Below, one piece after another: positions 1 to 64,000 of a DNA stretch of 64,000 nucleotides. Below the pieces are notes generated by a model. That model did not search any database. It was not told where the DNA came from and saw nothing but the letters and a program-made list of their open reading frames with translations. Made by a program: the position numbers and the translations under genes. The stretch is taken from contig NZ_CP036164.1 of assembly GCF_004295485.1 (NCBI RefSeq), positions 1,798,001-1,862,000 of the forward strand. Reading direction: 5' to 3'. This DNA is from Janibacter limosus (GTDB lineage: Bacteria; Actinomycetota; Actinomycetes; Actinomycetales; Dermatophilaceae). Positions within the stretch are counted from its first letter, which is position 1; each line of letters opens with the position of its first letter.

Positions 1-400
1 CGGCATTCTGGTTGCTCTTGTCCTGCAGGATCGGGAAGAGCTCGTAGCTGCGCTCCAGCAGGGCTCGCACCCGCTTGCGGTCCCGGCGTCCCACATAGGC
101 ACCGAGGGTGAGGTTCTTCTCCACGGACATCCGTGGGAAGAGGTGGCGACCCTCCGGGCAGTGGGCCAGTCCCCGACGCACGATCGCTGCCGATCGACTG
201 CGGGTGATCTCCTCCCCCTCGAACTCGACGCGACCAGATCGGGGACGCAGCAGACCACTGACGGTGCGGAAGAGCGTGGACTTGCCGGACCCGTTGGCCC
301 CGAGGATGACGGTCAGCTCCCCCGCCGCGGCGGTGATGTCGACCGAGTGCAGGACGTCGCCGGCACCGTAGCCGACGCTCACGTCGGTGATGGTCATCAT
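1..400 (-). CDS. livF: LIV-type ABC transporter ATP-binding protein (LivF), C-terminus cut off
   Basis: This is the second ATPase of a branched-chain/hydrophobic amino acid type (HAAT) importer, acting at the cytoplasmic face of the membrane. The visible N-terminal ~133 residues contain a Walker A loop (GANGSGKST) and the LivF hallmark CPEGRHLFPRMSVEKNL after the Q-loop region. The signature and Walker B motifs lie beyond position 1. I chose the ATG at 400 because it overlaps the livG stop as ATGA, which suggests translational coupling. It is the last visible gene of the liv-type operon. The family is secure; the substrate is not determined by the sequence. Confidence 0.9.
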   Translation of the reverse strand, partial: MMTITDVSVGYGAGDVLHSVDITAAAGELTVILGANGSGKSTLFRTVSGLLRPRSGRVEFEGEEITRSRSAAIVRRGLAHCPEGRHLFPRMSVEKNLTLGAYVGRRDRKRVRALLERSYELFPILQDKSNQNA

Positions 401-1176
401 GTCGTCGCTCCCGTCGTCCCCGCACCGGTGCCGAGGTATGCCTCGATGACCTGGGGGTTGCTCTTGATGTCGTCCGGGGTGCCCACGGCGATCCGCTGTC
501 CGTGATCGAGGACGACGATCTGGTCGGCGAGGTTCATCACCATCGACATCTTGTGCTCGACGAGGCAGACGGTGACCCCCCGGGCGACGATCTCCCGGAT
601 GAGGGTGCCGAAGGACTCCGTCTCCTCGTCGGTGGTCCCCGCAGCGGGCTCGTCGAGGAGCAGCAGCTTCGGCTCCGTGGCCAGGGCCTGGGCGATCGAG
701 ATGCGCTTCTGCGCCTCCTGCGGGAGGGTCGAGGCGATCTCGTCACGCAGGTGCGCCACACCGACGAACTCGAGCTCGTGCATCGACCTGTCGAGGCTGC
801 GCCTCTCGTCCTTGCGGAACCTCGGGGTGTGCAGCACGGCGTCGAGGGCATTGGACCTCGAGCGCACCACACACGCCGCGCGCACGTTGTCCAGGACGCT
901 CGCACCGTCGAAGAGGTGCGTCGTCTGGAAGGTGCGGGCGATGCCGTCGCGCACCGTCTGGTGCGGCTGCATGCCCGTGATGTCCTTGCCGTCGAAGGTG
1001 ACCGTCCCCGCCGTCGGCCGGTAGAACCCGGCCAGCAGGTTGAAGAGGGTCGACTTGCCGGCGCCGTTGGGTCCGATGATCGCCGTGACGCAACCCTCGG
1101 GGACGTCGAAGTCGACGTCCTGGACCGCGTGCAGGCCACCGAAGGCCTTGCTGAGCCCACGTACCTCGAGAAGCAT
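397..1176 (-). CDS. livG: LIV-type ABC transporter ATP-binding protein (LivG)
   Basis: First ATPase of the importer, 259 residues, a usual LivG length. Walker A is GPNGAGKST (about residues 37-45), the Q-loop region is TFQTTHLFDG, Walker B is LLLLDEPAAG, and the H-loop is VEHKM. The tail GTPDDIKSNPQVIEAYLG is typical of LivG. The oddity is the signature segment, LPQEAQKR, where family members usually have an LSYGQQRR-like sequence; both the Ser and the Gly of LSxGQ appear to be replaced. The ATG overlaps the livM stop by one base (TGATG), and its own stop overlaps livF. The call is firm, but ATPase efficiency could be affected by the odd signature. Confidence 0.93.
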   Translation of the reverse strand: MLLEVRGLSKAFGGLHAVQDVDFDVPEGCVTAIIGPNGAGKSTLFNLLAGFYRPTAGTVTFDGKDITGMQPHQTVRDGIARTFQTTHLFDGASVLDNVRAACVVRSRSNALDAVLHTPRFRKDERRSLDRSMHELEFVGVAHLRDEIASTLPQEAQKRISIAQALATEPKLLLLDEPAAGTTDEETESFGTLIREIVARGVTVCLVEHKMSMVMNLADQIVVLDHGQRIAVGTPDDIKSNPQVIEAYLGTGAGTTGATT

Positions 1177-2183
1177 CAGAGTCTCCCTTCGCTCGTGGCA
1201 GTGGTGGTCCCGGTGGTGCGCGCTGCCCGCCGTGAGCGACGGGACGCGAGGAACTCGTTGAGGTAGCCGACGATGCCGCGCGGGGCGAAGATCACGAGCA
1301 GGACGATGATCGGGCCGAGCACGATGAAGCGGTAGGCCTCGAGTCCCTGCAGCATCTCGAAGAGGAATGCGACGAGCACGCTGCCGACGACCGGGCCCAT
1401 GACAGTCCCCATGCCACCGATGAGCAGGAAGAGCAGGAACTGGAAGGTCAGGTCGATCGACGCCGAGTCCGCGCCGATGAACCCGTTGAGGGTCGCGAAG
1501 AGGCCACCGGCCAGGCCGGCGATGCCCGCCGAGGCGGTGTAGGCCAGCTGCTTGCTGACGCCGACGTTGACACCGATCGACTTGGCCAGGTCCTCGGAGG
1601 TGCGGATGGCCACGAGCGAACGACCCGCGTTGGAGTGCAGGATCGCGTGCGTCGTGTACGCCACGACTCCGAGGAAGAGCAGCACGAGGTAGTACAGGAC
1701 CACCGGTTCGCTGAAGTCGAGCGGGCCGATGCCCTCGGGCAGCTTGATCCCGCTGACACCGGAGTGGGCGTGGGTGACCGTCTCCCAGCGGATGATGATG
1801 ATGTAGATGAGGAAGCCCAGGGCCATCGTGAAGATCGCGAAGTAGGCACCCTGCGTGCGCAGCGCGATCAGGCCCGAGGCGTACCCCATCACCGTGGTGA
1901 CCACGACGGCGACGACGAAGGCGGTCCAGAAGGACCAGTCGTGGTCGGTCGTCGCCAGGCCGACGATGTAGGCGCCGACCCCGAAGAAGGCGCCGTGGGC
2001 CAGCGACAGCTGCCCGGTGAGCCCGAGGATGAGGTTGAGCCCGTAGGCCGCGATCGCGTAGATCGCGGCGGTGGTCACGATGCGCAGCAGGTACGGCTGG
2101 CCCGAGACGAGGAAGGGGGCCACGAGGAAGGCGATGGCGATCACGGCCACCCCGAGGAGTCGTGGTCGCAGCAGGGTCGTCAT
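1176..2183 (-). CDS. livM: LIV-type ABC transporter permease (LivM)
   Basis: Membrane permease of 335 residues with about nine to ten hydrophobic segments. The family core GLTGQLSLAHGAFFGVGAY is visible near residue 50, and VGVSKQLAYTASAGIAGLAGGL and LLIGGMGTVMGPVVGSV follow towards the C-terminus. The last ~20 residues are an Arg/Thr-rich cytoplasmic tail. The ATG at 2183 overlaps the livH stop (ATGA). The same frame stays open far upstream through livH, but that is only a shadow reading. It pairs with LivH to form the channel. Confidence 0.93.
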   Translation of the reverse strand: MTTLLRPRLLGVAVIAIAFLVAPFLVSGQPYLLRIVTTAAIYAIAAYGLNLILGLTGQLSLAHGAFFGVGAYIVGLATTDHDWSFWTAFVVAVVVTTVMGYASGLIALRTQGAYFAIFTMALGFLIYIIIIRWETVTHAHSGVSGIKLPEGIGPLDFSEPVVLYYLVLLFLGVVAYTTHAILHSNAGRSLVAIRTSEDLAKSIGVNVGVSKQLAYTASAGIAGLAGGLFATLNGFIGADSASIDLTFQFLLFLLIGGMGTVMGPVVGSVLVAFLFEMLQGLEAYRFIVLGPIIVLLVIFAPRGIVGYLNEFLASRRSRRAARTTGTTTATSEGRL

Positions 2184-3046
2184 CGTTGCTCCACCATCCC
2201 GAAGAGTCCCGTCGGCTTGATCGCCAGCACCGCCATGAGGACGATGAAGACCGCGGCCTGCCCGGCGCCGACGGAGATGTAGGTCGAGGCCATGACCTCC
2301 GCCATCGCGATGACGAAGCCTCCGATGATCGCCCCGGGAAGGGAGCCGAGACCGCCGAGGATGATGATCGCGAAGACGATGAGGCTGAGCGACTCCCCCA
2401 TGCCCGGCGAGAGCAGCTGGATCGGCGCGACGAGTCCCGCAGAGATCGCGACGAGCGCGAAGGAGACCGCGAAGGTCACCATCGAGACGACGTTGGCGTT
2501 GATGCCCACGAGCGCGGCGCCGGTGCGGTCCTGCTCGATGGCCTCGATCGCCTGGCCGTGCACGGACCTCTTGAGGAAGAGGGTGAGCGCGATGAGGACG
2601 ACCATGGCCGTGAGGATGATGATGATGCGCTGCGACGAGATCTGTGCACCCGCCACCGTCATCCGACCGTCGAAGGGGGACTCCATCCGCAGGAATCCCG
2701 ACCCCCAGATCTCCTGGACGAGCGAGATCAGGAAGAACATGACCCCGACCGTCGCGATCATGTGGTGGGTGTGCGGTGCGTTGCGCAGCGGGTGGAAGAT
2801 CAGCCGCTCGAAGACGACACCGATGACGGCCAGGACCAGCGCGGCGCACACGATCGCCACGACGTAGGGCAGCCCCACGTCGACGAGCAGCGTGTAGGTC
2901 ACGTAGCCGCCGACCATGAAGAGCGCACCGTGGGCGAGGTTGGGGAAGCCCAGCACGCCGAAGACCAGGGTGAGACCGATGGCGGCCAGGCAGTAGATGC
3001 CGCCCAGGGACAGGCCGTTGATGAGCTGTTGGACGAAGAGGGTCAT
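2180..3046 (-). CDS. livH: LIV-type ABC transporter permease (LivH)
   Basis: Membrane permease of 288 residues, the usual LivH size. The N-terminus MTLFVQQLINGLSLGGIYCL is diagnostic, followed by GVLGFPNLAHGALFMVGGY and, near the C-terminus, IILGGLGSLPGAIIGGFVIA. About eight transmembrane segments are evident. The ATG at 3046 follows a G-rich stretch (GGGGGTGACGG) that can act as a weak ribosome binding site. The gene begins 34 bases after the stop of the binding-protein gene and overlaps livM, so the whole importer is one transcription unit. Confidence 0.93.
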   Translation of the reverse strand: MTLFVQQLINGLSLGGIYCLAAIGLTLVFGVLGFPNLAHGALFMVGGYVTYTLLVDVGLPYVVAIVCAALVLAVIGVVFERLIFHPLRNAPHTHHMIATVGVMFFLISLVQEIWGSGFLRMESPFDGRMTVAGAQISSQRIIIILTAMVVLIALTLFLKRSVHGQAIEAIEQDRTGAALVGINANVVSMVTFAVSFALVAISAGLVAPIQLLSPGMGESLSLIVFAIIILGGLGSLPGAIIGGFVIAMAEVMASTYISVGAGQAAVFIVLMAVLAIKPTGLFGMVEQR

Positions 3047-3080
3047 CCGTCACCCCCGTGGAGGACCGGGATCATCGGCC

Positions 3081-4286
3081 TCACTCCTTCGGCTGGTCGA
3101 TGGCGAAGGTCTCGTACTCGCCCTTGTCGTTGCGGTAGGCCGCCTTGAGGCCGTGGGAGACGAAGTGGCCGCCCGCGCTGACGCTGTCGGGGGCGAAGGC
3201 CACCTTGAACTTGTCGTCGACCTTGCCGACGGCGTCGGGCATGGCGTCGCGGATCGCCTGCGGGTCGTCGACGGTGCCGGCCTCCTTCATGGCCTCGACG
3301 AAGACCGGGAGGGACTGGTAGTTCAGCGCGATGTCGGCGTTGACCGGCTTGTCGGAGGAGAACTTCTTCTTGTAGCGGGAGATGAAGTCCTCGGTGCCGT
3401 CGAACTCGGTGATGGGGGCGATGCCGACGGAGTTGTTGAGGTTCTTGGGGTCGGTGAACTCCTCCATCTCCTCGAACTTGGCCTGGTCGATGACCATGAA
3501 GGCGCCCTTGTAGCCCTGCTTGCGGGCCTCCTCGATGATCAGGGCCGTCGGCTGCGAGGGACCGCCGACGAGGATGACGTCGGGCTTGCCCGCGAGCGTC
3601 TTGGAGACGGGACCGGCGAAGTCGGAGACCGAGCCGTAGTCGATGTTGTTGTTGGCCTGGACCTGACCGCCCTTTTCCTTCCACGTCTTGGTGGCGGCCT
3701 TGGTCCACTCCTGGCCGAACTCGCTCGAGGTGGTGAGCAGGCCGAGCTTGCCCTTGCCCTTGGTGTCCAGCTTGTCGATGAAGGGGTCGATGTAGCTGGT
3801 GAAGGACGGCGGGATCATCACGGTGAGCGGGTTCTTGGCGGCGAGGATGTCCGGGTCGGAGCTGTAGGCGCCGATGAGGAACTTGTCGCGGGTGGTGTTG
3901 AGCTCCTGGGCTGCCTTGATGCCACCGGCGTGCGGGACGAAGACGATCTTGGCGCCGTCCTTCTGCACGAGACGCTGGGCGTTGGTGCCGGTCGTGCTCG
4001 GCTGGTACTGGTCGTCGAGGCTCTCCAGCTTGAGGGTGTACTTCTTGCCGTCGATCTCCACGCCCTCCGCGTTGAGGTCGTCGACGGCCATCTTCAGGCC
4101 GTTCTGGACATTGAGGCCGTACTCCGCGGCGCCTCCGCTGATGCCCGCGGAGTACCCGATGACGAGCGTGTCGCTCCCGGACCCCCCGCCCCCGTCCCCA
4201 CCGCATGCGGCGAGCGCAGCCACGAGGCTGCCGCTGGCGACCAGGACGAAGGAACGACGCAGGCGGGACGATGATGCTGGGGCCAT
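3081..4286 (-). CDS. LIV-type ABC transporter substrate-binding lipoprotein
   Basis: Extracytoplasmic solute-binding protein of 401 residues (Peripla_BP_6/Leu-Ile-Val-binding fold, roughly residues 38-390). It has an Arg-rich n-region, a hydrophobic core and the lipobox LAAC with the lipidated Cys at residue 28, followed by a Gly/Ser-rich tether. VIGYSAGISGGAAEYG marks the start of the mature domain. A good ribosome binding site (GAGGAG, 7 bases before the ATG) supports the start. It is first in the operon and directly downstream of a TTGACA promoter and a 20-bp inverted repeat. Ligands of this family include branched-chain amino acids, amides, urea and aromatic acids, so the ligand is unassigned. 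Confidence 0.9.
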   Translation of the reverse strand: MAPASSSRLRRSFVLVASGSLVAALAACGGDGGGGSGSDTLVIGYSAGISGGAAEYGLNVQNGLKMAVDDLNAEGVEIDGKKYTLKLESLDDQYQPSTTGTNAQRLVQKDGAKIVFVPHAGGIKAAQELNTTRDKFLIGAYSSDPDILAAKNPLTVMIPPSFTSYIDPFIDKLDTKGKGKLGLLTTSSEFGQEWTKAATKTWKEKGGQVQANNNIDYGSVSDFAGPVSKTLAGKPDVILVGGPSQPTALIIEEARKQGYKGAFMVIDQAKFEEMEEFTDPKNLNNSVGIAPITEFDGTEDFISRYKKKFSSDKPVNADIALNYQSLPVFVEAMKEAGTVDDPQAIRDAMPDAVGKVDDKFKVAFAPDSVSAGGHFVSHGLKAAYRNDKGEYETFAIDQPKE

Positions 4287-4318
4287 CAGGAATCTCCTCG
4301 TTGAGATGTCTTGTGACG

Positions 4319-4338
4319 TGAATCTGGGTTCAGATTCA
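4319..4338. promoter_or_regulatory. Inverted repeat at the expected transcription start of the liv-type operon (candidate operator)
   Basis: Perfect 8-bp arms TGAATCTG and CAGATTCA are separated by GGTT. The element begins just downstream of the -10 hexamer of the operon promoter, where a bound repressor would block initiation. It is AT-rich against its surroundings. No regulator gene adjoins it, so the binding protein is unknown; a TetR- or GntR-type repressor is inference. Confidence 0.55.
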
Positions 4339-4348
4339 ACTCCCGCCG

Positions 4349-4377
4349 AAGGTAGTGGCGCTCGTCACAGATGTCAA
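4349..4377 (-). promoter_or_regulatory. Promoter of the liv-type operon
   Basis: On the minus strand a perfect -35 TTGACA (4377-4372) is followed by a 17-base spacer and a TANNNT-type -10, TACCTT (4354-4349). Transcription would start near 4342, giving a leader of about 55 bases with an inverted repeat and a strong ribosome binding site ahead of the binding-protein gene. It is the most consensus-like sigma-70 promoter I found in the window. Confidence 0.7.
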
Positions 4378-4388
4378 CGGGAAGGCGC

Positions 4389-5213
4389 TCAGGCGCCGGG
4401 GACGACCTCGTCACCGACGTGCAGCTCGCCGTCGGCGAGCGGGACCAGCCGCGTACCAAACCACGTCTTGCCCTCCCACGCGCGGTGCCGCGCCAGGGTG
4501 CGGACCGGCTCCTTGCCGCTCGCCTGGGTCTCGGGGTCGATGGTCGTCATGACGCAGCGGTCGCAGACCTCGGCGGTGCGGAAGTCGACGTCGCCGATGC
4601 GCACGGTCGGCCAGCCGTCCTCGGCGAAGGCCGCCCCGCCGTCGATGACGACATTGGGGCGGAACCGGATCATGCTCAGCGGCTCGGTCGGCGCGCTCTC
4701 GCCCTCCTCGGCTGCCCGCTCGTCGACCCACTCCTGCAGCCGGGCGAGCGAGGTCTGCGAGGTCATCAGCAGCGGCCCGGCGTCGGCGAGCGAGAGGGTG
4801 TCGCCCTCGAGCCCGCCGTGGGCACCGGACATCCGCCGCATCCGGGGCTCCTCCTGCCACACCAGGCGAAGGGGGCGCCCCACCCGGTCGCTGATCCACT
4901 CGCTGACGTCGAGGTCCGCCGGCGGGGCGAAGCCCTGCCGCGAGTGGCTCACCGGGATCGGCGGCAGTCCGAGGGGGATGTCGACGAGGATGCTCTCTCC
5001 CCCGTCGTGGATGCGGATCGTCTCGTCGTCGACCTGCTCGGCCCGCAGCCGCAGGAGCGCGTGCTCCTCACGAGCCGTGACCTTCTCACCGGACGGGTCC
5101 ACGAGGCCCCACCGGCGGTCGCCCTCGATCCCCCAGGGCTCGACGCGGGCGGACTCGATGTCCATGCCGCCGAGGGACTTGACCGGGTAGAGCCGCAGCT
5201 GGGTGACGCGCAT
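4389..5213 (-). CDS. MOSC domain protein (YcbX/mARC-like)
   Basis: 274 residues. The N-terminal MOSC_N beta-barrel domain starts at MRVTQLRLYPVKSLGG; the MOSC domain covers about residues 130-270. CDRCVMTTIDPETQ near the C-terminus contains the cysteine that in the mARC/YcbX family ligates the molybdenum cofactor. Members reduce N-hydroxylated compounds with electrons from a partner; no ferredoxin domain is fused here and no obvious partner is adjacent. The start was placed at the ATG at 5213 because the frame remains open upstream but loses family similarity there. The domain call is strong; the substrate is unknown. Confidence 0.85.
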   Translation of the reverse strand: MRVTQLRLYPVKSLGGMDIESARVEPWGIEGDRRWGLVDPSGEKVTAREEHALLRLRAEQVDDETIRIHDGGESILVDIPLGLPPIPVSHSRQGFAPPADLDVSEWISDRVGRPLRLVWQEEPRMRRMSGAHGGLEGDTLSLADAGPLLMTSQTSLARLQEWVDERAAEEGESAPTEPLSMIRFRPNVVIDGGAAFAEDGWPTVRIGDVDFRTAEVCDRCVMTTIDPETQASGKEPVRTLARHRAWEGKTWFGTRLVPLADGELHVGDEVVPGA

Positions 5214-5263
5214 CCCTCGACGATATCCGCCCGGCAGGTCACCGCACCGACCAGCGACGTCGC

Positions 5264-5800
5264 TCAGGCGCTGCGGGCGCTCCACGCGTCGTGGCCGGCC
5301 TCGAGCGCCCGCAGGACCTCTTCCGGAGCGGCGGCGATGGTCTGCGGGATGACGACGCCCGGCCCCCCGGGCGCCTCCTCGACCACGGCTTGGGTCGCAC
5401 GTCGGTCCGCGTCCCAGCGCTCCTGGGCCTGGGGCACCAGCCGGAGCACCACGGTCGGCCTGGCGGCCAGGACCTCGCGGTCGACCTGCATGATGTCTGC
5501 CCACGGGATCCAGGGCGCCGTGCCCTCGCGGGCGACCCGGACGCCACGGTCGGCACTGATGGTCAGCTCGAGGGCCGGACGGATCAGCCGCCAGACGGCG
5601 AAGGGGATCCCGACGAGCCCGAAGAAGACAGCCAGTGCGATGCCGAGCATCCGCAGCAGCCCGTCGCTGCCACCGAGGATGCACAACCCGATGATGGTGA
5701 ATCCGCCGCAGATCATCAGCAGGAAGATCATGCCGGTCCGGGCGGTGCGGAAGTGGAGCTCTTCGCCGCGGGCGAGCCTGGCTGCGTGGTTGGTGCTCAT
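5264..5800 (-). CDS. Small membrane protein, PH-like or STM3941-like fold possible
   Basis: I do not recognise a named family with certainty. The 178-residue product has a short basic N-terminus, two adjacent transmembrane segments at about residues 23-43 and 49-70, and a soluble C-terminal domain containing PWIPWADIMQVDREVLAARP. This layout (two helices, then a domain with a W-x-D-I motif) is seen in small bacterial membrane-anchored PH-like proteins. I prefer the ATG at 5800 because GGGAG lies about 12 bases upstream; an ATG at 5812 would abut that sequence. It sits between the MOSC gene and another small unknown on the same strand. Function unknown. Confidence 0.6.
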   Translation of the reverse strand: MSTNHAARLARGEELHFRTARTGMIFLLMICGGFTIIGLCILGGSDGLLRMLGIALAVFFGLVGIPFAVWRLIRPALELTISADRGVRVAREGTAPWIPWADIMQVDREVLAARPTVVLRLVPQAQERWDADRRATQAVVEEAPGGPGVVIPQTIAAAPEEVLRALEAGHDAWSARSA

Positions 5801-5827
5801 GGGAGCAATCATCTCCCGAGCGCCAGA

Positions 5828-6193
5828 TCAGGCGCGGACGGGCACCTCGTCGGGCGAGATCTCCTCTGCCCCGGGCGTGCCCGGCTCGAGGTGCTGGTCC
5901 CCGGTGCGCTTCAGCGCGTACCAACCACCGAACAGTGCGGCAAACATGCCTGCGTCGACGTCCTTGAGGACGAGTTGCGCGCAGTGGCCGGTCTGGACCA
6001 AGAAGCCGACCGCGCCTGAGGTGGTCAGGCCGTCCTTGAGATAGAGGATGTGCCGACCGGCGGGGATGTCGAAGCGGACCACAGAACGCGTCCCGTCGAG
6101 GACCCCCAGGTCGGTCGACCCGAGCATGACGTGCTTGCCGCTCACGTGCTCCGGTGCGATGGTTCCGGTGCTGATCTCGACTGCTGCGCCCAT
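5828..6193 (-). CDS. Hypothetical protein, 121 residues
   Basis: No family recognised. The start at 6193 is supported by AGGAGG eight bases upstream; an in-frame ATG at 6250 has no such site. The N-terminal half is predicted beta-rich, and RFDIPAGRHILYLKDG resembles the turn of PEGA-like or DUF2846-like small beta domains. A segment around GMFAALFGGWYALKR is amphipathic or weakly membrane-seeking. The acidic C-terminus follows EEISPDEVPVRA. It is co-directional with the preceding small membrane protein gene and divergent from the ABC exporter operon. Function unknown. Confidence 0.55.
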   Translation of the reverse strand: MGAAVEISTGTIAPEHVSGKHVMLGSTDLGVLDGTRSVVRFDIPAGRHILYLKDGLTTSGAVGFLVQTGHCAQLVLKDVDAGMFAALFGGWYALKRTGDQHLEPGTPGAEEISPDEVPVRA

Positions 6194-6282
6194 CGGGGGT
6201 ACCTCCTGGTGTCCGTCGGTCCGGTCGGGCAACCGGGCCCTCACCTCCATGATGCCCGCCTCACCTGTGCCCTGTCTGCACC

Positions 6283-6296
6283 ATGACAGCTGTCAT
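6283..6296. promoter_or_regulatory. Perfect 14-bp palindrome ATGACAGCTGTCAT upstream of the exporter/two-component operon
   Basis: The self-complementary sequence lies 60 bases upstream of the ABC ATPase start. A further TGACA follows at about 6307, so half-sites recur. A LuxR-type response regulator dimer, such as the one encoded at the end of this operon, is a plausible ligand. Autoregulation is inference; the palindrome itself is exact. Confidence 0.5.
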
Positions 6297-6355
6297 TGCG
6301 CAGTCGTGACATCGGGGGATGGTGGGGGTCCTCCCTTCGGCAGCAGTGTGGAGCC

Positions 6356-7354
6356 ATGACCACGACGAGCAGTGCACCGACGGGGACCACGGCAGCGTCT
6401 CCCCCACCGACCACCGACGGGATCCACCTCGAGGGGGTGACCAAGAGCTTCCGCTCCGGAGGCGAGACCGTCCACGCCGTGGCCGGTGTCGACCTGAGCA
6501 TCGCGCCCGGTCAGGTGGTCGCCGTGCTCGGTCCCAACGGGGCCGGCAAGACGACCACCCTGGACATGGTGCTGGGGCTGACCGACCCGACGTCTGGTCG
6601 GATCACCTCCTTCGGCGCGGCTCCGCGACGCGCCGTGCACGAAGGGAGGGTCTCGGCCGTCCTGCAGACCGGCGGTCTGCTGCGCGACCTCACCGCGCGG
6701 GAGACGGTGCGCTACATCGCCTCGACCTTCCCCCGGCACGAGCCGGTCGAGGAGGTCCTGCAGCGAGCCGGGCTGGCGGACAAGGCCGATCGGTTGGTCT
6801 CCAAGCTCTCCGGCGGTGAGCAGCAACGGCTGCGCTTCGCCCTCGCGCTGCTGCCCGACCCGGACCTGCTCGTCCTCGACGAGCCGACCGCCGGGATGGA
6901 CCTGACCGCTCGCCGCGACTTCTGGCGCACCATGCACGAGGACGCGTCCAACGGCCGCACCGTGCTCTTCGCGACCCACTACCTCGAAGAGGCCGACCAC
7001 TTCGCCGACCGCATCGTGATGATGGCCGGCGGGCGGGTCGTCGCCGACGGCACCACCGAGCAGATCCGGGCCCGCGCCAGCGGTCGCACGGTGAGCGCCG
7101 ACGTCCGCAGGGGGGACGTCGGCGCCGCCGTCGAGCGCTTGCGCGGGCTCGCCGGCACTGCCGCGGTGACGACGAACGGCGAGCGCGTCACCGCCATCGG
7201 CGAGGACTCCGACGCCCTGGCGCGGATGCTGCTGGTCGAGCTGGGCGGCACCAACCTCGAGGTGACGACGGCCTCCCTCGACGCGGCCTTCATGGCCATC
7301 ACGGGTGGGGCGATGGACGAGGACGAGGACGACGCGACGGAGGAGACCCGATGA
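6356..7354 (+). CDS. ABC-2 type exporter ATP-binding protein
   Basis: 332-residue ATPase of the ABC-2 (CcmA/DrrA-like) group. It has Walker A GPNGAGKTT, Q-loop LQTGGLLRD, signature LSGGEQQRLRFALAL, Walker B LLVLDEPTAG and H-loop ATHYLEEAD, and a C-terminal region typical of drug or lipid exporters. The ATG at 6356 is preceded by GGAG; longer in-frame starts exist but lack one. The stop overlaps the permease start as ATGA, so the two are made together. The substrate is unknown; the linked DesK/DesR-like pair suggests a membrane-stress or antimicrobial response. Confidence 0.9.
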   Translation: MTTTSSAPTGTTAASPPPTTDGIHLEGVTKSFRSGGETVHAVAGVDLSIAPGQVVAVLGPNGAGKTTTLDMVLGLTDPTSGRITSFGAAPRRAVHEGRVSAVLQTGGLLRDLTARETVRYIASTFPRHEPVEEVLQRAGLADKADRLVSKLSGGEQQRLRFALALLPDPDLLVLDEPTAGMDLTARRDFWRTMHEDASNGRTVLFATHYLEEADHFADRIVMMAGGRVVADGTTEQIRARASGRTVSADVRRGDVGAAVERLRGLAGTAAVTTNGERVTAIGEDSDALARMLLVELGGTNLEVTTASLDAAFMAITGGAMDEDEDDATEETR

Positions 7355-8109
7355 ACCCCACACTGATCGGCCTGGAGCTCAAGCGCTACTGCCGCGACTA
7401 CGTCGGCCTGTTCTTCATCGCCGTGCTGCCCGCCTTCATGTACGTCGTCTTCGGGGCGGCGCAGTCCTTCGGCAAGGAGGACATCGGTCGCGGCAACGTC
7501 TCGCTCTACATCATGATCTCGATGGCGGTGTACGGCGCGGTCACGGCGACCGTCTCGGTCGGTGGGTCCGCCGCGGTCGAGCGGATGCAGGGCTGGGGAC
7601 GACAGCTGGGGCTGACCCCCCTTCGGGACGTGTCCTATGTCGGGACCAAGGCCGTGCTGGCCATGGTGATCGCCTGCATCCCGATCGCCTTGATCTACGC
7701 GATCGGGATCGGCACCGGCGCGAAGGGCGACACCTGGGTCTGGTTCGCCACTGCCGGGATCACGCTCTTCGCCGCGTGCCTCTTCGCGCTCTACGGGCTG
7801 ATCTTCGGGATGGCCTTCAAGTCCGAGTCCGCGGTCGGGGCGGCCAGCGGGTCGCTCGTGGTCTTCGCCTTCCTCGGCAACATCTTCATCCCCCTGTCGG
7901 GCGTCATGCTGACGATCGCGAAGTTCACCCCGCTCTACGGGATCGTCTCGTTGGCCCGGTACCCGCTCACCGAGGGCTACGCGGTCGACATGGACGGCAA
8001 GCTCTCCCATGAGGCCCTGTGGGTGCCACTGGTTAACGTGGGCGTGTGGACACTGATCCTGGCGCTCCTGACGGTCTACCTCGTGCGGCGGGGTCGGGAC
8101 CGGCAGTGA
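7351..8109 (+). CDS. ABC-2 type exporter permease
   Basis: 252-residue membrane protein with about six transmembrane segments. The early GLFFIAVLPAFMYVVFGAA, the later GLIFGMAFKSESAVGAASGS and the LGNIFIPLSGVMLTIAKFTP segment match the ABC2 membrane family. It begins with ATG overlapping the ATPase stop and ends overlapping the histidine kinase start (GTGA), so exporter and sensor are translationally coupled. It probably dimerises with itself, since no second permease gene is present. Confidence 0.88.
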   Translation: MNPTLIGLELKRYCRDYVGLFFIAVLPAFMYVVFGAAQSFGKEDIGRGNVSLYIMISMAVYGAVTATVSVGGSAAVERMQGWGRQLGLTPLRDVSYVGTKAVLAMVIACIPIALIYAIGIGTGAKGDTWVWFATAGITLFAACLFALYGLIFGMAFKSESAVGAASGSLVVFAFLGNIFIPLSGVMLTIAKFTPLYGIVSLARYPLTEGYAVDMDGKLSHEALWVPLVNVGVWTLILALLTVYLVRRGRDRQ

Positions 8110-9251
8110 CCAACCCGCTCCGCTCCCGGTGCGCCGCCGTCGACCTCGACGGCGGCGCACCGGACCCGTGGGCCCGGCACGGCTGGCTGCTCGCCGCCGT
8201 GTGGCTGGTCTTCCTCGGGTTCCCCGCCAGCGCCGTCGTCGACACGACCGTCGGCCAGCCCCTCCTGCGCACGACCGGGCTGCTGCTCATCGTGGCCTTC
8301 GCCGCGGTCTACATCCTGGCCTTCATGCGCTCGCAGATCGGTCTGCACGGCGGCTGGGACCGCACGCGGCTGGCGAGCGTCTACGGCGGCTTCGTGGGCC
8401 TGGTCCTCATCATGGCGCTGCTCTGGCCGATCATCGGGGCCGACGTGCTCGGCGTGAGCGCCTTCCTCGCGAGCCTCGCGGCCTTCGGGTTCCCCTTGCG
8501 CAGCGCCGTGGTGGCGGTGATCGCGGTGACCGTCGCCGGTGCCCTCACCCTCGTCGTCACCGAATCCCTCGACGAGCTGTGGCCCTTGCTCCTCCTGCCG
8601 GCCCTCATCGGCTCCTTCGGTCTGCTGCTGCGGCGGATGATCCTCGGCGACGAGCGCCGAGAGGTCCTGCAGCGCACCCTGGCCGTCGCGGCCGAGCGCG
8701 ACCGGGTGGCGCGCGACGTCCACGATGTCGTCGGGCACTCCCTGACGGTCGTCTCGCTCAAGGCCGACCTGGCCGAGCGCCTCGTCGACATCGACCCGGA
8801 GCGGGCGAAGGGAGAGATCGCCGCCATCCGATCGCTCACCCGACAATCCTTGGCAGAGATCCGTGCGACCGTCGCCGGCCTGCGCATCACCCGGCTGGCC
8901 GACGAGCGCGATGCCGCCCTGGCCGCGCTGGCCGATGCCGGGATCGAGGCGTCGGTCCCCGACGACTACGACGTCGTCGACCCCGCCCACCGCATCACCG
9001 TCGCCTGGGCGCTGCGCGAGGCGACGACCAATGTCATCCGGCACAGCGGCGCCCAGCGCGTCGACGTGGCGTGGGGTCCGACCTGGCTGGAGGTGATCGA
9101 CGACGGTCGCGGGTTGAGCGGCCGTCGGGAGGGCAGCGGCCTCACCGGGCTGCGCGAGCGGCTCGCCGGGGTCGGGGGCCATCTCGACGTCGGTGAGGGA
9201 CTCCCGGGCCGCAACGGCCCCGGGACGCGGCTGCGGGTGGAGCTGCCGTGA
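8106..9251 (+). CDS. Sensor histidine kinase, NarL/DesK-like (HisKA_3)
   Basis: 381-residue membrane histidine kinase. The N-terminal ~150 residues carry about five hydrophobic segments without a recognisable extracellular domain, as in DesK-like sensors of membrane state. The dimerisation motif ERDRVARDVHDVVGHSL contains the phospho-acceptor His206. The N-box EATTNVIRHSG and the G-rich IDDGRGLSG and GSGLTGLRERL follow. I placed the start at GTG 8106, which overlaps the permease stop; an upstream in-frame start at 8046 would run through the permease coding sequence. Its partner is the response regulator encoded by the next, overlapping gene. Confidence 0.9.
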   Translation: MTNPLRSRCAAVDLDGGAPDPWARHGWLLAAVWLVFLGFPASAVVDTTVGQPLLRTTGLLLIVAFAAVYILAFMRSQIGLHGGWDRTRLASVYGGFVGLVLIMALLWPIIGADVLGVSAFLASLAAFGFPLRSAVVAVIAVTVAGALTLVVTESLDELWPLLLLPALIGSFGLLLRRMILGDERREVLQRTLAVAAERDRVARDVHDVVGHSLTVVSLKADLAERLVDIDPERAKGEIAAIRSLTRQSLAEIRATVAGLRITRLADERDAALAALADAGIEASVPDDYDVVDPAHRITVAWALREATTNVIRHSGAQRVDVAWGPTWLEVIDDGRGLSGRREGSGLTGLRERLAGVGGHLDVGEGLPGRNGPGTRLRVELP

Positions 9252-9853
9252 TCAGGGTGCTGCTGGCCGATGACCAGGCCCTCGTGCGGGGCGCGATGGC
9301 CGCGCTGCTCGGCCTCGAGGAGGACCTCGAGGTCGTCGCCGAGGTCGGGTCGGGCGACGAGGTGCTCGAGGCCGCCCGACGCACCCACCCCGATGTCGCG
9401 GTGCTCGACGTCGAGATGCCCGGGCTCGACGGCATCTCGGCTGCCGCGCAGCTGACGCGGGAGCTGCCGGGGACCCGGGTGCTCATCGTGACGACCTTTG
9501 GTCGACCGGGTTACCTGCGCCGGGCCCTCGACGCGGGGGCCAGCGGCTTCGTCGTCAAGGACACGCCGTCGCACGAGCTGGCCGCGGCGGTGCGCACGGT
9601 CGCGGCCGGTGGGCGGGTCGTCGACCCGTCGCTGGCCACCGAGGTCGTCATCGGGGGCCCCAATCCCCTGACCGACCGCGAGCGCCAGGTGCTCGGTGAG
9701 GCGCTCGAGGGCCACTCCGCCCCGGCGATCGCCACCCGGGTGCACCTCTCCCCCGGCACGGTGCGCAACCACCTGTCCTCGGCCATCGGCAAGACGGGCA
9801 CGAGCAACCGCGTGGAGGCCGCGCGGCGGGCCCAGGACCTAGGCTGGCTCTGA
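9248..9853 (+). CDS. LuxR/NarL-family response regulator, DesR-like
   Basis: 201 residues. The receiver domain (about 1-120) has acidic residues in LLADDQ, phospho-acceptor Asp54 in VLDVEMPG and Lys in VVKDTPS. The C-terminal LuxR-type helix-turn-helix (about 140-200) includes LTDRERQVLGEAL and HLSPGTVRNHLSSAIGKTG. The GTG start overlaps the kinase stop. It probably controls its own exporter operon; the palindrome at 6283-6296 is a candidate site. Confidence 0.92.
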   Translation: MIRVLLADDQALVRGAMAALLGLEEDLEVVAEVGSGDEVLEAARRTHPDVAVLDVEMPGLDGISAAAQLTRELPGTRVLIVTTFGRPGYLRRALDAGASGFVVKDTPSHELAAAVRTVAAGGRVVDPSLATEVVIGGPNPLTDRERQVLGEALEGHSAPAIATRVHLSPGTVRNHLSSAIGKTGTSNRVEAARRAQDLGWL

Positions 9854-9899
9854 CCCCCTTCGTCCTCCCCGTGTCCGAGACCACCAGCCTGGAGCGTGC

Positions 9900-10985
9900 A
9901 TGCGCCCGACCCGCCCGGCCGCGGCCCTCGCCGCTCTCGCCGTGGGGGCCGGTCTGCTCGTGGGTTGCACCGACGACGGGGCGCAGGCCGACTGCGACGC
10001 GACCGCTGCCGACTTCTCGTGGGCCAGTCCCTCCCCCGCGGACGACGAGCGCTTCGACCTCACGGGACCAGGGTGGATCGGCGGTGACTCCACCTATTCG
10101 GTGCAGCTGCCGGACGAGCGCACGCTGTGGCTCTTCAGCGACTCCTTCATCGGGGAGGTCTCTCGCAGCGGCCGCCCGGCGCCCGGCATGGCGATGGTGC
10201 ACAACGCGCTCGTGGCCGAGAGCGACTCGGGTCGGCTGAGCACGCGCACCGCGGAGGGACCGGAGTCCTTCTTCGCGGACCCGAGCGAAGACAGCTACTA
10301 CTGGGTGCAGGACGCGGCCGTCGAGGGTGACGAGCTCGTCGTCTTCCTGTCCTTGACCCGCGCCGTGGGCGAGCAGGGGTTCGCGTGGGACCACAACGCC
10401 ATCGCGCGGGTCTCCCTGCCCGACCTTGAGGTCACCGAGATCATCGACCCCGGCGCGGGGCAGGACCACGTCGCGTGGGGGGCCGGGGTGATGACCACGC
10501 CGACGCACACCTACGTCTACGGCGTCGAGGACCTCGAGCAGACCAAGCACCTCCACCTCGCGCGGGTGCCTGCCGGCAACCTCACCGACCGCTCCCACTG
10601 GGAGTACCGCACCGCTGATGGCTGGTCACCCGATGTTCTGCAGAGTGCCCGCCTGACCGACGGGGTCGCCAACGAGCTGAGCGTCTCGCGCTACCGCGAC
10701 GGCTACCTGATGATCTCCTCGGACACCTCCGCGCCCTTCAGCCCCAAGATCAATGCGTGGACGGCGTGCTCGCCACAGGGTCCGTGGCGGGACCGACAGA
10801 CGATCTACGAGACGCCGGAGTCCGGGGTGGGCAAGCACTTCACGTACAACGCGCACGGCCACCCGGAGATCAGCGAGGACGGCCAGCTGCTCATCTCGTA
10901 CAACGTCAACACCTTCGACTTCGACGAGCTGACACGCGACCCGACGCTCTACCGGCCACGGTTCATCACGCTGGACCTGGAGTAG
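9900..10985 (+). CDS. Secreted lipoprotein, DUF4185/DUF5005-like beta-propeller
   Basis: 361 residues with a lipoprotein signal peptide: Arg at residues 2 and 5, an Ala/Leu core and lipobox LLVGC with Cys23. The mature part begins after a short acidic linker and contains GGDSTYSVQLPDERTLWLFSD, typical of five-bladed propeller, glycosidase-like DUF4185/DUF5005 proteins, and later KHFTYNAHGHPEISEDG and LLISYNVN. A sugar-binding or hydrolase role at the cell surface is inference. The start is supported by TGGAG upstream. It follows the response regulator gene by 46 bases, so co-transcription is possible. Its stop is one base from the stop of the convergent acyl-CoA synthetase gene. Confidence 0.72.
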   Translation: MRPTRPAAALAALAVGAGLLVGCTDDGAQADCDATAADFSWASPSPADDERFDLTGPGWIGGDSTYSVQLPDERTLWLFSDSFIGEVSRSGRPAPGMAMVHNALVAESDSGRLSTRTAEGPESFFADPSEDSYYWVQDAAVEGDELVVFLSLTRAVGEQGFAWDHNAIARVSLPDLEVTEIIDPGAGQDHVAWGAGVMTTPTHTYVYGVEDLEQTKHLHLARVPAGNLTDRSHWEYRTADGWSPDVLQSARLTDGVANELSVSRYRDGYLMISSDTSAPFSPKINAWTACSPQGPWRDRQTIYETPESGVGKHFTYNAHGHPEISEDGQLLISYNVNTFDFDELTRDPTLYRPRFITLDLE

Positions 10986-10986
10986 G

Positions 10987-12591
10987 TCAGCGGATCAGGC
11001 CGCGGACCTCGTGCTTCTGGATCTTGCCGGTGGCGGTCTTGGGCAGTCCGTCGACGACACGGACCTGCTTGGGTACCTGGAAGCCCGCCAGCTTGGCCTT
11101 CGCGTGGGCGATGACCCCGGCTTCGAGGTCCGGCTCGGCGACGCTGCCGTCCGGCACGACGACGGCACACACGGCCTCGCCCCACCGTTCGTCCGGCACG
11201 CCGATGACCGTGCACTCGGCCACCCCCGGCGCCCCGAGGACCACTCCTTCGACGACCACGGAGGAGACATTTTCCCCACCGGACTTGATGATGTCCTTGA
11301 GGCGGTCGGTGAACCACACGACACCAGCGTCGTCGAGGTGTCCGATGTCGCTGGAGTGGAACCATCCGTGGGCGAAGGCCGCCTGGTTGGCCTCCGCGTT
11401 GTTCCAGTAGCCGCTGCACACGTTGGGGGCGCGGTAGACGATCTCACCGGTCTCCCCCGGGCCCTGGACCTCGCCGGTCGCGTCCATGGTCTTGGCCAGC
11501 ACGGAGACCGACTGGGGCCCCCAAGACTCGGGCGCGCTGTGGCGGTGCTCGGGCCACTGCATGACGGTCGTCGGCACGACCTCGGTCTGACCGGAGCCGA
11601 GGATGACATCCGCGTTGGGGTACATCGCGTCGACGGCGTCGAGCAGCTCGGAGGGCATGGGTGCCATCGCGTAGATGGCGGTCGTGACCGAGCTCAGGTC
11701 ACGCGGCTGCTGCTGCTGCACGCCGACGCAGGCGCGGTGCATCATCGGCAGCATCATCATGTGCGTCACCCGGTGGCGCTCGATGAGGTCGAGGCTGGCG
11801 ACGGGGTCGAAGGCCATCGGTCCCAGGACCGCCGTGCCACCCATCATCAGCACCGGCATCGTCACCGTGTTCAACGCCGTGACGTGGAACATGGGCAGCA
11901 CGACGAGCATCACCGGCGAGTTCGGCCCCCAGGACTGGCGGGTGACCAGGGCATTGGACAGCAGCGAGGTGACCAGCGAGGTGTGGCTGACGAGCACCCC
12001 CTTCGGCCGTGACGTCGTCCCGGAGGTGTAGAGGCACTGCACGATGTCACGATCGTCGACGATGACCTCGAGCGGTGTGGACGGGGCATCGTCGACGAGG
12101 CCCTGCCAGCTGTGCGTCGACAGGCCGGCCACAGGCTCGGGGTCGTCCTCGTCGGTGACGATGACGTTCTGGACGACGGGCACCGATGGCAGCACCTGCT
12201 CGTGCAGCGGACGGAAGACGGAGTCCGTGACGAGCACCGGCGGCTGGGAGTCCTGGAGGATCCACCCCTGGTCCTGTCCGGAGAGCAGGAAGTTCAGCGG
12301 CATGCAGACCAGGCCTGCGCGGGCGCAGGCGTAGTAGGTCGCCAGCAGCCGCCACGAGTTCATCATCGTCACGGCCACCGGGCTGCCGGCGGGCAGCCCG
12401 AGGCGCAGGAGCGCGTGCCCCAGACGATCCGCGGTCTCCGCGAGCTCCCGGTAGGTCACCTCGCGGCCGCCGTCGACGACGGCGACCCGGTCGGGGAAGA
12501 GCGCGGCGGAGCGGACGAGGACGTCGCCGGCGTTGTTGCGGGTGGCGAGGTTGTACTCGAGGGGATCGACGAGCGACAGGTCAGGCTTCAT
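10987..12591 (-). CDS. Acyl-CoA synthetase (AMP-binding, FadD-like)
   Basis: 534 residues of the ANL superfamily, activating a carboxylic acid to its CoA thioester through an acyl-AMP. The P-loop is LYTSGTTSRPKGVLVSH, the A5 region GSGQTEVVPT, and the A7-A8 region WFHSSDIGHLDDAG then DRLKDIIKSGGENVSS. The C-terminal lysine motif is PKTATGKIQKHEVR. The ATG at 12591 was chosen because the open frame upstream lacks family similarity. It is last in the minus arm of the acyl-CoA divergon, so it probably activates the substrate of that pathway. The identity of the acid is unknown. Confidence 0.88.
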   Translation of the reverse strand: MKPDLSLVDPLEYNLATRNNAGDVLVRSAALFPDRVAVVDGGREVTYRELAETADRLGHALLRLGLPAGSPVAVTMMNSWRLLATYYACARAGLVCMPLNFLLSGQDQGWILQDSQPPVLVTDSVFRPLHEQVLPSVPVVQNVIVTDEDDPEPVAGLSTHSWQGLVDDAPSTPLEVIVDDRDIVQCLYTSGTTSRPKGVLVSHTSLVTSLLSNALVTRQSWGPNSPVMLVVLPMFHVTALNTVTMPVLMMGGTAVLGPMAFDPVASLDLIERHRVTHMMMLPMMHRACVGVQQQQPRDLSSVTTAIYAMAPMPSELLDAVDAMYPNADVILGSGQTEVVPTTVMQWPEHRHSAPESWGPQSVSVLAKTMDATGEVQGPGETGEIVYRAPNVCSGYWNNAEANQAAFAHGWFHSSDIGHLDDAGVVWFTDRLKDIIKSGGENVSSVVVEGVVLGAPGVAECTVIGVPDERWGEAVCAVVVPDGSVAEPDLEAGVIAHAKAKLAGFQVPKQVRVVDGLPKTATGKIQKHEVRGLIR

Positions 12592-12614
12592 TGGATGTCC
12601 TTGTGGTGGTGGGG

Positions 12615-13439
12615 TCAGTCGAGGAAGAGATCGGGCACGAGCTGGCTGACATCGGGGCCATAGGCACTGAAGTCGGTGATGCCCTCCTGGGCCAGCACGT
12701 CGTCGTCGATGAAGAACTCTCCGGTGCACTCGGCCGGGTCGCGCACGAGGATCGCGTGGGCGGCATCGGACATGATCTCGGGGGTGCGGCTGCGGGTGTC
12801 GGCCGTCTCGGCGCCCATGAAGGTGCGCACGGCTGCGGTGTCGATCGCCGTGCGCGGCCACAGGCTGTTGGCTGCGATGCCGTGCTCGCGCCACTCCTGC
12901 GCGAGCCCGAGCGTCACCAGACTCATCCCGTACTTGGCGATGGTGTAGCCCAGGTGACCCCCGGCCCAGTGCGGCGCGAGGTTGATCGGCGGGGAGAGTG
13001 ACAGCACGTGGGCGTGGTCCGAGTCGATCAGGTGCGGCAGGGCCGCCTTCGCCAGGAGGAAGGACCCGCGGCAGTTGATGTCCTGCATGAGGTCGTACTT
13101 CTTCATCGGCAGGTCGGCCGTCTTCGACAGATCGATCGCGCTCGCGTTGTTGACGACGATGTCGATGCCGCCGTAGCGCTCGACCGTCGAGGCGACGGCG
13201 CCGCGCACCGACTCCTCGTCACGGACATCGCCGACGATGGGCAGCGCCTTGCCGCCGGCGGCCTCGATGGCCTCCGCGGCGGTGTGGACGGTCCCCTCGA
13301 GCGTGGGGTGGGGCTGGTCGGTCTTGGCGAGCAGGGCGACATTCGCCCCGTCCCGGGCCGCGCGCAGCGCGATCGCCAAGCCGATGCCGCGGCTACCGCC
13401 CGACATGAGGATGGTGCGTCCGGCAAGTGTCCCGGTCAT
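12615..13439 (-). CDS. Short-chain dehydrogenase/reductase, HSDL2-like
   Basis: 274 residues, classical SDR. The NAD(P) motif is GGSRGIGLAIA, followed by NNASAI, the catalytic Ser in VLSLSPP and the active-site YTIAK. NSLWPRTAIDTAAV and the C-terminal DPAECTGEFFIDDDVL are characteristic of the HSDL2-type subgroup. The ATG at 13439 has AGGAG nine bases upstream. It sits between an acyl-CoA synthetase and an acyl-CoA dehydrogenase gene, consistent with oxidising a hydroxyacyl or alcohol intermediate of the same pathway. Substrate not determined. Confidence 0.88.
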   Translation of the reverse strand: MTGTLAGRTILMSGGSRGIGLAIALRAARDGANVALLAKTDQPHPTLEGTVHTAAEAIEAAGGKALPIVGDVRDEESVRGAVASTVERYGGIDIVVNNASAIDLSKTADLPMKKYDLMQDINCRGSFLLAKAALPHLIDSDHAHVLSLSPPINLAPHWAGGHLGYTIAKYGMSLVTLGLAQEWREHGIAANSLWPRTAIDTAAVRTFMGAETADTRSRTPEIMSDAAHAILVRDPAECTGEFFIDDDVLAQEGITDFSAYGPDVSQLVPDLFLD

Positions 13440-13523
13440 GATCAACAACTCCTGGTTCTCGGTGACGAATCACATCTCGGCTGGTGCCGTCGTGCCCGGG
13501 GATGGCGGCCACCCCGTCGTGCG

Positions 13524-13546
13524 CGAAGGGTGGTGCTCACCCTTCG
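13524..13546 (-). terminator. Hairpin between the acyl-CoA dehydrogenase and SDR genes
   Basis: Perfect 9-bp stem CGAAGGGTG / CACCCTTCG with loop GTGCT, extendable by a wobble and one further pair. It lies 24 bases past the dehydrogenase stop and has no T-run. It may end or attenuate transcription before the SDR gene. Confidence 0.5.
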
Positions 13547-13569
13547 TGTCCGTGCTCGGTCATCTCCGC

Positions 13570-14715
13570 TCAGGCGGGCATCCCGTCAAGGCGGGCGAGG
13601 ACCTGGAGCATGACCTCGTCAGCGCCGCCCCCGATGGAGCCGAGCCGGGTGTCCCGCAGGAAGCGAGCGGTCCACGTCTCCTCCATGTAGCCCATGCCGC
13701 CGTAGAACTGGATGCAGGTGTCGGCGACCTCGCGCACGAGCCGGCCGGCGGTGAGCTTGGCGACACTCGCGCCACGGATGATGTCGTCACCGGCCATGTA
13801 GCCCTCGCAGACAGCGGCGTTGTGACTGCGCAGCAGCTCCACTTGTGCCTGCAGCTCCGCGAGCCGGAAGGTGACGTACTGCTTCGTCGCCAGCGGCTGT
13901 CCGAAGACCTCGCGCTCGGCGATGTAGGCACGAGTGCGTTCCAGGGCACGATCGCAACTGCCGACGGTGGAGTACGCGACGAACATGCGCTCGATGACGA
14001 ACTGCATCATCTGCTGCTGGAAGCCGCGGCCGATCTCACCGATCGTGTTGGCCACGGGCACGCGCACCTCGTCCAGCACGAGCTCTGCGGTGTCCGAGCT
14101 GCGGTTGCCGAGCTTGTCGAGCTTTTTGGCGACAGAGAATCCGGGCGTGTCGGTGGGAACGATGACCTGCGACATCCCGCGGTAGCCGCCCTCGTCGGAG
14201 GTGCGCACCAGAAGGCAGAGCCAGTCCGCCTGGGTGCCGTTGGTGATGTACGTCTTGCGGCCGGTGATGACCCAGTCGTCACCGTCGCGGGTCGCCTTGG
14301 TCCGCAGTCGGGCCACGTCCGAGCCGGTGTCGGGCTCGGTGACCGCGATCGCGCCGACGGAGCGGCCGGCCAGGGCGGGTGCCAGGTAGGCCTTCTTCAG
14401 CTCGGGAGAACCGAACCGCGCGAGCGAGGGGGTGGCCATCATCGACTGGACACCGATGGCCATCGAGACGCCCCCGGAGTCACACCGGCCGAGCTCCTCG
14501 GCGGCGATCATCTGGAAGGAGTGGTCAGCACCCTCCCCCCCGAACTCCTCGTCGTACTCGAGTCCGAAGAGGCCCAGCGCAGCGGCCTTGGGGAAGAGCT
14601 CGTGCGCGGGGAAGATCCCGGCAGCCTCCCACTTGTCCGCGTGCGGGTTGATCTCGGACTCGACGAAGGAGCGCACGCTGGCGCGGAAGGCTTGGTGCTC
14701 ATCTGTGAGGCGCAT
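13570..14715 (-). CDS. Acyl-CoA dehydrogenase
   Basis: 381 residues, the normal length of the FAD-dependent family. It has the N-terminal LTDEHQAFRASVRSFVE, the FAD-binding ITNGTQADW and AVTEPDTGSD, and the C-terminal QFYGGMGYMEE stretch, where Glu residues of this class act as catalytic base. It oxidises an acyl-CoA to the enoyl-CoA and passes electrons to ETF. The ATG at 14715 lies only 7 bases from a -10 hexamer, so the message may be leaderless. It is first in the minus arm of the divergon, opposite a second dehydrogenase in the plus arm, implying two distinct oxidation steps or substrates. Confidence 0.92.
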   Translation of the reverse strand: MRLTDEHQAFRASVRSFVESEINPHADKWEAAGIFPAHELFPKAAALGLFGLEYDEEFGGEGADHSFQMIAAEELGRCDSGGVSMAIGVQSMMATPSLARFGSPELKKAYLAPALAGRSVGAIAVTEPDTGSDVARLRTKATRDGDDWVITGRKTYITNGTQADWLCLLVRTSDEGGYRGMSQVIVPTDTPGFSVAKKLDKLGNRSSDTAELVLDEVRVPVANTIGEIGRGFQQQMMQFVIERMFVAYSTVGSCDRALERTRAYIAEREVFGQPLATKQYVTFRLAELQAQVELLRSHNAAVCEGYMAGDDIIRGASVAKLTAGRLVREVADTCIQFYGGMGYMEETWTARFLRDTRLGSIGGGADEVMLQVLARLDGMPA

Positions 14716-14722
14716 GACACGG

Positions 14723-14751
14723 ACGCTACTGACGAAAAGGCAAACAAGCAA
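14723..14751 (-). promoter_or_regulatory. Promoter of the acyl-CoA dehydrogenase arm
   Basis: Minus-strand -35 TTGCTT (14751-14746), 17-base spacer, -10 TAGCGT (14728-14723), then 7 bases to the ATG at 14715. The -35 lies inside the 24-bp inverted repeat at 14743-14766, so a protein bound there would occlude polymerase. The short -10 to ATG distance predicts a leaderless transcript. Confidence 0.6.
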
Positions 14752-14766
14752 GCACGCTTGATTGTT
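14743..14766. promoter_or_regulatory. Candidate TetR operator between the two acyl-CoA arms
   Basis: Left arm AACAAGCAAGC and right arm GCTTGATTGTT are inverted repeats (10 of 11 positions match) around the dinucleotide AC. Size and symmetry suit a TetR-family dimer pair, and a TetR gene closes the plus arm at 22877. The site lies between divergent genes and overlaps the minus-arm -35. I saw no second clear copy in the window. That the local TetR binds here is inference. Confidence 0.62.
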
Positions 14767-14792
14767 AATCGTCCACGTGCCACGCTCACCCC

Positions 14793-15560
14793 ATGAGTGA
14801 CACCGTGGCCTCCTTCCTCGACGAGTGCGCCGACCTCGACGCGCTCGTCGCCGACCTCGACGAACCGACCTGGGCCCGCGCGACCCCCGCCGCCGGGTGG
14901 ACCATCACCCACCAGATCGCGCACCTGGCGTGGACCGACGAGATCGCTGACGTCGCAGCCACCGATCCGCAGGGTTTCGCCGCCGAGATCGAAGTCGCCA
15001 AGCAGGACCCGATGGGTCATGTGGACACCCGCACCGAGGAGGGCGCGAGGGCCACTCCCGCGCAGCTGCTCGCTCGCTGGCGTGCCGGCCGGGAGCGGCT
15101 GGCGCAAACCCTGCGCGACGCCCCCGCCGACACCAAGCTGCCGTGGTTCGGGCCGCCGATGAGCCCGCGCTCGATGGCCACCGCGCGCCTGATGGAGACG
15201 TGGGCCCACGGACAGGACGTCGCTGACGCACTCGGAGTCACCCGCACCGCCACCTCGCGGCTGCGGGACATCTGCCATCTCGGGGTGCGCACGCGAGACT
15301 TCGCCTACCTCATCAACGACCGCACTCCCCCGGCGCAGCCCTTCCGCATCGAGCTGACCGGTCCCGACGGGGACCTGTGGACCTGGGGTGAGGACGAGTC
15401 GGGCGAGCACGCGGTCACCGGTACCGCGCAGGACTTCTGCCTCGTCGTCACGCAACGCCGCGAAACCGGCGACACCGACCTCGTCGCCACCGGCGAGGCC
15501 AAGGAGTGGCTCGCCATCGCCCAGGTGTTCGCCGGCGCTCCGCGTGGGGCCGGCAAGTGA
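14793..15560 (+). CDS. TIGR03084-family metal-binding protein (mycothiol isomerase/DinB-like fold)
   Basis: 255 residues. The N-terminal four-helix domain contains GWTITHQIAHLAWTDE, and a later WAHGQDVADALG supplies further His residues, the metal-binding pattern of the mycothiol-dependent maleylpyruvate isomerase/DinB superfamily. TIGR03084 members are actinobacterial and often lie beside acyl-CoA genes; their reaction is not established to my knowledge. No clear ribosome binding site precedes the ATG. The stop overlaps the next gene (GTGA), placing it first in the plus-arm operon. Confidence 0.8.
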   Translation: MSDTVASFLDECADLDALVADLDEPTWARATPAAGWTITHQIAHLAWTDEIADVAATDPQGFAAEIEVAKQDPMGHVDTRTEEGARATPAQLLARWRAGRERLAQTLRDAPADTKLPWFGPPMSPRSMATARLMETWAHGQDVADALGVTRTATSRLRDICHLGVRTRDFAYLINDRTPPAQPFRIELTGPDGDLWTWGEDESGEHAVTGTAQDFCLVVTQRRETGDTDLVATGEAKEWLAIAQVFAGAPRGAGK

Positions 15561-17290
15561 GGGCCGCCGATCAGGACGTGCTGCGGGTCGGCAACTGCTC
15601 CGGCTTCTACGGGGACCGACTGTCCGCGATGCGCGAGATGCTTCAGGGCGGTCAGGTCGATGTCATCACCGGCGACTGGCTCGCGGAACTGACGATGCTC
15701 ATCCTCGGGCGCGACCGCCTCAAGGACCCCGACACCGGCTACGCCAAGACCTTCCTTCTGCAGCTGGGTGACTGCCTCGGCCTGGCCCTCGAGCAGGGCG
15801 TGACGATCGTGGCCAATGCCGGTGGCGTCAACACTCCGGGCCTCGTCACCGCGATCCGCGAGCTCGCGACGAGCCAGGGTCTGAGCCCGAAGGTTGCCCA
15901 CGTGCGCGGGGACGACCTGACGCCGCGGGCGCAGGAGCTCGGTCTGGGCCAGCCGATGGGGGCACACGCCTACCTCGGCGGATTCGGCATCGCTCGCGCG
16001 GTCGCCTCCGGTGCCGACATCGTCGTCACCGGCCGGGTCACGGACGCCTCCGTCATCGTCGGGCCCGCCATCGCCCACTTCGGGTGGGGCCGTGAGGACC
16101 ACGACGCGCTCGCCGGGGCCACCGCAGCCGGGCACGTCATCGAGTGCGGCACCCAGGCCACCGGGGGCAACTACTCCTTCTTCACCGAGATCGACAACCT
16201 CGACCACCCGGGCTTCCCCATCGCCGAGATCCACCGTGACGGCTCCAGTGTCATCACCAAGCACCCGGGGACCGGAGGCGCCGTCACGGTCGACACCGTG
16301 AAGTCCCAGCTGCTCTACGAGATCTCGGACGCGCGCTACCCCGGACCGGACGTCACGATGCGCCTGGACACGATCACGCTCGAGCAGCAGGACACCGACC
16401 GGGTGTCCATGACCGGGATCCGCGGTGAGGCTCCACCGCCCGAGGTCAAGGTCTCGCTGAACTCCCTCGGTGGCTTCCGCAACGAGATGACGATGGTCCT
16501 CACCGGCCTCGACATCAAGGCGAAGGCCGAGCTCGTCGAGCGTCAGTTCATGTCCGAGCTGACGACCTCCCCTGCGGAGCTGACGTGGACACTGGCGCGC
16601 ACGGACACCCCGAACGCGCCGACCCAGCAGCAGGCCGCGGCGCTGCTGACGGTCGTCGCCCGCGACCAGGACCCCAAGGTCGTCGGCCGTGCCTTCACCC
16701 AGGCCGGCATCGAGATCGCCCTGGGCACCTACCCGGGCTGCCACACCCTCGCGCCCCCGTCCGCCGGATCGCCCTACGGGGTCTTCACCCCCGGATATGT
16801 GGCTCAGTCCGTGCCCGAGCACGAGGTCGTCCTGGACGACGGCACCGTGGAGGTCATCGCTCCCCCGCAGCAGACCCAGGCACTCCAACCGCTGCTCGGC
16901 GAGCCTGCGACCCGGGCCCGGGCTCAGGACGAGCCGACCTGTGCGGCACCGCTGGGCACGCTGGCCGGCGCCCGCTCCGGTGACAAGGGCGGTCACGCCA
17001 ATGTCGGCGTGTGGGTGCGCGACGAGGCCGCCTGGCCCTGGTTGTCCGCGCTCATCACCCCCGAGAGCGTGCGAGAGCTGATCCCGGAGGCCGAGGATCT
17101 GCCCGTGAAGGTCACTCACCTGCCCAACCTGATGGCCGTCAACATCGTCATCGAGGACCTCCTCGGTGAGGGCGTGGCCTACAACGCCCGCTTCGACCCC
17201 CAGGCCAAGGGCCTGGGTGAGTGGTTGCGCTCTCGTCATGTCGCCATCCCCCTCCCCCTGATCCCTCACCCGACGGAGAACGACGCATGA
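15557..17290 (+). CDS. AtuA-like protein (acyclic terpene utilisation family, DUF1446)
   Basis: 577 residues. It begins VLRVGNCSGFYGDRLSAMRE, the family N-terminus, and continues with GDWLAELTMLILGR, NAGGVNTPGL and GATAAGHVIECGTQATGGN. A smaller C-terminal AtuA-like domain begins near CAAPLGTLAGARSGDKGGHA. AtuA was named from the Pseudomonas citronellol/geraniol cluster, where it is required but has no assigned reaction. The GTG start overlaps the preceding stop; a longer in-frame reading from 15506 is a shadow. Its position ahead of an acyl-CoA carboxylase matches atu/liu-like clusters. Confidence 0.85.
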   Translation: MRAADQDVLRVGNCSGFYGDRLSAMREMLQGGQVDVITGDWLAELTMLILGRDRLKDPDTGYAKTFLLQLGDCLGLALEQGVTIVANAGGVNTPGLVTAIRELATSQGLSPKVAHVRGDDLTPRAQELGLGQPMGAHAYLGGFGIARAVASGADIVVTGRVTDASVIVGPAIAHFGWGREDHDALAGATAAGHVIECGTQATGGNYSFFTEIDNLDHPGFPIAEIHRDGSSVITKHPGTGGAVTVDTVKSQLLYEISDARYPGPDVTMRLDTITLEQQDTDRVSMTGIRGEAPPPEVKVSLNSLGGFRNEMTMVLTGLDIKAKAELVERQFMSELTTSPAELTWTLARTDTPNAPTQQQAAALLTVVARDQDPKVVGRAFTQAGIEIALGTYPGCHTLAPPSAGSPYGVFTPGYVAQSVPEHEVVLDDGTVEVIAPPQQTQALQPLLGEPATRARAQDEPTCAAPLGTLAGARSGDKGGHANVGVWVRDEAAWPWLSALITPESVRELIPEAEDLPVKVTHLPNLMAVNIVIEDLLGEGVAYNARFDPQAKGLGEWLRSRHVAIPLPLIPHPTENDA

Positions 17291-18456
17291 GCTACGACGA
17301 CTGGTCCTCGGAAGAGATGACGGCGCTGCGGGCGACCACCCGCGAGTTCGTCAAGCGCGAGGTCCTCCCCCACCAGGACGAGTGGGAACGGGAGGGCGAG
17401 CTGCCCCGCTCCCTGCACGTCAAGGCCGGAGAGCTGGGACTCATCGGCGTCGGCTTCCCGGAGCACGCCGGAGGCGGGGGCGGCGGAGAGCGTGCCGCGA
17501 TCACCGTGGCCGAGGCGCTCCACGAGGCGGGGGCCGCAGGCGGCCTGTATGCCTCTCTCTTCACCGCCGGGATCGCCTGCCCACACATCGTCACCGCCAG
17601 CAACCAGGAGCAGATCGACCGCTGGGTCGCCCCGACCCTGGCCGGCCACAAGATCGGCGCGCTGGGCATCACGGAGCCCGACGGCGGCTCGGACGTCGGC
17701 GGTCTGCGCACCACGGCCCGCCGCGACGGCGAGGACTACATCGTCAACGGGTCCAAGACCTACATCACCTCTGGTGTGCGCGCCGACTTCGTCACCACGG
17801 CAGTGCGTACCGGTGGTCAGGACAATCCCGGCAGTCGGGGCCTGTCCCTGATGGTGATCGAGAAGGGCATGCCGGGCTTCGAGGTCAGCCGCCGCCTGGA
17901 CAAGATGGGCTGGCGCTGCTCGGACACCGCGGAGCTGTCCTTCACCGACGTGCGGGTCCCGGCGAGCCACCTCATCGGCCCGGAGAACGCCGGCTTCCTG
18001 CTCATCGGCAGCGCCTTCCTCACCGAGCGGATCGCGCTGGCCGCGCAGGCCTACTCCCAGGCCCAGCGCTGCCTCGACCTCGCGACGCAGTGGTGCCGTG
18101 AGCGCACGACCTTCGGCGCACCCCTCATCTCTCGCCAGTCCGTGCAGAACACGCTCGTCGAGATGGCCGGGCGCATCGACATCGCCCGGACCTACACGCG
18201 GGCCCTGATCGACCGCTCCATGGCGGGCGAGGACCTGGGCTCGCTGATCCCGGCCGTGTGCTTCGCCAAGAACAATGCCACGCGCACCGGTGAGTGGGTG
18301 GCCAGCGAAGCCCTCCAGCTCTTCGGCGGGATGGGCTACATGACCGAGTGCGAGGTGGAGCGGCAGTACCGCGACATGCGCATCCTCGGTATCGGCGGTG
18401 GCACCGTCGAGATCCTCAACCAGATGGCCGCACGACGGATGGGACTCGTGGCATGA
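17287..18456 (+). CDS. Acyl-CoA dehydrogenase
   Basis: 389 residues, FAD-dependent family. Family elements include TTREFVKREVLPHQDEWE near the N-terminus, GALGITEPDGGSDVGGLRT, SKTYITSGVRADF and the C-terminal LQLFGGMGYMTECEVERQYRD. It is clearly distinct in sequence from the dehydrogenase encoded at 13570-14715. The ATG overlaps the AtuA-like stop (ATGA) and its stop overlaps the carboxylase beta gene, so it belongs to a tightly coupled operon. The likely role is to form the alpha,beta-unsaturated acyl-CoA that the carboxylase then uses. Confidence 0.92.
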   Translation: MSYDDWSSEEMTALRATTREFVKREVLPHQDEWEREGELPRSLHVKAGELGLIGVGFPEHAGGGGGGERAAITVAEALHEAGAAGGLYASLFTAGIACPHIVTASNQEQIDRWVAPTLAGHKIGALGITEPDGGSDVGGLRTTARRDGEDYIVNGSKTYITSGVRADFVTTAVRTGGQDNPGSRGLSLMVIEKGMPGFEVSRRLDKMGWRCSDTAELSFTDVRVPASHLIGPENAGFLLIGSAFLTERIALAAQAYSQAQRCLDLATQWCRERTTFGAPLISRQSVQNTLVEMAGRIDIARTYTRALIDRSMAGEDLGSLIPAVCFAKNNATRTGEWVASEALQLFGGMGYMTECEVERQYRDMRILGIGGGTVEILNQMAARRMGLVA

Positions 18457-20051
18457 CAATCCTCAGCAGCACGCTCGACTCGAGCAGCCCCCAGGCGCAG
18501 GAGGCGGCGGCGGCGATGAAGGCCTCCCTCGCCGAGATCGGTGTGGAGATCGCCAAGTCGGTTGCCGGTGGCGGCGAAAAGTACACCGCCCGCCACCACA
18601 AGCGCGGCAAGCTCACCGCACGTGAGCGGATCGAGCTCCTGCTCGACCTGGAGTCCCCCTTCCTCGAGCTGGCCACGCTGGCGGGCTACGGGTCTAACTT
18701 CACCGTCGGCGGCTCGATCGTCGCCGGCATCGGCCTGGTCTCCGGGGTCGAGTGCCTCATCCTCGCCAATGACCCCACGGTCAAGGGCGGGACGAGCAAC
18801 CCCCCCGGCCTGAGGAAGACCCTGCGGATGCACGAGGTGGCTCTGCAGAACCGCCTGCCGGTCATCACCCTCGTCGAGTCCGGCGGCGCCGACCTGCCGA
18901 CCCAGAAGGACATCTTCATCCCCGGTGGGGCGACCTTCCGCAACCTCACGCGCCTGTCCAAGGAGGGCATCCCGACGATCGCCCTCGTCTTCGGCAACTC
19001 CACCGCCGGCGGCGCCTACCTGCCCGGCATGAGCGACCACGTCGTGATGATCGAGCAGCAGTCCAAGGTCTTCCTCGCCGGTCCCCCGCTCGTCAAGGCG
19101 GCCACCGGTGAGGAGTCCGACGACGAGTCCCTCGGTGGCGCGGACATGCACGCCCGCGTCTCCGGCTTGGCCGACCACTACGCCCTGGACGAGCAGGACG
19201 CGATCCGCATCGGGCGCAACATCGTCTCGCGACTGAACCACCGCAAGGCCTCGGGCCCGGCGACGAGCGACCCGAAGCCGCCGCGTTACCCGGCGGACGA
19301 GCTGCTGTCGATCGTGCCCCCGGACCTGAAGTCCCCCTTCGACCCGCGCGAGGTCATCGCCCGGATCGTCGACGACAGCGACTTCGACGAGTTCAAGCCG
19401 CTCTACGGTTCCTCGCTCGTCACCGGCTGGGCCCAGCTGCACGGCTTCCCCGTCGGCATCCTGGCCAACGCCCGCGGCGTGCTCTTCAGCGAGGAGTCAC
19501 AGAAGGCGACGCAGTTCATCCAGCTCGCCAACCGCTCGAACACCCCGCTGCTCTTCCTGCACAACACGACCGGGTACATGGTCGGCAAGGAGTACGAGCA
19601 GAACGGGATCATCAAGCACGGCTCGATGATGATCAACGCCGTGTCCAACTCGACCGTCCCGCACATCTCGCTGCTCCTGGGCAACTCCTACGGGGCCGGT
19701 CACTACGGGATGTGCGGCCGGGCCTATGACCCGAGGTTCGTCTTCACGTGGCCCTCGGCGCGCTCGTCCGTCATGGGCGCCACCCAGCTGGCCGATGTGA
19801 TCACGAATGTCTCCCGAGCCTCCGCCCTGGCCCAGAGCAAGCCCTTCGACGAAGAGGGCGCGGCGGCCATGCACGCTGCCATCGAGAAGCAGATCAGCGC
19901 CGAGGCCATGCCCATGGTCCTGTCGGGACTCGTCTACGACGACGGCATCATCGACCCCAGGGACACGCGAGATGTCCTGGGAGTAGCCCTGTCCGCGATC
20001 CACACCGCACCGGTCGAGGGGACGTCCTCCTTCGGCGTCTTCCGGATGTGA
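18453..20051 (+). CDS. Acyl-CoA carboxylase, carboxyltransferase (beta) subunit
   Basis: 532 residues with both crotonase-like halves of a carboxyltransferase. The N-terminal half has KLTARERIELLLD, VESGGADLPTQKDIF and GNSTAGGAYLPGMSDHVV; the C-terminal half has LFLHNTTGYMVGKEYEQ and GAGHYGMCGRAYDPRF. The sequence resembles methylcrotonyl-/geranyl-CoA carboxylase beta subunits more than propionyl-CoA ones, judging by the N-terminal half and GTSNPPGLRKTLRMHEVA. It transfers carboxyl from carboxybiotin on the alpha subunit to the acyl-CoA. The exact substrate cannot be read from the sequence alone. Confidence 0.9.
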   Translation: MTILSSTLDSSSPQAQEAAAAMKASLAEIGVEIAKSVAGGGEKYTARHHKRGKLTARERIELLLDLESPFLELATLAGYGSNFTVGGSIVAGIGLVSGVECLILANDPTVKGGTSNPPGLRKTLRMHEVALQNRLPVITLVESGGADLPTQKDIFIPGGATFRNLTRLSKEGIPTIALVFGNSTAGGAYLPGMSDHVVMIEQQSKVFLAGPPLVKAATGEESDDESLGGADMHARVSGLADHYALDEQDAIRIGRNIVSRLNHRKASGPATSDPKPPRYPADELLSIVPPDLKSPFDPREVIARIVDDSDFDEFKPLYGSSLVTGWAQLHGFPVGILANARGVLFSEESQKATQFIQLANRSNTPLLFLHNTTGYMVGKEYEQNGIIKHGSMMINAVSNSTVPHISLLLGNSYGAGHYGMCGRAYDPRFVFTWPSARSSVMGATQLADVITNVSRASALAQSKPFDEEGAAAMHAAIEKQISAEAMPMVLSGLVYDDGIIDPRDTRDVLGVALSAIHTAPVEGTSSFGVFRM

Positions 20052-20058
20052 GGAAAAG

Positions 20059-22101
20059 ATGACCAACCAGCCCGAGATCTCCAGCATCACGCCCATCACC
20101 AGCGTCCTCGTCGCCAACCGCGGCGAGATCGCCCGACGCGTCTTCGCCGCCTGCCGCCGACGTGGCATCGCCACCGTCGCGGTCTTCTCCGACGCCGACG
20201 CCCACAGCCCGCACGTCGCCGACGCCGACGCTGCCGTGCACCTGCCCGGCAACGCGCCGGGCGAGACCTACCTGCGCGGCGACCTCATCATCGAGGCCGC
20301 CCAGCGGGCGGGCGCCGACGCGATCCACCCCGGCTACGGCTTCCTGTCGGAGAATGCCGACTTCGCCGAGCAGGTCCAGGCAGCCGGGCTGACGTGGATC
20401 GGGCCCGACCCCGATGCCATCCGCCTCATGGGCAGCAAGGTCGAGTCCAAGGCGCGCATGGCCGACGCCGGTGTCCCGGTGCTCAACCGGCTCGACCCGG
20501 CGGAGGTCACCGAAGAGCACCTGCCGGTGCTCGTCAAGGCCTCCTCCGGTGGCGGTGGCCGCGGGATGCGGATCGTGCGCTCCCTGACCGAGATCGACGA
20601 TGCCGTCGCCTCGGCCTCACGTGAGGCGGCCTCCGCCTTCGGCGACCCGACCGTCTTCGTCGAGCGCTATCTCGAGTCCGGTCACCACGTCGAGGTCCAG
20701 GTCATGGCGGATGCCCACGGCACCGTGTGGGCCCTGGGTGAGCGCGAGTGCTCGCTGCAGCGACGTCACCAGAAGGTCATCGAAGAAGCGCCCTCCCCCC
20801 TCGTGGACCGGGTCGGTGAGCAGATGCGCACCGCGCTGCTCGACGCGGGACGCAATGCGGCGGCGTCCGTGAACTATCGAGGCGCCGGGACCGTCGAGTT
20901 CCTCGCCATGCCGGACGGGTCCTTCTTCTTCCTCGAGATGAACACTCGCCTCCAGGTCGAGCACCCGGTCACCGAGTGCGTCACCGGCACCGACCTCGTC
21001 GCCCTCCAGATCGAGGTCGCCGAGGGGCGCCAGCTCACCGGCGACGAGCCGACCCCCCGAGGGTGGTCGATGGAGGCCCGGCTCTACGCCGAGGACCCGA
21101 ACGACGACTGGCGTCCCCAGACGGGGACCATCGCTGCCCTCGACCTGCCCGGGGTGACCTCGCACTTCGAGATCCCGGCACACCACGGGCTTCGCCTGGA
21201 CTCCGGTGTCGAGGCCGGCTCGGTCATCGGCACGCACTATGACGCGATGATCGCCAAGGTGATCTCCTTCGCGCCGACCCGCGCCGAGGCCGCCCGTGAG
21301 CTCGCGTCTGCGCTGCGGCGCGGTCGGGTCCACGGTCTGGCGAGCAACCGCGACCTGCTCGTGGCCAGCCTGCTCCACCCGGAGATGCTCGCCGGCACCG
21401 CGGACACGAGCTTCTACGACCGTCACGACCCCACCTCGCTGACGGCTGACGCGTCCTTGGCGCCCGACCTCGCGGCACTCATCGCCTCGATCGCCGACGG
21501 TGCGCGCACCCGGGCGCAGCGGCAGGTCCTGGGCCCGGTGGGCGGTGGCTTCCGCAATGTGCCGAGCATCTTCCAGCGCCGGGGGTATGCCCACGGTGAG
21601 CAGGAGCTGCATGTCGGTCACCGGCTCGGTCACGAGGGCTTGGAGGTGGAGGCACTCCCGGCGGGGGTGACGAGCGTCGACATCATCGAGGCCACCGCGG
21701 GGTCGGTGGTGATCGACCTGGACGGGGTGCGCCGACGCTTCGACGTCGCGCCGATCCCGGCCGGTGACGGCGGCGACGCTGCGGTCGCGATCGACTCCCC
21801 GATGGGCTCCCTGACGCTTCGGGTGCTGCCACGTTTCGTCGATCCCGCTGCCCAGAAGCCGGCGGGCACCCTCGTCGCACCGATGCCGGGTTCGATCATC
21901 GGTGTCGCTGTGCAGGTCGGCGACGAAGTGACCGCCGGCCAGCCACTGCTCTACCTTGAGGCCATGAAGATGGAACACGAGGTGGCTGCCCCGGCCTCCG
22001 GCACGGTCGTCGAGATCTCGGTCTCCGTCGGTCAGCAGGTCGAGCAGGGGGCCACGCTGGCCGTGGTCGAGGACCAGAGCCAGGGAGAGGACGAAGCATG
22101 A
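20059..22101 (+). CDS. Acyl-CoA carboxylase, biotin carboxylase-carrier (alpha) subunit
   Basis: 680 residues. The biotin carboxylase domain occupies about residues 12-460 (VLVANRGEIARRVFAACRRRG; ATP-grasp KASSGGGGRGMRIV; FLEMNTRLQVEHPVTE). A linker domain follows, and the C-terminal biotinyl carrier domain has EAMKMEHEV with the biotin-accepting Lys637. It carboxylates biotin using ATP and bicarbonate and works with the beta subunit encoded just upstream. AGGAAAAG precedes the ATG, and the stop overlaps the enoyl-CoA hydratase gene. Confidence 0.93.
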   Translation: MTNQPEISSITPITSVLVANRGEIARRVFAACRRRGIATVAVFSDADAHSPHVADADAAVHLPGNAPGETYLRGDLIIEAAQRAGADAIHPGYGFLSENADFAEQVQAAGLTWIGPDPDAIRLMGSKVESKARMADAGVPVLNRLDPAEVTEEHLPVLVKASSGGGGRGMRIVRSLTEIDDAVASASREAASAFGDPTVFVERYLESGHHVEVQVMADAHGTVWALGERECSLQRRHQKVIEEAPSPLVDRVGEQMRTALLDAGRNAAASVNYRGAGTVEFLAMPDGSFFFLEMNTRLQVEHPVTECVTGTDLVALQIEVAEGRQLTGDEPTPRGWSMEARLYAEDPNDDWRPQTGTIAALDLPGVTSHFEIPAHHGLRLDSGVEAGSVIGTHYDAMIAKVISFAPTRAEAARELASALRRGRVHGLASNRDLLVASLLHPEMLAGTADTSFYDRHDPTSLTADASLAPDLAALIASIADGARTRAQRQVLGPVGGGFRNVPSIFQRRGYAHGEQELHVGHRLGHEGLEVEALPAGVTSVDIIEATAGSVVIDLDGVRRRFDVAPIPAGDGGDAAVAIDSPMGSLTLRVLPRFVDPAAQKPAGTLVAPMPGSIIGVAVQVGDEVTAGQPLLYLEAMKMEHEVAAPASGTVVEISVSVGQQVEQGATLAVVEDQSQGEDEA

Positions 22102-22880
22102 GCACCCAGGACACCCAGCGACGCGTGAGCGTGACCACCGAGGGTGGCATCGCCACGGTGGCGCTGGACTCACCCCACAACCGCAATGCCCTGTCCGGTC
22201 TGCTCGTGGAGCAGCTGCGCGAGGCCCTCGAGGCCGCAGCGGCCGACGAGTCCGTGCGTGCGGTCGTGCTCACCCACACCGGTGGCACCTTCTGCGCCGG
22301 TGCGGACCTGTCCGAGGCCTCGGCTGCGCCGCAGGACGACCCGGCCCGCGCTCGTGCCGACGAGCTCGTCGACCTGCTACGGCTCATCGTCACCGTGCCC
22401 AAGCCGGTCGTCGGCGTCATCGACGGGCACGTGCGGGCCGGTGGCATGGGTCTGGTCGCCGCCTGCGACATCGTCCTCGCCGGACCGAGCTCGACCTTCG
22501 CCCTGACCGAGTCGCGACTCGGTCTGGCGGCCTCCGTCATCTCGTTGACGGTTCTGCCCCGGATCGATCCGCGCGCGGCGTCGCGGATCTTCCTCACCGG
22601 CGAGAAGTTCGATGCGGCCGAAGCGGCCCGCATCGGGCTGGTCACCCAGGCCCCGCAGGACCTGAGCGCGGCCCTGGCCGAGCTGACCGGCGACCTCGCG
22701 AAGTGCTCCCCGCAGGGCCTGCGCGAGTCCAAGTCGCTCGTCACCCACGAGCTGCTCGTCCACCTGGACGAGCACCGTGACCGGGTCGCCACCCAGTCCT
22801 CCCGACTGTTTTCCAGTGAAGAGGCCAGGGAGGGCATGACCGCCTTCCTGGAGCGGCGGGCTCCTCGCTGGTCGGCGTGA
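22098..22880 (+). CDS. Enoyl-CoA hydratase/isomerase family protein
   Basis: 260 residues of the crotonase fold. The oxyanion-hole segments are GGTFCAGADLSEA and HVRAGGMGLVAACDIVLAG; LTESRLGLAASVIS follows. In the atu/liu context the expected role is hydration of the carboxylated enoyl-CoA (glutaconyl-CoA type), but a simple crotonase is also possible. The ATG overlaps the alpha-subunit stop, and its stop overlaps the TetR gene (GTGA). Confidence 0.88.
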   Translation: MSTQDTQRRVSVTTEGGIATVALDSPHNRNALSGLLVEQLREALEAAAADESVRAVVLTHTGGTFCAGADLSEASAAPQDDPARARADELVDLLRLIVTVPKPVVGVIDGHVRAGGMGLVAACDIVLAGPSSTFALTESRLGLAASVISLTVLPRIDPRAASRIFLTGEKFDAAEAARIGLVTQAPQDLSAALAELTGDLAKCSPQGLRESKSLVTHELLVHLDEHRDRVATQSSRLFSSEEAREGMTAFLERRAPRWSA

Positions 22881-23476
22881 GTCTCGCACCGAAGCAGGAT
22901 CGCAGCCGGGCCACCCGTCAGCGTCTCCTGGAGTCGACCGTTCACTGCGTGGCCACCCGCGGGTGGTCCGCGGCGACGGTCTCCGTCATCGCGGCAGATG
23001 CCGGGATCAGCCGCGGGGCACTGCAGCACCACTTCCCCACCCGGGAAGAACTCGTCGTCGCTGCCCTGGAGCACATGTTCGACGAGCGGCGGCTCATGGT
23101 CGAGGCCATGGCCCCGCCGCAGCTGACCGGCGCGGAGCGCGTCCACGTCGTCGTCCACACGCTCGTCGAGCTGTACATGGGCGACCTCTTCCGGGCGGCC
23201 CTGCAGGCCTGGGTGGCTGCGGCGGCCGACCCCCAGATGCTCGAGATCATCCAGCCCCTGGAGCGCCGGTTTGCCCGGGCGGTGCACGCGGCGGCCGTGG
23301 AGCACCTCGAGGTCGATGACGACGACCCGCACGCTCGCACGCTGATCCAGACCACGCTCGACCTGGCGCGTGGCCTGGCGCTGGCCGACCTGCTCAGCGA
23401 CGACTCCAAGCGTCGTCAGCGCATCGTCGACACCTGGGCAGCGATGCTGGCCCACGAGCTGATCTCCGAGGCCTGA
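22877..23476 (+). CDS. TetR-family transcriptional regulator
   Basis: 199 residues. The N-terminal TetR helix-turn-helix spans about residues 10-58 with RGWSAATVSVIAADAGISRG and ALQHHFPTREELVVAALEHM. The larger C-terminal ligand domain is helical and unassigned. The GTG start overlaps the hydratase stop, so it is the last gene of the plus arm, a common place for an acyl-CoA-responsive autorepressor. The 24-bp inverted repeat at 14743-14766 is its most likely operator, an inference from symmetry and location. Confidence 0.88.
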   Translation: MSLAPKQDRSRATRQRLLESTVHCVATRGWSAATVSVIAADAGISRGALQHHFPTREELVVAALEHMFDERRLMVEAMAPPQLTGAERVHVVVHTLVELYMGDLFRAALQAWVAAAADPQMLEIIQPLERRFARAVHAAAVEHLEVDDDDPHARTLIQTTLDLARGLALADLLSDDSKRRQRIVDTWAAMLAHELISEA

Positions 23477-23486
23477 TCTCGAGACC

Positions 23487-23504
23487 CGACCCTTGACGGG
23501 GTCG
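23487..23504. terminator. Weak bidirectional hairpin between convergent tetR and S9 peptidase genes
   Basis: Six-bp stem CGACCC / GGGTCG with loop TTGACG lies in the 50-base gap between the two stop codons. A partly overlapping longer repeat (CCCGAC / GTCGGG) offers an alternative fold. It is short for a GC-rich terminator. Confidence 0.4.
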
Positions 23505-23526
23505 ACCACGTCGGGGGCTCAGCGCG

Positions 23527-25674
23527 TCACGGGTTGAGGGTGTCGGCGCCGACCTGCTCGAGCAACCACGCCCACTCCCAGGCCGTCTGCTCCCAGGCGT
23601 CATAGCGGCCCGAGCGGCCACCGTGCCCGGCGCTCATCTCCGTGCGCAGCAGAATCGGACGCTCGGCATCGTGCGCGGTGACCTCGCGCAGCCGGGCCAC
23701 CCACTTGGCCGGCTCGGTGAAGTAGACCCTGGTGTCGTGCAGGGAGGTCGTGGCGAGGATTGTCGGGTACTTCACGGGCGCAATGTTTTCGTAGGGGCTG
23801 TACCCGCGCATGTAGGCATAGACCTCGGGGTCCGACAGCGGGTTGCCCCACTCCTCCCACTCGCCCACCGTCAGTGGCAGGTCGGGGCGCAGGATCGTGG
23901 TCAGCGCATCGACGAAGGGCACTGCCGCGAGCACGGCCACGAAGCGATCGGGTGCGAGGTTGGTCGCTGCACCGACCAGCAGACCGCCGGCGGACCCCCC
24001 TTCGGCAGCGAGGCGTTCACGGGCCACCCAGCCGGTCTCGTGGAGGTGCTCGGCCGCCGCGACGAAGTCGGTGAAGGTGTTGCGCTTGGCCAGCATCTTG
24101 CCGTCGTCGTACCAGTGCCGACCGAGCTCACCGCCACCGCGCACGTGCGCCACGGCGTAGACCAGCCCTCGGTCGAGCAGCGACAGCCGAGCGATCGAGA
24201 AGTACGGGTCGAAGCTCATCTCGTAGCTGCCGTAGCCGTACAGCAGTCCGGGGTTGGTGCCGTCGGCAACGGTGCCGCGGCGCATGACGAGCGACACCGG
24301 GACCTGCGTGCCATCGGGCGCGGTCGCCCAGGTGCGCTGCTGCTCGTAGTCACTCAGCTCGACGCCGCCGAGCACGGGCTGGCGTTTGAGGACGGTGCGC
24401 TCCCCCGTCGCGACGACGACGTCGAGGACGGAGCGCGGCGCCACCCACGACTCGTGGATGACGCGGATGCGGTCGGCGTCAGGATCCGAGACCGGACCGA
24501 GGGCCACGCTGTGCAGCTCGTCGTCGAAGCCCACGATGGTCGGCGAGCCGTAGTCAGACCCGACGAAGGGAGCCGAGCGCGCGACCCGCGGCAGGATCCG
24601 TAGCGCCGGGAGCCCGTCAGCGCGCAGCGACAGGACCGCGAAGTCGTCGAAGGCGTCGATCCCGACGAAGCGTTCGCCCTCCGCGCGCTCGAGCAGGGGC
24701 TGCCACTGCTCGTGGCTGGTGGCGTCGAGCGGTGCCCAGGCGAGGTCGCCCTCGGGCTGGCGCTCGTTGTGCACGATGAGCAGGTGGTCGTCGGCGGGCT
24801 CGATGTCGTAGTCGATGCCATCGCGCCGGGGGGCGACGCAGCGCATGGGACCTGTGGGGTCGTGGGCGTCGATGAGGTGGACCTCGGAGGTGGTCTTGCT
24901 GCCGAGGCCGAGCATGATCCACCGCTCATCGCGGCTGGCGCCCAGACCCATCCAAAAACGCTCGTCGTCCTCGCGGTGCACGAGGGTGTCGGCCTCGCGG
25001 GCGGTGCCGACCTCGTGGCGCCACACCTCGTGCGGGCGCCATGCGTCGTCGACGGTGATGTGGAAGAGGTGGCGGGCGTCGTGGGAGAACGCGAGCCCGT
25101 AGCCGGCCCCGGTCACGGCCTGGTCGAGGACCTCACGCGTGGCGATGTCCATGACGACGACGTCGAAGCGCTCGTCTCCGGTCACGTCGACCGCGTAGGC
25201 CATCCGGGAGTGGTCGGCGCTGATCTCGAAGCCGCCGAGGGAGAAGAACTCGTGCCCCTGCGCGAGCTCGTTGCCGTCGAGGAGCACCTGCTCGCCCGGC
25301 AGCGGCTGCGTGGGGTCCAGCTCGGGGACGGCCGCGCGGTCGGTGAGCGGCGCACGGCACTGGATCGCGTACTGGCTGCCCTCGACGGTGCGGGCGTAGT
25401 ACCACCACTCCCCGGCGGCGACGGGCACGCTCAGGTCGGTCTCGAGGGTGCGCTCCTTGATCTCGTCGAAGAGCCGCTGACGAAGGGGGGCCAGGTGCGC
25501 CGTGGTCGCCTCGGCGTAGACATTTTCGGCCTCGAGGTGCGCGATGACCTCGGGAGCCTCGCCGTCACGCAGCCACTCGTAGGGGTCGGCGACGTCCTCG
25601 CCGTGGTGGGTGCGGGTCCACGGCTGCTGCGCCGCGATGGGAGGTGTGGGGCGCTGCCCCGGTGCTGCACTCAT
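23527..25674 (-). CDS. S9 family oligopeptidase (oligopeptidase B-like)
   Basis: 715 residues, the usual oligopeptidase B size. The N-terminal ~400 residues form the predicted seven-bladed propeller (DPYEWLRDGEAPEVIAHLEAEN at the start). The C-terminal alpha/beta hydrolase domain has GYGSYEMSFDPYFSIARLSL, the nucleophile motif GGSAGG with Ser561, an Asp in TTSLHDTRVYFTEP and His in SAGHGGRSGRYD. It cleaves short peptides, usually after basic residues. No signal peptide is visible, so it is probably cytoplasmic. Its ATG overlaps the dnaE stop (ATGA), coupling its translation to DNA polymerase III alpha, which has no obvious functional logic. Confidence 0.92.
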   Translation of the reverse strand: MSAAPGQRPTPPIAAQQPWTRTHHGEDVADPYEWLRDGEAPEVIAHLEAENVYAEATTAHLAPLRQRLFDEIKERTLETDLSVPVAAGEWWYYARTVEGSQYAIQCRAPLTDRAAVPELDPTQPLPGEQVLLDGNELAQGHEFFSLGGFEISADHSRMAYAVDVTGDERFDVVVMDIATREVLDQAVTGAGYGLAFSHDARHLFHITVDDAWRPHEVWRHEVGTAREADTLVHREDDERFWMGLGASRDERWIMLGLGSKTTSEVHLIDAHDPTGPMRCVAPRRDGIDYDIEPADDHLLIVHNERQPEGDLAWAPLDATSHEQWQPLLERAEGERFVGIDAFDDFAVLSLRADGLPALRILPRVARSAPFVGSDYGSPTIVGFDDELHSVALGPVSDPDADRIRVIHESWVAPRSVLDVVVATGERTVLKRQPVLGGVELSDYEQQRTWATAPDGTQVPVSLVMRRGTVADGTNPGLLYGYGSYEMSFDPYFSIARLSLLDRGLVYAVAHVRGGGELGRHWYDDGKMLAKRNTFTDFVAAAEHLHETGWVARERLAAEGGSAGGLLVGAATNLAPDRFVAVLAAVPFVDALTTILRPDLPLTVGEWEEWGNPLSDPEVYAYMRGYSPYENIAPVKYPTILATTSLHDTRVYFTEPAKWVARLREVTAHDAERPILLRTEMSAGHGGRSGRYDAWEQTAWEWAWLLEQVGADTLNP

Positions 25675-28600
25675 GCTGATACCGCCCGTGCTCCGAGGAT
25701 GACCTTGAGGTCGCCGATCAGCGCCTCGGTGGGTTCGACCCGATAGCTCGCGTCGACGGACATCGTCACCGAGCGGCCGGGTTGGACGAGCTTGATCTGC
25801 ACGTCAGTGCTGCCGGGGTGCTGGGCGAGCACCTGCTTGACCTCTTCGATGCGCCCGGTCGTCGCCCGGGCGTAGTCGAGGGTGAGCACGACGGGCCCGC
25901 GGGGACCGTCGGTGATCTCGGGGATCGTCAGGTCCTCCGCATACAGCGAGACCGTGTCGTCGCGCGCATTGACCCGGCCACGCACGACGGCGACGATGTC
26001 CTGGGTGAGCATCGTCTGCACCGTCAGGTAGGTCTTGGGGAAGAAGAGGCACTCGATCGCGCCCTCGAGGTCCTCGACGGTCGCGATCGCCCAGAGGTCG
26101 CCCTTCTTGGTGCGCTTGACGCTCAGACCCGTGACGAGGCCGGCGACCGTGACGTGGCTGCCCTCCTTGACCCCGGAGTCGGGCTGGGTGAGCGCCGCGA
26201 TCGAGGTGTCGGCGGCGCGCTGCAGCACGTGCTCGACGCCGAAGAGCGGGTGGTCGGAGACGTAGAGGCCGAGCATCTCGCGCTCGTTGGTCAGCTTGGT
26301 CTGCTTGCTCCACTCGACGTCCGGGACCGGCCGCAGCCCCATCCCCTCGATGCCGGCACCGGGCGCCTCGGCCTGGTCGTCGTCGCTGCCGAACATGTCC
26401 CACAGCGAGTCCTGGCCGATGGCCTCCTGGCGCTTGACCCCGACGAAGGCGTCGACGTACTCCTCGTGGACCATGACCAGGCCCTGGCGCGGGTGCCCGA
26501 GGTCGTCGAAGGCTCCGCCCATGATGAGCGACTCGATGGTGCGCTTGTTGCACACGGGTGCCGGGCACTTGGCGAGGAAGTCGTCGAAGGAGGTGAAGGC
26601 TCCCTTCTCCTCGCGCGCGGAGACGATCCCGTCGACGACGTTGCGGCCGACGTTGCGGATCGCGTGCAGGCCGAAGCGGATGTCGCTGCCGACGGCGGCG
26701 AAGGTCCCGACCGACTCGTTGACCGATGGCGGCAGCACCTTGATGCCCATGCGGCGGCACTCGTTGAGGTAGAGCGCCGACTTGTCCTTGTCGTCGCCGA
26801 CCGAGGTCAGCAGCGCCGCCATGTACTCGGCCGGGTAGTTGGCCTTGAGGTAGGCCGTCCAGTACGAGACGAGACCGTAGGCGGCGGTGTGCGCCTTGTT
26901 GAAGGCGTAGTCGGAGAAGGGGACGAGCACGCCCCACAGCGCGGCGATGGAGGCCTCGTTGTAGCCATTGGCCTTCATCCCCTCGGAGAAGGGGACGTAC
27001 TCGGCGTCGAGGACCTCCTTCTTCTTCTTGCCCATGGCACGACGCAGCAGATCAGCATTGCCGAGCGTGTAGCCCGCCAGCTTCTGCGCGATCTCCATGA
27101 CCTGCTCCTGGTAGATGCAGTTGGAGAGCACCATGCCGGTGGACACGAAGTTGTGGACGTCGTCGACGGTGATGTCGTACACCGGCTCGGGCGGACCAGT
27201 CACCACCTGCTCGACGCGCACCCAGTCGAAGGATGCGTCGAAGTGGTCCTCCGCCGTTCCCATGGCCTCGAGGTAGGCCAGCGAGGTCTCGTTGAGCGGG
27301 TAGAGGCCAGAACCGTCGTACACGGGATGGGTCGTCTTGGCGGAGTCGACGTGTCCCTCACGCCAGAGGTGGCGTCGCAGGGCGGGAAGGGTGGCTGCCC
27401 CTGACCGCAGGCTGGCGCGGGCTGCCGGCGCCGTGGCGGCCCGAACGACGTCCCCGGCGTGGACGAGCATGTGCTCCAGCCCGACTCCCCGGCTGCGGGA
27501 CGCCTTCGTCAGCACATCTCGCGGGGAGATCTTGCTCCGGTGGACCATGACGGGCGTGATGATCTGCCAGAAGCGCTCGTCGTAGACGTGCACCGTCCAC
27601 GCGTCCTGGATGCCGTGGCGGGCCGACACATAGCTGTCGGCATGCGCGACACGGGACGGGATGCCGAGGCCGGCGAGCAGCTCCTGGACGTCCGTGGCCA
27701 GCTGGTGGCTGATCGTCTTGTAGTAGGCCAGCTTCTGGCCGACGTGGCCGTCCCCGTCCCAGAGGGCAGCCAGCATCCGGGTGCGCGACAGGACACTCGC
27801 TCGCTTGACGGCCTCAGGGACGAACTTGTGAGCAGCCGTCGTCTTGTCGACGTAACCGAGCTCGCGCAGCCATCGGTTGATCCCGATGGAGGAGAAGCCG
27901 CCGCGTTGCTGGTTGCCGCCGTTGCCCGTGCCCGCAGGTGATGCCGCGAAGCGCACCCGGGGCGCGGAGCGATCGAGGCAGTCGACGACCGGGTGGGTGT
28001 CGTCGAAGAGCCCGCGGGAGAGACGGATGACCTCTGCACGCAGCTGCGGGCTGGAGCTGATGAACGTGTTTTCGTAGAGGGTGATGTACCCGTCGGACAC
28101 GAGATACCCGAGCAGCGCCGCTTCATCCGGCGTCACCGACGACGGATGCGTCCACTCCTGCACGTCTCGCGGCCGGGCGATCCGGTCGACACCCGGCACG
28201 AGCTCGCCCGCCGGGACCCAGCCCCGGGGAGTCAGGACCTTGTGATCACCTGACAGCCGCAGCATCTGTCCTGAGGACGTGTGGACAGCGAGGACGGGCT
28301 TGTCCGGCATCTGCCACCAATGGGTGACGCGACGCCGCACGACCTTGCCGTCGCCGTCCACCCCGAAGGTGAAGAAGCCGTCACGGACACGCTGCTCGAG
28401 CTCGTCCACGCGGACCCGCTCGCCGGTGTCAGCGTCGGTGATCGGCGTCTCGCCCGCGACGCACAACCCGTAGGTGGTGCCCAGGATCGGCCCGAGCGCG
28501 TCCTCCATCTGCGGCTGGAGCTTGCCCTTCAGCTGCGGGTCGAGCGGCACGACCTCCTGGCGGCCGTTCTTGCGCAGGGCGAAGTTGGTGTGCGCGTTGA

Positions 28601-30617
28601 CACCCATCGGGCCGGGTCGGTAGAGCGCGAGGGCGGCGGAGATGTCCTCGAAGTTGTCCGGCTGCATCAGCCGCAGCAGGGTGCGCATGCCGCCACCGTC
28701 GAGCTGGAAGACGCCGAGCGTGTCACCGCGCGAGAGCAGGCGGTAGGTCGCCTTGTCGGTCATGTCCTTGCTCAGGGCGTCGAGGTCGATGTCCTCGCCG
28801 CGGTTGGCCGTGATGTTGATCAGGGCGTCGTCGAGGATCGTGAGGTTGCGCAGACCCAAGAAGTCCATCTTGACCAGGCCGAGCGTCTCGCAGGTCGGGT
28901 AGTCGAACTGCGTGAGGACCTGCCCGTCCTGCAGGCGGCGCATGATCGGGATGACGTCGATCAGCGGCTCGCTGGACATGATGACGCCGGCGGCGTGCAC
29001 GCCCCACTGGCGCTTGAGGCCCTCGAGGCCCTTGGCCAGGTCGACGACCTCACCCAGGTGCTTCTCCGACTCGACGAGCTCGCGGAACTCCTGCCCCTCG
29101 CCGAAGCGGTCGTGGTCCTTGTCCCACATCTTGGCCAGCGGCACACCCTTGCCCATCACGTCGGCGGGCATCGCCTTGGTCAGCTGCTCGCCGACGTTGA
29201 AGGGGTGGCCCATGACGCGGGCGGCGTCCTTGACGGACTGCTTGGCCTTGATCGTGCCGTAGGTGGCGATCATCGCGACCCGGTCGTCGCCGTACTTGTC
29301 GGAGACGTAGCGGATGACCTCGGAGCGTCGGCGCTCGTCGAAGTCGACGTCGAAGTCGGGCATCGACTTGCGCTCGGGGTTGAGGAAGCGCTCGAAGATC
29401 AGGCCGTGCGGCACGGGATCGAGGTCGGTGATGCCCATGGCGTAGGCGCACATCGAGCCGGCACCGGAGCCACGGCCGGGGCCGACCCGGATGCCGTTGT
29501 CCTTGGCCCAGTTGATGAAGTCGGCGACGACGAGGAAGTAGCCGGGGTAGCCCTTGCCGACGATGACGTCGATCTCGTAGTCGGCCTGCTTCTGCGCGTA
29601 CTCGGGGATGCCGTCGGGGAAGCGGCGGCCGAGCCCGGTCTGGATCTCCTTGATGAACCAGGACTGCTCCGACTCCCCCGGAGGGCACTCGAAGCGCGGC
29701 ATGTACCGCCCTTCGCCCTCGACGAAGGAGACCTCGCACATGTCCGCCACGAGGAGCGTGTTGTCGCACGCGTCCGGCAGCTCGCGCCACAGGTGACGCA
29801 TCTCGGCGGGCGACTTGAGGTAGTAGCCCTCACCGTCGAAGGAAAAACGGTCCGGGTCGTGCAGCTTGGACCCGGAGTTGATGCACAGCAGCGCGTCCTG
29901 GGCGATCGCGTCGCCCTGGGCGACGTAGTGCAGGTCGTTGGTCGCCAGCAGCGGCAGCTGCAGATCCTTGGCCAGGCGCATGAGGTCCTCGCGCACCCGG
30001 CGCTCGATCTCGTTGCCGTGGTCCATCAGCTCGAGGAAGTAGTGCTCCTTGCCGAAGATGTCGCGGAACTCCGAGGCCGCCTCGACGGCCTTGTCGTACT
30101 GACCCAGCCGCAGCCGGGTCTGGATCTCGCCCGAGGGGCAGCCCGTGGTGGCGACGAGCCCGTCGCCGTACTGCGACAGCAGCTCGCGGTCCAGGCGCGG
30201 CCACTTGGCGAAGACGGAGTCGAGCGAGGCCCGCGAGCCCATCCGGAAGAGGTTGTGCATGCCGGTGTTGTTGCGCGCCAGCAGGGTCATGTGCGTGTAG
30301 GCGCCACCACCGGAGATGTCGTCACGGGGGTTGGTGCGCTCGTCGCCCCACTTGACGCGGGTCTTGTCGGTGCGGTGCGTGCCGGGCGCGACATAGGCCT
30401 CGAGCCCGATGATCGGCTTGACGTCGTAGGACTGCGCCGTCTTCCAGAACTCGTGCGCCCCGAAGAGGTAGCCGTGGTCGGTCATCGCGATCGCCGGCAT
30501 GCCCATCTCCTGGGCGGTCGAGAACATGTCCTTGATCCGCGCAGCCCCGTCGAGCATCGAGTACTCGGTGTGGTTGTGCAGGTGGACGAAGTTTTCGGAA
30601 CGCGGCAGCTCGGACAT
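25671..30617 (-). CDS. dnaE: DNA polymerase III alpha subunit with an in-frame intein
   Basis: The precursor is 1648 residues; removing the 448-residue intein leaves a 1200-residue replicative polymerase, a normal DnaE size. The PHP domain begins FVHLHNHTEYSMLDG. Catalytic carboxylates are Asp423 and Asp425 in PDFDVDFDE and Asp585 in KMDFLGL, counted on the precursor. The intein starts at Cys719 after GTTYGL and ends before CIYQEQVM. The tail carries the OB-fold region (VTVAGLVTGLSVKRTKKGD). I chose the ATG at 30617 (MSELPRSENF); a longer in-frame reading to 30680 adds non-conserved residues. A -10-like TAGACT ends 7 bases before this ATG, so the message may be leaderless. Confidence 0.95.
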   Translation of the reverse strand: MSELPRSENFVHLHNHTEYSMLDGAARIKDMFSTAQEMGMPAIAMTDHGYLFGAHEFWKTAQSYDVKPIIGLEAYVAPGTHRTDKTRVKWGDERTNPRDDISGGGAYTHMTLLARNNTGMHNLFRMGSRASLDSVFAKWPRLDRELLSQYGDGLVATTGCPSGEIQTRLRLGQYDKAVEAASEFRDIFGKEHYFLELMDHGNEIERRVREDLMRLAKDLQLPLLATNDLHYVAQGDAIAQDALLCINSGSKLHDPDRFSFDGEGYYLKSPAEMRHLWRELPDACDNTLLVADMCEVSFVEGEGRYMPRFECPPGESEQSWFIKEIQTGLGRRFPDGIPEYAQKQADYEIDVIVGKGYPGYFLVVADFINWAKDNGIRVGPGRGSGAGSMCAYAMGITDLDPVPHGLIFERFLNPERKSMPDFDVDFDERRRSEVIRYVSDKYGDDRVAMIATYGTIKAKQSVKDAARVMGHPFNVGEQLTKAMPADVMGKGVPLAKMWDKDHDRFGEGQEFRELVESEKHLGEVVDLAKGLEGLKRQWGVHAAGVIMSSEPLIDVIPIMRRLQDGQVLTQFDYPTCETLGLVKMDFLGLRNLTILDDALINITANRGEDIDLDALSKDMTDKATYRLLSRGDTLGVFQLDGGGMRTLLRLMQPDNFEDISAALALYRPGPMGVNAHTNFALRKNGRQEVVPLDPQLKGKLQPQMEDALGPILGTTYGLCVAGETPITDADTGERVRVDELEQRVRDGFFTFGVDGDGKVVRRRVTHWWQMPDKPVLAVHTSSGQMLRLSGDHKVLTPRGWVPAGELVPGVDRIARPRDVQEWTHPSSVTPDEAALLGYLVSDGYITLYENTFISSSPQLRAEVIRLSRGLFDDTHPVVDCLDRSAPRVRFAASPAGTGNGGNQQRGGFSSIGINRWLRELGYVDKTTAAHKFVPEAVKRASVLSRTRMLAALWDGDGHVGQKLAYYKTISHQLATDVQELLAGLGIPSRVAHADSYVSARHGIQDAWTVHVYDERFWQIITPVMVHRSKISPRDVLTKASRSRGVGLEHMLVHAGDVVRAATAPAARASLRSGAATLPALRRHLWREGHVDSAKTTHPVYDGSGLYPLNETSLAYLEAMGTAEDHFDASFDWVRVEQVVTGPPEPVYDITVDDVHNFVSTGMVLSNCIYQEQVMEIAQKLAGYTLGNADLLRRAMGKKKKEVLDAEYVPFSEGMKANGYNEASIAALWGVLVPFSDYAFNKAHTAAYGLVSYWTAYLKANYPAEYMAALLTSVGDDKDKSALYLNECRRMGIKVLPPSVNESVGTFAAVGSDIRFGLHAIRNVGRNVVDGIVSAREEKGAFTSFDDFLAKCPAPVCNKRTIESLIMGGAFDDLGHPRQGLVMVHEEYVDAFVGVKRQEAIGQDSLWDMFGSDDDQAEAPGAGIEGMGLRPVPDVEWSKQTKLTNEREMLGLYVSDHPLFGVEHVLQRAADTSIAALTQPDSGVKEGSHVTVAGLVTGLSVKRTKKGDLWAIATVEDLEGAIECLFFPKTYLTVQTMLTQDIVAVVRGRVNARDDTVSLYAEDLTIPEITDGPRGPVVLTLDYARATTGRIEEVKQVLAQHPGSTDVQIKLVQPGRSVTMSVDASYRVEPTEALIGDLKVILGARAVSA
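27120..28463 (-). other. LAGLIDADG-type intein inside DnaE
   Basis: The element encodes 448 residues and begins with Cys (block A CVAGETPITDADTGERVRV). It has block B SGDHKVLTPRGW, two dodecapeptide homing-endonuclease motifs (LLGYLVSDGYI and MLAALWDGDGHVG), block F VYDITVDDVHNFVS and a terminal Asn followed by extein Cys. The acidic residues of both endonuclease motifs are present. The residue before the terminal Asn is Ser (MVLSN) instead of the usual His. Both boundaries agree with the uninterrupted consensus TYG-hydrophobic-YQEQVM of DnaE. Predicted outcome: protein splicing restores the polymerase. Endonuclease activity is possible but untested. Confidence 0.95.
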
Positions 30618-30776
30618 CGACCCGAGTCTAGATCGCCCCTGCGACAACCCCGCACGCCGTCGGTCGCTCGCGGCCGACACTCGGCGCGTCGAGATGGAAT
30701 GCCTGCTTCCCGCCGAGGCGGTGGGGGGCTAACGTCAGGAGTGACACCGCTGTCTACACCCACGGAGGGCCCCGGG

Positions 30777-32321
30777 ATGTTCGTCCCCATGACCGTCAAC
30801 GACTTCATCGGCCGCGCTGCGGCCGTCTACGGAGAGCGCGTCGCCGTCGTCGACGAGCCGGACCAGCCGGCACCGTCCCTGCAGGACGTCACCTACGCCC
30901 GCATGCGTCAGCTCGCCAACGCACAGGCGGCTCACCTGGACTCGCTGGGCATCGAGGTCGGTGACCGGGTCGCGGTCGTCTCGCACAACTCGGCCCGACT
31001 GCTCACCAGCTTCTTCGGCGTCTCCGGCTCCGGTCGCGTCCTGGTGCCCATCAACTTCCGCCTCGCGCCCGAGGAGGTCAAGTTCATCGTCGAGCACTCC
31101 GGTGCCCGCGTGCTCTACATCGACCCCGAGCTGACCTCCCTCATCGACGAGGTCTCGGCCGAGCACACCTTCGTCATCGGCGAGGACGAGCACCTCTTCG
31201 GTGGGATCGACCCCGCGACGGCCCAGCCGCGTCCGTGGGAGGCCGACGAGTCGGCCATCGCGACGATCAACTACACCTCGGGCACGACGGCTCGCCCCAA
31301 GGGCGTGCAGATCACCCACCGCAACATCTGGACCAATGCGGTCACCTTCGGCCTGCACGCGGGCATCAGCGACCGTGATGTCTACCTGCACACGCTGCCG
31401 ATGTTCCACGCCAACGGCTGGGGCATGCCCTACGCCATGACGGGTGTGGGCGCCCAGCACATCGTGATCCGCAAGATCGACGGCGCCGAGATCCTGCGCC
31501 GCGTCGAGAAGCACGGCGTGACCGTCATGTGCGCGGCCCCGGCCGTGGTCAACTCCGTGCTGGCGGCGGCGGCCGAGTGGGACGGCGAGATCCCCGGGCG
31601 GGACACGGTACGCATCATCGTCGCCGGCGCGCCGCCGCCCACGCAGACGATCGCCCGCGTCGAGGAGGAGCTGGGCTGGGAGTTCATCCAGATCTACGGC
31701 CTCACCGAGACCTCTCCCCTGCTGACGATCAACCGCACCCGCGCCGAGTGGGACGACCTGTCGCCGCAGGATCGCGCCGCCAAGCTCGTGCGCGCCGGAT
31801 CCCCCGCCATCGGCTGCACGATGAAGGTCGACGAGCAGAGCGGCGAGGTCCTCGCCCGCAGCAATGTGGTCATGGAGGGCTACTGGGACCTGCCCGAGGA
31901 GACCGAGCGGACCTTCGACGGCGGCTGGTTCCACACCGGCGACGGCGGCACGATCTCCGACGACGGCTACGTGACGATCAGCGACCGCAAGAAGGACGTC
32001 ATCATCACCGGCGGCGAAAATGTCTCGTCGGTCGAGGTCGAGGACGTCCTCTTCTCCCACCCGGACGTGACCGAGGTCGCCGTCATCGGCGTCCCGCACG
32101 ACAAGTGGGGCGAGACGATCATGGCTCTCGTCGTCGTCTCGGAGGGCTCCACGGCCACCGAGGCCGACCTGATCGCCTGGTGCAAGTCCAAGGCGGCCGG
32201 CTACAAGGCGCCGACCTCCATCGAGTTCCGCGACGAGCTGGCCCGCACCGCGACCGGCAAGCTGCAGAAGTTCAAGCTGCGCGCCCCCTACTGGGAGGGC
32301 CGCGAGCGCCAGGTCAACTGA
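30777..32321 (+). CDS. Acyl-CoA synthetase (AMP-binding)
   Basis: 514 residues of the ANL superfamily. Motifs in order: INYTSGTTARPKGVQITHRN, YLHTLPMFHANGWG, IYGLTETSPL, WFHTGDGGTISDDGY, DRKKDVIITGGENVSSVE and the C-terminal lysine motif ARTATGKLQKFKLRAPYW. It most resembles plant-type/medium-chain acyl-activating enzymes. The ATG at 30777 has GGAGGG seven bases upstream; the frame is open far upstream across antisense dnaE, which is not coding. It is divergent from dnaE, stands alone and ends at a strong hairpin. The carboxylic acid substrate is unknown. Confidence 0.9.
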   Translation: MFVPMTVNDFIGRAAAVYGERVAVVDEPDQPAPSLQDVTYARMRQLANAQAAHLDSLGIEVGDRVAVVSHNSARLLTSFFGVSGSGRVLVPINFRLAPEEVKFIVEHSGARVLYIDPELTSLIDEVSAEHTFVIGEDEHLFGGIDPATAQPRPWEADESAIATINYTSGTTARPKGVQITHRNIWTNAVTFGLHAGISDRDVYLHTLPMFHANGWGMPYAMTGVGAQHIVIRKIDGAEILRRVEKHGVTVMCAAPAVVNSVLAAAAEWDGEIPGRDTVRIIVAGAPPPTQTIARVEEELGWEFIQIYGLTETSPLLTINRTRAEWDDLSPQDRAAKLVRAGSPAIGCTMKVDEQSGEVLARSNVVMEGYWDLPEETERTFDGGWFHTGDGGTISDDGYVTISDRKKDVIITGGENVSSVEVEDVLFSHPDVTEVAVIGVPHDKWGETIMALVVVSEGSTATEADLIAWCKSKAAGYKAPTSIEFRDELARTATGKLQKFKLRAPYWEGRERQVN

Positions 32322-32333
32322 CCCGGCACGCAG

Positions 32334-32374
32334 CGAAGGGGGAGCCTCCCGGGCGACGGGAGGCTCCCCCTTCG
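32334..32374. terminator. Bidirectional rho-independent-type hairpin
   Basis: Perfect 18-bp stem (CGAAGGGGGAGCCTCCCG and its complement) with loop GGCGA, located between the convergent acyl-CoA synthetase and rluD-type genes. There is no T-run, as is usual in high-GC actinobacteria. The outer arm again carries CGAAGGG. Confidence 0.85.
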
Positions 32375-32385
32375 CGCTGAGGCGG

Positions 32386-33321
32386 TCAGGACATGTCGGC
32401 GAGGCGGTCCAGCGCGGTCTGCAGGTCGTCCGGGTAGGTGCTCTCGAAGTGCACGTAGTCGCCGGTGCCGGGGTGGACGAAGCCCAGTCCCATCGCGTGC
32501 AGCCACTGCCGCTCCAGCCCGAGCTTCTTGCCCAGGGTGGGGTCGGCCCCATAGGTCGGGTCCCCGACGCAGGGGTGCCGAAGGGCGGCCATGTGCACCC
32601 TGATCTGGTGGGTGCGGCCGGTCTCGAGCGTCACCTCGAGCAGGGAGGCGTGGCGGTAGGCCTCGAGGAGCTCGTAGTGGGTGATCGCGTGCTTGCCCGA
32701 GTCCATGACCGCGAACTTGTAGTCCCCACTGGGGTGGCGTCCGATCGGGGCGTCGATGGTGCCGACGTGCGGGTCGGGCAGTCCCTGGACGAGCGCGTGG
32801 TAGGTCTTGTCGACGGTGCGCTCCTTGAAGGCGCGCTTGAGCACGCTGTAGGCGTGCTCGCTCTTGCACACGACCATCAGGCCCGACGTGCCGACGTCCA
32901 GGCGCGAGACGATGCCCTGCCGCTCGCTCGCCCCGCTGGTGGAGATGCGGTAGCCAGCCGCGGCCAGGCCGCCGAGGACGTCGGGACCCGACCAGCCGAC
33001 GCTGGGGTGCGCCGCGACCCCGACGGGCTTGTCGACGACGACGATGTCGTCGTCGTCGTGGACGATCCGCATGCCGGGGACGGGCTCGGCGACGACGGCG
33101 AGGACGGGGGTCTCGTCGGCCGAGGGCAGGGTGATCTCCACGTGGGAGCCGGCCATGACCCGGGCCGACTTCGCCACGCTGGCACCATCGACGAGGATCG
33201 TCCCGTCGGCGGCCATCTCCGCGGCGCGGGTGCGAGAGAGACCGAAGAGGCGGGCCACCGCGGCGTCCACGCGCTCACCCTCGAGTCCCTCGGGGACGAG
33301 GACGTTGCGGGTCTCACTCAT
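32386..33321 (-). CDS. RluA/RluD-family pseudouridine synthase
   Basis: 311 residues. An N-terminal S4 RNA-binding domain ([20 protein letters not shown]) precedes the synthase domain with [16 protein letters not shown] and [13 protein letters not shown], where Asp142 is the catalytic nucleophile. [18 protein letters not shown] follows. It converts uridine to pseudouridine in RNA; RluD-type 23S rRNA modification is likely but the target is not proven. The ATG at 33321 overlaps the lspA stop by eight bases. The lspA-rluD pairing is common across bacteria. Confidence 0.9.
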
Positions 33322-33898
33322 CGGTGGCGCCTCCTGCGGCGTGCTGGGGCCGGGACCCGTCCAGGCCCACGTTGCTGAAGACGAGCCAGATGAGCAGGCA
33401 CGCCCCGGCGACGATGGCGATGTCGGCGATGTTGCCGACGAAGAGCCCGCCGTAGTCGATGAAGTCCACGACCCGTCCGCGCAGCGGCCCCGGGTCCCGG
33501 AAGAACCGGTCGACGAGGTTGCCGAGCGAGCCACCGAGCAGCAGCCCGAGGGCCACGGCCCAGCGCATGGACCCGACCCGTCGGGAGGCCCACAGGATCG
33601 CGAGGGTCACCGCCACGGCGATGAGCGTCATCACCCAGGTCATCGAGTCACCGATGGAGAAGGCGGCCCCGGAGTTGTGGATCAGGCGAAGGGAGAGCAC
33701 GTCACCGATGAGTGGGCGGACCCGGCCGTCGGCCAGTGCGCCGAGCGCCCAGGCCTTGGACGCCTGGTCCAGCACCAGGGCGATGATCGCTGCGAGGGCA
33801 TACCGACGCAGCACCCCGGGGCGGGCGCTCGCCGCCGGGGTGCCATCGTCGTCTGGGGTGCGTGGGGCGCTCAGCGCCGCTCCTGCTGGCTCTTGCAT
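33314..33898 (-). CDS. lspA: Lipoprotein signal peptidase (signal peptidase II)
   Basis: About 194 residues with four transmembrane segments. The catalytic Asp pair lies in [10 protein letters not shown] and [23 protein letters not shown] is the other conserved block. It removes signal peptides from prolipoproteins such as the binding protein and DUF4185-type lipoprotein in this window. The start is uncertain: ATG 33898 lies inside the 3' end of the preceding zinc-finger gene, GTG 33907 is nine bases longer, and a GTG after the disordered N-terminus is also possible. AGGAG lies inside the overlap region. Confidence 0.9.
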
Positions 33899-34386
33899 GT
33901 CATGCACAGGGTCGCACGAGGATAGGCCTGCAGTCGAAGCTTGCCGATCGGGTTGCCGCAGGACTCGCAGGTCCCGTAGGTCCCGTCCTCGAGCCGGGCC
34001 AGCGCGCGCACGTTCTGCTCCAGCCCTGCGCGGGCACCGGCGACGAGCGTCGACTCGTGCTCGCGCTCGAAGGACTTGGCTCCGGCATCGGCCTGGTCGT
34101 CGCCGGCGCCGTCGATGGGCTCCTTGAGGAACTCGCTCAGGTCGGTCTCCGCTGCGGTGACCTCGGCGGTGAGCCGCTCGATCTCCGACTCGAGCTCGAC
34201 CCGGACCTCCTTGAGCTCCTTGGCCGTCCAGGGGCTCTCGTCCTCACGGACCGCGAGCTTGCCGGGTCCGGTCTTCTTCGCCGGGGTCTTCTTCGCCGGG
34301 GCCGCGGTCGCTGTGGTCTTGCTCGCAGCCTTCTTGACCGGTGCCTTCGCTGCCGGCGTCTTCGTGGCCGTCTTCTTCGCCGCCAT
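33871..34386 (-). CDS. DksA/TraR-type C4 zinc-finger protein with a Lys/Ala-rich N-terminus
   Basis: 171 residues. Residues 1 to about 45 are low-complexity (MAAKKTATKTPAAKAPVKKA and similar). A coiled-coil helix pair follows (ELKEVRVELESEIERLTAEV), then a zinc finger CESC and CMTC with 17 residues between the cysteine pairs. DksA-like proteins act through the RNA polymerase secondary channel; whether this shorter actinobacterial type does so is not known to me. GAGGAC precedes the ATG. Its 3' end overlaps lspA by about 28 bases. An inverted repeat CCGTAC/GTACGG sits at 34409-34424 upstream. Confidence 0.85.
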   Translation of the reverse strand: MAAKKTATKTPAAKAPVKKAASKTTATAAPAKKTPAKKTGPGKLAVREDESPWTAKELKEVRVELESEIERLTAEVTAAETDLSEFLKEPIDGAGDDQADAGAKSFEREHESTLVAGARAGLEQNVRALARLEDGTYGTCESCGNPIGKLRLQAYPRATLCMTCKSQQERR

Positions 34387-34520
34387 GACCGTCCTCAGTT
34401 CAGTGGGCCCGTACCGCAGTACGGTGCAGAGTCACCGAAGGGTACGACGTTTTCGCCCAGATATCAGACTTGACCAGCCCCGTGTCGTCGCGCGCGCTCC
34501 GGCAGGGGTCGGGGCCCGAC

Positions 34521-34558
34521 GAGGCGGCGTCCTCCCGATGTCGGGAGACCGCCGCCTC
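34521..34558 (-). terminator. Terminator hairpin downstream of divIVA
   Basis: Two 18-base arms (34521-34538 and 34541-34558), starting GAGGCGGCG and ending CGCCGCCTC, pair at all but two positions, with loop TG. The hairpin lies 34 bases beyond the divIVA stop in the 205-base gap before the DksA-like gene. The rest of that gap holds the presumptive promoter of the DksA-like gene; I see nothing else in it. Confidence 0.75.
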
Positions 34559-34591
34559 GTGGGTTGCCTCGTGGGTCGTGCGTGGTGGAGA

Positions 34592-35713
34592 TCAGACCTT
34601 GGAGCTGGGCTCCGGCGCCACGGACGCGTTGGTCTCCAGACCCTTCAGCTGGGAGCCGATGAAGTCCTTGAGCTTGCGGCGGTAGTCGCGCTCGTAGGTG
34701 GTCAGCTCGGCGACCTGCGCCTCGAGCCTGGACTTCTGCTCGTTGAGGTCGTCGAGGATCTTCTTGCGCTGGGCCTCGGCCTCGGTGACCATCGTCGTGC
34801 TCTTGGCCTGGGCGTCCGAGATCAGCTTGTCGCGCTGGGTCGTGCCCTCGCCGACGAACTGGTCGCGCTTGCTCTGACCGGTCTTGAGGAACTCGTCGTG
34901 CTTGCCCTGACCCGTCTTGACGAAGTCGTCGTGCTTGGCCTGACCCGTCCGGACGAAGTCGTCGTGCTTGCCCTGACCGCTGGCGACCAGCTCGTCGTGC
35001 TTGCGCTGCGCCTCGGCGATGAGCTTGTCGCGCTGGGTCGTGCCCTCGGCGACGTGCTCGTCGTGCAGGCGCTGGGCGAGGGCGATGAGACCGGACGCGC
35101 CGGCGCCACCACCCGCAGCGGCAGCCATCTGGCCGGCGCCACCGTCGGTGTCGGCGACCGGCTGTGCGGCAGCTGCCTTGGCGGACTCGTCCTGGCGGGC
35201 CTTGGCCTCCGCCTCGGCCTTGTCCGCAGCGGCGTTGGCGGCCGCGATGCGCTGCTGCGCGCTCTCCTCGGCCTCCTTGGCGCGAGCGTTGACCGTGGCG
35301 ATGCGCTCGTCGGCGCCCTGCTGGGCCTTGCCGAGACGGGCGTCGTCGCCCTTGGCCTGCTCGTCACGGGCCCGGCCCGACTGCTCGAGCTCGCTGATGC
35401 GCTTGTCGGCTGCGGCGCGGGCCGCGGCCTCCTTGTCGAGACGCGCCCGCAGGTCGCGGTTCTCGCGGGTCAGGGCCTCGTCGGCCTTGCCGGACCCGGC
35501 GACAGCGGCGGCCGCGGGGGCGGCAGCACTGGACGTCGTGGTCGGGCCGCCGTCCTCGGCGCGGGCCCGAAGGTCCTCCGAGTCCTTGACCATGCGGCGC
35601 ATCTCAGCGACGACCTCGTCCAGGAAGTCGTCGACCTCGCGCTCGTCGTACCCACGACGGAACTGGGTCTGGGTGAAGGTCTTGTTGAGGACGTCCTCGG
35701 GCGTGAGCGCCAT
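34592..35713 (-). CDS. divIVA: DivIVA/Wag31-type polar scaffold protein with hendecad repeats
   Basis: 373 residues. The N-terminal DivIVA domain begins MALTPEDVLNKTFTQTQFRR and contains GYDEREVDDFLDEVV, the membrane-curvature-binding module. A long Ala/Glu/Arg-rich coiled coil follows. Four exact-length 11-residue repeats of the type KHDDFVKTGQG sit at about residues 239-282, unusual for Wag31. It directs polar growth and septum placement. The ATG at 35713 has GGAGG five bases upstream; a longer reading to 35776 lacks support. Downstream neighbours are sepF and yggT, the conserved division context. Confidence 0.9.
   Translation of the reverse strand: MALTPEDVLNKTFTQTQFRRGYDEREVDDFLDEVVAEMRRMVKDSEDLRARAEDGGPTTTSSAAAPAAAAVAGSGKADEALTRENRDLRARLDKEAAARAAADKRISELEQSGRARDEQAKGDDARLGKAQQGADERIATVNARAKEAEESAQQRIAAANAAADKAEAEAKARQDESAKAAAAQPVADTDGGAGQMAAAAGGGAGASGLIALAQRLHDEHVAEGTTQRDKLIAEAQRKHDELVASGQGKHDDFVRTGQAKHDDFVKTGQGKHDEFLKTGQSKRDQFVGEGTTQRDKLISDAQAKSTTMVTEAEAQRKKILDDLNEQKSRLEAQVAELTTYERDYRRKLKDFIGSQLKGLETNASVAPEPSSKV
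34868..34999 (-). repeat. Four tandem 33-bp repeats inside divIVA
   Basis: Units at 34868-34900, 34901-34933, 34934-34966 and 34967-34999 are each exactly 33 bases; most begin CTTGCCCTGACC on the plus strand and all end TCGTCGTG. Each encodes 11 residues. The third-position and even synonymous identity suggests recent duplication. Confidence 0.9.
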
Positions 35714-35786
35714 TGTTCCTCCGTATGCGATCGGACAGGTTGCACGCCAGTGACGCGCATCGGCGCGCACGGGCATCGACGTCAGC

Positions 35787-36062
35787 CTAGACGATCCTCA
35801 GCAGCAGCGAGACCGCGACGATGAGCACCAGGAAGGACACGTCGATGGCGATCCCACCCAGACGCAGCGGCTTGAAGACCTTGCGCAGGGCCTTCAGCGG
35901 TGGATCGGTGACCGTGAAGATGGCCTCGGCGACGACGAGGATCACACCGGTGGGGCGCCACTGGCGCGCGAAGACCTGGATCCAGTCGAGGATGAGGCGC
36001 CCGATGAGGATGAGGAAGTAGACGTACAGCACGAGGTGCAGCACGCTGCGGACGATCGACAT
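35787..36062 (-). CDS. yggT: YggT-family membrane protein
   Basis: 91 residues with two hydrophobic regions: LVLYVYFLILIGRLILDWIQ near the N-terminus and IDVSFLVLIVAVSLLLRIV at the end, joined by VTDPPLKALRKVFKPLRLGG, the family signature. YggT proteins lie next to sepF and divIVA in Gram-positive bacteria and are linked to division or osmotic stress; the molecular role is unknown. A TAGGCT -10-like hexamer ends six bases before the ATG and no ribosome binding site is apparent, so a leaderless message is possible. Confidence 0.9.
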   Translation of the reverse strand: MSIVRSVLHLVLYVYFLILIGRLILDWIQVFARQWRPTGVILVVAEAIFTVTDPPLKALRKVFKPLRLGGIAIDVSFLVLIVAVSLLLRIV

Positions 36063-36089
36063 GCAACCAGCCTAAGGTCGGCGCCCTGT

Positions 36090-36117
36090 GGCCCCGCTGG
36101 GAGTGGACGGCGGGGCC
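36090..36117 (-). terminator. Terminator hairpin downstream of sepF
   Basis: Eight-bp GC stem GGCCCCGC / GCGGGGCC with a 12-base loop, extendable by a wobble and one G-C pair. It lies four bases beyond the sepF stop and just upstream of yggT, which supports a separate yggT promoter. Confidence 0.65.
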
Positions 36118-36121
36118 GCGG

Positions 36122-36592
36122 TCAGCTCTGGTTGAACAGCGCGCGGGGAGCCACCGGCTCGCCGCCCTCGGAGTCGACCTCGATGTGCTCGGGCGAGAGC
36201 AGGAAGACCTTGTTGGTCACGCGCTCGATGGACCCGTGCAGGCCGAAGACGAGGCCGGCCGCGAAGTCGACGAGGCGCTTGGCGTCGGAGTCGTCCATGT
36301 CGGTGAGGTTCATGATCACCGGGGTGCTGCTGCGGAAGCTCTCGCCGATGGCGCGGGCGTCGTTGTAGGTGCTCGGGTGGATCGTCGTGATGCGGTTCAT
36401 CGGGGTGACCTCCACCTCACGGACGGCCGGCGTGCTCGGGACACGACGCAGCGGAGTGACCTCGGCAGCGCGCTCGTCCTCGACGAGCTCGTGGCCGCCC
36501 TCGTAGTCGTCGACGTACTCGTCGTACTCGTCGTAGCGCTTGTCGTCCTCGGCCAGCCCGAGGTACACCATCGCGTTGCGCAGTGCCGTCAT
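36122..36592 (-). CDS. sepF: SepF, cell division protein
   Basis: 156 residues. The N-terminal membrane-binding amphipathic helix MTALRNAMVYLGLAED is followed by an acidic, Tyr-rich linker and the SepF core with PSTYNDARAIGESFRSSTPV, MNLTDMDDSDAKRLVDFAAG and GSIERVTNKVFLLSPEHIEV. SepF tethers FtsZ to the membrane and substitutes for FtsA, which is absent here as expected for an actinobacterium. A TGAGGA site lies nine bases before the ATG. Confidence 0.95.
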   Translation of the reverse strand: MTALRNAMVYLGLAEDDKRYDEYDEYVDDYEGGHELVEDERAAEVTPLRRVPSTPAVREVEVTPMNRITTIHPSTYNDARAIGESFRSSTPVIMNLTDMDDSDAKRLVDFAAGLVFGLHGSIERVTNKVFLLSPEHIEVDSEGGEPVAPRALFNQS

Positions 36593-36640
36593 GTCCTCAA
36601 ATCCTCACATCAAACTGTTGCCTCGTCGGTGTCACCGAAG

Positions 36641-37351
36641 TTACCGGTGTGACAGGCGAGTTCCGAGGATTGCCGTCCCGACACGCAGGTGTGTCGCGCC
36701 ATGACGCACCGCGGCCTCGAGGTCGCCACTCATCCCGGCCGAGAGCATGCGGGCCCGCGGGTGGTCGGCCAGGAGCGGCTGATGCAGCCGCGCGAGCCGC
36801 TCGAAGGCGGCGTCGGGGTCGGCGTCGAGCGGGGCGACGGCCATGAGTCCGCCCAGGCGAAGGGAGCTGCCCGCGATCCGGTCGGCCAGCGCCGGCACGT
36901 CGGACGGGTCCGCTCCCCCACGCCCGGCCCCGGCATCGGGGTCGAGGTTGACCTGGATGAGCGCGGTCACCTCGCGCCCGGCCGTCTCGGCACCCCGGGC
37001 CAGCGCACCGACGAGCTTGTCCCGGTCGACGGACTGGACGACATCGGCCCATCGGGCGACGGCCGTGGCCTTCTTGGACTGCAGCTGACCGATGAAGTGG
37101 GTACGCACCCCGGGCGGGGTCCCCCCTTCGGCCAGCTTGGCGGACGCCTCCTGCTCACGGTTCTCGCCGATCTCGGTGACGCCCAGCCCGGCGAGCAGGT
37201 CGAGGTCGCTGCGGGGGAAGAACTTCGTCACGACGACCAGCTGCACGCCCTCGCGGGGTCGGCCGGAGGCAGCGCACGCGGCCGCGATCCGCCCCTCGAC
37301 ATCGGCGAGGTTGGCGGCGAGCTCCTCGCGCCGCCCCGGCTCCTGGGTCAT
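36641..37351 (-). CDS. YggS/YlmE-family PLP-binding protein
   Basis: 236 residues, single-domain alanine-racemase-like fold. The PLP lysine is Lys43 in VVVTKFFP; IGENREQEASAKL, HFIGQLQSKKA and MLSAGMSGDLEAAVRHGATHLRVG are family blocks. It maintains PLP homeostasis and has no known catalytic turnover. The ATG overlaps the pgeF stop (ATGA), and it lies between pgeF and sepF as in most actinobacteria. Confidence 0.93.
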   Translation of the reverse strand: MTQEPGRREELAANLADVEGRIAAACAASGRPREGVQLVVVTKFFPRSDLDLLAGLGVTEIGENREQEASAKLAEGGTPPGVRTHFIGQLQSKKATAVARWADVVQSVDRDKLVGALARGAETAGREVTALIQVNLDPDAGAGRGGADPSDVPALADRIAGSSLRLGGLMAVAPLDADPDAAFERLARLHQPLLADHPRARMLSAGMSGDLEAAVRHGATHLRVGTAILGTRLSHR

Positions 37352-38079
37352 GCCCGTCTCCCGATGACCCCGGCGAAGCGTCCGGTCTGCCCGTCGCGCC
37401 GGTAGGAGAAGTAGGCGTCGTCCTCGCGCGCGCACCCGGCGACCCACTGGACGGGCACCCCGGCCCCCTGCAGCTGGTCGACGACACCGCTGGCGACGTC
37501 GATGGCGGCGGTCCCCGACCACGTGACCGCGGCCGAGACGGGAGCGACCTGCGCGGCGGCGGCGCGCATCTCGGTGGGCACCTCGTAGCAGCGGCCGCAG
37601 ACGGAGGGGCCGACCGCGGCGGTCAGGCGGGTGGCGCCGAGGCCGCGCATGGCCTCGACGAGGCGCAGGACGACGCCGGCGACCATCCCCGGACGGCCCG
37701 CGTGGGCCACGCCGACGAGCGCGCTCGCCTCGTCGTGCACCAGGACGGGGGTGCAGTCGGCGACGAGCACGCCGAGCGCGATCCCCGGCAGGTCGGTGAC
37801 CATCGCGTCGCCGGTGCCCACGGCACCGGTCGGCGTCCGGGGGCCCTGCAGCAGCTCGGCGTCCACGTGGACGACGTCGCTGCCGTGGACCTGGTCGGCC
37901 CAGACCGTCGGCATGCCGACCGCCTCCTCGAGGCGAGCCCGGTTGGCGGCCACCGCGGCCGGCTCGTCACCGACGTGCGCGCCGAGGTTGAGGCCGGCGA
38001 AGGGAGGCACGCTCACCCCGTCGTGGCGGTCGGTGAAGGCGCGCACGAGGCCCGCGTCGTCGTCTCTCCAGGCAAACAC
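37348..38079 (-). CDS. pgeF: YfiH/PgeF-family multicopper oxidase-like (laccase-fold) protein
   Basis: 243 residues. Metal-site residues appear in DQVHGSDVVHVD, VADCTPVLVHDE, VGVAHAGRPGMVAGVV and GPSVCGRCYEV. The family is called polyphenol oxidase or purine nucleoside phosphorylase; work on E. coli YfiH (PgeF) supports a role in correcting mis-incorporated residues in peptidoglycan precursors, which suits this position beside ftsZ and the mur genes. The start codon is GTG at 38079. Confidence 0.9.
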   Translation of the reverse strand: MFAWRDDDAGLVRAFTDRHDGVSVPPFAGLNLGAHVGDEPAAVAANRARLEEAVGMPTVWADQVHGSDVVHVDAELLQGPRTPTGAVGTGDAMVTDLPGIALGVLVADCTPVLVHDEASALVGVAHAGRPGMVAGVVLRLVEAMRGLGATRLTAAVGPSVCGRCYEVPTEMRAAAAQVAPVSAAVTWSGTAAIDVASGVVDQLQGAGVPVQWVAGCAREDDAYFSYRRDGQTGRFAGVIGRRA

Positions 38080-38137
38080 GTCTGCAACCTACTCTGCGGG
38101 GTCGAGCCACCTGCCACCCGAGTGCCGGGTCACGCGA

Positions 38138-38186
38138 GAGACCCTCCCTTCGCAAGGGATCGACACGCGTGCGAAGGGAGGGTCTC
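38138..38186 (-). terminator. Terminator hairpin between ftsZ and pgeF
   Basis: Perfect 17-bp arms GAGACCCTCCCTTCGCA (38138-38154) and TGCGAAGGGAGGGTCTC (38170-38186) with a 15-base loop, 30 bases past the ftsZ stop. It separates ftsZ from the pgeF-yggS unit. There is no T-run. Confidence 0.8.
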
Positions 38187-38216
38187 GGGTGGAGCGGGTG
38201 CGGCCTCAGCCGTCGG

Positions 38217-39506
38217 TCACTTCAGGAAGTCGGGTACGTCCAGGTCGTCGCCGTCGTCGAAGGTCACCTGGCGCGGCGGTGCGGCCTGCTGCTGCGCCGG
38301 GGCCGCCTGCTGCGCGGGCACCTGCTGAGGAGCCTGCTGGGCCGGCACCTGCTGAGGAGCCTGCTGAGCCGGCACCTGCTGAGGAGCCTGCTGCTGAGCG
38401 GGCACCTGCTGCGGCTGCGCCTGGGCCGGTCGCTGCTGCTGGGGCTGGGACTGCTGCGCCGGCGCCTGCCGCGCCGGGGCGACCTGCTGGGGGGCCTGAC
38501 GGCCCTGGCCGCCGGACTGGACCTGACCGAGCGCCCGGTCGTCGGGACGCTGGGTGGGTGCGCCTCCGTCGAAGCCGGCCGCGATGACCGTCACGCGCAC
38601 CTCGTCGCCGAGGGCGTCGTCGATGACGGCACCGAAGATGATGTTGGCCTCCGGGTGGGCGGCCTCCTGCACGAGGCGGGCGGCCTCGTTGATCTCGAAG
38701 AGGCCGAGGTCGCTGCCACCCTGGATCGAGAGCAGGACGCCGTGGGCGCCGTCGACGCTGGCCTCGAGCAGCGGCGAGGAGATCGCCAGCTCCGCTGCTT
38801 GGACGGCGCGATCCTCTCCTCTCGCCGACCCGATCCCCATGAGGGCGGATCCCGCGCCCTGCATGACGGACTTGACGTCGGCGAAGTCGAGGTTGATCAG
38901 ACCCGGCGTGGTGATCAGGTCGGTGATGCCCTGGACACCGGAGAGCAGCACCTGGTCGGCGCTGCGGAAGGCGTCGAGCATGCTGACCGCGCGGTCGCTG
39001 ATCGAGAGCAGCCGGTCGTTGGGGATGACGATGAGGGTGTCGACCTCGTCGCGCAGCGCACTGATGCCGGACTCGGCCTGGTTGGCCCGACGACGACCCT
39101 CGAAGGTGAAGGGCCGCGTGACGACACCGATGGTGAGCGCACCGAGGCTCTTGGCGATCTTGGCCACGACGGGCGCGCCGCCCGTGCCGGTGCCGCCGCC
39201 CTCGCCCGCGGTGACGAAGACCATGTCGGCCCCCTTGATGACCTCCTCGATCTCCTCGGCGTGGTCCTCGGCCGCCTTCTTGCCGACCTCGGGGTCCGCG
39301 CCGGCACCGAGCCCGCGGGTCAGCTCACGACCGACGTCGAGCTTGACGTCGGCGTCAGACATCAGGAGCGCCTGGGCGTCGGTGTTGATCGCGATGAACT
39401 CGACGCCCTTGAGGCCGACCTCGATCATCCGGTTGACGGCGTTGACGCCACCGCCGCCGATGCCGACGACCTTGATAACGGCCAGATAGTTCTGGGCTGA
39501 TGCCAC
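38217..39506 (-). CDS. ftsZ: Cell division GTPase FtsZ
   Basis: 429 residues. The GTPase domain begins [20 protein letters not shown] and contains the tubulin signature [17 protein letters not shown] and the T7 region follow. A long Gln/Pro/Ala-rich linker (about residues 330-415) contains three 9-residue repeats, and the conserved C-terminal peptide is [10 protein letters not shown] placed the start at GTG 39506 because AGGAG lies seven bases upstream and the product then begins as other actinobacterial FtsZ proteins do; the frame extends 17 residues further but without conservation. It forms the Z-ring. Confidence 0.97.
38317..38397 (-). repeat. Three tandem 27-bp repeats in the ftsZ linker
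   Basis: The plus-strand word GGCACCTGCTGAGGAGCCTG starts at 38317, 38344 and 38371, giving a 27-base period and encoding the 9-residue unit QQAPQQVPA. Partial flanking copies indicate expansion and contraction of the disordered linker. Confidence 0.85.
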
Positions 39507-39608
39507 GGGGGACTCCTGATTGCTGGTGCTCGGTGCTGTCCTGGTCCCGAAACTCAAGGTGAACTTCAGGGTTACAGTTTGGTCACGCTCGATGTGTGCT
39601 GACGTTAT

Positions 39609-39622
39609 GCGGCCCGGGCCGC
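39609..39622. promoter_or_regulatory. 14-bp palindrome in the ftsQ-ftsZ intergenic region
   Basis: GCGGCCCGGGCCGC is fully self-complementary and lies about 100 bases upstream of the ftsZ start. Nearer ftsZ, the minus strand has AACCCTGAAGTTCACCTTG, reminiscent of sequences found ahead of ftsZ in other actinobacteria. The 148-base gap probably holds an ftsZ promoter; I could not assign -35 and -10 confidently. Confidence 0.4.
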
Positions 39623-39654
39623 TGGGGCAAACGCTGCACGCGCGTGTCGTCAGA

Positions 39655-40398
39655 CTACCCCTTCGTCACCGGCGTGTCGGGGGCGGAGACGTCGATGACC
39701 TCGGGCTTCTTGGCCAGAAGTATCTGGATCACCTTGACCTTGACCTCCGGCGTGTGGTCATCGCCCCAGATGATCTTGGTCGAGCCGAGGGTGAAGCTGA
39801 TCTGGTCGGCCGAGTCGACCGCGATCCCCTTGACCGTGCGGCGCATCTCCTGCGGCATCGCCGCGAGCATGCCCTGGGCCGCGCGCACCCCGTGACCGGA
39901 GACCCGCGCCCCGCCATCGGCGGAGACGGTGGGCACGCCGGTCGGTGCCGTGGAGACGGTCCGGATGACGACGCCCTCGAGGTCGAGGAGTCGGTAGGCA
40001 CCGCCGCCCGCCCGCACGGCCAGCGCCGGAACCCTCGAGGTCACCTTGACATCGAGGGTATGGGGCCAGTCCGGGTCGACCGAGACCGCCGCCGCGCCTG
40101 GCACCTCCTCGGTGATCCGTCGGGCCAGCGCATCACCGTCCACCCGCATGAGAGGGGTGCCGATCGCGTCCTCGGCGATCCGCTCCACCTGCCGCCGGTC
40201 GGTCGGGTCGGCTCCCGTGACCGCGACCTGGCGGGTGTCCAGGGCGGACGAGAAGCCGACCACCCAGGCGAGAGCGAGGAGCACGACGACGACGAGGAGA
40301 GCGACCGCCCAGCGGCGCACCCGGTGCGCGCGCACCATGGCCGCCCGCTCGGCGAAGCGCTCCTCGGTCGCCTCCCTCGTGCCGCTCCCCCGGCTCAC
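39655..40398 (-). CDS. ftsQ: Cell division protein FtsQ (DivIB-like)
   Basis: 247 residues, bitopic membrane protein: cytoplasmic N-terminus of about 45 residues, a single transmembrane helix ([19 protein letters not shown]), then a POTRA domain starting [20 protein letters not shown] and a C-terminal beta domain. It bridges FtsL and the septal synthase. The start is GTG 40398, ten bases after the murC stop with GAGGGCG upstream; ATG at residue 21 of this reading is the alternative. Confidence 0.9.
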
Positions 40399-40408
40399 CG
40401 GCCCGCCC

Positions 40409-41869
40409 TCATCGATGCAGGACCTCGAGCAGCTGCGGGCCCACCCATGTGACGTCACCGGCGCCGACGGTCAGGACGAGGTCGCCGGGCTGCGCGGCGT
40501 GCGCGACGCTGGCCAGGGCGGTCTCGACGTCGACGACCCGGGCCGAGCGGCCGGCCTGCACGAGGGGGCCGGCGATCAGCTCGGAGGTGACCCCGTCCAT
40601 CGGCTCCTCGCGGGCACCGTAGATGTCGAGCAGCAGGATCTCGTCGGCCGGCGAGAGCCCCGCGGCGAAGGCCGTGGCGAAGTCACGGGTGCGCGAGTAC
40701 AGGTGCGGCTGGAAGATGACGAAGAGCCGGTGCTCGCCGGCGATCTCCTTGGCCGTGCGCACGACCGCCTCGACCTTGCCGGGGTTGTGCGCGTAGTCGT
40801 CGACGACCGTGACCCCGCGGACCTCGCCCTTGGTCTCGAAGCGGCGGCGAGTGCCCCCGTAGGCGGCCAGCCCGTCGAGGACCGACTGCGGGTCGACGCC
40901 GAGGCCATGGGCCGCCGCTGTGTAGGCGGCCGCGGCGTTGAGCAGGTTGTGCCGGCCGGGGACGGTGATCGCCAGCTCGCGCCGCACGCCTGCCTCGACG
41001 AGGACGGCGCGGGCGCTCGTGCCGTCGAGCACCGGGTCGACGAGGCGCACGTCGGCATCGTCGGCGAAGCCGTAGCGCACGACCCGACGGCCGGCTGCGG
41101 ACGCTCGCCGGCCCAGTCGCTGCGACCCCGCGTCGTCGGCGCAGACCACGAGGAGCCCACCGTCGACGATCGTCGCGGCGAACTCGAGGTAGGCCGCCTC
41201 GACGGTCGAGAAGTCCCCGTAGAAGTCGAGGTGGTCGGGCTGGACATTGGTCACGACGGCGACATCGGGCTGGTAGGCGAGGAAGGAGCCGTCGGACTCG
41301 TCGGCCTCCGCGACGAAGGCCACGCCCTCCCCCAGGGCAGCGTTGACGCCCTGGGTGGACAGCTCACCCCCGAGTGCGAAGGAGGGGGCCTCGCCGGCCT
41401 CGAGCAGGGCGACGGTGAGCATCGAGCTCGTGGTCGTCTTGCCGTTGGCACCGGCGATGGCGACACGGGACTGCTCCCCCATCGCCGACGCCAGTGCCTG
41501 GCTGCGGTGGAGCACGCGCAGACCGCGGGCCCGGGCGGCAGCGAGCTCGGCGTTGTCCTCGCGGATCGCGGAGGAGACGACGACGGTGTCGGCCCCCTCG
41601 AGGCGCTCGGGGTCGTGCCCGACCCAGATCGTCGCGCCGCGCTCGCGCAGGCGCTCCAGCAGTGGCGAGTCCTTGGCGTCGCTGCCGCGGACCCGGACGC
41701 CGGCGTCCAGGAGCAGGCGCACGATCGCTGACATTCCGGCACCGCCGGCGGCCAGCACGTGGACGACGCCGAGGTCGGCGATCGGCACGCGCGGGGCGAG
41801 CACGTCGAAGCGCGGGTTGCGCGGGACCGGAGGCAGAGCCGACCCAGGAGCCCGTGGCGTGTCACCCAC
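40409..41869 (-). CDS. murC: UDP-N-acetylmuramate--L-alanine ligase
   Basis: 486 residues. The N-terminal UDP-binding Rossmann domain has VHVLAAGGAGMSAIVRLLL, the ATP loop is GANGKTTTSSM, and EADESDGSFL, NVQPDHLDFYG and YAHNPGKVEAV follow. It adds L-Ala to UDP-MurNAc in the cytoplasm. The start is GTG 41869, overlapping the end of murG by eight bases; a much longer open frame upstream is antisense or out-of-frame murG. The N-terminal ~20 residues before the domain are not conserved. Confidence 0.95.
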   Translation of the reverse strand: MGDTPRAPGSALPPVPRNPRFDVLAPRVPIADLGVVHVLAAGGAGMSAIVRLLLDAGVRVRGSDAKDSPLLERLRERGATIWVGHDPERLEGADTVVVSSAIREDNAELAAARARGLRVLHRSQALASAMGEQSRVAIAGANGKTTTSSMLTVALLEAGEAPSFALGGELSTQGVNAALGEGVAFVAEADESDGSFLAYQPDVAVVTNVQPDHLDFYGDFSTVEAAYLEFAATIVDGGLLVVCADDAGSQRLGRRASAAGRRVVRYGFADDADVRLVDPVLDGTSARAVLVEAGVRRELAITVPGRHNLLNAAAAYTAAAHGLGVDPQSVLDGLAAYGGTRRRFETKGEVRGVTVVDDYAHNPGKVEAVVRTAKEIAGEHRLFVIFQPHLYSRTRDFATAFAAGLSPADEILLLDIYGAREEPMDGVTSELIAGPLVQAGRSARVVDVETALASVAHAAQPGDLVLTVGAGDVTWVGPQLLEVLHR

Positions 41870-42974
41870 GGCTGCCCCCGGCCTGCCAGGCCTGCGTGAC
41901 CATGTCAGCGAGGGTCTCGTCCGCGTCGCGGTGACCGACCGATGCCGCGGCGAGCGACATGGCCTCCAGCCGCGACCGGTCCTGCAGCAGGGGCACGATC
42001 TCGCGCGCGACCCAGGCCGGGTCGACGTCGGCGTCCTCGACGAGGACACCGCCACCGGCCGCCACGACGTCGGCGGCGTTGAGCCGCTGCTCGCCGTTGC
42101 CGATGGGCAGGGGGACGTAGACACCGGGCAGGCCGACCGCGGTCAGCTCGCAGACGGTGTTGGCCCCGGCACGGCAGACGACGGCGTCGGCCGCCGCATA
42201 GGCCAGGTCCATGCGGTCGACATAGGGCATGACCACGTAGGGGACGGACTCGTCACCGCCGAGCGCGATGAAGTCCTTGCCTGCGCCGGTGGCGTGCAGC
42301 ACCTGCACCCCAGCGTCACGCAGGATGGCGACGCTGGCGGCGAAGGCGTCGTTGAGCCGCTTGGCGCCGAGCGATCCGCCGGTGACCAGGAGGACCGGCA
42401 GGTCCTCGCGCAGGCCGAGGCCCGCGCGAGCCTGCGCCCGCACCGCGGCTCGGTCGAGGGCGACGATCTCGGGCCGCAGCGGCATGCCGATGACCCGACC
42501 GCCGGCCAGCTTGGTGCCGGGGAAGGTCACGCCGATGTGGTCGGTGAACCGCGCCCCCACCTTGTTGGCGATGCCGGCACGCGCGTTCTGCTCGTGGATG
42601 ACGATCGGCACGCCGGCCTTGCGGGCGGCGAGGTAGGCCGGCGTCGAGACGTAGCCACCGAAGCCGACGACGACCTGGGCGTCGATCTGCTCGATGGCGC
42701 GACCCGCTGAGGCCACGGCGCGACGCAGGTTGACCGGGAGGCGCACGAGGTCGCCGGACGGGCGGCGCGGGAGCGGCACCTTGGGGATCGTCGCGAAGTC
42801 GTACCCGCGCTCGGGGACGAGGCGCGACTCCAGCCCTTCGCCCGTCCCGAGCGCGAGGATGGCGACCTCGGGATCACGTCGGCGGAGGCAGTCGGCGAGG
42901 GCGAGCAGCGGGGAGACGTGTCCCGCGGTGCCACCACCCGCCAGCAGGATGCGTGCGGGGCGGGTGAGCGTCAT
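41862..42974 (-). CDS. murG: Undecaprenyldiphospho-muramoylpentapeptide beta-N-acetylglucosaminyltransferase
   Basis: 370 residues, GT-B fold. The glycine-rich ILLAGGGTAGHVSPLLALAD opens the N-domain; VGFGGYVSTPAYLAARKAGVP, IHEQNARAGIANK and LVTGGSLGAKRLND are family blocks, and VVCRAGANTVCELTAVGLPGV binds UDP-GlcNAc. It makes lipid II from lipid I at the inner membrane face. The ATG overlaps the ftsW stop (ATGA). Confidence 0.96.
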   Translation of the reverse strand: MTLTRPARILLAGGGTAGHVSPLLALADCLRRRDPEVAILALGTGEGLESRLVPERGYDFATIPKVPLPRRPSGDLVRLPVNLRRAVASAGRAIEQIDAQVVVGFGGYVSTPAYLAARKAGVPIVIHEQNARAGIANKVGARFTDHIGVTFPGTKLAGGRVIGMPLRPEIVALDRAAVRAQARAGLGLREDLPVLLVTGGSLGAKRLNDAFAASVAILRDAGVQVLHATGAGKDFIALGGDESVPYVVMPYVDRMDLAYAAADAVVCRAGANTVCELTAVGLPGVYVPLPIGNGEQRLNAADVVAAGGGVLVEDADVDPAWVAREIVPLLQDRSRLEAMSLAAASVGHRDADETLADMVTQAWQAGGSRG

Positions 42975-44245
42975 CGCGTGGATGTCCTCCTGCTGGGGAA
43001 CCGGGCGAGCAGAGCGCGCGCACGGGAGGGCTTTGCCGCGATCATCTCAGAGCAGCCCGGTTCGGCACGAGCGAAGCTCAGCAGGACGCCGACAGCGAGC
43101 ATCGAGGTGACGAGCGAGGATCCGCCCGAGGAGACGAAGGGCAGCGGGACGCCGATGACCGGGAGCATCCCGATGACGGCGCCGATGTTGATGATCGCCT
43201 GCACGAGTACCCAGGTACAGATGCCGGCGGTGGCGATGCGCACGAAGAAGTCGTCGGTGCGGGTCACGAGCCGCAGACCGGCCAGGGCGAAGGCGGCGAA
43301 GAGCGCGAGGATCGCGAGCGTGCCGAGCAGGCCCAGCTCCTCGCCGATGATCGCGAAGATGAAGTCGTTGTACGGCTCCGCGAGCCAGCCCCATTTTTCG
43401 CGGCTGGCCCCGAGGCCCACACCGAGCCAGCCGCCGTCGGCGAGGGCGTAGCGGCCGTGGATGGACTGCCGGCAGATGCCGTAGAAGGACTCCGTGCCCG
43501 GTGCGCACTGGGCCGGGTCGAGCCAGACCTGGATGCGCTCCATGCGGTTGTTGCCGATGCTGGCCGCCAGGAAGCCGAGGACGGCCAGGACACCGCCGCC
43601 GAGAACGAACCAGCGCAGCTGGATCCCGGCCGCGAAGAGCATGCCGACGACGATCGCCACGATGACCATGGCGGTTCCGAGGTCGTTCCCGAGCATGACC
43701 AGCAGCACCATGCCCAGGGCTATCGGCGCGACGAGGGGGACGAGCGCGTGCTTGATCGAGCCGAGTAGCTCCCGCTTGCGCTCGAGGACGAGCGCGCCAC
43801 CGAGCACGAGCCCGATCTTGGCGATCTCGCTCGGCTGGACCGACAGCGACCCGACACCGATCCAGTTGCGGTTGCCCTGGAACCCGAAGCCGAGCGGGGT
43901 GAGGACCAGGCCGAGCAGGACGAAGGAGACCAAGACCGCGGGCAGTGCGAAGCGTTTCCAGAAGAGCACACTGCGCCGCGAGGCCCACCACAGGGCGGCC
44001 CCACCGGCGAGAGCGAAGACGAACTGCTTGAGGAAGATCGTGAAGGACGAGTCGTTTTCTCTCAGGGAGACGATCATCGACGCCGAGAGGACCATGACCA
44101 GTCCGATGCCGACGAGCAGGCTGATGACACCGAGCAGGAGGTAGTAGGTCGTCGTCGGCGACTCGAAGCGGGCCGTCCACTGCTCGATCCGGGTGCGAGC
44201 GGGCCGCGTACCGGCGCGACGGCTGGTCGATGCGCTGCTGCTCAC
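42971..44245 (-). CDS. ftsW: Lipid II polymerase FtsW (SEDS family)
   Basis: 424 residues with ten predicted transmembrane segments. SEDS hallmarks include GNRNWIGVGSLSVQPSEIAK, VMLGNDLGTAMVI, the catalytic-loop region IQVWLDPAQCAPG and IGMLPVIGVPLPFVSSGGSS. The C-terminus is Arg-rich. Two GTG starts are possible (44251 and 44245); AGGAGG lies one base from the first and seven from the second, so I prefer 44245. It polymerises septal glycan with the class B PBP FtsI. Confidence 0.94.
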   Translation of the reverse strand: MSSSASTSRRAGTRPARTRIEQWTARFESPTTTYYLLLGVISLLVGIGLVMVLSASMIVSLRENDSSFTIFLKQFVFALAGGAALWWASRRSVLFWKRFALPAVLVSFVLLGLVLTPLGFGFQGNRNWIGVGSLSVQPSEIAKIGLVLGGALVLERKRELLGSIKHALVPLVAPIALGMVLLVMLGNDLGTAMVIVAIVVGMLFAAGIQLRWFVLGGGVLAVLGFLAASIGNNRMERIQVWLDPAQCAPGTESFYGICRQSIHGRYALADGGWLGVGLGASREKWGWLAEPYNDFIFAIIGEELGLLGTLAILALFAAFALAGLRLVTRTDDFFVRIATAGICTWVLVQAIINIGAVIGMLPVIGVPLPFVSSGGSSLVTSMLAVGVLLSFARAEPGCSEMIAAKPSRARALLARFPSRRTSTR

Positions 44246-44247
44246 TC

Positions 44248-45747
44248 TCACCCCTCCTGCAGGTATCGATCCACCGCGGCAGCGAAGGCATCGCCGCGCG
44301 CCCCGTAGTTGTCGAACATGTCCATGGATGCTGCTGCCGGGGCGAGCAACACCACGTCACCCGGCCGCGCGAGCTCACCCGCGTGGCGGACGACGAGATC
44401 CATCGCACCAGTGTCCGTTGCCTCGACGTCGATCACCGGGACCTCGGGCGCGTGTCGTGCCAAGGCGGCCGCGATCCGCTCCCGGTCGCGCCCGATGAGG
44501 ACGGCAGCTCGCAGTCGTCCCGCGGCGGCTGCGACGAGCTCGTCGACATCGGCCCCCTTGAGCAGTCCACCGGCGACCCACACGACGTGCTCGTAGGCGG
44601 TCAGGCTGGCCTGCGCGGCGTGGGGGTTGGTCGCCTTGGAGTCATCGACCCAGTGCACCTCGCCGTGAGTGGCGACGTGGGCGATGCGGTGCGGCTCGGG
44701 CCGCCAGGCCCGCAGTCCGTCGCGCACGGCGACGGGCGGGACGCCGTGCGCACGCGCGAGGGCCGCAGCGGCGAGGGCATTGGCGACGAGGTGCGGCGGG
44801 ACGCTCGGCGCGTCGCCCTGCAGGTCAGCGAGCGTGCCGAGCTCGGCCGCGGTCGCGGCCCGGTCCTCCACGAAGGCTCGGTCGGCGAGCACGTCGTCGA
44901 CCAGGCCGAGCATCGACGGGCCGGGGCTGCCGAGGGTGAAGCTGACGGCGCGGCAGCCCTCGATGACATCGGCCTCCTCGACGAGGCGGCGGGTGGCCGG
45001 GTCCTGCTCGTTGTAGACGCAGGCGATCTCGGTGTTGGCGTAGACCTTGCCCTTGGCCGCGGCGTACTCCTCGAAGGAGCCGTGCCAGTCGATGTGGTCG
45101 GGCGCGATGTTGAGGCAGGCGGCCGCCTGGGGACGAAGGGAGTCGCTCCAGTGCAGCTGGAAGCTGCTCAGCTCGACGGCGATGACGTCGTAGGGGTCCG
45201 GGTGCTGGACCAGGTCGAGGACCGGGGTGCCGACATTGCCGCCGCTCGCGGCGCGCAGCCCCGCGGCGCGCAGGATCGAGGTGAGCATCTGCACGGTGGT
45301 CGTCTTGCCGTTGGTGCCGGTGACGAGGAGCCAGGGGGCTCCCCCTTCGCTCGGGCGCAACCGCCAGGCGAGCTCGACATCGCCCCAGATCGGGATGCCG
45401 GCCTCGGCGGCTGCGGCCAGCAGGGGCTGGTGCGGGGGCCAGCCGGGCGAGGTGACGACGAGGTCGATCTCGTCCGCGGGGACGGGCAGCGCGCTCTCGG
45501 CCCCGTCGCCGAGGTGCAGGTGCGCGTCGAGGACCTCGAGGATCTGGGCCCGCTGCGCCATGGACGTGCCGGCCTCGGGCGTCTTGGCATCGACGACGTG
45601 CACGTCGGCCCCGTACTGGAGGAGGGCGTCCGCGGCGGCGTAGCCGCTCACCCCGAGCCCCGTCACGACGACGCGCAGGCCACTCCAGTCGGCCTCGCTG
45701 CTGGTCAGACCGGCCAGCCGTGCTCCGCGCGGGTGGGCACCGCTCAC
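44248..45747 (-). CDS. murD: UDP-N-acetylmuramoylalanine--D-glutamate ligase
   Basis: 499 residues. [18 protein letters not shown] begins the N-domain, [12 protein letters not shown] is the ATP loop, and [20 protein letters not shown] and [13 protein letters not shown] are diagnostic MurD blocks. It adds D-Glu to UDP-MurNAc-L-Ala. GTG 45747 overlaps the mraY stop (GTGA), and the stop lies two bases from the preferred ftsW start. Confidence 0.95.
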
Positions 45748-46826
45748 GGTGCTCCCACGACCCATTCGCCGTAGAAGAGCGCCAGCCCGGCGCCGACGAA
45801 GAGTCCGGCGATGATCCAGAAGCGGATGACGATCGTGACCTCGGCCCACCCGAGCAGCTCGAAGTGGTGCTGGAGGGGGGCCATCCGGAAGACCCGCTTG
45901 CCCGTGGTCTTGAAGGAGGCGACCTGGATGATGACCGAGGCCGTGATCGTGACGAAGAGACCGCCGAGGATGACGATGAGCAGCTCGGTGCGCGAGAGGA
46001 TCGCGAGCCCGGCGAGGGCACCACCGAGGGCGAGCGACCCGGTGTCACCCATGAAGATCTTGGCCGGCGAGGCATTCCACCAGAGGAAGCCGAAGCAGGC
46101 GCCGGTGCCCGCGGCCGCGACGACCGCGAGATCGAGGGGATCTCGCACGTCGTAGCAGTTGATCCCCGGGTTGGTCTGGCAGTTCTGGTTGAACTGCCAG
46201 ATCGAGATGACGACGTACGCAGCGAAGACCATGACCGAGGAGCCGGTGGCCAGGCCGTCGAGACCATCGGTGAGGTTGACCCCGTTGGACGTCCCGGCGA
46301 TCATCAGGTTGGCCCAGAGGATGAAGAGGATCATCCCGATGACCGGCCCGGCGAAGGCCAGGTCGATCGCCGTGTCCCGCACGAAGGAGATGTGTGTCGA
46401 CGCCGGGCGACGCAGGGCGTCGTTGGGGAACTGGAGGGCGAGCACGGCGAAGACGATGCCCACCGCGGCCTGCCCCATGAGCTTTTGACCCGACTTCAGA
46501 CCCAGGCTGCGCTGGCGACTGATCTTGATGAAGTCGTCGGCGAACCCGACGGCCCCCATGCCCACCATGAGGAAGAGGACGAGCAGACCGCTCACGGTCG
46601 GGGGTTGCCACAGCACCAGGTGCGCGAGCGTGTAGGCCAGCACCGTGGCGAGGATGATGACGGCGCCACCCATGGTGGGCGTACCCCGCTTGGTGTGGTG
46701 CGAGGTGGGTCCATCGTCACGGATGAACTGTCCGTACCCCTGCTTGACGAGGTACTTGATGAACATCGGTGTCCCGAGCAACGCCAGGACGAGAGAGACG
46801 ACGGACGCGATGACGACTGCCTTCAC
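45744..46826 (-). CDS. mraY: Phospho-N-acetylmuramoyl-pentapeptide-transferase
   Basis: 360 residues with about ten transmembrane segments. [47 protein letters not shown] and [18 protein letters not shown] are MraY signatures with catalytic Asp residues. [14 protein letters not shown] is the C-terminal HHH-like motif. It makes lipid I. GTG 46826 overlaps the murF stop; the reading from 46865 adds murF antisense-like residues and is rejected. Confidence 0.96.
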
Positions 46827-48226
46827 GAGCGGGCCTCCCTGTCGACGATGCGATCTCCGAGCCACCGTAGTCCGGCATCACGGCTCGACTTGAACACGGC
46901 GATGTCCGGCGTGGCGAGCTCGGTCGCCAGGACGGCCTCTGCCGCCTCGGCGTCGGGGACGACCCGGACGTGGACGTCGCCGGCCCCAGTCTCCCCCGCG
47001 CCGGTGGCGATCGGTGCCGCCGACTCGCCGACGACGAGGATCTCGTCGAAGCCGAGCTGCGCGGCCTCGCGCCCCACCGCAGCGTGCAGCCGGGCCGAGT
47101 CCTCCCCCAGCTCGAGCATGGCGCCGAGCACGGCCCACCGGCGTCCGGTCGTGGCCATCCCCGCCACGCTGCGCAGGGCGGCCGACATCGAGTCGGGGTT
47201 GGCGTTGTACGCGTCGTTGACGATGACGACGCCGTCGTCGCGGCGGGTGACCTCCATCCGCCAGCGGCTCATCGGCCGGGCGTCGGCGAGGGCGGCGACG
47301 ACCTGGTCGAGCGTCATCCCGGCGGCGTGCGCCGCGGCGATGACGGACAGCGCGTTGCCCACGTGGTGGCGACCGACGAGCGAGAGCTGCACGCGGGCGC
47401 TGCCGAAGGGGGCCTGCACCGTGAAGGAGGGAGCGCCCAGCTCGTCGAGGGTCACGTCGACGGCACGCACCTGCGCCGACTCGGACTCACCGACGAGCAC
47501 GACGGTGGCCGCGGTCCGCTGCGCCATCGCGGCGACGAGCGGGTCGTCGGCGTTGAGCACCGCCACCCCGTCGGCGGGAAGGGAGGCGGGCAGCTCTCCC
47601 TTCGCCTCGGCGATGGCCCCGACGGAGCCGAACTCGCCGACGTGCGCGTGGCCGACGTTGAGGACGACGCCGATGCGCGGCGGCGCGATGCGGGCGAGGT
47701 AGTCGACGTGGCCGATGCCGCGTGCCCCCATCTCGACGACGAGGTGTGCGGTCGTGGGGGTGATCCGGCAGACGGTGAGCGGGACACCGACCTCGGAGTT
47801 GTAGGACCCCACGGGGGCGACGGTCTCGCCGGCGGTCGACAGGACGGACCCCAGGAGGTCCTTGGTGCTCGTCTTGCCCGAGGACCCGGTGATGCCGATG
47901 ACCGTCAGGTCGGGGCGCGAGTCGACGAGGTGCCGGGCGAGGGCGACGAAGCCCACCTGCTCGTCGTCGACGACCACGCACGGCAGGGCGTCGACGGGGC
48001 GGGTGGTGAGGGCCGCGACGGCTCCCAGCTGCGCCGCGCCGGGGACGAAGTCGTGCCCGTCGGCGCTCTCGCCGATCCGGGCGACGTAGAGGCTGCCGGG
48101 GCCGGCCTCACGCGAGTCGGTGACGACGGGGCCGTCGATGGTGATCGCCGCTGCCTCCGCCGGGCTGCAGCCGTGGAGGCGCCCGCCGGTGATGGCGGCC
48201 AGGCTGCCCAAGGTCATGGGGATCAT
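46823..48226 (-). CDS. murF: UDP-N-acetylmuramoyl-tripeptide--D-alanyl-D-alanine ligase
   Basis: 467 residues. [16 protein letters not shown] is the ATP loop; [30 protein letters not shown] and [13 protein letters not shown] are MurF blocks. It adds D-Ala-D-Ala to complete the pentapeptide. The ATG at 48226 overlaps the murE stop (ATGA); an internal ATG at 48217 is a less likely start. Confidence 0.95.
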
Positions 48227-49764
48227 CCGCTGATGCTCCGGCGGTCGAGGGCGGCCCGCAGGACCGCCCGGTCGTCGTGGTCGCGGATCTGCCCGCGGAC
48301 CTCTTGTCCTTGCTCGTGGCCCTTGCCCAGGACCGCGACGGTCGCGCCGGGGCCGGACTCGTGGGCGATCTCGACCGCGCGCTCGATGGCGCTCACCCGG
48401 CCCTCGATGACCTCGAGCCTCGCGCGGGACCGGGGCCACACACCCTCCGCGACGGCGTCACGGATGGCAGCGGGGTCCTCCTCGCGCGGGTTGTCGTCGG
48501 TGACGATGACGACATCGGCGTGGGCCGCGGCCGAGGCACCCATGCCCGGTCGCTTGCCGGGGTCGCGGCTGCCGCCGGCACCGAGGACGACGACGAGCAC
48601 GCCGTTGGTCTGCGGACGCAGCGCGGCCAGCGCGGCACCCACCGCGTCGGGGGTGTGGGCGAAGTCGACGATCGCTCTCGGCAGGTCCTCGCGGTCGGGG
48701 TCGCTCGGGAGCACGACCTCCATCCGGCCGGGGACCTGGGGGCGGGTGAGGACGGCCTCGGCGACCTGCTCCGGCGAGATCCCTGCCTCGACGAGGGCGA
48801 CGGCGGCCATCGCGGTGTTGACGCGGTTGAAGTCGCCCGGGAGGGCCGACTCGAGGTGGAGGACGTGGTCGGCGCCCGTCAGGCTCAGCTGGGCCTCGCG
48901 GGGGTCGCCGCCGATGATCCAGTCGGCCTCGACGTCCAGCCGGGAGGTGACCGTGGTGACCGGCACCGTGGCCTCCTGCGCCAACCGCTGCCCCCACTCG
49001 TCGTCGACGCAGACGACGGCGCGGCGGGAGCGCTCGGGCGTGAAGAGGCTGGCCTTGGCCAGGAAGTAGTCCTCCATGGTGCCGTGGAAGTCGAGGTGGT
49101 CCTGGCTGAGGTTGGCGAAGAGGGCCACGTCGTAGACGACCTCGTCGACCCGGTGGAGACTCAGCGCGTGGCTCGAGACCTCCATGACGCAGTCGTCGAT
49201 GCCCCGCTCCCCCATCGTGGCCAGCAGCGCGTGCAGGTCGGTCGTCTCCGGGGTCGTGCGCACCGAGCGGATCCGCTCGTCGCCGATGCGCGTCTCGATC
49301 GTGCCGATGAGCCCGGTCGTGTGGCCCAGCGCCTCGAGCGCCGAGACCATGAGGTAGGCGGTCGTCGTCTTGCCGTTGGTCCCGGTGATGCCAAACATCG
49401 TGGGCCGTTGGTCGCCGCTGTCGTAGAGGGCCGCGGCCACCCGGCCGAGGACCTCGCGCGGGGTCTCGCACTCGACGACGGGCAGCTCGACCCCCTTCGC
49501 CGTCAGCCGGGAGACCCCGTCGGCGTCGGTCAGCACGGCCACCGCACCGGCCTCGAGGGCCAGGTCCGCGAAGTCTGCGCCGTGGGCGCGCGCACCCGGA
49601 AGGGCCGCCCACAGGTCGCCCGGGCGCAGGGTGGCGGTGTCGAGCGAGACGCCGGTGACGACGGTCTCGGGGTCACCGTGGGTCAGCCGGGCACCGGCGC
49701 CGACGAGGTCGGTGACGGTGCGCAGGGTCAGAGGGAGGGCCCGCTCGGGGCGAGGGAAAGGCAC
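48223..49764 (-). CDS. murE: UDP-N-acetylmuramoyl-L-alanyl-D-glutamate--diaminopimelate ligase
   Basis: 513 residues. The N-terminal domain includes GVSLDTATLRPGDLWAALPG, the ATP loop is [12 protein letters not shown], and NLSQDHLDFHGTMEDYFLAK and VDFAHTPDAV follow. The substrate motif DNPREEDP contains DNPR, which in this family selects diaminopimelate over lysine. A GTG start at 49764, eleven bases after the ftsI stop, gives the conserved beginning; a longer frame overlaps ftsI out of frame and is rejected. Confidence 0.95.
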   Translation of the reverse strand: MPFPRPERALPLTLRTVTDLVGAGARLTHGDPETVVTGVSLDTATLRPGDLWAALPGARAHGADFADLALEAGAVAVLTDADGVSRLTAKGVELPVVECETPREVLGRVAAALYDSGDQRPTMFGITGTNGKTTTAYLMVSALEALGHTTGLIGTIETRIGDERIRSVRTTPETTDLHALLATMGERGIDDCVMEVSSHALSLHRVDEVVYDVALFANLSQDHLDFHGTMEDYFLAKASLFTPERSRRAVVCVDDEWGQRLAQEATVPVTTVTSRLDVEADWIIGGDPREAQLSLTGADHVLHLESALPGDFNRVNTAMAAVALVEAGISPEQVAEAVLTRPQVPGRMEVVLPSDPDREDLPRAIVDFAHTPDAVGAALAALRPQTNGVLVVVLGAGGSRDPGKRPGMGASAAAHADVVIVTDDNPREEDPAAIRDAVAEGVWPRSRARLEVIEGRVSAIERAVEIAHESGPGATVAVLGKGHEQGQEVRGQIRDHDDRAVLRAALDRRSISG

Positions 49765-49775
49765 GGCGGCCGAGC

Positions 49776-51824
49776 CTACCCGGCGCTCGGAGAACCACGG
49801 TCCAAGAGCAGACCAGGGGTGTCGGCAGCGGGACGCCCCGGCAGCTTGGTCTTGACCTTGGGAGCCTTCTCGTCCTGCGGCGTCGGCGGGACCTTCTCCT
49901 TCTGCAGGGCGTAGGTCATGACGTCCTTGAAGACCGGCGCCGCGACGGTGCCGCCGTAGTAGCCCTTGATCGGACGCTGCAGGATCACCGAGACGACCAG
50001 CTGCGGGTCGTCCGCCGGGGCGAAGCCGATGAAGCTGGCCGTCTTGCCGGAGTAGCCACCGGCCTTGGGGTCGTAGCGGTCGGCCGTGCCGGTCTTGCCC
50101 GCGACGCGGTAGCCCTCGATCTTCGCCTCGGGGGCGGTCCCCTCGTCGGACACGACGCCCTCGAGCATGCGGGCGACCTGGTCGGCGGACTTCTTGGAGA
50201 CGGCCTGGGTACGCGTACCGGCCGGGGCAGGGTCCCAGCCGCCCTGCCCGTCGCCGACCTCCTTGACGAAGGTCGGGCTGATCCGGACCCCGCCGTTGGC
50301 GATCGCCTGGAAGACATTGGTCACCTGCACCGCCGTCGTCGAGACGCCCTGCCCGTAGGTGATGGTCGCGCGCTGGGAGCCGCTCCACGTCTCGGACCTG
50401 GGCAGCAACCCGGCGGACTCACCGGGGAACCCGGAGCCGCTGGTGCTCCCGAGCCCGAAGCGGCGCAGGTACTCCTCCATGGTCTTGGGAGTCATCGTCT
50501 CGCCGATGAGCATCGCCCCGGTGTTGCTCGACTCGGCGAGGGCGCCGGCGACGGTGCGGTACTGGTCGGGGTGGGGGTGCGAGTCCTTCAGGACCCGGTT
50601 GCCGCGCTCCATGGAGTCCGGGAGGATCATCGGCGTGCGTGGGGTGATGTTTCCCTCCTCGAGGCCTGCCGCGACCGTCATGATCTTCGACGTCGAGCCG
50701 GGCTCGAAGACGTCGCTGAAGGCGAGGTTGGAGTAGACGCCCTTGCCGTCGCCGAGGTTGTTTGGGTCGAAGGTCGGGTAGGACGCGAGGGCCACGAGCT
50801 CACCCGTGTCGACCCGCTGCACGACGATCGTGCCGGACAGTGCCTGCGTCTTGGTGACCTGGTTGGCCAGGGCATTTTGTGCGTACCACTGGATGTCGTT
50901 GTCGATCGTCAGGCGCATGTCCTTGCCGGCGGTCGCCGAGCTGACGTCGTCGGAGGCATTGGGCAGCCGCGAGCCGTCCTGGGCGATCTCGTAGGTGGCC
51001 TTGCCCGGCGTGCCCTTGAGGATGTCGTCGAACTGCAGCTCCAGACCACCGCCGGCGGTCTGGTCCTGGGGCTGGACGAAGCCCACGAGGGAGGCCACGG
51101 TCGTCGACTGCGGGTAGGTGCGCTGCGAGCTGCGCTCGGAGTAGACACCGGGGATGCCGAGGGCGTTGATCCGGCGCCAGGTGAGCGGCGAGATGTTCTT
51201 GGCGACGATGCGGTAGCGCTGCGTCCCGGTGAGCTTCGGCTCCAGCTCGCGGGCCGACTCGCCGAGGACCTCGGCCAGGTCCTTGGCTGCGCCCTCGACG
51301 CCGACCTTGGTGTGGGTCCCGGCGACCTTCTTCTCGTACTCGGGCACCGCCGTCTGGTCGATGACGACGGTGCGTCGCTCCTGGCTCTGGGCGAGCACGG
51401 TGCCGTTGGCGTCGTAGATCGTGCCGCGGTGCGCCGGGATCGCCTCGGTCTGGGTGCGCTGGGCCAGGGCGTCCGCCGCCACGGCCTGGGAGTCGAAGCC
51501 CTGGATGCGCACGAGCTGGGCCGCGAAGAGGCTGAGGACGATGAGCGAGACGACCATCAGGCCGCGCATGCGGGCGCGCGGGTTGCCGACGGCGGCCGGA
51601 CGAGTGGCCGGGCGCCGGGCCGCGGGACGTGCAGCGGGCCGCCGTGCGGTGGGGCGGGCAGCGGGCCGACGGGCCGATGTGGCCTTCTTGGCGGTGGGCA
51701 CTGCCTTCTTGGCGGGTGCCGCCTTCTTCGCCGTCGGCCGCTTCGCCGCTGCCTTCTTGACGGGCCGCTGTCCAGGCGCGGGGCGGCCGGTGCCCCGGGG
51801 GCGCTCAGGTCGGCGCTTGCTCAA
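49776..51824 (-). CDS. ftsI: Septal class B penicillin-binding protein (FtsI/PBP3)
   Basis: 682 residues. The cytoplasmic N-terminus (about 1-85) is extremely Lys/Ala/Arg/Pro-rich, followed by one transmembrane helix (LMVVSLIVLSLFAAQLVRI), a dimerisation domain and a transpeptidase domain with EPGSTSK (nucleophile Ser377, Lys380), ESSN and AGKTGTAD. It cross-links septal peptidoglycan with FtsW. The start is TTG 51824 with AAGGGG upstream; no ATG or GTG in frame fits better without losing the basic extension, so the exact start remains open. Confidence 0.93.
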   Translation of the reverse strand: MSKRRPERPRGTGRPAPGQRPVKKAAAKRPTAKKAAPAKKAVPTAKKATSARRPAARPTARRPAARPAARRPATRPAAVGNPRARMRGLMVVSLIVLSLFAAQLVRIQGFDSQAVAADALAQRTQTEAIPAHRGTIYDANGTVLAQSQERRTVVIDQTAVPEYEKKVAGTHTKVGVEGAAKDLAEVLGESARELEPKLTGTQRYRIVAKNISPLTWRRINALGIPGVYSERSSQRTYPQSTTVASLVGFVQPQDQTAGGGLELQFDDILKGTPGKATYEIAQDGSRLPNASDDVSSATAGKDMRLTIDNDIQWYAQNALANQVTKTQALSGTIVVQRVDTGELVALASYPTFDPNNLGDGKGVYSNLAFSDVFEPGSTSKIMTVAAGLEEGNITPRTPMILPDSMERGNRVLKDSHPHPDQYRTVAGALAESSNTGAMLIGETMTPKTMEEYLRRFGLGSTSGSGFPGESAGLLPRSETWSGSQRATITYGQGVSTTAVQVTNVFQAIANGGVRISPTFVKEVGDGQGGWDPAPAGTRTQAVSKKSADQVARMLEGVVSDEGTAPEAKIEGYRVAGKTGTADRYDPKAGGYSGKTASFIGFAPADDPQLVVSVILQRPIKGYYGGTVAAPVFKDVMTYALQKEKVPPTPQDEKAPKVKTKLPGRPAADTPGLLLDRGSPSAG

Positions 51825-51882
51825 CGTACGGCCCCTTCGTGGTCGGCGTCGTGGCGGTCAGTGGCGTGGCGGTCGGTGACGA

Positions 51883-52458
51883 TCAGTTCTTTGCCGAAGA
51901 GTTCTTCTTCGCGGCCTTGCTCTTGGTCGGGCTCTTGGCCTTGTCGGCCTTGCTCTTGGTCGGGCTCTTGGCCTTGTCGGCCTTGGCCTTGTCGGCCTTG
52001 GCCTTGGCTGATGCGCTGGGCTCGTCCGCGGTGCTCGTCGCGGCTCCTCCCACGTTAAATCCGTCCGACGCCTTGGACACCTCCGCCACGCCGAGGACCT
52101 TGTCCTTGTCGATGTCGATGAAGGCGGCGCTGCTCGCCGGCACCATCCCGAGCTCGTCGGCGCGGACGGCCAGACGCTGGGGTGCGGCCTTGGAGTTGAT
52201 CGACTGGGCGAGCGCGTCCTCGTTGTCGGCCAGGGTCGCCGAGCGCGACTCGAGCGCCGAGACCTTGAAGGAGTCCTGTGCCATCGACGTGTTGAAGCCG
52301 AGGACGGCTGCCAGGCCGGCGAGGAGCAGGGCCACGCAGACGACGGGGAACCACACCGAGCTGGCGCGGTCGGTGGGGGTGACCACCTGCAACGAGGCGC
52401 GCTGCCGGCTGGCGGGCGCGCGACGCGCGACGGTGGTGGCGACGGTCGACTGGCTCAT
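51883..52458 (-). CDS. ftsL: FtsL-like bitopic division protein
   Basis: 191 residues. A short cytoplasmic N-terminus precedes one transmembrane helix (WFPVVCVALLLAGLAAVLGF) and an extracellular heptad-rich stretch (ALESRSATLADNEDALAQSI), the FtsL layout. The tail from about residue 145 is Lys/Ala/Ser/Thr-rich with the repeated unit KADKAKSPTKS. Position between rsmH and ftsI is where ftsL lies in other bacteria. Sequence similarity alone is weak, so the name rests largely on topology and location. It starts three bases after the rsmH stop. Confidence 0.8.
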   Translation of the reverse strand: MSQSTVATTVARRAPASRQRASLQVVTPTDRASSVWFPVVCVALLLAGLAAVLGFNTSMAQDSFKVSALESRSATLADNEDALAQSINSKAAPQRLAVRADELGMVPASSAAFIDIDKDKVLGVAEVSKASDGFNVGGAATSTADEPSASAKAKADKAKADKAKSPTKSKADKAKSPTKSKAAKKNSSAKN

Positions 52459-52461
52459 CTG

Positions 52462-53466
52462 TCAGGCGCCTCTCGTGCGACGGGGTGGACGGATGCGCTC
52501 GGCCCCACGCAGGTGGACCGAGGCGGAGCGGGGGTTGGTCGCGAGCTCTGCCTCGCTGGGGGTCAGTGCCCTGCGGCTGAGCAGGCGCAGCCGCGGCGCG
52601 TGCTCGGGCAGCTCGACCGGCAGGTCGACCGGGGAGGTGGACACAGCACCGGCGGCGAGGGCGCGCTTGGTGATCCGGTCCTCGAGGGAGTGGAAGGACA
52701 GGACCGCGATGCGACCTCCGACGGCGATCCGGTCCAGGGCCACGGGGATCGCCCGGGCCCAGCCGGCGAGCTCCTGGTTGACCTCGATGCGCAGGGCCTG
52801 GAAGGTCCGCTTGGCCGGGTGGCCACCGCCGCGCTGGGAGGCCATCGGGATGGTCGCGCGCAGCAGCTCCACGAGCCGAGCCGACCGGTCGAAGGGAGCC
52901 TCTTCCCGCTCGCGGACGATCGCGCGGGCGATCTTCTGCGCAAACCGCTCCTCGCCGTACTGGGACAGGATCCGGGCGAGCTCGCGGCCGTCGTAGGTGT
53001 TGAGCACCTCGGCGGCGGTCATCCCGGTCGTGGGGTCCATCCGCATGTCCAGCGGTGCGTCGTGGGCGTAGGCGAAGCCGCGCTCGGTCTCGTCGAGCTG
53101 CAGCGAGGAGACCCCGAGGTCGAAGAAGGCGGAGGTCACGGTCTCGATGCCGAGATCGTCGAGCACCGAGCCGATCTCGTCGTTGACCGCGTGCACGAGC
53201 GTCACCCGCTCGCCGAATCGGGCGAGCCGCTCCCCCGCGAGGCGCAGCGCCTGCGGGTCGCGGTCGATACCGATGAGGCGCACCTGCGGGTCGGCCTCGA
53301 GGGCGGCTTCGGCGTGGCCGCCCATGCCGAGGGTGCCGTCGACATGGATCGCGCCCGGCGTGGAGAGCGCGGGCGCGAGCAGGTCGAGGACCTCGGTGAG
53401 CATGACGGGGACGTGCCGGGAGGCGGCGTCGCGACCCTCGTCGGGTCGGGCGTCTGCGTCGTCCAC
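52462..53466 (-). CDS. rsmH: 16S rRNA (cytosine(1402)-N(4))-methyltransferase
   Basis: 334 residues. [15 protein letters not shown], the SAM-binding [15 protein letters not shown] and [13 protein letters not shown], and [34 protein letters not shown] blocks identify RsmH (MraW). It methylates C1402 of 16S rRNA. I favour GTG 53466 over GTG 53472, because GGGAG would overlap the upstream codon but sits five bases from the downstream one. The leader contains three 13-bp repeats. Confidence 0.94.
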
Positions 53467-53490
53467 GGGCACTCCCTTCGTCTCGGCTCG

Positions 53491-53529
53491 GTGGTGGTGG
53501 TTCGTGGTGGTGGTGCGTGGTGGGGGTGA
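53491..53529. repeat. Three 13-bp GTGG-rich tandem repeats in the rsmH leader
   Basis: Units GTGGTGGTGGTTC, GTGGTGGTGGTGC and GTGGTGGGGGTGA (plus strand) run consecutively. The rsmH message therefore carries CCACCAC-rich repeats about 25-63 bases before its start codon. GTGG is also the core of MraZ-type boxes. Confidence 0.85.
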
Positions 53530-53544
53530 TCTCCGGTCAGTCCT

Positions 53545-53633
53545 GCAGCTGCCACCTGGTCCCCATCCGGGACGATCCGGCCCGGGGGAAGTCGGGTCGG
53601 CGCCGTCACGGCTGGAGGCCGGATGGCAGCTGC
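53545..53633 (-). promoter_or_regulatory. Long-range inverted repeat after mraZ
   Basis: GCAGCTGCCA (53545-53554) pairs with TGGCAGCTGC (53624-53633), and inside it CATCCGG pairs with CCGGATG. The outer arm begins one base after the mraZ stop. The 89-base structure could be an attenuator between mraZ and rsmH or an RNA-processing site. Confidence 0.45.
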
Positions 53634-53634
53634 C

Positions 53635-54066
53635 TCACATGAGTCCGGGGATCACCTCCTCGGACTGGTCGGCGAAGGCCTGCTCGGTGCTGGCGAGGTA
53701 GTCGTTCCACGCGGTGGTGTCCCAGACCTCGACCCGCGAGCCGGTGCCGATGACCGTGCAGTCACGGTCGAGGCCGGCGTACTGGCGCAGCGCGGCGGGC
53801 ACGGTGACCCGCCCCTGCTTGTCGGGGATCTCGTCGCTGGCGCCGGAGAGGAAGACGCGCATGTAGTCACGTGCGGCCTTGCTGGAGGTGGGGGCCTCCT
53901 GGAACTTCTGCGTGACCTTGACGAACTCCTCCATCGGGAAGACGTAGAGGCAACGCTCCTGGCCGCGGGTCATGACCAGACCGCCGGCGAGCTTGTCGCG
54001 GAACTTGGCGGGGAGGAAGAGGCGGCCCTTGTCGTCGAGCTTCGGGGTGTGGGTACCGAGAAACAT
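53635..54066 (-). CDS. mraZ: MraZ, transcriptional regulator of the division cluster
   Basis: 143 residues made of two SpoVT/AbrB-like halves: [20 protein letters not shown] with KFRDKL, and [20 protein letters not shown] with YAGLDRD. MraZ forms ring oligomers and represses its own operon by binding short direct repeats upstream of mraZ; suitable repeats occur at 54120-54140 and 54212-54228. The ATG at 54066 has GGGAGG-type sequence upstream; the in-frame extension to 54126 is not conserved. Confidence 0.95.
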
Positions 54067-54389
54067 CGCGCCCACCTCCCCTTCGTGTCGACCCTCATGG
54101 CTCCCTGCTCTTCCTTGTTCCACCACTTTACTCCACTACTGCCCTCAAGCACACCCCAGAGAGGGGTCAGAACGCAAAAACTTGCTGAGTTTTCCCTGAT
54201 AAATCAGGGGTGGTGCAAAGTGGGGCAGATTCACCGCCAATCCGGACGAAGGGGGGTGCTCCCCCGGTCCGTGCGCCACCGTGACCGGGTGGTGACCGCC
54301 TTTTCGGCGGCGCGGCGCGTCGCGCCCCTTAGGGTCGGGGGGACAGCGGAGCGAAGTGGGGCGGCGAGCTCGTCCGGATCGGAGACCTG
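54067..54389. promoter_or_regulatory. 323-bp divergent control region between mraZ and the moxR operon
   Basis: The region holds the MraZ boxes at 54120-54140 and a second pair in plus orientation (GTGGTGC and GTGGGGC separated by AAA, 54212-54228). It also has a 16-bp palindrome CCCTGATAAATCAGGG at 54194-54209, inside the most AT-rich stretch nearby, and an imperfect hairpin (CGGAC/GTCCG outer stem, five G-C pairs inside) at 54243-54271. I see no convincing small gene. Promoters for both directions should lie here but I could not fix their hexamers. Confidence 0.6.
54120..54140 (-). promoter_or_regulatory. Candidate MraZ boxes upstream of mraZ
   Basis: On the minus strand two heptamers, AGTGGAG and AGTGGTG, are separated by TAA, a 10-base period, and the second overlaps AAAGTGG. 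Direct GTGG-core repeats with three-base spacers are the described MraZ target pattern. They lie 54-74 bases from the mraZ ATG. Confidence 0.65.
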
Positions 54390-55385
54390 GTGACCCTCAG
54401 CAGGGAGAGCGCGCCCTCGGCGACGCCATCGACCAGCGCGGACCTCGAGGACGTCGTGCGTGTCGGGGGTGCGCTCGCCGACGCGATGAACTCCGTCATC
54501 GAGGGCAAACCCGATGTCGTGCTGACGGCCATCACCGCCTTGTTGGCGGAGGGTCACCTCCTCATCGAGGACGTCCCCGGCGTCGGCAAGACGATGCTCG
54601 CCAAGACCCTCGCGCGCAGCATCGACCTGTCGGTGCGCCGGGTGCAGTTCACGCCCGACCTGCTGCCGAGCGACATCACCGGGGTGAGCATCTACAACCA
54701 GGAGCGGCACGACTTCGAGTTCCGTCCCGGTGCGGTCTTCGCCAACGTGGTCGTCGGCGACGAGATCAACCGCGCCTCGCCCAAGGCGCAGTCGGCGCTC
54801 CTGGAGTGCATGGAGGAGTCGCAGGTGACGGTCGACGGCCACACCTACGAGCTGCCCCACCCCTTCATGATCATGGCGACGCAGAACCCCGTGGAGATGG
54901 AGGGCACCTATCCCCTGCCCGAGGCCCAGCGCGACCGCTTCATGGCCCGCCTGTCGATGGGCTACCCGACGGCCGCCGCCGAGGTCGCGATGCTCGACCA
55001 CCACGGGGCGAGCTCCCCGATCGACCGGCTGCGCCCGGTCACCGACGCGGCCGGCATCGGCCACCTCAGCCACGCCGTGCGCACCGTCCACGCCTCACCC
55101 GCCGTGCGGCAGTACATCGTCGACATCGCGGCGATGACGCGCACGAGCTCCCTCATCCGGCTGGGAGCCTCCCCGCGAGCGACCCTGCACCTGCTGAGGG
55201 CCAGCCGCTCCCGCGCCGCCCTGGCCGGGCGCGACCACGTCCTGCCCGACGACGTGCAGGCCATCGCCCCCGTCGTGCTCGCCCACCGGTTGCTGCTGAG
55301 CAGCGAGGCCCAGCTGGCCCGTCGCGAGCCCTTGGAGATCGTCACCGAGCTCGTGCGCCGCACCCGGGTCCCGGCTGCGAGATGA
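54390..55385 (+). CDS. MoxR-family AAA+ ATPase
   Basis: 331 residues. Walker A is EDVPGVGKTMLAK, Walker B VVGDEINRASPKAQ, sensor 1 MATQNPVEMEGTYPLPEAQR, and the C-terminal lid carries LGASPRATLHLLRASRSRA. MoxR ATPases act as chaperones for maturation or assembly of other complexes and are usually encoded beside DUF58 and transglutaminase-like genes, as here. The start is GTG 54390. It is the first gene of a three-gene operon divergent from mraZ. Confidence 0.92.
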   Translation: MTLSRESAPSATPSTSADLEDVVRVGGALADAMNSVIEGKPDVVLTAITALLAEGHLLIEDVPGVGKTMLAKTLARSIDLSVRRVQFTPDLLPSDITGVSIYNQERHDFEFRPGAVFANVVVGDEINRASPKAQSALLECMEESQVTVDGHTYELPHPFMIMATQNPVEMEGTYPLPEAQRDRFMARLSMGYPTAAAEVAMLDHHGASSPIDRLRPVTDAAGIGHLSHAVRTVHASPAVRQYIVDIAAMTRTSSLIRLGASPRATLHLLRASRSRAALAGRDHVLPDDVQAIAPVVLAHRLLLSSEAQLARREPLEIVTELVRRTRVPAAR

Positions 55386-55395
55386 GGAGATCCCG

Positions 55396-56610
55396 GTGAC
55401 GACGCGAGGACGTCTCTTCCTCGGTGCCGGGGCCTGCGTCACCGTGGCCGGACTCGTCCTGGGCCTGCCCGACCTGACCAAGATCGGTGTCCTGCTGCTC
55501 CTCCTGCCGGCGCTCGCGGCGATGCTCGCCCGACGCGACCTCGACCTGGAGGTCTCCCGGACCGTCGCGCCGCTCCGGGTGACGGCCGACGCCCACGCCG
55601 ACGTCACGGTCCGGGTCCACAACTCCAGCCGCCTGCGCACACCTCTCCTGCGCGGCGAGGAGGGTCTGGCCTTCGCCCTCGGCGACCGGCCGCACCTGCT
55701 CATCCCCAAGCTCGATCACGACGAGAGCCGCCGGGTGACCTACCGGGTGCGGTCGCACGTGCGCGGACGCCACCGCATCGGACCGTTGACGATCCGGGTC
55801 AACGACCCCTTCGGTCTGGCCACCCGCGCGGTCGCCCTGCCGGGCGAGACCGTACTCGTCGTCCTGCCACGGGTCCTCCCCCTCGGCCCGGTGCGCGGCG
55901 TCCCCGCGAGCGGCGGCGGCGACACCTCCACCTCACCGCGGGTCGCCCTCCAGGGCGAGGAGGACGTCGGGGTGCGTGAGTACCGGGTCGGCGACGACCT
56001 GCGTCGCGTCCACTGGCGCTCGACGGCACGGACCGGCCAGATGATGGTGCGCCAGGACGAGCAGCCCACCCGCCGCCGCGCCCTGGTCCTGCTCGACGAC
56101 CGGGCCTCGGCGCACGCCGGGACCGGCGACGGCGGCTCCTTCGAGTGGTCGGTGACGGCCGTGGCCTCCGTGGTCACGCTGCTGCTCGGTGAGGGCTTCC
56201 AGGTCCACCTGTGCCGCGCGTCCGACGAGGCCGGGGGCGTCGTGCCCGTCGAGGGCCTGGACCACGCCCTCGACGACCTGGCCGGTGTGCAACCGAGCGG
56301 GACGACCTCGCCGCGCGGGCTGTCGGAGGCCCTCGACGAGTTCACCCAGCACGGCGGCGGCATGGTCGTCGGGGTGCTCGGCGCGCTCGACGACGAGGTC
56401 GCGGCCCTCTTCACCGCCAGCAACCGTCGCGGGATCGCGATGGTCATCGACCATGGCGGGTTCACCGACCGAGGCAGCGCACCGGGTCCCGCCGACGCGA
56501 CGGTCCAGCGGCTCACCAGCGGCGGGTGGCGGGCCGAGGTCGTGCGGCCCGGCGCCGACCTCGCCCAGATCTGGGCCCGGACGACCGTCGGGGTGGGGGT
56601 GCTGCGATGA
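55396..56610 (+). CDS. DUF58 (von Willebrand A-like) membrane protein
   Basis: 404 residues. Two adjacent N-terminal hydrophobic helices (about residues 8-45) precede a beta-rich region and the DUF58 core GEEDVGVREYRVGDDLRRVHWRSTARTG split around residues 190-220, and a vWA-like C-terminal half. It is thought to partner MoxR. The GTG start has GGAG seven bases upstream; an ATG at 55382 runs into an immediate stop. Its stop overlaps the next start (ATGA). Confidence 0.88.
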   Translation: MTTRGRLFLGAGACVTVAGLVLGLPDLTKIGVLLLLLPALAAMLARRDLDLEVSRTVAPLRVTADAHADVTVRVHNSSRLRTPLLRGEEGLAFALGDRPHLLIPKLDHDESRRVTYRVRSHVRGRHRIGPLTIRVNDPFGLATRAVALPGETVLVVLPRVLPLGPVRGVPASGGGDTSTSPRVALQGEEDVGVREYRVGDDLRRVHWRSTARTGQMMVRQDEQPTRRRALVLLDDRASAHAGTGDGGSFEWSVTAVASVVTLLLGEGFQVHLCRASDEAGGVVPVEGLDHALDDLAGVQPSGTTSPRGLSEALDEFTQHGGGMVVGVLGALDDEVAALFTASNRRGIAMVIDHGGFTDRGSAPGPADATVQRLTSGGWRAEVVRPGADLAQIWARTTVGVGVLR

Positions 56611-58901
56611 GGCACGACCCCAGGATCGTCGCCGGGCTCCTCGCCGCCGCCGCGACCGTCGTCGTCATGCTCCCGATGCGGGGCCTCTTCGAGACCTCCC
56701 CGTGGCTCGTCCCGTCCGTCCTCGGGGTGGTCGTGGTCGCCGCCTCGGGCATGGTCCTGCGCGCGCTGACCCAGCGGGCCGGGCTGATCATCCTGGGGCA
56801 GGCACTCGTGGGCGCCGGCTACCTGCTGGTCACCCAGCTGGGCGAGACCACCCGTCTGCTCGTGCTGCCGACGCCTCGGACCATCACGACGCTCGCCGCC
56901 CATCTCGAGCAGGCCCAGGACACGATCACGACCTACGCGGCTCCCGCGCCAGCCACGCCGGGCATCGTCGTCGCCCTCGTCATCATCGTCGTCGTCGTCG
57001 CTCTGGCCGTGGACCTGTCGAGCGTCACCGCCGCCACGCCCGCCGTGGCGGGTCTCCCCCTTCTCTCGCTCTTCCTCGTGTCCGCCGCCAACTCCGCGGG
57101 CTCGCTGCACGGACTGTGGTTCGTCGTCGCCGCCGCGCTGTGGCTGGCGATGGTGGCCCACCAGTCCGACACGGACCTGCGCGGGTGGGCGACGTCCATC
57201 CCCCTCATGGCTGAGGGCGACGGCGACGAGGTCGCCTCACGATCGCACCGCTGGCAGGCGGCCCGGGTGGGTGCCTTCGCGGTCGTGGTGGCCGTGGCGG
57301 TCGCGACCTTCGTGCCGCACCTGCCGACGCGATACGTCCTCGACGGCCTCGGCCGAGGCGGGGGCGGGGCAGGAGGCGCGGCCGGTCTGCGGCTGTCCAC
57401 CGAGCTCGACCTGCGACGCAGCCTCGAGTCCCCCAGCCAGACACCCGTGCTGCGCTACACCACCGACGACCCGACGCCGGGGCCGCTGCGGGTCGCCGTC
57501 GTCGAGGACTTCGACGGAGGGATGGGCCGGATGCGCTCCCGCGCGCAGGAGCCCCAGGAGGGATTCACCCCCACGGACCCGGTGGCCACGGTGCCGGACT
57601 CGATCGGTCGCGACCTGCGCACCATCGTCGTCGAGGACAACGGCATCGCCGCCCCGCAGCTGCCCCTGCCGTGGTTGACCCGGTCGGCCGACCTGGGCGG
57701 CATCCCGTGGTCGCTGGGCGCCGACGGGACCGCGCAGGTCCAGCGCACCCCCGGGACCTACTCGGCCTCCTTCGTCGAGCTGGACCCGCAGGACGAGGAC
57801 TTCACCCCGCGTGACTCGCTGGACCCCGACACGGTCGTCGACGCCGCCGCCTACCGGGATGCCTACCTGAGCCTCGACAGCGGATCCGTCGTCGAGGTCT
57901 CCCGCGTGGCCGAGTCCCTGGCCGGGATCGACGCCACCCCGATCGAGGTCGCCCAGGCCATCCAAAAATACCTGCGTGGCCCCGACTTCACCTACAACCT
58001 CGAGCTGCCCGAGAGGCCCGAGGGTCGCGACCCGATCGTCCACTTCCTGCAGACCAAGGTCGGCTACTGCCAGCAGTTCGCGGCCACCATGACGCTGCTC
58101 GCCCGCGCCCGCGGGATCCCGGCCCGGGTGGCCGTCGGCTTCCTCCCCGGCTCGAGCACCAACGGCCGCGACCGGATCGTGCGCGCCAGCGACGCCCACA
58201 CCTGGCCTGAGCTGTACTTCGAAGGCGTGGGGTGGACGCGCTTCGAGCCGACTCCGGGCCAGCGGGCGGCCAGCGTGCCCGGGTACTCGATCGACGTCGA
58301 CGACGCCACCAGCACCGACACCACGTCGAGCACGAGCGAGCCGACGAGCTCCTCGAGCACGTCCACCTCGCCGACCGACGAGACCGCTGTCGCCGACCCC
58401 GCCGCCACCGCGGACACCGGCACCCCTCGCTGGGTCTGGTGGCTCCTCGGCCTCGCCGGCCTGCTGGCGGTGCTCGCGATCCTGCCGCTCACCGGATGGC
58501 TCGCCCGACGAAGGGAGCGGCGCACCGCCCGCGACTCCGCGGAGCGCGTCGAGCGCGAGTGGCGCGAGCTGGTCACCCAGCTCGACGATCTCGGCGTCAG
58601 GACGCCCGTGGGGGCCACCCCACGGCAGGCCGGACGCTGGATCGGCCACCGGATGCACCTCGAGGAGCCCCTGCAGGAGCAGCTCGACCACGTCGTCGCG
58701 ACCCTGGAGCGGGCCCGCTACGCCGCGCCCGGCCAGGACCTCCCCGACGTCTCCCACGAGGTCGACGCGCTCGTGGGCCGGGTCCGCTCCAGCCGGCAGC
58801 GCTCGGCCCAGCTGCGATCGATCCTGTGGCCGCGCGACGGCGTCGACGTCTGGCGGTCATGGGGACGCGCAGTGCTGGACCGCCTCCCCGGTCGGAAGTA
58901 G
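56607..58901 (+). CDS. Transglutaminase-like membrane protein (TgpA family)
   Basis: 764 residues. Five or six N-terminal transmembrane segments (to about residue 230) lead to an extracellular domain and the transglutaminase core with GYCQQFAATMTLLARARG (Cys488), ASDAHTWPELYFEGVGWTRF (His531) and PTPGQ. A Ser/Thr-rich linker and another helix (WVWWLLGLAGLLAVLAILPL) precede a cytoplasmic tail. The fold suggests a cysteine protease or amide-transfer activity outside the membrane; the target is unknown. Context with MoxR and DUF58 is conserved in actinobacteria. Confidence 0.88.
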   Translation: MRHDPRIVAGLLAAAATVVVMLPMRGLFETSPWLVPSVLGVVVVAASGMVLRALTQRAGLIILGQALVGAGYLLVTQLGETTRLLVLPTPRTITTLAAHLEQAQDTITTYAAPAPATPGIVVALVIIVVVVALAVDLSSVTAATPAVAGLPLLSLFLVSAANSAGSLHGLWFVVAAALWLAMVAHQSDTDLRGWATSIPLMAEGDGDEVASRSHRWQAARVGAFAVVVAVAVATFVPHLPTRYVLDGLGRGGGGAGGAAGLRLSTELDLRRSLESPSQTPVLRYTTDDPTPGPLRVAVVEDFDGGMGRMRSRAQEPQEGFTPTDPVATVPDSIGRDLRTIVVEDNGIAAPQLPLPWLTRSADLGGIPWSLGADGTAQVQRTPGTYSASFVELDPQDEDFTPRDSLDPDTVVDAAAYRDAYLSLDSGSVVEVSRVAESLAGIDATPIEVAQAIQKYLRGPDFTYNLELPERPEGRDPIVHFLQTKVGYCQQFAATMTLLARARGIPARVAVGFLPGSSTNGRDRIVRASDAHTWPELYFEGVGWTRFEPTPGQRAASVPGYSIDVDDATSTDTTSSTSEPTSSSSTSTSPTDETAVADPAATADTGTPRWVWWLLGLAGLLAVLAILPLTGWLARRRERRTARDSAERVEREWRELVTQLDDLGVRTPVGATPRQAGRWIGHRMHLEEPLQEQLDHVVATLERARYAAPGQDLPDVSHEVDALVGRVRSSRQRSAQLRSILWPRDGVDVWRSWGRAVLDRLPGRK

Positions 58902-58951
58902 ACCCGCCCACGATTCGTCCGCGCGTCCAGCTCCACCCGGCGCCATGACGA

Positions 58952-58992
58952 CGAAGGGAGGCGCCCACCACAAAAGTGAGCGCCTCCCTTCG
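58952..58992. terminator. Bidirectional hairpin between the tgpA-like and sigma factor genes
   Basis: Perfect 13-bp arms CGAAGGGAGGCGC and GCGCCTCCCTTCG with a 15-base loop that includes CACAAAAGTG. It lies between convergent genes and again carries the CGAAGGG heptamer. Confidence 0.82.
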
Positions 58993-59006
58993 AACTGTGT
59001 GCGACC

Positions 59007-60551
<1,545 letters not shown>

Positions 60552-60655
60552 CAACAACCTTTCGTCACGGGGGATGTCGCCGGGTGATCGATGAGGTTGG
60601 CGTGAGAGCCTCATCGACCCGACTCGCCCGGACGTTGTGCGTTGGGCTCAGCACC

Positions 60656-60661
60656 ATTATA
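60656..60661 (-). promoter_or_regulatory. Consensus -10 hexamer upstream of the sigma factor gene
   Basis: TATAAT on the minus strand lies in TTTTATAATGG, a striking AT island. No good -35 is visible 16-18 bases upstream. Transcription would start near 60649, giving a leader of about 98 bases. Confidence 0.55.
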
Positions 60662-60685
60662 AAACGAGTCTGCCCCGAACGCCGC

Positions 60686-60711
60686 AGCGGGCGCCCCGAA
60701 GGGCGCCCGCT
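60686..60711 (-). terminator. Terminator hairpin downstream of the universal stress protein gene
   Basis: Perfect 11-bp arms AGCGGGCGCCC and GGGCGCCCGCT enclose tetraloop CGAA. It ends 18 bases beyond the stop of the gene at 60729 and 25 bases upstream of the sigma factor -10, isolating the two units. Confidence 0.82.
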
Positions 60712-60728
60712 GGTGGTCGATCGGGAGA

Positions 60729-61127
60729 TCAGCGCGCCTTGACGGCGAGCACGTCGCAGGGTGCGTCGAGCAGCACCCGCTGCGCGTTGGAGCCCAGGAT
60801 CAGCTTGCCCACCGGCGTCCGCTTGCGCAGACCGATGATGATCAGGCTGGCGTCGGTCTCCTCGGCGACCACGATGAGGTCCTCTGCCGGCTCCTTGCCG
60901 CGGACGAGTCCGCGGACCTCGCCCTCGACGCCCGCCTCCTCGAGACGGCTGCGCACCTGCTTGAGGTCATCTTCGTTCTTGCGGGCGCTGTCGCCGCTCA
61001 GGCTGGTGCCCCCTCGGTCGGAGTGGATGACGACGAGGTTGTCCTTGCGCAGGCGGCACTCCTCGAAGGCTCGCTCGAGCGCGGCCTCGCCTTCCTTGGT
61101 GGACACGTATCCCACGACGATCGTCAT
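60729..61127 (-). CDS. Universal stress protein (UspA family)
   Basis: 132 residues, a single Usp domain. It begins MTIVVGYVSTKEGEAALERA and ends with GLRKRTPVGKLILGSNAQRV and LLDAPCDVLAVKAR. In the ATP-binding class the C-terminal motif is G-x2-G-x9-G-S/T; here the second Gly is Lys, a form common in related actinobacteria, so nucleotide binding is uncertain. AGGAG lies seven bases before the ATG. It follows metX by 73 bases on the same strand. Confidence 0.9.
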   Translation of the reverse strand: MTIVVGYVSTKEGEAALERAFEECRLRKDNLVVIHSDRGGTSLSGDSARKNEDDLKQVRSRLEEAGVEGEVRGLVRGKEPAEDLIVVAEETDASLIIIGLRKRTPVGKLILGSNAQRVLLDAPCDVLAVKAR

Positions 61128-61200
61128 CGTTGCTCCTCGGCAGATCTACTGGTGCGGATGGACCTGCGCCAGACGCTACACCGCGCCGGCGTGACCTGTC

Positions 61201-62361
61201 TCACTCCGTGCTCGTCGTGTCGTGCGCGCTTGCGCCCGAGACGACCTCGCGCAGGAGCGTGGCCACCTGATCGGTCTCGGTGAGGAAGCCGTCGTGCCCG
61301 ACGATCGAGCTGATCGTCGCGAGCTCGGACTCGGGGTGCGCCAGCGCCACCTCCCGCGACAACCGCGGCGGGTAGAGCCGGTCGGAGTCGACGGGGACGA
61401 GTACCAGACGACCGGCGAAGGGGGCCAGTGCCGCGGACAGCCCGCCGCGTCCTCGACCGATGTCGTGGGAGTTCATCGCCTCGGACAGCACGATGTAGGA
61501 GTTGGCGTCGAAGCGTCCGGCGAGCTTGCTGCCGTGGTGGTCCATGTAGCTCTCGATCGTGTAGCGCGGCCGGCCGCTCTCCCCCGGCGCCTCGTCCTGC
61601 GCGTCGCGGCCGAAGCGCTCGTGCAGCTCGAGCTCGCTGCGGTAGGTGACGTGCGCGATGCGCCGCGCGATCCCGAGCCCGACCTCGGGGCCCTGCGCGT
61701 TGTCGTAGTAGTCGCCACCGGCGAACCACGGGTCGTTCTGGATCGCGAGGATCTGGGCCTGGCTCCAGGCGATCTGCTCTGCCGTCGCGTAGCCGCTCGA
61801 GGCCAGCGCCACGGCGGTGCGCACCCGGTCGGGGAAGGACGCGACCCACTCGAGCGTGCGCATGCCCCCCATCGACCCGCCGACCACGGTGTGCCACCGG
61901 TCGATCCCGAGGGCATCGGCCAGTCGCGCCTCGGCGGCGACCTGGTCACGGATGGTGACGCGGGGAAAGCGGCTGCCCCAGGGGCGACCATCGGCGGCGA
62001 GGGTGCCGGGACCCGTGCTGCCCTGGCAGCCGCCGAGGACGTTGACCGCGACGACGAAGTGCTCGTCGGTGTCGAGCAGGGCGCCGGGTCCGACGAGGTC
62101 CGGCCACCATCCGGCCGTGGGGTGGCCCGGACCGGTGGGGCCGACGACGTGGCTGTCGCCGGTGAGGGCGTGCTCGACGAGGATGGCGTTGTCCCGGGCC
62201 GGGTTGAGCTCGCCCCAGGTCTCGTAGGCGAGCACGACGTCGGGCAGGTGGTCCCCGGACTCGAGGGTGAGGTCACCGATCGCGTGGAAGATGCGGTCGC
62301 CCGGCGGGTCGCCGTCGCGCCACAGCGCGGTGCCCGTGGGGGGTGTGGTGGTAACACTCAT
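61201..62361 (-). CDS. metX: Homoserine O-acetyltransferase (MetX)
   Basis: 386 residues of the alpha/beta-hydrolase acyltransferase family. The nucleophile elbow GGSMGGMRTLEW has Ser163; Asp lies in VPVDSDRLYPP and His in IVGHDGFLTE. LAYETWGELNPARDNAILVEHALTGDSHV is the family N-terminal block (quoted in parts elsewhere). It commits homoserine to methionine synthesis. The ATG at 62361 has GGGAG eight bases upstream, and that site abuts the 3' strand of a SAM-IV-like riboswitch, implying feedback control by S-adenosylmethionine. Acetyl versus succinyl specificity cannot be read with certainty. Confidence 0.92.
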   Translation of the reverse strand: MSVTTTPPTGTALWRDGDPPGDRIFHAIGDLTLESGDHLPDVVLAYETWGELNPARDNAILVEHALTGDSHVVGPTGPGHPTAGWWPDLVGPGALLDTDEHFVVAVNVLGGCQGSTGPGTLAADGRPWGSRFPRVTIRDQVAAEARLADALGIDRWHTVVGGSMGGMRTLEWVASFPDRVRTAVALASSGYATAEQIAWSQAQILAIQNDPWFAGGDYYDNAQGPEVGLGIARRIAHVTYRSELELHERFGRDAQDEAPGESGRPRYTIESYMDHHGSKLAGRFDANSYIVLSEAMNSHDIGRGRGGLSAALAPFAGRLVLVPVDSDRLYPPRLSREVALAHPESELATISSIVGHDGFLTETDQVATLLREVVSGASAHDTTSTE

Positions 62362-62369
62362 CAGGATGA

Positions 62370-62484
62370 CTCCCGGCTCGCCTTGCCACATCACTGCGAT
62401 GCAGCCTGGTCATCACCCGGGGCACCCCGTCGCGAGGAGGGTTGCCGGCCAGCGAGCCGGGGCTTGACGCTGGCGCTCATGACC
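62370..62484 (-). ncRNA. SAM-IV-type riboswitch upstream of metX
   Basis: The minus strand reads GTCATGAGCGCCAGCG, TCAAGCCCCGGC, GCTGGCCGGCAACCCTCC, GGGGTGCCCCGGGTGA and GACCAGG in this order, matching the conserved core I recall for SAM-IV, a class found in actinomycetes. A 10-base segment CCCGGCTCGC (62461-62452) is complementary to GCGAGCCGGG (62381-62372), whose end overlaps the GGGAG ribosome binding site at 62374-62370. A -10-like TAGCAT (62498-62493) would start transcription at the aptamer edge. Ligand-dependent occlusion of translation is inference. Confidence 0.88.
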
Positions 62485-62539
62485 TGCCGACCATGCTAGC
62501 CGCAGGAGCGACCCGCGATCGAGCCCGGGTCCGGTGTGC

Positions 62540-62561
62540 GGACGGCCTCGCGCAGCCGTCC
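62540..62561 (-). terminator. Hairpin downstream of the DUF4192 gene
   Basis: Seven-bp stem GGACGGC / GCCGTCC with an eight-base loop, nine bases past the stop. It probably separates this gene from the metX promoter and riboswitch. Confidence 0.55.
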
Positions 62562-62569
62562 CGGTCGTC

Positions 62570-63637
62570 TCAGGCGGCCGGGTCCGGCACGGCCGCGAGC
62601 CCGGTCCGCTCCCACGGACGCACTCCCTCGGACAGCAGGCTGAGCAGCAGGTCCGCCAGGCTGTGCCCGGGGTCGACCTCGAGCGCGCGCTCCAGGCAGG
62701 TCCCCGCGACGGTGCCGTCACCGGTCCACCACGCGAGGAGTGCCGTGATGGTCAGGAGCGAGGGGGTCAGCTCCAGGGGCACGAGTCGCGTCAGCTCCCC
62801 CAGGCGCAGCCGCACGGCCATCAGGTCGTCCTGGTGCCCACTGCGGGCCGCGTCCACCCCCTCTGTCCAGGCGCACCGGGTGCTGGCGTGGCGGGCCCTG
62901 GTGATGTGGGGGGCGGAGAGGGCTGCCCACGAGATGGTGCCGGGGCACAGGACGGCCAGGAGCGCGTCGCGCCAGTCGACGTCGAGCACCGACGTGGCCA
63001 GGAGGTGCAGCTCGTCGTCGGTCAGGTCGGCCACGGCGAGCGCGCCGGCGGACGGATCCAGCACCCTCCCCCAGACCTGCGTGACCGCCTTGTCGTCCGG
63101 TGCACCGGACGTGCGCCCGGCCGCGGCCACGGCTGCGGCCCGGTGCTCGTCGCGCGCCGGCAGCGCGCCCCTGATCAGGTGGTCGCGGCTCGGCAGGGGG
63201 TAGACCCCCGCGTGGACGAAGGGGGCGACGGCCGGGACGTCCTCCGGCGGCGGCAGCGGACGCACGATCGTGGGCCCGCGCTGACCGGTGAGGTGACCGT
63301 GGCCGTCCCTGACGACGAGCTGGAGACCGACCTCGACGGCGACCTCGTCGGCGGCGGCCACGAGTGCCTCGACGAGGGGCGCGGACTCCCGGGCGTCGTC
63401 CTCGAAGGCGATGAGCATGATGCTCGTCGCGCCCTCGCGCACGGCGACCGACAGTGCGTGGCGGGCGACGGCGAGCCCGTCATGCGGGTCGTCGGGCAGG
63501 TCGTGGCGCTGCAGCATGCCGAACCGCGACTCCTGCATCACGACCAGGACGACGGACGGGCCCGGGTGGTACCCGAGCTGGTACGGGAGCAGGACGGCGA
63601 GCTCGAGCGGGTTGCGTGGTCTGGCGAAGGTTGTCAT
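62570..63637 (-). CDS. DUF4192 domain protein
   Basis: 355 residues. The N-terminal NPLELAVLLPYQLGYHPGPS is the typical opening of DUF4192, an actinobacterial family of unknown function. VREGATSIMLIAFEDDARES and a C-terminal Ala/Leu-rich helical region with LLAWWTGDGTVAGTCLERAL, a TPR-like helical hairpin, follow. No signal peptide or membrane segment. I used the ATG at 63637; the frame remains open upstream through a terminator hairpin, which argues against a longer start. Confidence 0.85.
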   Translation of the reverse strand: MTTFARPRNPLELAVLLPYQLGYHPGPSVVLVVMQESRFGMLQRHDLPDDPHDGLAVARHALSVAVREGATSIMLIAFEDDARESAPLVEALVAAADEVAVEVGLQLVVRDGHGHLTGQRGPTIVRPLPPPEDVPAVAPFVHAGVYPLPSRDHLIRGALPARDEHRAAAVAAAGRTSGAPDDKAVTQVWGRVLDPSAGALAVADLTDDELHLLATSVLDVDWRDALLAVLCPGTISWAALSAPHITRARHASTRCAWTEGVDAARSGHQDDLMAVRLRLGELTRLVPLELTPSLLTITALLAWWTGDGTVAGTCLERALEVDPGHSLADLLLSLLSEGVRPWERTGLAAVPDPAA

Positions 63638-63646
63638 GCATCGAAT

Positions 63647-63679
63647 CTGGCCCCTGCCGAGGTGCTCGGCAGGGGCCAG
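63647..63679 (-). terminator. Terminator hairpin downstream of the DUF1232-type gene
   Basis: Perfect 14-bp stem (CTGGCCCCTGCCGA and its complement) with loop GGTGC, 45 bases past the stop at 63724 and just upstream of the DUF4192 start. Confidence 0.82.
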
Positions 63680-63723
63680 GACGATGGTGTGGACGTGCCG
63701 TGAGGGCGCCCTGGGCCTGTGGA

Positions 63724-64000
63724 TCAGTCGGGCACGACGTACGACGGGACGGTCTGCTCCCTCGGGCCGTGGGCCGACGACTGCCGCGGCTGCTCCGCGG
63801 CCGAGGGGGTCCACTCCTCACGCGCTGTCATCCCCTGCTCCCAGGCGATGAAGTCCTCGGTCTCGCGCACGAGCGTGGCCGCGACCCACCCCATGACCAT
63901 CACGTCGTCGACGAGACCGAGCACGAGGAAGAGTCCCTCCGGCACGACGTCGATCGGCGAGACGATGTAGCCGACTCCGGCGAGCAGCATGAGCAGGCGG
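63724..64000 (-). CDS. DUF1232-type (YkvA-like) small membrane protein, N-terminus cut off
   Basis: The visible 91 residues lack the true start, which lies past the window edge; the frame is open to 64000. GVGYIVSPIDVVPEGLFLVL and GLVDDVMVMGWVAATL match the DUF1232 pattern (Y-hydrophobic-SPIDLIP, LGLLDD). One or two membrane segments are followed by a hydrophilic tail ending QTVPSYVVPD. Function unknown. Confidence 0.82.
   Translation of the reverse strand, partial: RLLMLLAGVGYIVSPIDVVPEGLFLVLGLVDDVMVMGWVAATLVRETEDFIAWEQGMTAREEWTPSAAEQPRQSSAHGPREQTVPSYVVPD

Follow-up and report, generated by a model that had tools for sequence, protein, structure and literature searches.

The dnaE gene of Janibacter limosus lies within the analysed window, a stretch of 64,000 nt, and encodes the DNA polymerase III alpha subunit DnaE in one continuous open frame (25671–30680, minus strand) that contains an in-frame intein of 448 residues (27120–28463, minus strand; ORF residues 740–1187). 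Judging by its sequence, this element is a class-1-type intein with a two-motif LAGLIDADG homing endonuclease, predicted both to splice and to cut. We are highly confident that it represents a mobile bifunctional intein of DnaE, with splicing and cutting of this particular copy being predicted activities.

Boundaries, splicing blocks and endonuclease

The intein comprises 448 codons free of stops, precisely at the coordinates given in the first-pass annotation, and its junctions are TTYGL|CVAGETPITD on the N side and GMVLSN|CIYQEQVM on the C side. The N-extein occupies 28464–30617 (minus strand) if counted from the likely ATG, while the open frame extends to GTG at 30680; the C-extein (25671–27119, minus strand) begins with the +1 Cys of CIYQEQVM. 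Translation probably starts from the ATG at 30617 (MSELPRS), a choice matched to the 1648-residue length of the database copy P0001, which is the DnaE of the genome under study; with this start, the precursor would probably have 1648 residues and the mature DnaE, 1200.

The insertion point falls in the finger domain of DnaE, as identified by the Pfam search, and the NADLLRRAMGKKK segment of the polymerase (27021–27059, minus strand) starts 20 residues beyond the C-terminal junction. The earlier placement of the intein in a conserved polymerase block is supported. Alignments with solved DnaE chains extend to ORF residue 739. The alignment with uninterrupted DnaE that had been proposed as a check gives a clear result for chain 7pu7_A, which we take to be M. 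tuberculosis DnaE1: its residues 7–710 align with ORF residues 28–739, and residues 711–1180, with 1188–1665. As the two halves meet at residues 710/711, the intein is inserted between adjacent residues of ordinary DnaE.

The splicing part is matched by the Pfam Intein_splicing model (E 6e-13, intein residues 11–448) and by the NCBIfam intein_Nterm and intein_Cterm models, both above their cut-offs. Block A (residues 1–13; 28425–28463, minus strand), starting with Cys1, is supported by the sequence and the intein_Nterm match. Block B, RLSGDHKVLTPRGW (residues 69–82; 28218–28259, minus strand), was placed by alignment and contains His74, with Ser71 in place of the usual Thr three residues ahead of this His. 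Blocks F and G, VYDITVDDVHNFVSTGMVLSN (residues 428–448; 27120–27182, minus strand), supported by intein_Cterm and alignment, include Asp430, His437, Ser447 and Asn448. Thus all four blocks named in the first-pass annotation are present, with two departures from the usual form: the Ser in block B, and the penultimate Ser447 of block G, where His is usual. Cys1 is the only Cys of the splicing part, and Cys162 sits in the endonuclease part.

Both nucleophiles expected of class 1 (Cys1 and the +1 Cys) are present, as are the Hint-fold blocks A, B, F and G (by profiles, alignment and the modelled fold) and the C-terminal Asn448. Absence of the penultimate His does not bar membership in this class, since working inteins without it are known (PMC5874633, PMC5050341). 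Class 3, defined in PMC5050341 by the lack of a nucleophile at position 1, is ruled out by Cys1, and a split intein of the cyanobacterial type, by the single continuous frame 25671–30680. The fold predicted from an alignment of 23 rows is of good quality (a model from five rows was poor, pLDDT 48, and was not used); in structure comparison it resembles known intein-endonucleases of the group of TliVMA, PhoVMA, PI-PfuI and PI-SceI, at 16–22% sequence identity, and its endonuclease part is I-DmoI-like.

The two dodecapeptide motifs, previously described as intact, are indeed so: LLGYLVSDG (residues 117–125, D124; 28089–28115, minus strand) was identified by sequence and alignment, and LAALWDGDG (residues 231–239, D238; 27747–27773, minus strand), also by Pfam, where LAGLIDADG_3 scores above its cut-off (E 7e-11). 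D124 and D238 are invariant in all seven aligned full-length inteins. Between the endonuclease and the C-terminal splicing part lie residues 291–410 (27234–27593, minus strand), conserved in full-size relatives and missing from mini-inteins, which retain the splicing blocks. The dN/dS ratio of the endonuclease, 0.14–0.18 in three Janibacter pairs and 0.31 for this genome compared with G181 (an uncultured Serinicoccus), shows that this part has been under purifying selection.

By analogy with the established class 1 mechanism, from which the order of chemical steps is taken, the precursor would be translated as a single chain of 1648 residues, Cys1 would attack the Leu–Cys junction, the N-extein would be handed to the +1 Cys of CIYQEQVM, and Asn448 would cyclise, freeing the intein and leaving the ordinary 1200-residue DnaE. 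The endonuclease would cut empty dnaE alleles at the same point, and repair would copy the intein with some flanking dnaE into the cut allele. The intein would then persist as a selfish element at a place where imprecise deletion is expected to be lethal.

Same-site inteins, empty alleles and transfer

A protein search yielded 33 proteins at E 1e-3 or better (a separate search with the intein alone as the query gave one fragment), and 20 of the 33 (P0001–P0020) are DnaE with a closely related intein at the same site, 16 full-size and four mini-inteins of 171–174 residues. Four more DnaE proteins (P0021–P0024) carry a divergent intein at exactly the same point. DnaE inteins at other positions were also encountered: the one in P0025 ends with HN|CYQEQIM, one residue off the Janibacter site, and those in P0026 and L099 (genome G304) are located at FNK|...HN|SHS(A/T)AYA, near the YAFNKAH motif (residue 1258).

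In the family to which the Janibacter genome belongs, 14 of 186 genomes have a match at E 1e-18 or better. In one of these, G160, the only match is to a gene with DnaB-type junctions, leaving 13. The state of the site was read in 47 genomes of the two genera holding matches, the other 139 family genomes being covered by the match search; it is occupied in 13 (eight full inteins and five mini-inteins), empty in 32, and could not be assigned in two. Among 16 Janibacter genomes the site is occupied in three, empty in 12 and cut by a contig end in one, and in the second genus (31 genomes) it is occupied in ten and empty in 20, with one genome giving no match. All mini-inteins belong to the second genus (5/31 genomes); on the tree of splicing domains they require three changes, at least two of them by strongly supported branches. 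In a sample of the phylum, ten of 396 genomes, the Janibacter genome included, match at E 1e-20 or better: of the other nine, G331 has a DnaE intein at the same site, one a DnaE intein at another site, five show DnaB-type junctions, and the remaining two count as matches only. Identity to the Janibacter intein is 31% for P0021–P0023 and G331, and 30% over 73% of the intein for P0024. As these inteins lie at the same point, at least two divergent intein lineages have settled there.

Occupied and empty alleles were compared in the target sequence. The +1 Cys is found in 13/13 occupied and 21/32 empty alleles (Fisher test, p 0.019), Tyr at –3 together with this Cys in 12/13 and 16/32 (p 0.015), and Tyr alone gives p 0.13, all three values being uncorrected for shared ancestry. 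A strict rule of Tyr at –3 in every occupied allele was rejected, as G013, P0005 and P0006 have THGL. The dnaE genes of G010 and G011 (L044, L045), nearest sisters of this genome with empty sites and about 95% dnaE identity, have THGL|VIYQEQ, which lacks the +1 Cys, and an odd sequence in the last 50 bases ahead of the site; such alleles may resist the intein. Co-conversion into this genome had been suggested by an identity to these sisters of 68% in the last 50 bases, compared with about 95% overall, and this reading was dropped, because the sisters themselves carry the unusual sequence (THGL|V).

On the tree of 45 exteins, the occupied and empty states need ten changes, compared with a mean of 11.6 in shuffled data, and a value this low is reached in 83 of 500 shuffles; hence no significant clustering of the occupied state is observed on this tree, which has long branches (G166, flagged, from Ornithinimicrobium sp. 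CNJ-824; G165; G169, O. murale; G004; and G012, Janibacter anophelis NBRC 107843) caused by cut rows or a second intein. Closely related genomes differ in occupancy: G013 is occupied and G007 empty at 97.5% DNA identity of dnaE. In Janibacter pairs, dS is 0.88–0.94 for the intein and 0.24–0.27 for the exteins, and GC3, 0.84–0.88 and 0.94–0.97, respectively; part of the higher dS of the intein may be due to its weaker third-position bias.

Among the pairs compared, clear evidence of transfer comes only from G156 (Serinicoccus chungangensis), whose intein shares 99.6% DNA identity with the G168 intein. At informative sites, its dnaE is G168-like in 98 of 102 positions and then in 16 of 94 (the rest mostly G181-like), with the switch at +83 to +128 bases past the intein; none of 2000 permutations is as extreme. 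We read this as horizontal transfer of the intein together with flanking DNA, at least 1.4 kb on the upstream side and about 0.1 kb on the downstream side. The footprint belongs to a relative whose intein is 65% identical to the one described here, and not to this genome; on the intein tree, the copies from Janibacter group together, with no recent between-genus jump seen for this copy. The G156 footprint and purifying selection on the endonuclease both fit homing, with cutting itself being predicted. One other genome among those named in the comparison is G183 (Ornithinimicrobium tianjinense).

A second intein of 373 residues is present in DnaE of some relatives, at GKGY|C...HN|CGYFLVV (residues 358–730 in P0003 from Janibacter anophelis and 354–726 in P0020 from O. 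murale; dnaE of G012, with an extra splicing-domain match). P0002 and P0003, both labelled J. anophelis, differ in this respect, the second intein being present in P0003. Its +1 Cys seems to arrive with it, since DnaE proteins without the second intein (P0001, P0002, P0014) have Pro at this position. Intein_splicing matches outside dnaE were observed in other Janibacter genomes (G006 C8, G009 C1, G012 C54), the one in G006 having DnaB-type junctions.

Splicing and alternative readings

The Janibacter genome, a single contig of 3.55 Mb, carries two C-family polymerase genes. For the second one (1137 residues read), the error-prone polymerase model scores best, at 587.6 bits, compared with 582.1 for a DnaE model, the former score being below its cut-off; no second replicative DnaE that could stand in for the interrupted one was found among these two genes. 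As the other polymerase scores best as the error-prone type, splicing is presumably required for replication, and the earlier suggestion to this effect appears sound. The Intein_splicing model detects no further intein in this genome, and, with the DnaE intein itself below the cut-off in that search, others could escape it.

It had also been proposed that splicing could make replication conditional; nothing in our data supports this, and the intein is absent from 12 of 16 members of the genus. In its specific form, the proposal is that stress slows splicing, either because a junction cysteine (Cys1 or +1) is oxidised or through metal binding, and thereby pauses replication, and that the host keeps the intein for this purpose. 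The two junction cysteines, the persistence of endonuclease-free mini-inteins in five of 31 genomes of the second genus, and the precedent of the M. smegmatis DnaB intein, for which a sensor function in oxidative stress has been proposed (PMC6195587), are compatible with such a role. Still, we consider it improbable: a host benefit agrees poorly with the empty sites in most Janibacter genomes, G007 included, and with an occupied state scattered without significant clustering, as for a mobile element; with Cys1 as its sole Cys, the splicing part offers no partner for an internal disulfide; and the homing cycle itself normally passes through a stage of endonuclease loss. A 2014 review stated that no evidence was then known for a physiological role of conditional splicing (PMC4031507). 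A bolder combination, in which the lineage lacking the penultimate His splices His-independently in a manner tuned to the DnaE junction, with a Cys-dependent oxidative brake on the polymerase and mini-inteins kept for host benefit, has in our estimate an equally small chance of being correct.

The penultimate His normally assists Asn cyclisation (PMC4031507, PMC7765530), and Ser447 might accordingly mark a defective or slow intein that leaves little active DnaE. This seems very improbable, given that the penultimate Ser is common to all 33 close rows (26 of 26 distinct sequences, mini-inteins included), and that no replacement replicative DnaE was found; the four distant same-site inteins P0021–P0024 have His. 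Cyanobacterial DnaE inteins have Ser or Ala at this position (PMC5874633), and for Npu DnaE the half-life of splicing is at most a minute (PMC4031507). Because relatives share the Ser and the cyanobacterial inteins splice without His, we expect the Janibacter intein to splice well, with Ser447 being a shared trait of the lineage, not a sign of decay. An assembly error or an ordinary DnaE domain, named in the first-pass annotation as grounds for refutation, can be practically dismissed, as same-site inteins occur in independent genomes and contigs, close relatives have empty alleles, and solved DnaE chains run across the point.

Comparison with known inteins

Replication proteins are known to carry inteins in their conserved, functional regions (PMC2814812, PMC7765530). 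In one survey of the alpha subunits of polymerase III, inteins were removed ahead of the analysis (PMC3919608). We found no paper combining "intein" and "Janibacter", and none on this DnaE site among the titles and abstracts listed; InBase was outside the scope of this search, and the site may have been described before. With the penultimate Ser that it shares with its close relatives, the intein departs from a statement on actinobacterial inteins published in PMC5050341, and it is a candidate case of efficient His-independent splicing in a contiguous intein.

In closely related species, a single site of an essential polymerase thus occurs naturally with a full intein, with a mini-intein or empty, and the breakpoint of one interspecies transfer has been mapped. 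This set lends itself to testing homing, loss of the endonuclease and any benefit from a replicase intein directly.

TliVMA (7qss/7qsu), PhoVMA (7qst), PI-PfuI (1dq3) and PI-SceI, with solved structures, are likewise bifunctional LAGLIDADG inteins; they reside in other host proteins, and the Janibacter intein differs from them by Ser in place of the penultimate His. The inteins of P0021–P0024 and of G331, a genome from another part of the phylum, share the insertion point, but have junctions TYG(L/T)|C...HN|C(I/V)YQE with the penultimate His, at only 30–31% identity. Actinobacterial DnaB inteins and the Mtu RecA intein reside in other genes, are about 30% identical to the Janibacter intein, and, in those read, end with HN|S. 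The cyanobacterial DnaE inteins (Npu, Ssp) are split, whereas the Janibacter one is contiguous and has an endonuclease; they presumably lie further downstream, beside the motif read here as YAFNKAH. Overall, the Janibacter DnaE element fits the known intein pattern and its local history is well resolved; occurring unevenly in near relatives, it is a useful example, though not a surprising one.
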